Shown here piece after piece: positions 1 to 26,374 of a DNA stretch of 26,374 bases. The DNA is from a virus: IMG/VR virus record IMGVR_UViG_3300009311_000021, positions 1 through 26,374 of that record; one strand, 5' to 3'. Numbering within the stretch: the stretch's first letter is position 1; each line of letters starts with the position of its first letter. The notes under the pieces are model-generated. The model saw only the letters and a program-made list of their open reading frames with translations. It did no database searches and was not told the DNA's origin. A program made the position numbers and the translations under genes.

Positions 1-973
1 CCGTGCCGGATGTGCCGATCGGGCTGGCACTGGTGGGAGGCGTAAAGTCCCCGGACCACCGGGCGATGCCCTTTGACACGCGCACATCATCGAGCCAGCC
101 GTTCACATACGTTGTAGACGAGCCGTCGTAGGCTCGGCCCACATCGAAGGTGCCGCCGTTGTCGGCCCAGCTGCTGGCATCGTTGACGCTGTCTTCCAGA
201 ACCCCGTTGATGAACAGGCCCCAGTCGTCCGCATCATCATAGCCGCGCATCAGGGCGATGTGGTACCAGGTGTCCACGGCAAGCGCGGTGCGTGAGGTGA
301 GCAGCACCTTCTGGCTGGAGTCGTACAGCTCGAAATTGACGTTGTTGGAGGCATCCACCCAGCAGGCCACCCGCGGATCGTTGCCGCCGCTGTTGTGACC
401 CCACAGGCCCTGGCTGGATCCCACGGCCGCAAGGCGCACCCAAAAGTCCACCGTGGCAGCGCCGGTGGACATGAAAAAATCAGCATGATCCGGGCAGCTC
501 ACATAATCCCCGATGCCGTCCAGGTACAGGGACGCCAGGCCGAACTTCTTTTGGCTGGTGTCCAGCGCGGCATCCGCGTTGGCCGTCATAGTATGGACGG
601 TCTCGCCGTGATCGGTGATGGTGGTCTGCCCGTCGGTGCCGTCAAACGGCAGGTACAGCTTGGTGTAGCTGTCCTGGTCCAGCACAAAGCCCTGGTCGGC
701 AAACACCCGCATATACTGATCTCCCAGCTCCAGGACATAGGCCTGGTCCACAGAGTGGATAAACGGGATCAGGCGCGTGGGATCCGCGCTGGCCTTTACT
801 GCGGATATGTACTTGGTACCCGGCCGCTTTGTCGCACCGCCCTGGGGCCAAACCTCCATGTTCTCCAGAGCGCTGCAGCCTTTGAAGTAGCGCTCCAGGT
901 CCACGCGCCCGTCCAGCAGCGGGGTCAGCTCACCTTCGGTAAATGCCGTATATATCGGGTTTACTCTCGCCAT
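1..973 (-). CDS. Tail nozzle (T7 gp12-like) protein with inserted LamG domain, 3' end missing
   Basis: I translated this reading frame from the ATG at 973; it stays open to the window edge, giving about 324 residues. The first ~60 residues match the opening typical of podovirus tail tubular protein B / stabilisation proteins (FTEGELTPLLDGRVDLERY, then GGATKRPGTKY). Residues ~105-315 form a LamG/concanavalin-like jelly roll, with the motifs LDGIGDYVSCPD, TVDFWVRL, DTWYHIALMRG, LFINGVLED and GWLDDVRVSKGIARW. The ATG overlaps the TAA of the upstream adaptor gene (975-973), so the two are probably coupled. The nozzle role is inferred from family and neighbours. The LamG part probably binds surface glycans, which is unproven. 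The rest of the nozzle should continue left of base 1. Confidence 0.8.
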   Translation of the reverse strand, partial: MARVNPIYTAFTEGELTPLLDGRVDLERYFKGCSALENMEVWPQGGATKRPGTKYISAVKASADPTRLIPFIHSVDQAYVLELGDQYMRVFADQGFVLDQDSYTKLYLPFDGTDGQTTITDHGETVHTMTANADAALDTSQKKFGLASLYLDGIGDYVSCPDHADFFMSTGAATVDFWVRLAAVGSSQGLWGHNSGGNDPRVACWVDASNNVNFELYDSSQKVLLTSRTALAVDTWYHIALMRGYDDADDWGLFINGVLEDSVNDASSWADNGGTFDVGRAYDGSSTTYVNGWLDDVRVSKGIARWSGDFTPPTSASPIGTSGT

Positions 974-1767
974 TACAGCCTCGCATCCAGCCAGTCGCCG
1001 TCCGGTACCTTAAAGAACTTGCCCTCGCGGGCGTCGGCGGTCTTGGCCTGCTTCAAGGACTTCTTCATCTTCTTTTCCAGCCGATCCGTTGTCTTGCCGG
1101 ATCCTTTCAGCTCCAGGCACAGATCATGGGCCAGGCGGTCTATCAGGTGCCGGCGGAATTTGGCCGGCAGCAGCGAGTAGTCGGTGACGTTTGTCACATA
1201 CCAGATCTGCGGCTCGGTGGTGTCGGTGCAAAGCAGCGCGCCGATGATGTTAAAGTCGTATTCGTTGTACTCCTCGATCACGCGCAGGCATCCGCTGGGC
1301 AGGGAAAACTGGTAGGCGTACTTGAAGATCGGCGCCTCCATTGCCTTGCCCCCGGAGCTGTAGGCGGTGTAGGCGGATCCATCGATGTCCACATCCTGAT
1401 GATCGGTCAGCTCGAATGTGTTGGCGGCCCCGCCGGCCACCTTGAACTTGACGCCGTTTACCTCGGTCATGCCCACCACATCTTCTATCAGCACCGTATC
1501 GCCGTCGGAAAAGCCGTGGGAGGTGGCGGTGACCACCGGCGGCTCTGCGGCAGTGATGCCGGTGATGGTCTTTCGCGTCCGGGAAAGCTCGGCCTGGGTG
1601 GTGGCAAAGTTCCAGTTGTACTCAGACAGGATGTCTTCCACCACATCGGTAAAGATCTGGTTTGCCGCCTTTGCCTGGTCGGTGTCATCGTTCATGGCGG
1701 TGATGGGCGAGTAGGCCCCCACCAGCACCAGGGCGTGATTGACGATGGTGATATCAGTTGTTGCCAT
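973..1767 (-). CDS. Head-tail adaptor, T7 gp11-like tail tubular protein A
   Basis: 264 aa. I chose the ATG at 1767 because AAGGAG lies just upstream; an in-frame extension of nine codons lacks a better site. The start, with TDITIVNHALVLVGA, and the segment DILSEYNWNFATTQAEL are typical of the podovirus gatekeeper family that forms the ring between portal and nozzle. Residues ~50-120 contain an extra beta-rich stretch (GFSDGDTVLIEDVVGM, then GVKFKVAG), as in many environmental members. The C-terminus is basic and helical (KTTDRLEKKMKKSLKQAK). It overlaps the upstream 225-aa gene by 14 nt and hands over directly to the nozzle gene, consistent with joint synthesis of the tail shaft. Confidence 0.8.
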   Translation of the reverse strand: MATTDITIVNHALVLVGAYSPITAMNDDTDQAKAANQIFTDVVEDILSEYNWNFATTQAELSRTRKTITGITAAEPPVVTATSHGFSDGDTVLIEDVVGMTEVNGVKFKVAGGAANTFELTDHQDVDIDGSAYTAYSSGGKAMEAPIFKYAYQFSLPSGCLRVIEEYNEYDFNIIGALLCTDTTEPQIWYVTNVTDYSLLPAKFRRHLIDRLAHDLCLELKGSGKTTDRLEKKMKKSLKQAKTADAREGKFFKVPDGDWLDARL

Positions 1768-2431
1768 TGATCCACTCCTTGTCCGGCTGTCCAAGCCACT
1801 CGGCCGTGCGGCCGCTCATGGACCGTACGCGCCCCTGCAGCCGGTGGCGCATCATACTGTGCCACTCGTGTGACTGGGTGTCCGAATCGAAATAGGGCAG
1901 AGTGCCCCATCGAGGGTAGAAGAAGTGCGCGGCGCCATCCAGCGGTACGCCGGCCAGCACTACCCGGTCGTAGCCTATCGCCAGAGCCACCTGGCCGGCC
2001 ACCATGGCGCTGGTGCCACCGACCCCCTGGGTGAAGCGCCAGCGGATGTCCGCAGGGGTGTACCAGGGCGGCCGTGAGGCCACCCGCTGGGGCTTCAGCG
2101 TGTGCGTGGTGGTGTGGGAACAGTTGCAGCCGTTGGGCCGACGCAGGCACAATACGGGAAACAGCTGCTCTTCGTGGATGCTCACCAGATGCTCGACGCG
2201 CGCCTTGAAAAACGCGCCGATGTCGTTGACGGCAAACACCGGTGCCGGCGGCTCCTGGGACGGGGACCGGAAGTCGAACTCCATGTCGAAAAATCGATAG
2301 AACTCGCGGATGTCGTCCCACACGCAGCTCCCGCCGGCGATGATTAGGCAACAGCCCCCCTGAACGCGGCCGGCCATCGAGGGAGGGCTTTCGCCCTCGC
2401 CTCGTATGCCGTTGACCTCCCAAAAGTGCAT
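1754..2431 (-). CDS. Rossmann-like protein of unknown function (DUF115/glycosyltransferase-like)
   Basis: 225 aa, not assigned to a family with certainty. It has the look of an alpha/beta nucleotide-binding fold. An early strand is followed by a glycine turn (CCLIIAGGSCVWDD), the middle contains AVNDIG, and a later helix-strand pair reads SAMVAGQVALAIGYDRVVLAGVPLDG. This pattern recalls DUF115/MptE-like and bacterial glycosyltransferase-like proteins that phages sometimes carry. No catalytic residues can be assigned by eye. The gene sits inside the virion operon between a small structural-type gene and the gp11-like adaptor, and overlaps the adaptor by 14 nt. A role in host-surface or particle modification is only a guess. 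Confidence 0.65.
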   Translation of the reverse strand: MHFWEVNGIRGEGESPPSMAGRVQGGCCLIIAGGSCVWDDIREFYRFFDMEFDFRSPSQEPPAPVFAVNDIGAFFKARVEHLVSIHEEQLFPVLCLRRPNGCNCSHTTTHTLKPQRVASRPPWYTPADIRWRFTQGVGGTSAMVAGQVALAIGYDRVVLAGVPLDGAAHFFYPRWGTLPYFDSDTQSHEWHSMMRHRLQGRVRSMSGRTAEWLGQPDKEWINGNN

Positions 2432-2437
2432 GGGCGG

Positions 2438-2890
2438 TCAGCTGTTGTTCTGGATCATGATCTGCCCACGGATGTCTCCGGTGGACTCGTCGGCCGTGGT
2501 GATGCCCAGCCAACAAGTCTTGCCGACAACGTAGGGGACCTTGGACAGACAGGCCACCGCGTCGTTGAGCTGGATGATTTCGGCCGTGGCGATCGCCGTG
2601 GCCTCCAGGTACCGATCGGCATCGGCAGCCGTCGTGTCGTCATCATCCCCGAGCGCCAGGGTGACGCCGGATCCCAGGTTGTCCTCGGACCCGATCCAGC
2701 TGCCTCCCAGCAGCACCTGGTCGCCCTTGTAGAGGCGGCAGACCCGGATGACCGAGGCATCCGCCAGGGCCGTGGCCGTGTAGGCGAAATTCACGGACCG
2801 CACCTTGCCCCGCACCTGGCCGGACTCGATCAGCGTGTCCGGGGTGGGGGCGTTTTCGATGGTAGCAACATCAGAGTAAACAGTTCCCAT
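2438..2890 (-). CDS. Small virion-module protein, unknown
   Basis: 150 aa with a strong TAGGAGG ribosome site before the ATG. It is rich in Thr, Ala and Val with alternating beta-type segments (VRSVNFAYTATAL, IRVCRLYKGDQVLLGG, PYVVGKTCWLGITTADE). It has no signal peptide and no membrane segment. It is the first gene after the major capsid gene, the position where many phages keep a decoration, head-closure or neck protein. That position is the only functional hint; I recognise no family. It ends 6 nt before the start of the Rossmann-like gene. Confidence 0.75.
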   Translation of the reverse strand: MGTVYSDVATIENAPTPDTLIESGQVRGKVRSVNFAYTATALADASVIRVCRLYKGDQVLLGGSWIGSEDNLGSGVTLALGDDDDTTAADADRYLEATAIATAEIIQLNDAVACLSKVPYVVGKTCWLGITTADESTGDIRGQIMIQNNS

Positions 2891-2910
2891 TGTTCAACCT
2901 CCTAAGTACT

Positions 2911-2938
2911 GGTGTCAGGTGTCAGGTGTCAGGTGTCA
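2911..2938. repeat. Four tandem copies of GGTGTCA
   Basis: Four exact 7-bp units lie in the 58-nt gap between the capsid stop and the ribosome site of the next gene. Similar simple linkers sit in the gaps before the capsid and scaffold genes. They have no obvious coding role and could be slippage-prone spacers. Confidence 0.9.
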
Positions 2939-2948
2939 GGGCCGCTTA

Positions 2949-3812
2949 TCAGGTTCCTTCCCACACACCGATCTCGACGCACTTGGCCTCTTCCATCCGG
3001 GTGGCGCCGATTTCCATGCCCACATAGACCTGGGTGGCCATGTTCTTGTCGCGGCGGACCCCGACGTCGGTGACGATGTCCGCGCCGACGGCCAGCAGCA
3101 CTCCGTCCTGCGCCCAGGCGAGACAGGTGCGGTCGTCGGAAGAGAGGGCGAACAGCTGGCTGCGGATGAACTTGAAGCCCAGGAACGTGTCGATATCCCC
3201 CTGGACCAAAGCCTTTACCGAGTTGTAGTCCGTGGACTTGACCTCGGTGACGTTGAGAAGATCGATCAGGGCTTGGGCGGACACGCCGCAAAAGCGCGGG
3301 ATCTCCTCATCGACGTCGGCTGCATCGAGCAGCTCCTTGGCACTGAGCAGCTTGGCCAGCGTAAGGCCGGTGGACCCGTGGGCGATCTGGTTGGCCGAGG
3401 TGAAGCTGGTGGACGTTCCCCCCTCGACGCCGGTGTAGGCGGTGCCGGAAAAGGCGGCGATGATCGCCTCGTCCATGGCCCTGCCCATCGCGTAACCGGC
3501 GTTGATCGCATACTTGCTGGTGGGGTCGGTGAGCAGCGTGGGCTTGTCGAAGTTGTCGATCAGATCCGCCCAGTCGTACGGCACGAGGGTGACCCGGCGC
3601 CGTGCATGGGGCGTGTCGAGCTGCGGGGTGTCCGCGTGGCGCGTGGTGCGCTTGACGGCGGAGGTGCTGGAGATCTGGTCGTAGAACCCGTGCAGGCCGA
3701 CCTGGTTTTCAAACCGGACGGCCCCGCGAAGACGGGATCCCTTCTGCTGGCTGAGAATCTGGACGTTGTCATGGTAAGCCTTCACCATGGCAGTGGTGAT
3801 TTGTACACTCAT
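2949..3812 (-). CDS. Major capsid protein
   Basis: 287 aa, the usual size for a short HK97-fold capsid protein of podoviruses. It opens with a helical N-terminal arm (residues ~1-30). It then shows HARRRVTLVPYDWADLIDN, a long helix with YAMGRAMDEAIIAAFSG, a central domain with DAADVDEEIPRFCGVS and LLNVTEVKSTDYN, and a C-terminal part with DVGVRRDKNMATQVYVGM. This arrangement matches phage capsid proteins encoded right after a scaffold gene, which is what is seen here. The ATG at 3812 follows GGAGG at a good distance, but that site can pair with an upstream segment (see 3814-3975). No protease gene is apparent, so maturation probably does not need one of the usual phage prohead proteases. Confidence 0.85.
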   Translation of the reverse strand: MSVQITTAMVKAYHDNVQILSQQKGSRLRGAVRFENQVGLHGFYDQISSTSAVKRTTRHADTPQLDTPHARRRVTLVPYDWADLIDNFDKPTLLTDPTSKYAINAGYAMGRAMDEAIIAAFSGTAYTGVEGGTSTSFTSANQIAHGSTGLTLAKLLSAKELLDAADVDEEIPRFCGVSAQALIDLLNVTEVKSTDYNSVKALVQGDIDTFLGFKFIRSQLFALSSDDRTCLAWAQDGVLLAVGADIVTDVGVRRDKNMATQVYVGMEIGATRMEEAKCVEIGVWEGT

Positions 3813-3813
3813 T

Positions 3814-3975
3814 GGGTTACCTCCGTTTGAATTGAGAAGTGAGAATTGAAAACCGAAAATTCTCGCCTTGGAGGTTACCCACTTGAGTTGTGGACCCCGG
3901 ACAGGCTTAGGTGCTACAGCCCGGACCCTTTCGGGTTGCCCGGTAGAATCTGTGTGCGGCGCGCTCGGGGGTCAC
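3814..3975 (-). promoter_or_regulatory. Structured 5' leader of the capsid gene, ribosome site in a hairpin
   Basis: Seen on the + strand, GGGTTACCTCC (3814-3824, containing the capsid ribosome site in reverse) can pair with GGAGGTTACCC (3870-3880), 10 of 11 positions. Inside it, GAGAATT (3841-3847) pairs perfectly with AATTCTC (3858-3864). Further upstream in the transcript, GACCCC (3893-3898) can pair with GGGGTC (3968-3973) around two smaller stems, one a GAAA tetraloop closed by ACCC/GGGT in the transcript sense. The region has no gene and is 190 nt long. Control of capsid translation is inferred; I could not match it to a known riboswitch. Confidence 0.4.
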
Positions 3976-4002
3976 GGTCGGCGTGATTGTCCCCGGCGCC
4001 GG

Positions 4003-4908
4003 CTATATGATGATCGATGCCGCGCCGTCGCCGTAGGGCTTATCGCCGTAGGCGAGCTTGTAGAGCGCGTCCATCTCCTTTAGTGCCTCGAGGCGGCCCG
4101 GATTGGCCTTGTCCGGGTGGTTGAACGGGTGATCCTTGTCTCCCCGGATCATTGCGATGTTGCTCTGCGCCTCCTGCGGGGTGAGTTTCAGCGAGGGCTT
4201 GGGCTGGCCGTCGGCAAGTGTGTCTTCGCTGAGCTTGGCTCCCAAGTCGGCGAACAGCTTCACGATCGGTACCTCCTGGTGCAGGCCGCGTGATTGCATG
4301 AACTCGGCAAAGTCCCGGCCGCCCAGCCGTGCGACGCGGTTGGCCAGCTTCAGCCGCTCTTCGTACGCCTCGCCCCACTCCCGGCGCAGGCCCTGGAACG
4401 CCTCTGCGACCGCCTGCCGGCGCTGGGTGGCGGTCTGCGTAAAGGCGTCGGCCGCGCTCTTGACGCGACGCTCCCAAAACGCCTGGGCGTGATCCGCGCT
4501 GATCCCCTGCTCGTGCGCCCATTTTCTGAACGCCTGCTCTTCTTCAGCATCGTACGAGAAGCCCTCGGGCATATCGTCGATCGGTCCCAGCTCGTAGCCG
4601 GCCGGATCCTCGGGGCGGCCCAGCTGGGTGTAGTACTCGGCGATCTGCTCGGGGGTGGCGTCCTTTCCCGGCTTTACGATCGGGTTGCCGCCCAGCTTCT
4701 TTTCCAGGTTGATGTAGCTCTTGACGACCTCGGAAAACTCCTTGCCGTTGAACCGCTCCATGGCCGGCAGTGCCGCCACGTCGTCGGGCAGATGCCGGCG
4801 CCAGTCGGCCAGGAGGTTTGGCTCTCCTCCTCCGCCATCTCCATCGCCGCCGTCCCCATCGCTTGAGTTACCCGAGCTGCCGCCCGGACCCAGTAGATTG
4901 TCGTTCAT
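4003..4908 (-). CDS. Capsid assembly scaffolding protein
   Basis: 301 aa, strongly acidic and helical. It starts with a Gly/Asp/Ser-rich tail (residues ~8-30). The motif GKEFSEVVKSYINLEKKLGG follows, then LGRPEDPAGYEL, a classic signature of podovirus scaffold proteins. A long charged helical region (EEEQAFRKWAHEQGIS through EEWGEAYEERLKL-type sequence) comes next, and the C-terminus is Lys/Asp rich. It directly precedes the major capsid gene, as scaffolds do. It would act inside the procapsid and leave before or during DNA entry. The role rests on the signature motif and gene order. Confidence 0.85.
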   Translation of the reverse strand: MNDNLLGPGGSSGNSSDGDGGDGDGGGGEPNLLADWRRHLPDDVAALPAMERFNGKEFSEVVKSYINLEKKLGGNPIVKPGKDATPEQIAEYYTQLGRPEDPAGYELGPIDDMPEGFSYDAEEEQAFRKWAHEQGISADHAQAFWERRVKSAADAFTQTATQRRQAVAEAFQGLRREWGEAYEERLKLANRVARLGGRDFAEFMQSRGLHQEVPIVKLFADLGAKLSEDTLADGQPKPSLKLTPQEAQSNIAMIRGDKDHPFNHPDKANPGRLEALKEMDALYKLAYGDKPYGDGAASIII

Positions 4909-4973
4909 AGTCAGTAGTCCTTTGTCAGTTGTCAGTGGTTAGCAATGCACTTTCGCTCTGGCCTGGGTGTAGC

Positions 4974-5414
4974 TCACCTCGCTTCCAGTGCCGCGATCCT
5001 CGCCTCCAGTTCCTCAATCTCAGACGGTGCGGGATGAGTAGATACCCATTCCTTTTTGGCAATGACCGTCTTGACCACCGTTTCCTTCTCATCCACGATC
5101 ACCGTCTTGGTATTCTCAGCCCCGTTTGCTATCCACGTCCGCATAGCTTCAAGGCTCCTGTCCTCTGGCTCTGCCCCTCGGTATTGCTTCCGTAGAATCA
5201 GGGCAAGATATCGCTCCTTGTTGGCTTCCAAGTAATCGTTGATGTTGACACTCTTGGGAATGTCAGCATGGAAGCCATATTGATTCTCCCCGTCTGTGAT
5301 AGTGAAGAACACAGTGATGTCGTTGTCGTTGCTCCGTGTGCTGTCAGGTGTGATGCTCAACCCGAAAGCAGGAAAGGCCATTGCCAGTATTGCTATGATG
5401 ATTGATGTTTTCAT
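4974..5414 (-). CDS. Sec-exported small protein with C-terminal coiled coil, unknown
   Basis: 146 aa. AAGGAG precedes the ATG. The first ~19 residues form a Sec signal peptide: a basic start (MKTS), a hydrophobic core (IIIAILAMAFPAF) and a possible cleavage near AFG. The mature part has a beta-rich half (DITVFFTITDGENQYGF), a helical middle (YLEANKERYLALILRKQYRG) and a C-terminal heptad segment (IEELEARIAALEAR). It is the last of three consecutive genes whose products carry signal peptides, lodged between portal and scaffold. I do not recognise the family. A tail-fibre partner or envelope-acting factor fits the setting, but this is inference. Confidence 0.7.
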   Translation of the reverse strand: MKTSIIIAILAMAFPAFGLSITPDSTRSNDNDITVFFTITDGENQYGFHADIPKSVNINDYLEANKERYLALILRKQYRGAEPEDRSLEAMRTWIANGAENTKTVIVDEKETVVKTVIAKKEWVSTHPAPSEIEELEARIAALEAR

Positions 5415-5423
5415 ATTGTCTCC

Positions 5424-7307
5424 TTATCGGGTTTGGATGGCCAGTGGGCTTACAAATAGTGCAGATAACGTGCTTCCACCAGATGCGTCACTCGCAAAAT
5501 AGATGTCACCATTAGAATCGGCACCTACCCACCCGTTGTTTCTCACTGCTATGTTGTTGACCTGTAACCACAACGCAATAGCGGTCCTGTCACCGACAGC
5601 GGTCGATATAGATGCTCCAACACCAGAGGCAACCGCACTATCCTTGCCGTGTATAGTGGCATATATCGCAGCCACTCCCTTTCCAATCCTGCCGTTGGTC
5701 TGAGCTTCGGTGTTTATTGTGGCATCGTCGGCCGTGCTAATAGTTGCGTTCGAGTAGTCTGTGAAATCCCAATCAGGATTCTCAAACCAAATAATCTCCC
5801 CCGCCCTCGGCGCATAGTTCCCTGAGCCGATTGAACTGCCGAATACTAACATGGGTTGGGAGATGTAGGCTACGTCGGACGTATCGCCATCAAAACGAAC
5901 ATATAGCCTGAACAATGTGGCCGCAGACGCCGGTGTGCCGGTGACCTCCATCCACGTCCAAGTGTTGGCCGTTGCAAGCGTGCTTGTGCTCCACGTTGTT
6001 GACCCATCGTATATCCGCAAACTCACGTTGTCTGTTGCATCAACAGAATATACCCAAGCACCAAACGTTACTGTTCTGCCAGCAAATCGGCTTATCCATT
6101 CTGTCGTCGTGTCTAATGCTCTCGCTGGCCAAGTAATATCTTCGGGCGTATCAGCACCCTTCACGGCCTTCAGGCTGTAAAAAGACCCATCCTTCGTATA
6201 TGTGGCATCATTATGCTGGCGATATATGTCTAACGTATTATCGTCTTTGTACCACCCATCCATCGCCAGCGCATTAGAACCAGTGTTGCCGGGGGTGATT
6301 TCGTAGAGGGTAAAATCCTTCATCTCGATATTGTTACCCCCAGCATCAGAAATCCCCTTAAACCCGATATCCGATGTGGCTAAGGTCGTGGCACACTCAA
6401 AGACCCAAGTTTCAGTTGACCCACCGGCCCCGGTAGTTATTGTGGGTGATGTCTGCTCAGCGCCATCGTTCATAAATATCTGCACTTCCTGCCCGGCTGC
6501 CGTGCCATCCTTTAGCCAGATGGATACTTTATACAACTTCCCGGCAGTCAGGGACGCAGCGTTGTTCCGATAGCAAGTGTCATTGGCATCATCCCAATCC
6601 CATTCATAATGATCTGTGTCGAATGTCAGGTTGTCAACCACGGTCCAGTCTGCTGTGTCATCGTCTGCCATGTCATCTTCGACCACCGCGCTCCCCACAT
6701 TATGCGGCCCATCCGAATTGCTCCACGCAAGCCATTGGGTGTTGGTGAGGAGGTTTTCTTTGAGGACACCCCCAGCCTCTATGATGCCGCCATCGACATA
6801 GACATCTTTCGCAACCCCGAGGCCGCCGTCGGTATGGATTGAGCCGGTTGTAGAGCTTGTCGATTCAGTAGTATTGTCCTGGGAGAGTACCCCCGTAAAC
6901 GGTACAGATCCGTCAGCAAGAATATCCCCACCACCTGCTCCTGCTGCCCATGTGAGAACACCAGAGCCATTGGTCTGCATGTATTGGCCTGATGTGCCGT
7001 CAGCGGGCGGGAGCTTGTATGTGCTTGTCTCGGTCATCGTCGCGTGGGGCTGAAGCACGACGCCGTAGTCGGTACCGCCCTGCTCGGAGTAGACGGTGAG
7101 CTGGCCGTCGGTACCGTCGGATCCCGTCTGCAGGTTGTCAAACGTGCCGGCAGCAGGATCGTTCCCACCGATGACCGTCCCATCGATGTCGCCGCCATCG
7201 ATGTCGGCGGTTCCCTGAGCGGCATCGCGCACGACGCCGGCGTCGGCCGGCGGAGCCAGCAGGAGAATCACTAGCGGGATCAGCAGTAAGTACTTGGTCG
7301 CTTTCAT
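5424..7307 (-). CDS. Tail-fibre-like protein with Sec signal peptide
   Basis: 627 aa. GGGAGGAC lies at a good distance before the ATG. Residues 1-23 are a signal peptide (KATKYLLLIPLVILLLAPPADA). Residues ~33-60 carry the motif GGDIDGTVIGG-NDPAAGTFDNL, which recurs in phage tail fibres. After low-complexity linkers come two beta-sandwich-like, probably carbohydrate-binding modules, at about 185-335 (ACKLYKVSIWLKDG-type strand, then MKDFTLYE) and 345-505 (FGAWVYSVDATDNVSLRI, then YISQPMLVFG). The C-terminal ~120 residues are Ala/Ser/Thr rich (DSAVASGVGASISTAVG, then GDIYFASDASGG). A signal peptide on a fibre-like protein is odd, because virion proteins assemble in the cytoplasm. It may be a secreted glycan-binding protein instead. 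Confidence 0.75.
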   Translation of the reverse strand: MKATKYLLLIPLVILLLAPPADAGVVRDAAQGTADIDGGDIDGTVIGGNDPAAGTFDNLQTGSDGTDGQLTVYSEQGGTDYGVVLQPHATMTETSTYKLPPADGTSGQYMQTNGSGVLTWAAGAGGGDILADGSVPFTGVLSQDNTTESTSSTTGSIHTDGGLGVAKDVYVDGGIIEAGGVLKENLLTNTQWLAWSNSDGPHNVGSAVVEDDMADDDTADWTVVDNLTFDTDHYEWDWDDANDTCYRNNAASLTAGKLYKVSIWLKDGTAAGQEVQIFMNDGAEQTSPTITTGAGGSTETWVFECATTLATSDIGFKGISDAGGNNIEMKDFTLYEITPGNTGSNALAMDGWYKDDNTLDIYRQHNDATYTKDGSFYSLKAVKGADTPEDITWPARALDTTTEWISRFAGRTVTFGAWVYSVDATDNVSLRIYDGSTTWSTSTLATANTWTWMEVTGTPASAATLFRLYVRFDGDTSDVAYISQPMLVFGSSIGSGNYAPRAGEIIWFENPDWDFTDYSNATISTADDATINTEAQTNGRIGKGVAAIYATIHGKDSAVASGVGASISTAVGDRTAIALWLQVNNIAVRNNGWVGADSNGDIYFASDASGGSTLSALFVSPLAIQTR

Positions 7308-7310
7308 GGA

Positions 7311-7664
7311 TTAGTCCTCCCGCTCGTAGATGTAGACCGTGGCGGTGCCGCTCGTGAAATCTCCGGTCTTGACACCGATGCGGTACTGGACGCCGGCCAC
7401 CGAATCAAAGCTCCAGGCGCCCTCGGCAGTGAAGGTATCCCCGGTGTCCACCCAGTTGGAGCCGTCATCGGGCTTGATCTGCAGCGTGAAGGTGGCGGAT
7501 ATCGATCCGGTGTCCTCGATGATGACGATGCCCACCGCATGGACCCGGATGGAGTCGGTGAACTGGTTCTGTGCCGTGATGTCCTTGGTCGCGCTTTCGA
7601 CGGCCAGCGTCGTGCCGGCGGCCAGGAGCAAGACCAGCGCGATGAGTAGGGTTGTCTTTTTCAT
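7311..7664 (-). CDS. Small Sec-exported beta-sandwich-like protein, unknown
   Basis: 117 aa. GGGAGA precedes the ATG, which overlaps the stop of the Bbp19-like gene as ATGA. The N-terminus is a clear signal peptide (MKKTTLLIALVLLLAAGTTLA). The mature ~95 residues alternate hydrophobic strands (IRVHAVGIVIIEDTG, ATFTLQIKPDDGSNW, VQYRIGVKTGDFTSGTATVYI) and look like a single beta-sandwich. It ends 3 nt before the fibre-like gene, so the two are probably made together. Similar small proteins occur in marine and anaerobe phage genomes without a known function. The signal peptide and the position beside another exported protein are the firm observations. Confidence 0.75.
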   Translation of the reverse strand: MKKTTLLIALVLLLAAGTTLAVESATKDITAQNQFTDSIRVHAVGIVIIEDTGSISATFTLQIKPDDGSNWVDTGDTFTAEGAWSFDSVAGVQYRIGVKTGDFTSGTATVYIYERED

Positions 7665-7906
7665 TCTTTATCTCCCTTTTCGGTTGGTTCCGGTTTCAGC
7701 TCGGCTGCGAGTTGCTTCTTGATAAAGAGGATCACGCTGCGCTCTCCCTCGCTAAGCGCCATGCGGGCGGTGTCCACGCGGCCGGTCTGGTCATGGACGG
7801 CCGTGGATGAGAGAAAGTGAAACTTCTTTTCAAGGTACGCCAGGCAGCGCCGGCCGCTTTCCGAATTGAAGGTGACCTTGAAATCGATGACCTGATCGCG
7901 CTTCAT
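7661..7906 (-). CDS. Bbp19-like phage protein
   Basis: 81 aa. The core VTFNSESGRRCLAYLEKKF followed by VDTARMALSEGERSVILFIKK matches the Bbp19-type family, small proteins encoded next to podovirus portal genes. The family has one conserved domain (FxSxxGRxxLxxLExxF, then GxRSVxxxI), which is complete here. The start codon directly follows the portal stop codon and the end overlaps the next gene by 4 nt, so it sits inside a tightly coupled operon. Its biochemical role is unknown; a head or neck part is the usual guess. Confidence 0.8.
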   Translation of the reverse strand: MKRDQVIDFKVTFNSESGRRCLAYLEKKFHFLSSTAVHDQTGRVDTARMALSEGERSVILFIKKQLAAELKPEPTEKGDKE

Positions 7907-9535
7907 CTATGCGGCCTCCCTGGGTCGGGCGGCGGCCAGGTCTTTGGCGGCGCCGGCGGCGCTCTCGGCCTGCTGCAGCTTGACGGCCTGCTCCCGGACC
8001 TTGCGGCGGGCGTCGCGGATCTTCTTCACGGCGTCCTCGGATCGCATCATGTCCGCCGGCGATCCTTCCACCTCGGCCAGTTCCCGTATGGCGACGTCGG
8101 GATCCACATTGTCCAGCACGTCCGGCAGCTTCTCGCTCCAGTCCAGGGCGGTGGCAACCACGCGGTCGATCGCCTGCACTTCGCTGAGCCGCTGCGCCCT
8201 GGCCAGCGGGGATACATAGCGCATCCGGGGCTGACCGCCGCTGTCCTTGAGCTTTTCCGGCATATCCTCCAGCTCTCCGGCCCGGCCCAGGATGCCAATG
8301 ATGCGGTAGACCAGGCGCTCCAGAAACTCACTCTGGAGACGGTCGAACGTGGGTCCCAGGATCATGGCGTTTTCCAGGGTGCGGGTGCGGACCTCTTCGG
8401 CCGTCATCTCGCGCCGGTCGATCAGGGACAGCTGCGTGACCAGGTAGCCGTCGCGGATGTCGTCTGCCTGGCGCTCGATCATCTCAAGGGTGATGGGCAG
8501 ATGGGCGCCCAGCAGGATCGGCTCGACGCGGTCCCGGGTGCCCGACTCGTAGTGGTTGACGCCGTTTGGCGTCAGATCCGGGTCGTCATCCATGTCGCTG
8601 GGAACATTGACCGGCGGCTCGGCCACCCGGTTGCCCGCCCGGATGAGGGTCTTTTTCATCTTGTTGAGCGTCTTGATGTCGGCCAGGTTGTTCAGCGAGG
8701 GGCTGCGGCCGTAGATCTCGCCGGCGGCCCTGGACCAGGACGGCATCATGTAGGGGAACTCAAAGTAGCCGGACTCGCGGATGACCGACTTGTGCTTCAC
8801 GTCCACGTATACGCTGGCGTATCTGGCCTCTTTGGGATTGTCCGTACCCTTGATCACGTCGCGTTCCTTGCGCGGATAGACGCAGTGCAGGACCTGGAAC
8901 TTCTCGGTGGGTTTTTCCTTTGCGGCCTTTATGACGTCGTCGGAGAGCCGGCCGGGGGTGACGGATTCCTCTCCCCACTTTTCCAGCATCTGGTCGGCGG
9001 TCATCTCGTAGGCCCTGAAGATGGTCTCGATCTCCCCCTGCTCGGACTCCATCGCGCAGACCTCGGCGATGTGGCGGGTGGAAAAGTACAGCTTGCGGCC
9101 GGAGCCTCGGTATTCCTCACAGTACATCGGGGAGGATCCGATGGACCCCAGGTCCAGATACAGCTCATGCACCTGGGAGTAGAAGTTGGAATTTTCCAGC
9201 TCCCGGCGGATCTTCTTGGTGAGCGCCTCCAGCCATTTCTTGATCGTGCTGTCCTTGTTCAGCTCCTCGATGTCGGTCTCCAGGATGAACCACTTGGTGG
9301 AGCGGTTGGTCAGGGTGCTGTTCAAGGCGGCCGCCAGGCGGGCGTTGGCCTTTGGGGCGGTGTCGTCATAGAGGGTGGTGGTGGCCCGGCGCGCTCCGGG
9401 CGTCTCCTCTCGCTCCACGGGTGCGCGGCCCGGCATCACATAGTCGATGATCTCCTGCCAGGTGGTCTGCCAGGTGCTGCGGTCCGATCGCAGGGACTCG
9501 TTTAGCGCGATGAGGTATGAGGCGTCCGCTTTCAT
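7907..9535 (-). CDS. Portal / head-tail connector protein
   Basis: 542 aa, normal for the T7 gp8-type connector family. Visible landmarks are an N-terminal helix with WQEIIDYVMPGR, the motif LYDDTAPKANARLAAALNSTLTNR cut over ~55-75, and SSPMYCEEYRG. The central FPYMMPSWSRAAGEIYGRSP follows, then LNNLADIKTLNKMKK, MTAEEVRTRTLENAMILGP and the C-terminal wing helix with VSPLARAQRL. The last ~60 residues are charged and helical. Twelve copies would form the DNA channel at one capsid vertex and bind terminase and the gp11-like ring. The start overlaps the end of the upstream 369-aa gene by 4 nt. The assignment is secure from motifs and neighbours. Confidence 0.92.
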   Translation of the reverse strand: MKADASYLIALNESLRSDRSTWQTTWQEIIDYVMPGRAPVEREETPGARRATTTLYDDTAPKANARLAAALNSTLTNRSTKWFILETDIEELNKDSTIKKWLEALTKKIRRELENSNFYSQVHELYLDLGSIGSSPMYCEEYRGSGRKLYFSTRHIAEVCAMESEQGEIETIFRAYEMTADQMLEKWGEESVTPGRLSDDVIKAAKEKPTEKFQVLHCVYPRKERDVIKGTDNPKEARYASVYVDVKHKSVIRESGYFEFPYMMPSWSRAAGEIYGRSPSLNNLADIKTLNKMKKTLIRAGNRVAEPPVNVPSDMDDDPDLTPNGVNHYESGTRDRVEPILLGAHLPITLEMIERQADDIRDGYLVTQLSLIDRREMTAEEVRTRTLENAMILGPTFDRLQSEFLERLVYRIIGILGRAGELEDMPEKLKDSGGQPRMRYVSPLARAQRLSEVQAIDRVVATALDWSEKLPDVLDNVDPDVAIRELAEVEGSPADMMRSEDAVKKIRDARRKVREQAVKLQQAESAAGAAKDLAAARPREAA

Positions 9536-10641
9536 GAGCCGATCTCCAGTGATGGTCTAAACAGATCCGGTGCGCCCAGGGGTTGACGGCTGGTACGCAT
9601 GGCCATGTGTCCGGTGCGGCGCTTGGCCCGGCGCCGCTCCCTCAGCAGCGCACGGCCGGGGGCGGCAAAAAGATCGCCCACAGGATCGATGGCGCCGGCG
9701 CCGGCGGCAGCCTGGTCGGCTCCGGCGGCGGTGTCATCGTCTGCAGCAGGCATGGGTGGTCCGTGGCCTCCGGCCAGGTCGCCGGTGAAGCCGCGCTGCT
9801 CGTCTGTGGGATCGGTGACCCCCACCGGTATGTCGCCCAGGATGCCGGAACCGAAGTAGGTCCCGGTCGGGTCGCCGAGATGCGCGCTGTCCACGCCCCA
9901 CGGATCGGTGATGTCGTTTCCGGGACCGAACACGATCCCGCCGGGATCGTCGTCTGTGGCACTTGGGGTGGTGTCGGCATCGCCCCGAGCATCGGGTGGA
10001 GAGACGGCGTCGGCCCCGTCCGTGCCGGCGCCCCGGAACATATCGAGGATGTCATCCATCTCGATCTGGCTGAGTATGCCGCCGCTGACCAGGCCCAGCA
10101 GCGCACCGGGCAGGCCCGCGATCTCCAGCCCTCCCAAACCACCCTTGAGCGCCGCAAAGAGAGACTTGGCGTCCAGGTTCAGGTCGTACAGGCCCAGGTC
10201 ATGAGCGATGTTGTAGAGGCCCAGATCGTTCATCAGCTCCTTGAACCAGGAGGGCTTGTACTCGGGGGTGGTGTATATGTCGGCATCGTCGCCGGGCAGA
10301 TTCACGGCCGTATCGCCGAAGGTGTCGAAGTACTCGTCAGTGGGATCGTCGGCCGTGCCGAAGAAGGTGTCGCGGCCGGGATCCACCGGCTCGGTGAAGG
10401 CATCCCGGCCGCCCGGATCCGTGAAGTCGTATTCCGTCGACCAGGGCTGATTGTACGTCTCGCCCTCGTCTTCAGTGGTGAAGGGATTGTCGAAACTGCC
10501 CAGCAGATCGTCTTCGCCGGGGTAGGGATTGTAGAGATCGGAGTTCCAAAATTCCTCCTCCGCCCGCCGCTTCATCTCCTCGATCTCTTCTTCGGTGGGC
10601 GCGTCGATGTATCCGATGTAATCGATGGCGTCTTCGGGCAT
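9532..10641 (-). CDS. Acidic low-complexity protein, unknown
   Basis: 369 aa. The composition is extreme. Residues ~1-120 and ~205-320 are loaded with Asp, Gly, Pro and Thr. A hydrophobic Gly/Leu/Ala stretch at ~165-195 (GGLGGLEIAGLPGALLGL) could be amphipathic or membrane-interacting. The last ~50 residues are Arg rich (LLRERRRAKRRTG). It lies between terminase-side genes and the portal gene, overlapping both neighbours by 1-4 nt. An internal head or ejected protein fits the hydrophobic segment and basic tail, but no family is recognised. The long acidic repeats also suggest a disordered chaperone-like factor. Confidence 0.7.
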   Translation of the reverse strand: MPEDAIDYIGYIDAPTEEEIEEMKRRAEEEFWNSDLYNPYPGEDDLLGSFDNPFTTEDEGETYNQPWSTEYDFTDPGGRDAFTEPVDPGRDTFFGTADDPTDEYFDTFGDTAVNLPGDDADIYTTPEYKPSWFKELMNDLGLYNIAHDLGLYDLNLDAKSLFAALKGGLGGLEIAGLPGALLGLVSGGILSQIEMDDILDMFRGAGTDGADAVSPPDARGDADTTPSATDDDPGGIVFGPGNDITDPWGVDSAHLGDPTGTYFGSGILGDIPVGVTDPTDEQRGFTGDLAGGHGPPMPAADDDTAAGADQAAAGAGAIDPVGDLFAAPGRALLRERRRAKRRTGHMAMRTSRQPLGAPDLFRPSLEIGS

Positions 10642-10805
10642 CAGTACTCCTTGACGATGCGGATCTTGAGGCGGTCGGGTTGGTTCTGCCGCTCAACGAT
10701 CTTCATGTCGATCGTCATGCCGTTTTTCTCGATAGCCTGTTCCACCAGCTCCTGCAGATCCTGGTTGGTCTTGCGGATCTTTTCAGCGATCGCTTTGTCT
10801 TCCAT
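10641..10805 (-). CDS. Small charged helical protein, unknown
   Basis: 54 aa, translated by hand. The ATG at 10805 overlaps the TGA of the upstream 63-aa gene, and its own TGA overlaps the ATG of the 369-aa gene, so coding is continuous. The sequence starts MEDKAIAEKIRKTNQDL, has a helical first half and ends with a basic strand-like segment (DRLKIRIVKEY). No domain is recognised. The tight stop/start overlaps on both sides are the main evidence that it is real. Confidence 0.65.
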   Translation of the reverse strand: MEDKAIAEKIRKTNQDLQELVEQAIEKNGMTIDMKIVERQNQPDRLKIRIVKEY

Positions 10806-10996
10806 CAGATCTCTCCTGCCGGCTTCCTGTGAACCAGGATAGAGGCTATCCGCCGATCCAGCACCGTGCGGGGAACCCAGTCGCGCGGGATCTTCAGCTT
10901 CCTGGGCTGGTGCCAGGCCAGGTACTGCAGATAGGCGCCCCTGGTGACCTGCTCCGTCGTCGGCTCAAGGTGTCGGTACCTACAGGGCAAGCTCAT
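10805..10996 (-). CDS. Small basic protein overlapping the terL end, unknown
   Basis: 63 aa starting MSLPCRYRHLEPTTEQ. It begins inside the last codons of the large terminase gene in another frame (17-nt overlap) and ends at the start of the 54-aa gene. It is basic, with many Arg/Lys (HQPRKLKIPRDWVPRTVLDRR). The ribosome site is weak (GGCGG). Gene order and contiguous overlaps support it; there is no functional clue beyond its place between terminase and portal. Confidence 0.6.
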   Translation of the reverse strand: MSLPCRYRHLEPTTEQVTRGAYLQYLAWHQPRKLKIPRDWVPRTVLDRRIASILVHRKPAGEI

Positions 10997-12536
10997 CGTA
11001 ATCCGCCTTCGCCCGGCGGCGCTGCTGCGCGGCCACCAGCAGCGGCACCGATACCGTCTCGGGGCGTTTGGGGTTGGGCGACTTCATCTTCATCTTGGGA
11101 TCCTCGATCCGGGCCAGGCAATCGAGCATGTCATCGTGCAGCACGTACGGGAACGCCAGGTACTCCTCGTTGATGAACACCTGGGTGAGGTCCTCGGTGA
11201 CGTTCTCGTAGTTGGTCTTGATGCAGCGGTCCGGCAGAAACACCCGGCGGCTCTCAAACAGCGGGATCAGCTTGCGGATCCGGTCGGGCTTGGGCATCGG
11301 ACCGCCCAGCTCGTGGATGTGGAAGCGGTAGTTCTGCTCCTTCTGGACGTACTTGATGTGCTGGACGTCCGAGTCTTTGCCGTAGCGCTCGTAGCCCACC
11401 TTCAGCGGTCGGTACTCCCGGTGCATGGCCATCACGCGGATGGTGCGCTCGGTGAGGTTGAGCTTGTCGCGGATCATGTCGATGACATAGTAGTTGCGGT
11501 CCTCGCCGATCCCCACCACCATGATGGACGTGTAGTCGCTCTGCTCCTTCTTCTCGTTGGCCGGGTCCACAAGGATGTAGATGTTCAGGTGATTGAAGTG
11601 AGTGGCCGGCCAGGTCTGCAGCCACTTCTTCTTGAAGGTCTGGTTCTCCTCGGATACCGGATCCAGCAGCTGCTGGCAGGAAAAGACGTATATGCCCTGA
11701 TCGACCCGTAGTTCCTGGAGGCGCTCGGGGGACAGGAACACGGGGTTGCCGGCGGCCTTGCCGTTGTCGGTGGCCGGGTGGACCCGCACGACGTATTCCG
11801 GGATCTTCTTCAGGTCCACGTACAGATCCGCAAAGCTGTAGTGGGTGCCGACCACGCGCTTTTTGCCGCCGTCGGTACCCAGCGAGTGACTCAGCTCGTA
11901 GGCATCCTTGGTTTTCATAATCATATCGACGTTGGTGACGCCCTCTTTGGTGACCGTGTCGTCGTAGACCCGGATGGTGAAGTGCTTGCTGGTGGGCTGC
12001 CCGTCGACCATGCCCCAGGCCTCGATGGAGGATTCCTTGGCGTTGCTCTTGCGCTTGACGACCAGGCCGTCGTCCTCACTCCACTTGGGCGCCTGGGCCT
12101 TGGGCTTGTCCCAGAAGATGTCCGGGAACCAGCGCTTGAGCGGACAATCCCCCTCAAGGGTGACCTTGATCTGGCGCAGGAAGCCCTTGGCGATCGGGCG
12201 GGTGTGGCTGAAGAAGGCGATGCGCTCTTCCGGGTTGTTGATCAGCTCCTGGAGCGGTTTTGCGTAGGTGAGGATCGTGGACTTGTAGTGTTCGCGCGCC
12301 CACAGATCCAACGTGTTGGAGGACAGCTCGTCAACATCGCGACATCGGTCCACCAGCCAGGGGTGGTTGATGTCCACGCGCTCCAGGCCGAAGTAGAGCA
12401 GAAAGAAGATGTCCTTCTTGGCCAGGTCGCGGTAGGTGTCGCGGCGCTTGAGCTTGCCGGCGGCGATGTCCGCGAAGATCTGCGGGTAGTCGTAGCGGTA
12501 GTTGGCACCTGGAATGGGGGAGAACTCAACCGGCAT
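10980..12536 (-). CDS. terL: Terminase large subunit
   Basis: 518 aa, full length for phage TerL. The packaging ATPase lies in the first half: AREHYKST at ~80-87 is the variant Walker A typical of this terminase group, and an RVYDDTVT segment at ~188-195 is a candidate for the Walker B/coupling region. The second half is the RNase H-like nuclease, opening with NIYILVDPA (~343-351, first catalytic Asp), with VGYERYGKD and HDDMLDCLARI further on. It would cut concatemers and pump DNA through the portal. It overlaps the small-subunit gene by 11 nt upstream. Headful or cohesive-end packaging cannot be told from this sequence. Confidence 0.92.
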   Translation of the reverse strand: MPVEFSPIPGANYRYDYPQIFADIAAGKLKRRDTYRDLAKKDIFFLLYFGLERVDINHPWLVDRCRDVDELSSNTLDLWAREHYKSTILTYAKPLQELINNPEERIAFFSHTRPIAKGFLRQIKVTLEGDCPLKRWFPDIFWDKPKAQAPKWSEDDGLVVKRKSNAKESSIEAWGMVDGQPTSKHFTIRVYDDTVTKEGVTNVDMIMKTKDAYELSHSLGTDGGKKRVVGTHYSFADLYVDLKKIPEYVVRVHPATDNGKAAGNPVFLSPERLQELRVDQGIYVFSCQQLLDPVSEENQTFKKKWLQTWPATHFNHLNIYILVDPANEKKEQSDYTSIMVVGIGEDRNYYVIDMIRDKLNLTERTIRVMAMHREYRPLKVGYERYGKDSDVQHIKYVQKEQNYRFHIHELGGPMPKPDRIRKLIPLFESRRVFLPDRCIKTNYENVTEDLTQVFINEEYLAFPYVLHDDMLDCLARIEDPKMKMKSPNPKRPETVSVPLLVAAQQRRRAKADYDELAL

Positions 12537-13044
12537 GGGTTCCCTCCTTCAGCTTATCCAGGTCCTTCTCGTACTTGGATAGATCCACCGGATCGAAGCG
12601 GCTCTCGCCGTCGCCGTCGGCATCGACGCCGAGGATCTTGAGCGTGTCCTTCACCAGCTCCCGCAGGCGGTCGTTGACGGCAAAGAGGGTCCTGAGATCG
12701 TAGGTGAGAAAGGGATCTTTGGAGATGTCCTTGACCGCGCCCTGGGCAACGGCCAGGATCTTGGCCTGGAACTCCAGGTACTGCTTCTTGATATCCCCGA
12801 GGATCTTGAGATCGCCGGGCAGCTCCCGGTCGACGTACTCGCCGATCACGGCGTCGGTCTGGGCGGCGCGCTGTTCCTTGACGGTCTTGAGATAGCGGCT
12901 GATGGTGGACTGGCTGACGGTGACGTCGTCGGGAAGCTCGGCGGAGACCTCCTCGGAGATCTGCGTCTGAGTGCGGCCGTTGAGAGAGAGGGTGAGGATC
13001 CTCTCTTCCAGGTGGTACTGACCGATCAGGTTGGCACTGCCCAT
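12526..13044 (-). CDS. Terminase small subunit
   Basis: 172 aa with GGGAG before the ATG. The N-terminal ~60 residues form a helix-turn-helix (LNGRTQTQISEEVS, then VSQSTISRYLKTVKEQ), and the rest is helical with an acidic patch (GVDADGDGESRFD) and a charged C-terminal helix. Size, N-terminal DNA-binding fold and overlap with the large subunit gene fit TerS, which recognises the packaging site and forms a ring. A plain regulatory HTH protein is the less likely alternative. The 170 nt upstream hold two sets of short repeats that could be its binding region. Confidence 0.75.
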   Translation of the reverse strand: MGSANLIGQYHLEERILTLSLNGRTQTQISEEVSAELPDDVTVSQSTISRYLKTVKEQRAAQTDAVIGEYVDRELPGDLKILGDIKKQYLEFQAKILAVAQGAVKDISKDPFLTYDLRTLFAVNDRLRELVKDTLKILGVDADGDGESRFDPVDLSKYEKDLDKLKEGTHAG

Positions 13045-13058
13045 TCCGCGCTCCCGTG

Positions 13059-13090
13059 TGAATCTTCATTCATCGAGAATGAATCTTCAT
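13059..13090. repeat. Two TGAATCTTCAT copies 21 bp apart
   Basis: Exact 11-bp copies at 13059-13069 and 13080-13090 flank an inverted repeat (ATTCAT cgaga ATGAAT). A related version occurs at 14990-15012. The 21-bp spacing is two helical turns, which suits a dimer-of-dimers binding site upstream of terS. The function is inferred. Confidence 0.6.
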
Positions 13091-13142
13091 GCAGCTACCG
13101 GGCGGTATACCACGGGATTTGGGGGTCGGAATGCTTGGTGCC

Positions 13143-13193
13143 AATAAAGGACAGATATGAACAATAAAGGACAAATAAGGACAGATAAGGACA
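13143..13193. repeat. Phased array of (A)ATAAAGGACA units before terS
   Basis: Four units AATAAAGGACA, AATAAAGGACA, AATAAGGACA and GATAAGGACA lie at 13143-13153, 13163-13173, 13174-13183 and 13184-13193, with a degraded fifth (GATATGAAC) between the first two. Spacing is close to one helical turn. The array sits in the non-coding gap between the HTH gene and terS. It could be a packaging (pac/cos-side) site or an operator. Confidence 0.7.
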
Positions 13194-13215
13194 CGGGTGC
13201 CTCTTGACAGGGGTC

Positions 13216-13440
13216 TCAGCCGCCGATCCCCCCGCGCCTCATTCGCGGCCCCTTCTCCTCCTTCTTGGCTGGTGGTGGTTTACGGAACCAAGCCTCCAGA
13301 TCGTCTGTGTGCGCCGTCCAGGACCCTCCACGCTTGACCACCGGCAGCCCCTCGTCCACCAGCTTGTAGAACGTGTTGTGGCTAATCCGAAGGAAGTCGC
13401 TGATCGCCCTGCGGCCTATAAGTGCTTTGCTGTTAGTCAT
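13216..13440 (-). CDS. AlpA/excisionase-like HTH protein
   Basis: 74 aa. Residues 1-55 are a MerR-type winged HTH of the HTH_17 group: LIGRRAISDFLRISHNTFYKL, then LPVVKRGGSWTAHTDDLEAWF, with the usual DLExWF ending. A basic tail follows (PPAKKEEKGPRMRRGG). Such proteins act as excisionases, AlpA-type activators or terminase small subunits. The ATG overlaps the end of the lysis peptidase gene by 8 nt. A truncated paralogue lies upstream at 14693-14839. With TerS-like and integrase genes elsewhere, a late-gene regulator or excisionase are equally possible. Confidence 0.75.
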   Translation of the reverse strand: MTNSKALIGRRAISDFLRISHNTFYKLVDEGLPVVKRGGSWTAHTDDLEAWFRKPPPAKKEEKGPRMRRGGIGG

Positions 13441-13798
13441 AGGGAAACATCACCTCCGGTTCCTTGGTGGGGTCGTCGTCGCCGTGGACAAACCCCTTCT
13501 TGTAGTTGACGCCGATGCGGTGGATGCCGGCCTGGATCATACCCCTGACGACGTGGTACCGCTGCCGGCTGTTCTCGGCCTCCACGTCGACCGCAAAACC
13601 CCTGGGATGAGCGGAACCCTCGTTCCCTCCTTCGACCAGGTTGTGGGGCATACAGCGGACCGCTGACCGAAGGTGGAACGCGGTCCCGGCAATCTCCCGT
13701 GCCAGGTCCAGCTTATCGAGGAACGAGGGGCTCATCGCCTCCATCCCCAGTCCGCAGCCGCAGCGGCACCGAAACTCATCCGGTTTGAAGTGTTTCAC
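13433..13798 (-). CDS. M15-family peptidase, probable endolysin
   Basis: 121 aa from the GTG at 13798, chosen because AAGGAG lies 6 nt before it and the GTG overlaps the previous stop as GTGA. An upstream ATG at 13825 is less well placed. The fold is the peptidase M15_3 / D-Ala-D-Ala carboxypeptidase type: HFKPDEFRCRCG, then FHLRSAVRC. The metal-binding motif SAHPRGFAVDVE supplies His and Asp ligands, and FVHGDDD supplies the late His. It would cleave the peptide stems of peptidoglycan for host lysis. It has no signal peptide, so it would need a holin, which is not clearly seen in the window. Confidence 0.85.
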   Translation of the reverse strand: MKHFKPDEFRCRCGCGLGMEAMSPSFLDKLDLAREIAGTAFHLRSAVRCMPHNLVEGGNEGSAHPRGFAVDVEAENSRQRYHVVRGMIQAGIHRIGVNYKKGFVHGDDDPTKEPEVMFPYD

Positions 13799-14016
13799 GG
13801 GTTCTCCTTCAGCTTCCTGATACACACATCATCACCATCGACAGACCCGATCACATCCGAGTGCTTATCCTCGTGGGGGCAAGCTGCCTCCCGGCACGGC
13901 CACCAGAAGCCGCAGTCGGGTATCTCGATCGCACCAACGATGATCTTGCCGCACCCTCCGAAGCAGAGAGAGCTGACCAGGTCGTCCTGTAGCAGTGAAG
14001 AAACGCAATAGATCAT
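13795..14016 (-). CDS. Small Cys-rich protein, unknown
   Basis: 73 aa. A GGAGG ribosome site precedes the ATG. The middle carries several Cys/His residues (CFGGCGKI, then CGFWWPCREAACPHEDKH), suggesting a structural zinc site. It is translationally coupled to the lysis peptidase by a GTGA overlap. No family is recognised. Confidence 0.65.
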   Translation of the reverse strand: MIYCVSSLLQDDLVSSLCFGGCGKIIVGAIEIPDCGFWWPCREAACPHEDKHSDVIGSVDGDDVCIRKLKENP

Positions 14017-14018
14017 AG

Positions 14019-14225
14019 CTATCCTCCAACCTTGTCCAGCAGCTCAAGGTCGTTGTGGCACCTGGGACAGCACCAGGTCCCGCACTCATCGATGTTGCCA
14101 TCTTCCTGGATCGGGATCCAGTCGCCTGGGTGAAAGAACCAGCCGCATTTCTTACACTCCATCCTGTGCGGGCGGATCCACACGTCAAACAACCGCCTCT
14201 CGTACAACGATTCCGGTAGCGGCAT
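14019..14225 (-). CDS. Zinc-ribbon protein, unknown
   Basis: 68 aa from the ATG at 14225; a GTG six nt upstream is possible, but the GAGG site suits the ATG. Two Cys pairs, MECKKCGWFF and CCPRCHNDLEL, form a zinc ribbon of about 40 residues. It may bind nucleic acid or a protein partner. It is part of a chain of small, overlapping genes that opens the late block. Confidence 0.7.
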   Translation of the reverse strand: MPLPESLYERRLFDVWIRPHRMECKKCGWFFHPGDWIPIQEDGNIDECGTWCCPRCHNDLELLDKVGG

Positions 14226-14227
14226 GG

Positions 14228-14488
14228 TCACTCCTCTCCGATCGTACTCTCGACGGCGACCTGGACCGCCATGACGGCCCTGGTCGCCTGGTTCTGGCCG
14301 TTGCAGGCCTCGGCCTCGACCTCCAGTCGGTCGACCAGCTGTTGCTTGAAGACTGCCACGTCATCGCCGGATCCGGCCGGCTTCGGCATCTCATCCAACC
14401 GGGCCTCCAGCTCCTCGATCCTCATCTTGGCCCAGGTCGCTTGCTCTTCCAGCTGGCTAACCTTCTCCCTCAATTCCTTCTCTGCCAT
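14228..14488 (-). CDS. Small coiled-coil protein, unknown
   Basis: 86 aa from the ATG at 14488, with GGAGG spaced 6 nt before it; an ATG at 14494 is too close to that site. The first half is heptad-like (KELREKVSQLEEQ, then RIEELEARLDEM), followed by a loop and a second helix. Residues LEARLDEMPKPAGSGDDV are encoded by one copy of a 54-bp repeat whose other copy lies in the chimeric gene at 14693-14839. Function is unknown. Confidence 0.65.
   Translation of the reverse strand: MAEKELREKVSQLEEQATWAKMRIEELEARLDEMPKPAGSGDDVAVFKQQLVDRLEVEAEACNGQNQATRAVMAVQVAVESTIGEE
14357..14410. repeat. 54-bp direct repeat, copy A
   Basis: Identical over 54 bp to 14708-14761, and exactly 18 codons in frame in both host genes. 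Perfect identity argues for a recent duplication or gene conversion. Confidence 0.95.
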
Positions 14489-14490
14489 TG

Positions 14491-14691
14491 TCATCCTCCG
14501 CCATTGACCGCATTGTCGATCAGTTCATTGTACTCATCCCACGTGCTGAACGACGTGGGACGGCCGTCGTCTGTCGTTGCGTTGCCGTGATAGGCAGCCA
14601 CAAAAGCATCCAAGCCGTGCTTGCCGTAGTGAGTCGGGTTGCCCTCGGCATGGGTGATGAATCCCATCGGATCGTCGGTCTCCAGCAGCAT
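14491..14691 (-). CDS. Small protein, unknown
   Basis: 66 aa starting MLLETDDPMGFITHAEGNPT. I chose the ATG at 14691 because it sits two bases after the stop of the chimeric gene, with GAGGGG just upstream. A longer reading that runs into the 54-bp repeat in another frame is not convincing. The sequence has one aromatic-rich acidic stretch (DAFVAAYHGNATTDD, then FSTWDEYNELIDN). No family is recognised. It overlaps the coiled-coil gene by 4 nt. Confidence 0.6.
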   Translation of the reverse strand: MLLETDDPMGFITHAEGNPTHYGKHGLDAFVAAYHGNATTDDGRPTSFSTWDEYNELIDNAVNGGG

Positions 14692-14692
14692 C

Positions 14693-14839
14693 TCACCCCT
14701 CGGTCCGCACGTCATCGCCGGATCCGGCCGGCTTCGGCATCTCATCCAACCGGGCCTCCAGGTCGTAGAACATCTCCTTGCTAATCCCGAGATAATCGAG
14801 TATCCTCTTTCTCCCGATCAAGACCTTTGATTCCGTCAT
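14693..14839 (-). pseudogene. Truncated AlpA-like HTH fused to a coiled-coil gene fragment
   Basis: 48 aa, translated by hand, with a strong TAGGAGGG ribosome site. Residues 1-27 (MTESKVLIGRKRILDYLGIS, then KEMFYDL) parallel the start of the intact HTH protein at 13216-13440 (MTNSKALIGRRAISDFLRIS, then HNTFYKL). Where that protein goes on into its wing, this one switches to LEARLDEMPKPAGSGDDV, supplied by the 54-bp repeat from the coiled-coil gene, and stops four codons later. The frame is open, so a small product may be made, but the DNA-binding wing is lost. It opens the leftward late operon. Confidence 0.7.
14708..14761. repeat. 54-bp direct repeat, copy B
   Basis: Second copy of the repeat at 14357-14410, offset by 351 bp and forming the 3' part of the chimeric HTH gene. 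Confidence 0.95.
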
Positions 14840-14870
14840 TGCTAATCCCTCCTAATCGCCTGAGACCGCC

Positions 14871-14940
14871 TGTCAACATCACCGGAAATAGGCCGAAAAG
14901 TTGACATATAAGTCGTTATCAGACGTAACGCCATCATCGA
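14871..14940. promoter_or_regulatory. Operator-like region, repeat element copy 1
   Basis: TGTCAAC (14871-14877) and GTTGACA (14900-14906) form a perfect 7-bp inverted repeat. The stretch from 14896 on, with TTATCAGACGTAA, is repeated imperfectly at 15426-15474. It lies upstream of the leftward late block, so control of that block is plausible. Confidence 0.45.
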
Positions 14941-15147
14941 CCTACCGGAAACGCCAGAATCCGGGAGATATCGGCAGATCGTGAGCTCGTGAAATCTTCA
15001 TTCTCGGTGAATTGAACCATCCGCCTATTATCCCCTATTTCACCGTAATCGCCTGACACCTGCCATATTCCGGATTTCATCCTCAGATCAGATCCCAGAA
15101 CGACGAAAACACGCGATATCGCTTGATAATCAGAGATCAGCCCACAA

Positions 15148-15243
15148 TCAGGCCCGTATCGCATCCGGAACGGCCGCCAGACGATCCGCGACCCGGGCTT
15201 GTGCTTTGATCCCTTCCAGTGTCAGACTTGTGTTCAGTACCAT
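15148..15243 (-). CDS. Possible tiny gene, unknown
   Basis: 31 aa beginning MVLNTSLTLEGIKAQARVAD, translated by hand. It has an exceptionally strong ribosome site (AGAGGAGGTGATC) ahead of the ATG, and that is the main support. It stands alone in an otherwise gene-free region. It could be a leader peptide or the start of a gene that was truncated. The following ~300 bases to 14840 show only regulatory-type repeats. Confidence 0.35.
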   Translation of the reverse strand: MVLNTSLTLEGIKAQARVADRLAAVPDAIRA

Positions 15244-15280
15244 CCTCGATCACCTCCTCTCGCCAGATTGCCGTTGATCG

Positions 15281-15292
15281 CCGCGATCGCGG
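15281..15292. repeat. 12-bp perfect palindrome
   Basis: CCGCGATCGCGG lies ~40 bp upstream of the tiny gene's start. Just beyond it, two copies of CG(T/C)GTAATTGA occur (about 15313-15345). This is a possible protein-binding site. Confidence 0.5.
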
Positions 15293-15425
15293 TCAATGTG
15301 GCCTCTCAGAATCGTGTAATTGAGGCCTTGAAACGCGTAATTGAACGCCTCGATAACGCCTTCGATCATTGATAATCTCTGCCAATTCTCACACTTGTAA
15401 TTATTTCACTAACTTAAGGTACTCA

Positions 15426-15474
15426 AAAAGTTTACATAAAGAAGTATTATCAGACGTAAACGCCATTTTCGGCC
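15426..15474. promoter_or_regulatory. Operator-like region, repeat element copy 2
   Basis: An imperfect copy of 14896-14940 that shares AAAAGTT, ACATA, TTATCAGACGTAA and CGCCAT with 2 extra bases. It contains the inverted repeat GTTTAC (15430-15435) / GTAAAC (15456-15461). It lies between the candidate origin and the late block. Confidence 0.45.
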
Positions 15475-15632
15475 AAATCCGTGTAATTCCAATGACACGT
15501 CAAAATCCGCCGCGCTCCCCCTCCTTTTCTCCCGAGAAATACTGCCCAGGAGTGGACGTCTCGTGCATAATGTCCGTGCTTCTGAGCGTCGCCGGCCTGG
15601 ATCTATGCTCTGCTACCCACCGCTATGCTGCT

Positions 15633-15944
15633 GCGACCAATTCTGATGCTGGCCGACCAATTGGTGACCAGTTTCTGGCGCTGAATTGGTCGCCCACATC
15701 ACCAACGATCCCAGCTGCTTAGATGCCGTGCGACCAACAAGACCAACTTTTTCGCACTTCCCTATATGTGTGCTGCGATCGAGTGCCATCTCTCTCTCTT
15801 ATTACTTCTCTACGTTATCTTTTTCGTAAAAAGTGGTCTAATTGGTCGCATGGCCAGAACATACTGATATTACTACGAATCCAGCGACCAACTATGGTTG
15901 AGAAATTGGTCGCAAATTGGTCACATTCTCTGAAAAGTGGTCGC
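15633..15944. other. Iteron cluster, candidate replication origin
   Basis: About eleven copies of (A)ATTGGTCGC or close variants occur in both orientations. Clear ones are at 15633-15642, 15655-15666 (a palindromic double site around ACCAATTGGT), 15684-15693, 15730-15738, 15741-15747, 15832-15838, 15840-15849, 15884-15892, 15904-15913, 15915-15924 and 15936-15944. An AT-rich, pyrimidine-run segment (about 15788-15832) splits the cluster. It lies in a ~970-bp gene-free zone (15244-16217) beside the primase-helicase gene. Iterons plus an AT-rich core next to a replication gene is the usual layout of a phage or plasmid origin. An operator cluster is the alternative. Confidence 0.6.
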
Positions 15945-16135
15945 CGACAGGTCTGGGCATAAACCATTTGAGAGTGGGGGAGAGCGGGGGCGGCGCTGGC
16001 GCCGGCAACAACAAAGCCTCCCCTCGTTTCTTTCTTCATAAGCTAATTCCTCAGATCTGGTGGTTTGCGGTGCGAATCGTCCGCAGATGATGTGCCGGCG
16101 ACAGGCTCTTGCGAAGCGCGAGAGGACGCATAGAA

Positions 16136-16158
16136 GGTCCAGGGCTGCGCCCTGGGCC
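16136..16158 (-). terminator. Hairpin downstream of the primase-helicase gene
   Basis: GGTCCAGGGC-TGC-GCCCTGGGCC forms a 10-bp stem with one G-U pair, about 60 nt after the primase-helicase stop. No clear T-run follows on the minus strand, so it may act as a weak or factor-assisted terminator, or simply bound the origin. Confidence 0.45.
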
Positions 16159-16217
16159 ATTTATATGGTGTAACCCTCGCTGTCTGTATTCGTTTGTCAA
16201 ATGGTTGCTATGTGGCC

Positions 16218-18767
16218 TCATTTCGGCGCCAGGCCCTCCTCTCCGACCACGGGCGCCTTCAGGCCGATGCCCTGGAACACGCGCTGCCGATCGGGTCCCA
16301 GTCGACGCGATGCCATCGAGGGGCAGTTCAGCTTCACCTGGGAGTAGAAGTTGTTGCGCGCCAGGGGTCTGTTGTTGCCCTCATCGCACCACTTCGTATA
16401 GTCGCGGTACAGCGCCGGCGGCTTGACCTGGCAGTCCTCGTCGACCACGCAGCACTCCTCCAGGTACAGCAGCAGCGGGTTCATGGCCTTGAGCAGGTCC
16501 TCGGTGTCCCTCAGTACCGAGTCCGGGGTGGCCAGGGAGCCGAGGCTCAGCACCGTCTTCAGGCCATCGAGCATCCACATGAAGATGCCGTCGCGCTCCT
16601 CGCGCAGCTTGCTGGTCAGCATCGGATCGAAGCCCTTCATTCCCGGCTCAAAGCGCTTCTCAAACTTGATCACGATCGGGCGGCGTTGGAATCCGTGGCT
16701 CTTGTCGGCGATCTTCGGCACCTCGTTCATCGAGAAGATGTGCTTGGCCACCGGGTAGAACTTGTACGGATCCCCGTGCTTGCGATCGGCGGTGAGCAGT
16801 CCGCCGGCCACGGCGTCCTTGAAGTTGCTTGTCTCGATCACCTGGGTGGTGGCGATCTCGGTGGCCACGTTCACCAGCTTGTCCTTCAGCTCCCCGATCA
16901 GGAACCGCTGGCCCATGAGCTGCAGGGGCAGGGAGCAGACGTTGTCCTCGCCCAGGATCGCTATCAGCGTGTCACAGGCCACCGATTTGCCGTTGGCACC
17001 GGATCCCACGAGAAACAGGCACTGCTGGAACCGGCAGTCCTGCAGCAGCGTGTAGCCGAAGTAGGCCTGCATGGCCCCTACCTTGTCGAGGTTGTCCTCA
17101 AACACATCGTGCAGGAACTGCACCCATCGGGGGCATTTGGCCTCTTCATCGTAGTATATCGGCAGCTGGATCCGGCTCAGAAACTTAGGGTCATGCGGGA
17201 ACATCTCGCCGGTCTCGATCTCCAGCATTCCGTTCTGCAGGTTCAGATGCTGAGTGGTCGGTTTCAAGTCCTGGGGCTTTTGCATCCGACGCTTGGCCAG
17301 GAGCTTGGTGGTCGAGTCGATCTGCTGATTGGTAGAGTACTTTCCCATCGCTTTGTCCGCGTCCTTTCCGATGAGATCCGGGTGGACGGTACTCCATACG
17401 CCACTGTCCATGTAGCGGTAGAAGTCGCCACCGTCCCATACGATTGGGGATAAAAGTTTATCCAGGTACCGTGCCAGGTACTTGCTTCTGAAGTTCTTGC
17501 CGTTCTCACCATCGAAGAACCACTCCGGGTCAACATCATGGGGTGGGGGGACGTCGGGGGTGGTCTCCTCCAGCTCGGTATCCAGAGGGGATGAATCTCG
17601 ATTCTTCTTGGATCGATAATTCGGATCGTACCCCTCGCAGAACTGCACGATCTTGTCGTCGCCGGAGATCTTCTGGCGGGCATCTCTCCAGGTGAAGGAG
17701 CGGCACGAGTTGTGGAAGCACTGGTAGAGCAGCGTCCCGTTGTGCAGCTGGATGATCGAGGCTTCTTGCTTGTGATTTGGATCGAACAGGCAGGAATCGA
17801 GGCAGTACAGAGTGCCTTTATCGTCCGTTTTGACCCGGTACGGCATTCCGTAGTGGCCCAGGTACTTTTCAACGTCGACTGGTCCGAGATCGGCCTCGCC
17901 AGATCGTCGAGGTTGAGCCTTCTCGGGTCTCCGCTTGTGATTGGTTGCGGAATCCCCGGCGGCCGCTGGCGCCTCTTTGACGGCCTCTGAGGCCAGTTTC
18001 TGCAAAAACGCCTCTGAACACGGCGACACATCCCCTTTCACGCGCAACCGGTCCTCATCAGGAACCTCGATCCACTTGTCATGGATGAATGCGCGCCTGT
18101 GGGGCCGGTGTTTGGTGCTGTCGCCCTTGCGGGCGGTCGTGCCGTACAGCTTCCAGATCCTGGCCGGGTTGAAAACCTTGCGGTCGATGTCCACCTGGTC
18201 GTTGGTCCACCGGTCGGCGATCGCGTTGACGCACCGCTTGACCAGGACCTCGGTTTCTTCCGTGTTGGGCAGGTCCGGCATCCGGTAGAGCATATGGCTG
18301 CCGTTCCCGGAGATCGCGGGGATCCCGCCGGCCGCTCCCATCTCGTGCAGGCCGTGCGAGATCTGATTTCTCAGCTCCCAGGAGGCCCGAAACTCCTCCT
18401 GGGTCGACGATATGTCGCTGTCCGGGCGGATGGGGTCCAGGTCGACCGGCAGCCATCGGATGCACTTGATGTCCTTGTCGGCACTGGTCTTGCTCTTCTT
18501 GCCCGACGCCTTCAACCGATTCGCTGACCTGGCCAGTAGGTCCTCGATGACCGGGTTGAGGGTGAAGTACACCGCCCTGGGCTTTTGCGCCTCCAGGGCC
18601 TCGGCTGCTCGGCCAAACACTTCGGCATTGTCAAAGTAGCCGTATACGATCCCCTCACCCGATGCGAATCCTTCCCAGGCCGGGTTGAGCCTCGAAAGAC
18701 CAAATGCTCGGATCTCTACCACTTCGCCAGGATCGAAGAACAGGTTGTACACATCCGCGCAGCGCAT
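16218..18767 (-). CDS. Replicative primase-helicase (AEP-type primase + SF3 helicase)
   Basis: 849 aa; AAGGA precedes the ATG. The N-terminal third is an archaeo-eukaryotic-type primase: CIRWLPVDLDPIRPD at ~103-117 carries the acidic DxD metal pair, and ISGNGSHMLYRMPDL at ~153-167 the nearby catalytic loop. A Cys/His cluster around 330-370 (CLDSCLFDPNH, then CFHNSCRSF) may bind zinc. The C-terminal half is a D5/P4-alpha-like SF3 helicase, with Walker A FLVGSGANGKS at ~585-595, an acidic Walker B-like VNVATEIA and the sensor FSMNEVPKI. It would unwind and prime the phage origin and leave elongation to the host polymerase. The candidate iteron origin lies just downstream of the gene. Confidence 0.88.
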   Translation of the reverse strand: MRCADVYNLFFDPGEVVEIRAFGLSRLNPAWEGFASGEGIVYGYFDNAEVFGRAAEALEAQKPRAVYFTLNPVIEDLLARSANRLKASGKKSKTSADKDIKCIRWLPVDLDPIRPDSDISSTQEEFRASWELRNQISHGLHEMGAAGGIPAISGNGSHMLYRMPDLPNTEETEVLVKRCVNAIADRWTNDQVDIDRKVFNPARIWKLYGTTARKGDSTKHRPHRRAFIHDKWIEVPDEDRLRVKGDVSPCSEAFLQKLASEAVKEAPAAAGDSATNHKRRPEKAQPRRSGEADLGPVDVEKYLGHYGMPYRVKTDDKGTLYCLDSCLFDPNHKQEASIIQLHNGTLLYQCFHNSCRSFTWRDARQKISGDDKIVQFCEGYDPNYRSKKNRDSSPLDTELEETTPDVPPPHDVDPEWFFDGENGKNFRSKYLARYLDKLLSPIVWDGGDFYRYMDSGVWSTVHPDLIGKDADKAMGKYSTNQQIDSTTKLLAKRRMQKPQDLKPTTQHLNLQNGMLEIETGEMFPHDPKFLSRIQLPIYYDEEAKCPRWVQFLHDVFEDNLDKVGAMQAYFGYTLLQDCRFQQCLFLVGSGANGKSVACDTLIAILGEDNVCSLPLQLMGQRFLIGELKDKLVNVATEIATTQVIETSNFKDAVAGGLLTADRKHGDPYKFYPVAKHIFSMNEVPKIADKSHGFQRRPIVIKFEKRFEPGMKGFDPMLTSKLREERDGIFMWMLDGLKTVLSLGSLATPDSVLRDTEDLLKAMNPLLLYLEECCVVDEDCQVKPPALYRDYTKWCDEGNNRPLARNNFYSQVKLNCPSMASRRLGPDRQRVFQGIGLKAPVVGEEGLAPK

Positions 18768-18775
18768 GGGCGTCC

Positions 18776-18976
18776 TTAGCTCTGGTAGTTGATGTCCGGC
18801 TCTTCCACGCCGTCGGGGTATGGGGTGTTGACTCGGTGAAGAAACTTCAGGATGGCCACGCTCATGAACCAGGCGTCGACGTAGATATCGCAGTCACCGC
18901 ACCCGTACCAGTAGAGGGTACGGCCTCTGTGGTTCAGCATGCCGTGGGCGGCCTCCCGGCCGCAGCGGCATTTCAC
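18776..18976 (-). CDS. Small zinc-binding protein, unknown
   Basis: 66 aa. Two Cys pairs (MKCRCGREAAHG and YGCGDCDIYVDAW) suggest a zinc knuckle or ribbon. The ATG overlaps the stop of the upstream 87-aa gene as ATGA, and the gene ends 8 nt before the primase-helicase start, so all three are probably one operon. It may be a replication accessory factor, which is inferred from position only. Confidence 0.7.
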   Translation of the reverse strand: MKCRCGREAAHGMLNHRGRTLYWYGCGDCDIYVDAWFMSVAILKFLHRVNTPYPDGVEEPDINYQS

Positions 18977-19236
18977 TGGAGAAACCCCCCGTCAGGCCAG
19001 CTGGGCTTGGCCATTACGTCATCCACGTCTCCGGGCTGATCCTTGACCTTGGCCAGGTAGGCATCGGCCACCCGACGGCACTCGTCATACTCGGGCCGGG
19101 GATGGACCGTGGCGTCGATCGACAGCTCTTTGCTCTGCCACTTCATCTCGAAAAAGAAGATGCCGTTGCGGTGGAATCCCACGATCCCGCTGAACGGCAT
19201 ATAGGTCGCGCTGTAGAGATCCTTCGTAATGTCCAT
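18973..19236 (-). CDS. Phage protein of unknown function
   Basis: 87 aa with a GAGGAAAG ribosome site. It reads as a small mixed-fold domain: strands (FSGIVGFHRNGIFFFEMKW) then a helix (EYDECRRVADAYLAKVKD). The start lies inside another open frame that begins at 19309 and belongs to the last cassette of the attC-like array, so this gene may straddle the edge between phage backbone and array. It is coupled to the 66-aa gene by an ATGA overlap. Confidence 0.6.
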   Translation of the reverse strand: MDITKDLYSATYMPFSGIVGFHRNGIFFFEMKWQSKELSIDATVHPRPEYDECRRVADAYLAKVKDQPGDVDDVMAKPSWPDGGFLQ

Positions 19237-19309
19237 TCAATCTTTCCTCTGGATAGCACTTAGTATGGATATATTCGGCTATCTGTTTGGCGTACTCGTA
19301 TTCTGACAT
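19085..19309 (-). pseudogene. Probable remnant of the last cassette gene
   Basis: 74 aa from the ATG at 19309, with GGGAGG just upstream and 13 nt after the recombination point of the attC-like site at 19317-19377. The first ~25 residues (MSEYEYAKQIAEYIHTKCYP) look like a real protein start. After that the frame runs for ~150 nt antagonistically over the 87-aa gene and turns Arg-rich. The simplest reading is a cassette gene cut short where phage sequence begins at about 19237, with its own attC lost. Confidence 0.5.
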
Positions 19310-19316
19310 CAAGCCC

Positions 19317-19377
19317 TCCCAACGTAAGCGTCTGTGGCGTTTCCGAAGGACACGACCACAGAACGCATTGGTTCTGC
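19317..19377 (-). other. attC-like site 6
   Basis: R'' GCAGAAC (377-371), arm GCGTTCTGTGG (366-356), loop, arm CCACAGACGC (337-328), R' GTTGGGA (323-317), given as last three digits of 19xxx. The arms pair except for one extra T, the extrahelical base typical of attC. R'' matches the start (TTCTGC) of the cassette upstream of it. This is the best-formed of the six sites. Confidence 0.7.
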
Positions 19378-19574
19378 TAATCTATGTCCCTTGGCAGGAT
19401 GATGATGTCAAGATGGAGCGGAAAGCATGGTATCAGACATACCCACACGTGCAGATGATCTGTACCATGCTTAGATGGACTTGGCTCTCTGCGATGGAAA
19501 ACTCCCACCCACTTATCCTGCCTTTTCTTCTCAAAGCGCCATGATATTCCTGCTTTATTGTGGTGCCACTTCAT
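19377..19574 (-). CDS. Cassette gene, unknown small protein
   Basis: 65 aa starting MKWHHNKAGISWRFEKKRQD. AGGAAAC precedes the ATG, 17 nt after the recombination point at 19594/19595. The stop codon lies in the first bases of attC-like site 6, as is common for cassette genes. It is His/Trp/Lys rich with a hydrophobic C-terminal part (HVWVCLIPCFPLHLDIIIL). No family is recognised. Confidence 0.65.
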   Translation of the reverse strand: MKWHHNKAGISWRFEKKRQDKWVGVFHRREPSPSKHGTDHLHVWVCLIPCFPLHLDIIILPRDID

Positions 19575-19588
19575 AATGTTTCCTATTG

Positions 19589-19626
19589 GCAGAACGTGAA
19601 GATCACTTGCGCTCTTTAGTCAAGTG
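19589..19626 (-). other. attC-like site 5 (weak)
   Basis: R' GTTCTGC (595-589) with the preceding perfect stem CACTTG (626-621) / CAAGTG (609-604) in 19xxx coordinates. A matching R'' box for the upstream cassette (expected GCCCAAC) is not found, so this site may be degenerate. Confidence 0.45.
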
Positions 19627-19760
19627 TATCTTTTGGTTATCGGTTTTTTGGATTTACATTTAGAACAGATGTTCCATCGAACTTCCTTGTCTTTAGATGG
19701 GCACCTGCACTGAGACATTATTTCCTTACAACCTTTACAATATTCAATAAAATGACTCAT
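19620..19760 (-). CDS. Very small zinc-finger protein
   Basis: 46 aa, translated by hand: MSHFIEYCKGCKEI, then SQCRCP and ICSKCKSKKPITKR. It has an ideal ribosome site (AAGGAGG) 7 nt before the ATG. The three Cys pairs and basic tail suggest a zinc-bound nucleic-acid contact. It lies in the same cassette as the 67- and 88-aa genes, and its stop falls in attC-like site 5. Confidence 0.7.
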   Translation of the reverse strand: MSHFIEYCKGCKEIMSQCRCPSKDKEVRWNICSKCKSKKPITKRYT

Positions 19761-19781
19761 GTTTTACCTCCTTGATAACAT

Positions 19782-20048
19782 TTAGATCAGCGGCTCTGGG
19801 CAAGTACAGTCATCCCATGACCTATCGCACATTCTGCACGATAGACCATAGTGGTTGCCGCCCTTGGTCGCTGAATCGGCTTGTTGGGAGGCGAGCATCC
19901 TTTCTGCCCATGCTACGTCCTCCTCGTCTGGTGACTTTTCGAATACAACGGCCCAGATGGCCCATATTGCGTCTTCAAAAGATAACCTTCCCGATATGCT
20001 TTCAGTTACGGCTTCTTTGATCAGGCCTTGCTTGACCGATAGCGTCAT
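19782..20048 (-). CDS. Cassette gene, unknown protein with Cys cluster
   Basis: 88 aa with GGGGGA before the ATG. The first half is helical (VKQGLIKEAVTESISG, then FEDAIWAIWAVVFEK), followed by DEEDVAWAERMLASQQ. The C-terminus has CRMCDRSWDDCTCPEP, a likely zinc site. It overlaps the upstream 67-aa gene as ATGA. Function is unknown. Confidence 0.7.
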   Translation of the reverse strand: MTLSVKQGLIKEAVTESISGRLSFEDAIWAIWAVVFEKSPDEEDVAWAERMLASQQADSATKGGNHYGLSCRMCDRSWDDCTCPEPLI

Positions 20049-20248
20049 TCTGTCCCCCTTTGAGATAGTCTGCGTTCAAGCGCCGCCCGACCCAGAACGT
20101 AGATGGAACCGAAGCCCTGAGCGAGAAACGTACCTCTGAAGAACCCCCATGTGTTGAGGGCCTCCAGTGCGCTCACGACTTCCTTGAGTTGTTCCAATGG
20201 TATCTTGGCGAGCTCACGGTCCCATCGTGAAAGAGGCACAGTCTCCAT
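20045..20248 (-). CDS. Cassette gene, unknown helical protein
   Basis: 67 aa. GAGGAGGG precedes the ATG, 38 nt after the recombination point at 20286/20287. The sequence is helical at first (WDRELAKIPLEQLKEVVSAL), then aromatic (WGFFRGTFLAQGFGSIYVL) and basic at the end. It is the first gene of a three-gene cassette. Confidence 0.7.
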   Translation of the reverse strand: METVPLSRWDRELAKIPLEQLKEVVSALEALNTWGFFRGTFLAQGFGSIYVLGRAALERRLSQRGTE

Positions 20249-20280
20249 GCGACCCTCCTCGTTCGTTTCACCTACTATCT

Positions 20281-20329
20281 GCCCAACGTGTGCATGAGTA
20301 GTTCATCTACTCAAGGTACTTGTTCTGCC
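20281..20329 (-). other. attC-like site 4
   Basis: R'' GGCAGAAC (329-322), stem TGAGTAG (313-307) / CTACTCA (301-295), then CATGCACAC and R' GTTGGGC (287-281) in 20xxx. R'' matches the start TTCTGCC of the cassette that carries the 103-aa gene over 8 bases. The sequence CATGCACACG is shared with site 3. Confidence 0.7.
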
Positions 20330-20622
20330 TTGAGTCGTACATAGTGGCGATCATCTGCGAGAGGACTGCCCATACTCACAGTGGGGTAGCTTAACCACTG
20401 CAAGCAGCTTGCCTTACACAACTCCCATCCCGGTATGTTTTTGTCCACATCGGTCATTACATCTGCGACATTCTTCCCATTCAGGCCACACACAGTTTCA
20501 AGCACTTGGTAAAAGTAAACACCCTCTTTCTTGCAGCGATTGACGGCACGTTCAAGCTGCTTCCACGCCCTGGACTGTGCGGGTGTTAATTCAATGGCCT
20601 CTTGATAGTCGTCTTTATTCAT
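20311..20622 (-). CDS. Cassette gene, unknown
   Basis: 103 aa starting MNKDDYQEAIELTPAQSRAW. The ATG is 21 nt after the recombination point 20643/20644, with GGGGTG as ribosome site. It is mostly helical (LERAVNRCKKEGVYFYQVLE, then KNVADVMTDVDKN), ending in a basic strand (HYVRLKAEQVP). No family is recognised. Its TGA falls inside attC-like site 4. Confidence 0.7.
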   Translation of the reverse strand: MNKDDYQEAIELTPAQSRAWKQLERAVNRCKKEGVYFYQVLETVCGLNGKNVADVMTDVDKNIPGWELCKASCLQWLSYPTVSMGSPLADDRHYVRLKAEQVP

Positions 20623-20637
20623 TTCACACCCCTATGG

Positions 20638-20694
20638 GCAGAACGTGTGCATGAGCCACAGCGCAGTGCCGTTGGTTCTATGCACTGGTTGGCG
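20638..20694 (-). other. attC-like site 3
   Basis: R'' CGCCAAC (694-688), stem GTGCAT (685-680) / ATGCAC (652-647) with further pairing inside (CCA/TGG) and unpaired bases, then AC and R' GTTCTGC (644-638) in 20xxx. R'' complements the start TTGGC of the cassette holding the 76-aa gene. Confidence 0.65.
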
Positions 20695-20908
20695 GGTTCT
20701 TCGCTATGTTGCGGAGATCCCTTGCCAATAGTGGGTAATCTGCCTCGCACGAATCTGCGTAGGCGCGAATGGCCGCCGTGGAATGTGGATCACAGTCCAA
20801 GTCCAAGACGAAAAAGCAGCATAGTGCATGCTTCTCTCCGTGCGCCGTGCGGCCATCTTTTCTGCGCACCTCATATTTCTCGTAAAGGCCTTCCCTGTGT
20901 TGATCCAT
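20678..20908 (-). CDS. Cassette gene, conserved phage/mobile hypothetical
   Basis: 76 aa with TAGGAGG before the ATG, 23 nt from the recombination point 20931/20932. The sequence KYEVRRKDGRTAHGEKHALC, then FVLDLDCDPHSTAAIRAYAD is of a type I have seen in small phage and mobile-element proteins, without a known role. An acidic DLDCD stretch and a nearby His are conserved-looking and could bind metal. The stop lies in attC-like site 3. Confidence 0.75.
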   Translation of the reverse strand: MDQHREGLYEKYEVRRKDGRTAHGEKHALCCFFVLDLDCDPHSTAAIRAYADSCEADYPLLARDLRNIAKNPPTSA

Positions 20909-20925
20909 TGTTGCCTCCTAAGTGT

Positions 20926-20977
20926 TGCCAACGTGGAACTAACCAGCGTCAGGCTGGTTTAGTGATTGATTGGCGAT
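20926..20977 (-). other. attC-like site 2
   Basis: R'' ATCGCCAAT (977-969), arm ACTAAACCAGC (963-953), 5-nt loop, arm GCTGGTTAGT (947-938), TCCAC, R' GTTGGCA (932-926) in 20xxx. The arms pair perfectly apart from one extra A. R'' complements the first 8 bases (TTGGCGAT) of the 110-aa gene's cassette. Confidence 0.75.
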
Positions 20978-21271
20978 TTCGGCAACACTCATGCCGCATA
21001 TCTTGCATACGACGACCTGCCCCTCGGACAAGTGATCCTCTATGTGTCGAATAAACAACGCCTCATCTCTTCGGCACTCAGAAACAGGGCGATAGTTTTC
21101 ACGGAAGAATCTTTCAGAGACGTACCATAACGCATTGTCGTCAGCGCCCCTGGCAATCATCCCTCCCGGGCTTGGTATGTCCAATGAACTCACCGATACG
21201 CCTGTCAAATCCTCGCCCAGAACATAGGGGCGCATTTCTTGCTCGGTAACCTTCCTATAACTTTCCCACAT
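20939..21271 (-). CDS. Cassette gene, unknown
   Basis: 110 aa starting MWESYRKVTEQEMRPYVLGE. AAGGAG precedes the ATG, 22 nt after the recombination point 21293/21294. The middle reads ISSPGGMIARGADDNALWYV-like with WYVSERFFRENYRPV, followed by a helix and a Cys pair (VVCKICGMSVAEIANQS). It is probably a small soluble protein. The stop codon lies in attC-like site 2. It is the first cassette of the array in the direction of transcription. Confidence 0.75.
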   Translation of the reverse strand: MWESYRKVTEQEMRPYVLGEDLTGVSVSSLDIPSPGGMIARGADDNALWYVSERFFRENYRPVSECRRDEALFIRHIEDHLSEGQVVVCKICGMSVAEIANQSLNQPDAG

Positions 21272-21287
21272 AACTATCTCCTTATAT

Positions 21288-21344
21288 CGCCAACGAGTAG
21301 CTGAGTGGCAAGGCAGCGCCGTCCACTCATGCGGACAGTTAGGA
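21288..21344 (-). other. attC-like site 1, array head
   Basis: A TCCTAAC box (344-338), stem TGAGTGG (329-323) / CCACTCA (308-302), and R' GTTGGCG (294-288) in 21xxx. No upstream cassette start TTAGGA is found, so this may be the attC of a lost cassette or a primary insertion site. Confidence 0.5.
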
Positions 21345-21346
21345 AT

Positions 21347-21436
21347 CCCCGGCCGGCGGCATCACATCTATCCGTTCGCTTCGTTCCACCATCCGGCCGG
21401 GGTGCGTTCCGTGTCTTCTGTGTTCACGGAACGCAC
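21347..21436. other. Two perfect inverted repeats at the array head
   Basis: CCCCGGCCGG (21347-21356) pairs with CCGGCCGGGG (21393-21402), 10 of 10. GTGCGTTCCGTG (21402-21413) pairs with CACGGAACGCAC (21425-21436), 12 of 12, across the stop of the 39-aa gene. There is no T-run. The repeats may be strong hairpins or terminators that separate phage genes from the cassettes. Confidence 0.75.
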
Positions 21437-21543
21437 GAGATCTTGCTCATCGCGTCCAGGGCCTCCCAGACCAGTATGGTGATGAGAGTCAGGACTGCCC
21501 ACAGGACCACTATCTCCTTTGTGATCTGCTTTACCTTCCTCAT
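21424..21543 (-). CDS. Tiny single-pass membrane protein
   Basis: 39 aa, translated by hand, with GGAGG before the ATG and an ATGA overlap with the upstream gene. Basic start MRKVKQITKE, one transmembrane helix (IVVLWAVLTLITILVW), short tail. Phage proteins of this size and shape include holin-like, superinfection-exclusion and toxin-type peptides, and none can be preferred here. The stop lies within a 12-bp perfect inverted repeat. Confidence 0.65.
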   Translation of the reverse strand: MRKVKQITKEIVVLWAVLTLITILVWEALDAMSKISCVP

Positions 21544-21761
21544 GGCCGCCTCCTTTCGCCTATCGATGTCAGGATCTTGCCCTCGTAAGTGATCTGGGTC
21601 ACCGGCGGATTCCGATCCTCCTTCGGCAGCTGATCGTATAGCGTGGCCAACGTCTTCTTCTGGGCATCGATCGACGCTCGGATCGTTCGGATCGCGGTCC
21701 GGATCGTCCTTTCGCGCTCTGACATTGGCTTTAGTCTGTGGCGTCTACTCTGATTGCTCAT
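21540..21761 (-). CDS. Small basic helical protein, unknown
   Basis: 73 aa from the ATG at 21761, the best placed of several candidates (a GTG at 21779 and an ATG at 21725 are possible); ribosome sites are weak for all. It is a long basic helix (SERERTIRTAIRTIRASIDAQ, then KKTLATLYDQLPKE) with a short beta end (VTQITYEGKILTSI). It lies directly downstream of a 10-bp-phased repeat array and overlaps the tiny membrane gene. Confidence 0.55.
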   Translation of the reverse strand: MSNQSRRHRLKPMSERERTIRTAIRTIRASIDAQKKTLATLYDQLPKEDRNPPVTQITYEGKILTSIGERRRP

Positions 21762-21781
21762 AAGGCCTTGAGATCCCACCC

Positions 21782-21841
21782 GTTAACTTAGGTTAACGTA
21801 AGTGAACCAAGGTGAACCAAGGTGAACTCAGGTTAACTTGA
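21782..21841. repeat. Six tandem 10-bp units, consensus GTKAACNNAG
   Basis: Units GTTAACTTAG, GTTAACGTAA, GTGAACCAAG, GTGAACCAAG, GTGAACTCAG and GTTAACTTGA run without a gap. A period near one helical turn puts all units on one DNA face. It sits between the ribbon-helix-helix gene and the next leftward gene. Ribbon-helix-helix proteins often bind such tandem repeats, so autoregulation or control of the downstream genes is likely. Confidence 0.85.
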
Positions 21842-21855
21842 TAGGCCAAAAAAAA

Positions 21856-22137
21856 TCATGGTAGCCCGCTCAGCAACTCAAACAGGATGTCCTTATGCCT
21901 GCGTATCTTGTCTTCGACCGGGTAGATCTCCAGATAGGTGTCCATGGCTTTGCTGATGAAGGTGGAGATGCCCATCCCTTGTTCTCTACATATGCTCTTG
22001 AGCGCCTCTTTCTGGGTCGGTGTCAGCTTGACTTGACTCCCTTCGGTCTTCGATTCCTGCTTCGGGGCTTCATGGTAGATGTTAATCTGCCTGATCGTGT
22101 TGCGCGTGAACAACTCAGTCTGCTCATACTTTGGCAT
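21856..22137 (-). CDS. Ribbon-helix-helix DNA-binding protein
   Basis: 93 aa. A 35-residue N-terminal arm precedes a CopG/Arc-like ribbon-helix-helix core: strand QVKLTPTQ, helix KEALKSICREQG, turn MGIS, helix TFISKAMDTYLEIY. A short basic helical tail follows (DKIRRHKDILFELL). It would bind DNA as a dimer. The adjacent 10-bp repeats are the obvious candidate target. It lies 13 nt after the Cro-like gene in the early leftward operon. GAGGGC is a moderate ribosome site. Confidence 0.75.
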   Translation of the reverse strand: MPKYEQTELFTRNTIRQINIYHEAPKQESKTEGSQVKLTPTQKEALKSICREQGMGISTFISKAMDTYLEIYPVEDKIRRHKDILFELLSGLP

Positions 22138-22150
22138 AGCGCCCTCGCCG

Positions 22151-22441
22151 TTATTCGAACAGCTCTTCCACTGTCAGGCCCAGCTTGCCGGACAGCATCC
22201 GGCGGGCGGTGGGGCTGTTGCGTGTGCCGTCAATTGTCAACGTGAGAGTGGTCCGGGATATCCGGCCGGCCGTGATGTCCATCTGGTTCAGGCCGTTGAG
22301 TACCATAAGCCCGCGGCGAATGTTTGCCGGTGAGAACCTCAGCTCACGGAGAGTCGCCAGTAGGCATCGGTTGCGGTTGGGAGGGCAGGCTTGTAAATAG
22401 TTTTCGGGTTTGGTATTTTCATGAAGTTCAGATGGTTCCAT
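22151..22441 (-). CDS. Cro-like HTH regulator
   Basis: 96 aa from the ATG at 22441; a longer frame extending upstream runs into the repressor gene on the other strand and is not credible. The C-terminal half is a lambda-like HTH: MDITAGRISRTTLTLTIDGT, then NSPTARRMLSGKLGLTVEEL, the IDGTRNSPTARRxL pattern of short phage Cro/Ner-type proteins. It is divergent from the CI-like repressor across a 115-bp control region, the classic immunity switch arrangement. It would turn off repressor synthesis in the lytic mode. The start is uncertain because the ribosome site is weak. Confidence 0.7.
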   Translation of the reverse strand: MEPSELHENTKPENYLQACPPNRNRCLLATLRELRFSPANIRRGLMVLNGLNQMDITAGRISRTTLTLTIDGTRNSPTARRMLSGKLGLTVEELFE

Positions 22442-22492
22442 GGGGTCCGTTGCCTCTTGGGTGTTTCGCGCTCCGGCGGATCGGGCGCATTG

Positions 22493-22549
22493 CAAATGAA
22501 TTTCCGTTAACGATTTACGGGTATATACATCATAACGTGCATGTGTCAA
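22493..22549 (-). promoter_or_regulatory. Divergent control region with leftward promoter and palindromes
   Basis: On the minus strand, TTGACA (22549-22544), a 16-bp spacer and TATATA (22527-22522) form a good sigma70-type promoter for the Cro-like operon. Two perfect 8-bp palindromes, CGTTAACG (22505-22512) and GTATATAC (22521-22528), overlap or follow the -10 and are candidate operators. The rightward promoter for the repressor is less clear. Confidence 0.6.
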
Positions 22550-22556
22550 GGGCAAT

Positions 22557-23024
22557 ATGAACGATATACTGTATTTAAAGGAAGTATTTGCGAGGGCCAC
22601 AGAGGCACTGGGAATGCCACAGAAGGAGATAGCCCGGCAAGTATTTGGAGATACAGCGAATAATCTCAACAACAAGATACGCATAGGGAGCGCGCGGCTG
22701 CATGTATTGATTAAGTACGCGGCTGCCCGTGATGTTGACTTGACCTGGCTCCTCACCGGTGACGGTGGTAAACAGACGGACGAGAATGAGATGGCTGGCG
22801 AATCGTTGAAGACAATCAATAGGCTATTGGACAAGATTGACCGGTTGGAGGACGAGCTGAAAGGATACAGGAAGGTGGAAAGCCCCCGGGAGCAGGTGGA
22901 TGAGAAACGGGAACTCCGAAAGCTAAAAGATCAGGTGGCACGGCAGGACCGGGAGATTGCCCAGTTGAAAGAGGCCCTCTCGTCGGAAACCCAGGGCAAC
23001 GAAAAAGACGGTACCGGCGGGTAG
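22557..23024 (+). CDS. CI-like repressor with coiled-coil C-terminus
   Basis: 155 aa. Residues ~1-70 are a CI-type helix-turn-helix: MPQKEIARQVFGDTANNLNN, then KIRIGSARLHVLIKYAAARD and VDLTWLLTGDGG. The 'HxxxDLxWLLTG' ending is typical of the phage CI repressor HTH family. The rest is a long coiled coil (INRLLDKIDRLEDELKGY, then KLKDQVARQDREIAQLKEAL). There is no LexA/S24 peptidase domain, so SOS-triggered self-cleavage is not expected. AAGGG is the ribosome site. It is divergent from the Cro-like gene. Confidence 0.8.
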   Translation: MNDILYLKEVFARATEALGMPQKEIARQVFGDTANNLNNKIRIGSARLHVLIKYAAARDVDLTWLLTGDGGKQTDENEMAGESLKTINRLLDKIDRLEDELKGYRKVESPREQVDEKRELRKLKDQVARQDREIAQLKEALSSETQGNEKDGTGG

Positions 23025-23103
23025 GCAACGTGATCTACCTAAACAGTCTGTCATAGAAGAGTCGAAGTTAAGAGCAGATTCTTTTTTGTAGGTGGAGACC
23101 GCG

Positions 23104-23454
23104 ATGTTCCATTCTGTCGACCCATGGACCATGGAGGCGCGGCAACGTCTCGCAGCAAAGTGCCTCGTGTTCGGTGTGACCAAGACACCAATTGCTACCA
23201 TCGCCGCCATTGTTGCCCACTGGTGTGACTCGCCGGGTTGGATGTTCTGGGGCACCATTGCTGTGGGAGTCTTCACTTGGCTCTGTTGGCACGCAGTGAA
23301 GAACGCAAAGGATGATCTCCTGACAGGCAGAGAATCTGATCGCCGGGTCCTCAAGTACTGGTTCGTTATCACAAGCGTAATGATCCCGATCAAGTGGGGG
23401 CTCTGCATCACCACCATTGCTGTATCTGTTTTCCTTCGGACCGTGGCCCTGTGA
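23104..23454 (+). CDS. Three-helix membrane protein, possible lysogenic conversion factor
   Basis: 116 aa from the ATG at 23104, with GGTGGAG upstream. Three hydrophobic helices are visible: about 23-41 (TPIATIAAIVAHW), 45-65 (GWMFWGTIAVGVFTWLCW) and 88-114 (YWFVITSVMIPIKWGLCITT). A charged loop with KNAKDDLLTGRESDRR links helices 2 and 3. It is co-oriented with the repressor 79 nt downstream of it, so it is probably made in the lysogen. Superinfection exclusion is a reasonable guess; no family is recognised. Confidence 0.65.
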   Translation: MFHSVDPWTMEARQRLAAKCLVFGVTKTPIATIAAIVAHWCDSPGWMFWGTIAVGVFTWLCWHAVKNAKDDLLTGRESDRRVLKYWFVITSVMIPIKWGLCITTIAVSVFLRTVAL

Positions 23455-23584
23455 GCGGATCCAGGAGTGAAATGGACCATGATCATCCTCACCACGACCG
23501 GCCTCGCCCCCTCGTGTTCAAGCGGCGGTGATTGTGTGTGTGCGTGAAATATCTCACAACAAGTAAATTTCTTTACAAAAGGGC

Positions 23585-23613
23585 TTGATTTTCAGAGTAC
23601 AATGCCGATATAT
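23585..23613 (+). promoter_or_regulatory. Candidate sigma70 promoter of the NYN-int operon
   Basis: TTGATT (23585-23590), a 17-bp spacer and ATATAT (23608-23613). It lies in a 286-bp gene-free gap in front of the NYN gene. Confidence 0.45.
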
Positions 23614-23621
23614 ATGCCCAG

Positions 23622-23721
23622 AGCACAGCTTGAGAAGGGTGTGCTTTCTTTCGTAAAACGCAGCCCCTTGCAACATGCCGGACAACTCAATAGTGGTTCC
23701 GGTATCGACCAAGGGGCTTTT
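23622..23721 (+). terminator. Two hairpins in the NYN-int leader, attenuator-like
   Basis: AGCACA (23622-23627) / TGTGCT (23640-23645) is followed by TTCTTTC. AGCCCCTTG (23662-23670) / CAAGGGGCT (23710-23718) is a perfect 9-bp stem followed by TTTTC, with an inner CCGGA/TCCGG stem. Both lie between the promoter candidate and the start codon, so they could end transcripts before the NYN and int genes. Confidence 0.5.
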
Positions 23722-23740
23722 CATTTCTGCAGGGGGTGAT

Positions 23741-24382
23741 ATGCGACGAGTGGTCTTTGTTATCGATGGCTGGTTCATGCGAAAACGCATCTACAAGCTG
23801 AAATCCTTCTTCTACAACGGCGAGAACATTAGGAAGTATTGCTTTAGTCATCTTAGGGAGGGCGACACTCTCTACCGGATCTTCTACTATGACACAGAGC
23901 CATTGAACATGAAGGGCACGAACCCCATATCCAAGAAGACCGTTGACTTTCGCACTACCAAAGTGGCCGTCAAGCAGAACGCACTATTGGACTCTATCAA
24001 GCGTACGCCCAACTTTGCCCTTCGGTTAGGCCAAACAGAATGGACCATGAGGGACTGGGAGCTGAAATCCGGCGCTCTGAAAGCTCTGCTCAACAAGACC
24101 ATAACCGTCGACCAGTTGACGGAAAACGATATCTCCCCGAGGATAGGTCAAAAAGCCGTCGACATGAAGATAGGGCTGGATATCGCCTTCATGGCCACGA
24201 AGGGCGTCGCCGACCTACTGATAATCATTACCGGCGATTCTGATATCGTACCTGCCCTCAAGTTCGCCAGGCGAGAAGGAATGCAAGTCGGCCTCGATTC
24301 TCTCCATAGCCCGATCAAAGCTCAACTCTCTGAACACATCGACTTCTGGAATACTAAGGTGCTGGCACCGAAGAGACAGTAA
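23741..24382 (+). CDS. NYN (LabA/DUF88-like) domain protein, probable RNase
   Basis: 213 aa from the ATG at 23741, chosen because AGGGGGTGAT precedes it; an upstream in-frame start at 23675 lies in the hairpin leader. The fold is PIN-like: RRVVFVIDGWFMRKRI at the start supplies the first Asp, and VDMKIGLDIAFMATKGVADLLIIITGDSD split over ~145-175 supplies the next acidic residues (VDMKIGLD, then TGDSDIVPALKFARREG). Such proteins are metal-dependent RNases or nucleic-acid processing factors. It ends 4 nt before the integrase gene, an unusual pairing that suggests joint control or a role during integration or defence. Confidence 0.8.
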   Translation: MRRVVFVIDGWFMRKRIYKLKSFFYNGENIRKYCFSHLREGDTLYRIFYYDTEPLNMKGTNPISKKTVDFRTTKVAVKQNALLDSIKRTPNFALRLGQTEWTMRDWELKSGALKALLNKTITVDQLTENDISPRIGQKAVDMKIGLDIAFMATKGVADLLIIITGDSDIVPALKFARREGMQVGLDSLHSPIKAQLSEHIDFWNTKVLAPKRQ

Positions 24383-24386
24383 CTCC

Positions 24387-25511
24387 ATGTCCGCCTACCA
24401 ACTCAAAGACGGCCGGTGGGTAGTTAACTACCGGGATCCGGACGATCCGACTCGGTGGAAGAGGGAGTACTTCGGCCGGGGACTCGAGGCGGAGAGAAAG
24501 GCCAGGAAGCGCAACGAAGAGCTGGGGTACGGGCGCGGATCCGGACGGCCGCCGCGCGTACGATCGGTCACTTTCGGCCGTGTGGCACTTGAGTACTTTG
24601 AGGCAAAGAGGGGGATCAATCAGCCTTCGACCCTGGCCGCCCTCTACCTGAAGCTCAACAGCATCATCCTTCCGGAACTGGGCGAGACACCGGTCAGTCT
24701 GCTGACGCACCGTCGCGCTGACCAATACGTGCAAAAGCGCCTCAAGACACCGGTCTACCTGTGGTACGGTCCCAAGGACGAGAACGGCCGGCTCACGCAG
24801 CGCCGGCCAAAGACCGATTCCGAGGGGAAGACGGTCACCGTGTCACGGTCGACCGTCCGCCGCGAGCTGGCCGACATCATCGCGATTGTGAACTGGGGGG
24901 TGAAGCGAGGGTATGTCAGCCACAATCCCCTGGCCGGCTACGAGAAGCCGGTGGCGAGGCCGGCGACGATCCGGCCGGTTACTGTGGAAGAAGCCGGGCG
25001 CATCCTGGCCGAGTCTCCGGGGCACCTGACGCGGGCTTTGACGATAGCCTATTACACAGGTCTGCGACCAGGTCCGGTGGAATTGTTCTCTCTATCCTGG
25101 GATAAGGTCGACTGGGAGGAGGCTGTTTTCACCGTCGTATCGGCCGCAAAGGGCGGACCCAAGACACGGCAGGTTCCGATCGGGGAGGATTTCATGGGAT
25201 TGCTGCGGGGCTGGTATGCGGCAGACCGGGGAGAAGAGGTCTACATCATCCGTTACAACGGTCTGCCCGTCAGATCAGTCAAGAAGACGTATGGCAACGC
25301 AAAGCGCCGCGCCGGCATCACCCGGAGGCTGCCCCCATACAGCTTCCGCCATGCGTTTGTCACTGCGTTGCTGGCCCGATCCGGCAATCTGAAGGCGGTA
25401 TCTGAGATGGCCGGCCACTCCCGGACGTCGACCACCACCATGATCTACCAGCACACGGATCTGGACCAGGCCCGAGACGCCATCTCCCGTTTGCCACCGT
25501 TACCCTCATAG
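24387..25511 (+). CDS. int: Tyrosine-family phage integrase
   Basis: 374 aa. The N-terminal ~70 residues are a small DNA-binding part (GRWVVNYRDPDDPTRW). A core-binding SAM-like domain follows (ALEYFEAKRGIN, then ADIIAIVNWGVKRGYVSHNPL). The catalytic domain shows YYTGLRPGPVELFSLSW (first Arg), AKGGPKTRQVPI (Lys loop), PPYSFRHAFVTALL (second Arg, with Tyr in place of the common first His), MAGHSRTSTTTMIYQHTD (His and nucleophile Tyr). It has no IntI-specific insertion, so it is not an integron integrase. It would recombine attP with the tRNA-Ala gene whose 3' half ends the window. Confidence 0.92.
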   Translation: MSAYQLKDGRWVVNYRDPDDPTRWKREYFGRGLEAERKARKRNEELGYGRGSGRPPRVRSVTFGRVALEYFEAKRGINQPSTLAALYLKLNSIILPELGETPVSLLTHRRADQYVQKRLKTPVYLWYGPKDENGRLTQRRPKTDSEGKTVTVSRSTVRRELADIIAIVNWGVKRGYVSHNPLAGYEKPVARPATIRPVTVEEAGRILAESPGHLTRALTIAYYTGLRPGPVELFSLSWDKVDWEEAVFTVVSAAKGGPKTRQVPIGEDFMGLLRGWYAADRGEEVYIIRYNGLPVRSVKKTYGNAKRRAGITRRLPPYSFRHAFVTALLARSGNLKAVSEMAGHSRTSTTTMIYQHTDLDQARDAISRLPPLPS

Positions 25512-25553
25512 CTGACAGCGGGAGAGGCCTACCCCGCCACTCAAGGGTTTACC

Positions 25554-25928
25554 ATGAAGGAAAGTATAGTCGCGAAGGCGATTGAGGCAGGGCGCAACCT
25601 GAAGGTTAGGAGTGCCCTGAATCCTATCCTGTGGCTTTGTGCGCTTGTCACCGTACCGGGTCTAAGCATTGTCACATTCAGCAAAGATCCACCAAACTGG
25701 CTGATAGTCCTGACCTGTATGCCTGTGACCGTAGCCATTTTGGGATTCCTTTTCTTGCTGCTGTTTGACCGCGACAAACTGCAATCCGAGGACTACCAGA
25801 TCAAGAAGCGGTCGTTGGAGATCATTGAGCAGAAAGGGGATGTGGCGCCGATGCTGATAGAGTCAGGAAGCTTGGAGGTCGTCCCAAATCCTGCTGCCGG
25901 TCTCCTCTCGGAAGGAGGCCAACTATGA
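25554..25928 (+). CDS. Two-helix membrane protein, unknown
   Basis: 124 aa. Two transmembrane helices at ~24-42 (PILWLCALVTVPGLSIVTF) and ~48-70 (NWLIVLTCMPVTVAILGFLF) are separated by a short loop, with a ~50-residue polar C-terminal tail (DYQIKKRSLEIIEQKGDVAP). The tail probably faces the cytoplasm. It overlaps the next gene as ATGA, so the two products are likely partners. The pair sits between int and the attachment site, where phages often carry cargo genes. Confidence 0.7.
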   Translation: MKESIVAKAIEAGRNLKVRSALNPILWLCALVTVPGLSIVTFSKDPPNWLIVLTCMPVTVAILGFLFLLLFDRDKLQSEDYQIKKRSLEIIEQKGDVAPMLIESGSLEVVPNPAAGLLSEGGQL

Positions 25929-26212
25929 GAAGAAGCTACCTTCTAATCTACAGCGACAAGATGGGAAGCAGAGACCAGCTCAAGAGATGCCTGAACCGGA
26001 TGGAAATGGTGAAGACGTGGCGGTACGATATGCCAAACATGTTCTACATCATTTCCGAGAACTCGGCGAAGGATATTGCCAAGCAGATCAGGACACTAAC
26101 CGGAGAGGAGGGAGGGTTCCTGGTCGCCGAGCTTACTGGCAATTGCGATGGTTGGTTGTTTGAAGAATCGTGGGACTTTATCAATAACAAGTCGCCTAAA
26201 CCGAAGAAGTAA
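25925..26212 (+). CDS. Small soluble partner protein, unknown
   Basis: 95 aa with GGAGG in the end of the previous gene. The pattern is strand-helix-strand repeated: RSYLLIYSDKMGSRDQLKRC, then MPNMFYIISENSAKDIAKQI and GGFLVAELTGNCDGWL. This recalls a small ferredoxin-like fold of the type found in Cas2-like and related proteins, but the similarity is only by eye. It may sense or regulate the membrane partner. Family and function are not established. Confidence 0.65.
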   Translation: MRRSYLLIYSDKMGSRDQLKRCLNRMEMVKTWRYDMPNMFYIISENSAKDIAKQIRTLTGEEGGFLVAELTGNCDGWLFEESWDFINNKSPKPKK

Positions 26213-26329
26213 CTATGATACAGAACACGTCAACGGTGATTAGCACCATCCGATACCACAGCCCCCGTGGTGCCAGCCCACATCCGTCGTAATCCCACTG
26301 CAGGGTGGGCCTTACAGGGGGACGCAATA
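26213..26329. other. Non-coding stretch before the attachment site
   Basis: No gene. Short inverted repeats (GGTG attag CACC; CCAC agccccc GTGG; CCCAC tgcagg GTGGG) crowd the region, as expected for integrase arm or host-factor sites or a terminator for the preceding pair. Confidence 0.4.
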
Positions 26330-26374
26330 TTCGCAACGCTGAGGTCAGGGGTTCGATCCCCCTCATCTCCACCA
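26330..26374 (+). tRNA. tRNA-Ala(CGC) 3' half, attachment site
   Basis: From the anticodon loop TTCGCAA (26330-26336, anticodon CGC) onward the sequence fits a tRNA: stem CGCTG, variable loop AGGTC, T arm AGGGG/TTCGATC/CCCCT, acceptor CATCTCC, discriminator A and CCA at the window end. The anticodon-stem partner CAGCG is absent on the 5' side, so only the 3' half is present. A73 and T70, which could pair with G3, fit alanine tRNA identity. The identity starting at the anticodon loop is the usual crossover point for tyrosine integrases. Confidence 0.85.

Follow-up and report, generated by a model that had tools for sequence, protein, structure and literature searches.

The window analysed here, the whole of IMG/VR record IMGVR_UViG_3300009311_000021 (26,374 bp), carries genes for a terminase large subunit, a head-tail adaptor, a protease and an integrase, which indicate a temperate tailed phage. 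An array of short repeats at 15633-15944 is adjoined, as described in an earlier note on this DNA, by a primase-helicase gene on the minus strand (16218-18767). The first sites lie ~275 bp past the stop codon of this gene with no family-supported gene in between. Small ORFs overlapping the region match no family, in agreement with the claim that the array is non-coding, and neither an Rfam search nor BLASTN against named phages returned a match. The array separates the replication genes from the late genes (peptidase, terminase), all of which lie on the same strand.

The primase-helicase (849 aa) combines D5_N with a DUF5906/primase_Cterm SF3 helicase of the P4 family and scores 219 bits against the curated P4-family primase_Cterm model (TIGR01613; cut-off 108.7). 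A C-terminal winged helix (RFX_DNA_binding/Pox_D5) spans residues ~761-826. The helicase half was modelled with a pLDDT of 88.7, and the best fold match of the model, ahead of other D5-type hexamers, was the SaPI5 primase-helicase (7ola; E 1e-24), which was also matched by sequence (E 1e-13). The protein is thus a homolog of the SaPI helicases and is the presumed initiator that reads the repeats.

Two further observations were made in the window. A gene at 23675-24382, adjoining the integrase gene, encodes an NYN-domain (nuclease-like) protein of a PHROG family of unknown function. A near-identical contig (L007) is without ~350 bp of window 14396-14760; a 14-bp direct repeat (CAACCGGGCCTCCA) flanks both ends of this segment, so a repeat-mediated deletion within the same phage population is likely.

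Repeat sites and mirror geometry

Sites were located with a simple script of our own. With up to 2 mismatches, AATTGGTCGC has 27 matches in 26,374 bp, a number about equal to that in shuffles, and 11 of the 27 fall within the 312 bp at 15633-15944 (binomial P ~7e-15); with up to 1 mismatch, 8 of the 9 matches in the window fall there. In an unsupervised 7-mer scan the strongest cluster of the window was CGACCAA (7 copies, score 12.7; runner-up 7.1). About eleven motifs in both orientations had been proposed earlier; the clustering and both orientations were recovered, and counting by the GACCA core raises the number to twelve, in 15635-15942. The features are as follows.

16218 to 18767, minus strand: primase-helicase, 849 aa
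15633 to 15944: predicted origin of replication; six mirror pairs of GACCA-core iterons (12 in all) about a centre at ~15789
15938 to 15942, minus strand: iteron 1, outermost of the gene-proximal half (GCGACCACTT)
15918 to 15922, minus strand: iteron 2 (GTGACCAATT)
15907 to 15911, minus strand: iteron 3 (GCGACCAATT)
15886 to 15890, plus strand: iteron 4, reversed (GCGACCAACT)
15843 to 15847, minus strand: iteron 5, inner tandem pair (GCGACCAATT)
15834 to 15838, minus strand: iteron 6, inner tandem pair, 9 bp pitch (TAGACCACTT)
15746 to 15833: 88-bp core separating the inner pairs; rich in purines on the gene strand; presumed site of melting
15741 to 15745, plus strand: iteron 7, mirrors iteron 6 (AAGACCAACT)
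15732 to 15736, plus strand: iteron 8, mirrors iteron 5 (GCGACCAACA)
15687 to 15691, minus strand: iteron 9, mirrors iteron 4 (GCGACCAATT)
15666 to 15670, plus strand: iteron 10, mirrors iteron 3 (GTGACCAGTT)
15655 to 15659, plus strand: iteron 11, mirrors iteron 2 (CCGACCAATT)
15635 to 15639, plus strand: iteron 12, mirrors iteron 1 (GCGACCAATT)

The twelve sites form six mirror pairs around a single centre at window ~15789. Read towards the core, each half has the strand order + + + - + + and spacings of 20, 11, 21, 43 and 9 bp, with 45 in place of 43 bp in the far (right) half. In gene orientation, with the sign giving the strand, the gene-proximal sites lie +276, +296, +307, -328, +371 and +380 bp past the stop codon and the far-half sites -473, -482, +527, -548, -559 and -579. 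Six mirror pairs arose in 0 of 40,000 gap-and-strand permutations of all 14 detected sites and in 6 of 40,000 permutations of the 12 sites; the centres of inner and outer pairs differ slightly, and a tolerance of 1 understates the dyad. Both tandem pairs noted earlier are real. The palindromic double site (15653-15668) is incidental in part, since its plus arm (AATTGGTGAC) has no GACCA core.

Spacer identity between the two halves of the window array is 24%, which is the random level. Because the halves share sites and not spacers, the array is neither a plain palindrome nor a recent inverted duplication. The core (15746-15833) is ~60% AT against 48% for the region and lies below the 70-90% of several relatives; its description as AT-rich holds relative to its surroundings and not in absolute terms.

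Recurrence beside related helicases

About 45 viral loci were collected by protein search. Among relatives the motif cluster of the window was seen only in the near-identical contig L007, and the AATTGGTCGC cluster was absent from L005, L006 and L008. Lack of motif conservation in relatives had been put forward as grounds for refuting an origin. The motif is indeed not conserved, yet place, order and spacing persist while the sequence varies from relative to relative, so the motif-conservation test would have wrongly rejected the origin reading. Exact motif conservation was dropped as a criterion; unsupervised search found a motif of its own in each of L005, L006 and L008.

Of the 600-bp tiles, the one adjoining the 3' end of the helicase gene scored highest in 18 of 30 loci (2.3 expected), 16 of them with a shuffle P<=0.01, and other tile positions were without enrichment. 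Among non-coding gaps, 13 of the 17 that follow the helicase gene on its 3' side had a site cluster (score >=5), versus 4 of 48 gaps elsewhere (Fisher 2.5e-7); L049, whose gene end in the tile test is doubtful, was left out of this gap control. Clusters 3' of the helicase gene were found in named phages of Streptococcus, Mycobacterium, Staphylococcus epidermidis and Halorubrum. None was found in this position in Arthrobacter DrSierra, Microbacterium GardenState or one faecal phage, and about 12 of the 30 loci with related helicases, among them some that are ~40% identical (L018-L020), had no detectable cluster 3' of the gene. The same was true of 2 kb searched in L067, a 53% relative.

The half geometry of L014 (GAACA) and L012 (GAGCA) matches the 20/11/21/43/9 of the window; L010 (GAACA) has the window geometry except for one site, and L005 has it in the left half and the inner right pair. 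Spacing is kept where sequence is not, since these geometries match while spacers are only 17-48% identical between window and relatives, as they are 24% identical between the two halves. Across the whole viral collection the exact six-site geometry, with the middle base left free, was found in four contigs only, all in the clade of the window. Two tandem pairs in mutually inverted orientation, one on each side of a core, were present in 13 of 22 loci (1.9 expected); the mirror-pair test alone reached P<0.05 in only 8 of the 22. Same-strand spacings followed a period of 10.5-10.75 bp (0 of 300 null), separately in the clade and in the distant loci, in which the sites are predicted.

The helicase cores of L010 and L012 are 94% identical and their winged helices 81%, and almost every site differs in the middle base of the motif (GAACA vs GAGCA). 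The two proteins have an identical presumed recognition helix and differ in the wing that follows it; our guess is that the wing reads the middle base. Such pairs of near-identical helicases with differing motifs are natural swap experiments on the retargeting of a winged helix at a dozen sites at once. By Mantel test, motif similarity was correlated with winged-helix identity (r 0.22) and with helicase-core identity (r 0.17). The test is significant and not specific: the winged helix is not singled out as the motif reader, because the helicase-core correlation nearly equals its own.

Three further features of the relatives were recorded. In L067 a small separate gene for a Pox_D5/RFX-type winged helix begins at ~4269, directly after the primase-helicase gene, and its product is perhaps a stand-alone origin-binding or decoy protein. 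A dense dual-orientation GCGTTTA cluster occurs ~1.7 kb after the helicase gene in L018 (7001-7182; also L017, 3203-3384); not being at the 3' end of the gene, it is possibly a displaced origin. In L005 and L010 a part homologous to the N-terminus of the window protein lies upstream of the helicase ORF and in a different frame; the two loci may therefore encode primase and helicase separately.

Origin reading and alternatives

The array is very probably a phage replication origin, predicted to be bound by the adjoining primase-helicase through its C-terminal winged helix. This reading is the best supported because the array lies 3' of an SF3 primase-helicase gene, has mirror-symmetric phased sites around a core and recurs beside homologous helicases; the proposal in the earlier note of an iteron-type, protein-bound origin is upheld on these grounds. 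The starting points were observed (sites, mirror geometry, helical phasing, 3' position, domain make-up and recurrence with changing motifs), and the steps that follow are modelled on work with P4, SaPI and SCCmec. The C-terminal winged helix of the primase-helicase would bind the iterons, and six helix-phased sites per side would place helicase subunits on either side of the core, oriented towards one another. An SF3 ring would form on each side, and the two rings would melt the core as the first DNA to open, and prime it. Travelling outwards from initiation at this place, the two rings would give two forks, one in each direction. GC skew across the window had no clean switch at the array and is uninformative.

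An operator array, with a phage repressor or activator on the repeats controlling early or late transcription, would suit the position between replication and late genes on one strand and the presence of a repressor-like gene in the phage (22557-23024). No sigma-70-like promoter was found within 14900-16300 and the motif is absent just upstream of the repressor gene, and the reading was rejected on these two counts. Six mirror pairs with a fixed 20/11/21/43/9 spacing and tandem pairs that face each other around a core are moreover not an operator layout, and the array accompanies the SF3 helicase gene across unrelated genomes; control of transcription is an improbable role for it.

A structure-based origin of the kind proposed for pRN1 and phage BIP-1, in which an extruded stem-loop 3' of the gene is recognised and the repeats are hairpin arms, would have the same position relative to the gene. 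The single-stranded fold of the region beats shuffles (z -5.3), and the core is flanked by 30-nt arms that are 80% complementary. This complementarity is mainly within the sites, as expected of any mirror array, and the spacers stand at the random level of identity given above. The reading was rejected since z -5.3 is what a mirror array gives and the spacers are unmatched; fixed spacing and helical phasing suit a protein on duplex DNA, and recognition of a hairpin is accordingly highly improbable. A role in packaging (pac/cos) or in partition, with the small terminase or a ParB-like protein on the repeats, could be argued from the terminase genes ~2.5-3.5 kb away on the same strand, and is the hardest to credit, as across loci the array goes with the helicase gene and not with the terminase genes and no ParA/ParB was found among the subset of ORFs tested.

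For phages with D5/P4-type helicases, the predicted origin yields a rule for origin finding, namely to search the DNA directly 3' of the gene for a dyad made of any short repeat; the rule looks for layout rather than for a known sequence.

Comparison with known systems

Primase-helicases with an SF3 helicase and a winged helix and with an origin 3' of the gene are also known from pRN1 (ORF904) and phage BIP-1. In pRN1 the origin lies 3' of the gene and a stem-loop is thought to be recognised, and no specific binding of ORF904 downstream of its gene was detected (PMC4234260). These systems have a stem-loop and no iterons, whereas the window has twelve iterons and non-complementary spacers. In SCCmec the D5_N helicase Cch2 uses its C-terminal domain to bind AAGTG iterons that lie immediately past the 3' end of its gene (PMC7581432). 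Like the window protein, Cch2 is a D5_N/Primase_Cterm helicase with repeats directly 3' of its own gene; its AAGTG core is present in two window sites, the window having AAAAGTGGTC twice. SCCmec differs in having three direct repeats only, no dyad and a separate polymerase-primase.

The origin of SaPI/PICI elements lies immediately 3' of rep, consists of two iteron sets around an AT-rich region, was tested on plasmids and was regarded by the PICI authors as having an organisation not shared with any other bacterial replicon then known (PMC6092414). As in the pri-rep-ori order of SaPIbov1, SaPI5 and EcCICFT073, the predicted window origin is immediately 3' of the helicase gene, two iteron sets flank a relatively AT-rich core (60% AT), and the helicase would be of the self-loading type with a C-terminal DNA-binding domain; the likeness is to the published description and not to a site-by-site dyad or spacing. 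Where PICIs are without structural genes and depend on a helper phage, the window array sits in a temperate phage with its own terminase, head-tail adaptor, protease and integrase genes and is therefore not classed as a PICI. The best reading is that the origin is of the PICI/SaPI and P4 kind, here in tailed phages, which extends to ordinary temperate phages an organisation thought peculiar to PICI satellites. The suggestion that such an origin was not described for this group does not hold for SaPI/PICI satellites or, in related form, for P4; it stands for tailed phages with this gene, for which no description was found in the open-access literature. Judged on the same literature, three points seem to be new: the dyad in its exact form, how widely it occurs in phages, and the suggestion that P4 ori1 and crr are a separated dyad.

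The two elements of satellite phage P4 were taken from its annotated record (L068).

4291 to 4590: P4 crr
9310 to 9413: P4 ori1

The mapped ori1 of P4 has GGTGAACA sites in the order + + + - + + at 10/11/22/43/10, followed by AT-rich DNA. It corresponds to one six-site half, with order and strands as in each half of the window dyad; its outermost site is one turn closer than that of the window, and spacings otherwise differ by 3 bp or less. The type I iteron GGTGAACA holds the GAACA core of the clade of the window. P4 crr is directly 3' of alpha, and its repeats begin - - + at 9 and 43 after AT-rich DNA; it thus opens like the other half of the window dyad, first an inner pair and then a reversed site. 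In P4 the two elements are ~4.7 kb apart and crr is duplicated, whereas the window has both halves in a single contiguous dyad, which would therefore work like the P4 layout but is not classed as it. The chance probability of the ori1 match in order and strand with four spacings within 3 bp is ~3e-4, a value that is suggestive and no proof.

The split ori1 and crr of P4 may, we suggest from this agreement, be a separated dyad. A wider proposal is put forward tentatively, as a possibility that we rate somewhat below even: SF3 primase-helicase replicons (phages, satellites and some archaeal viruses) might derive their origins from a single ancestral plan, a dyad of helically phased iterons 3' of the initiator gene, in which the motif drifts with the initiator while order and spacing stay fixed, with P4 ori1 and crr as halves pulled apart. 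The comparison gives a testable reason for the puzzling requirement of P4 for two distant elements.
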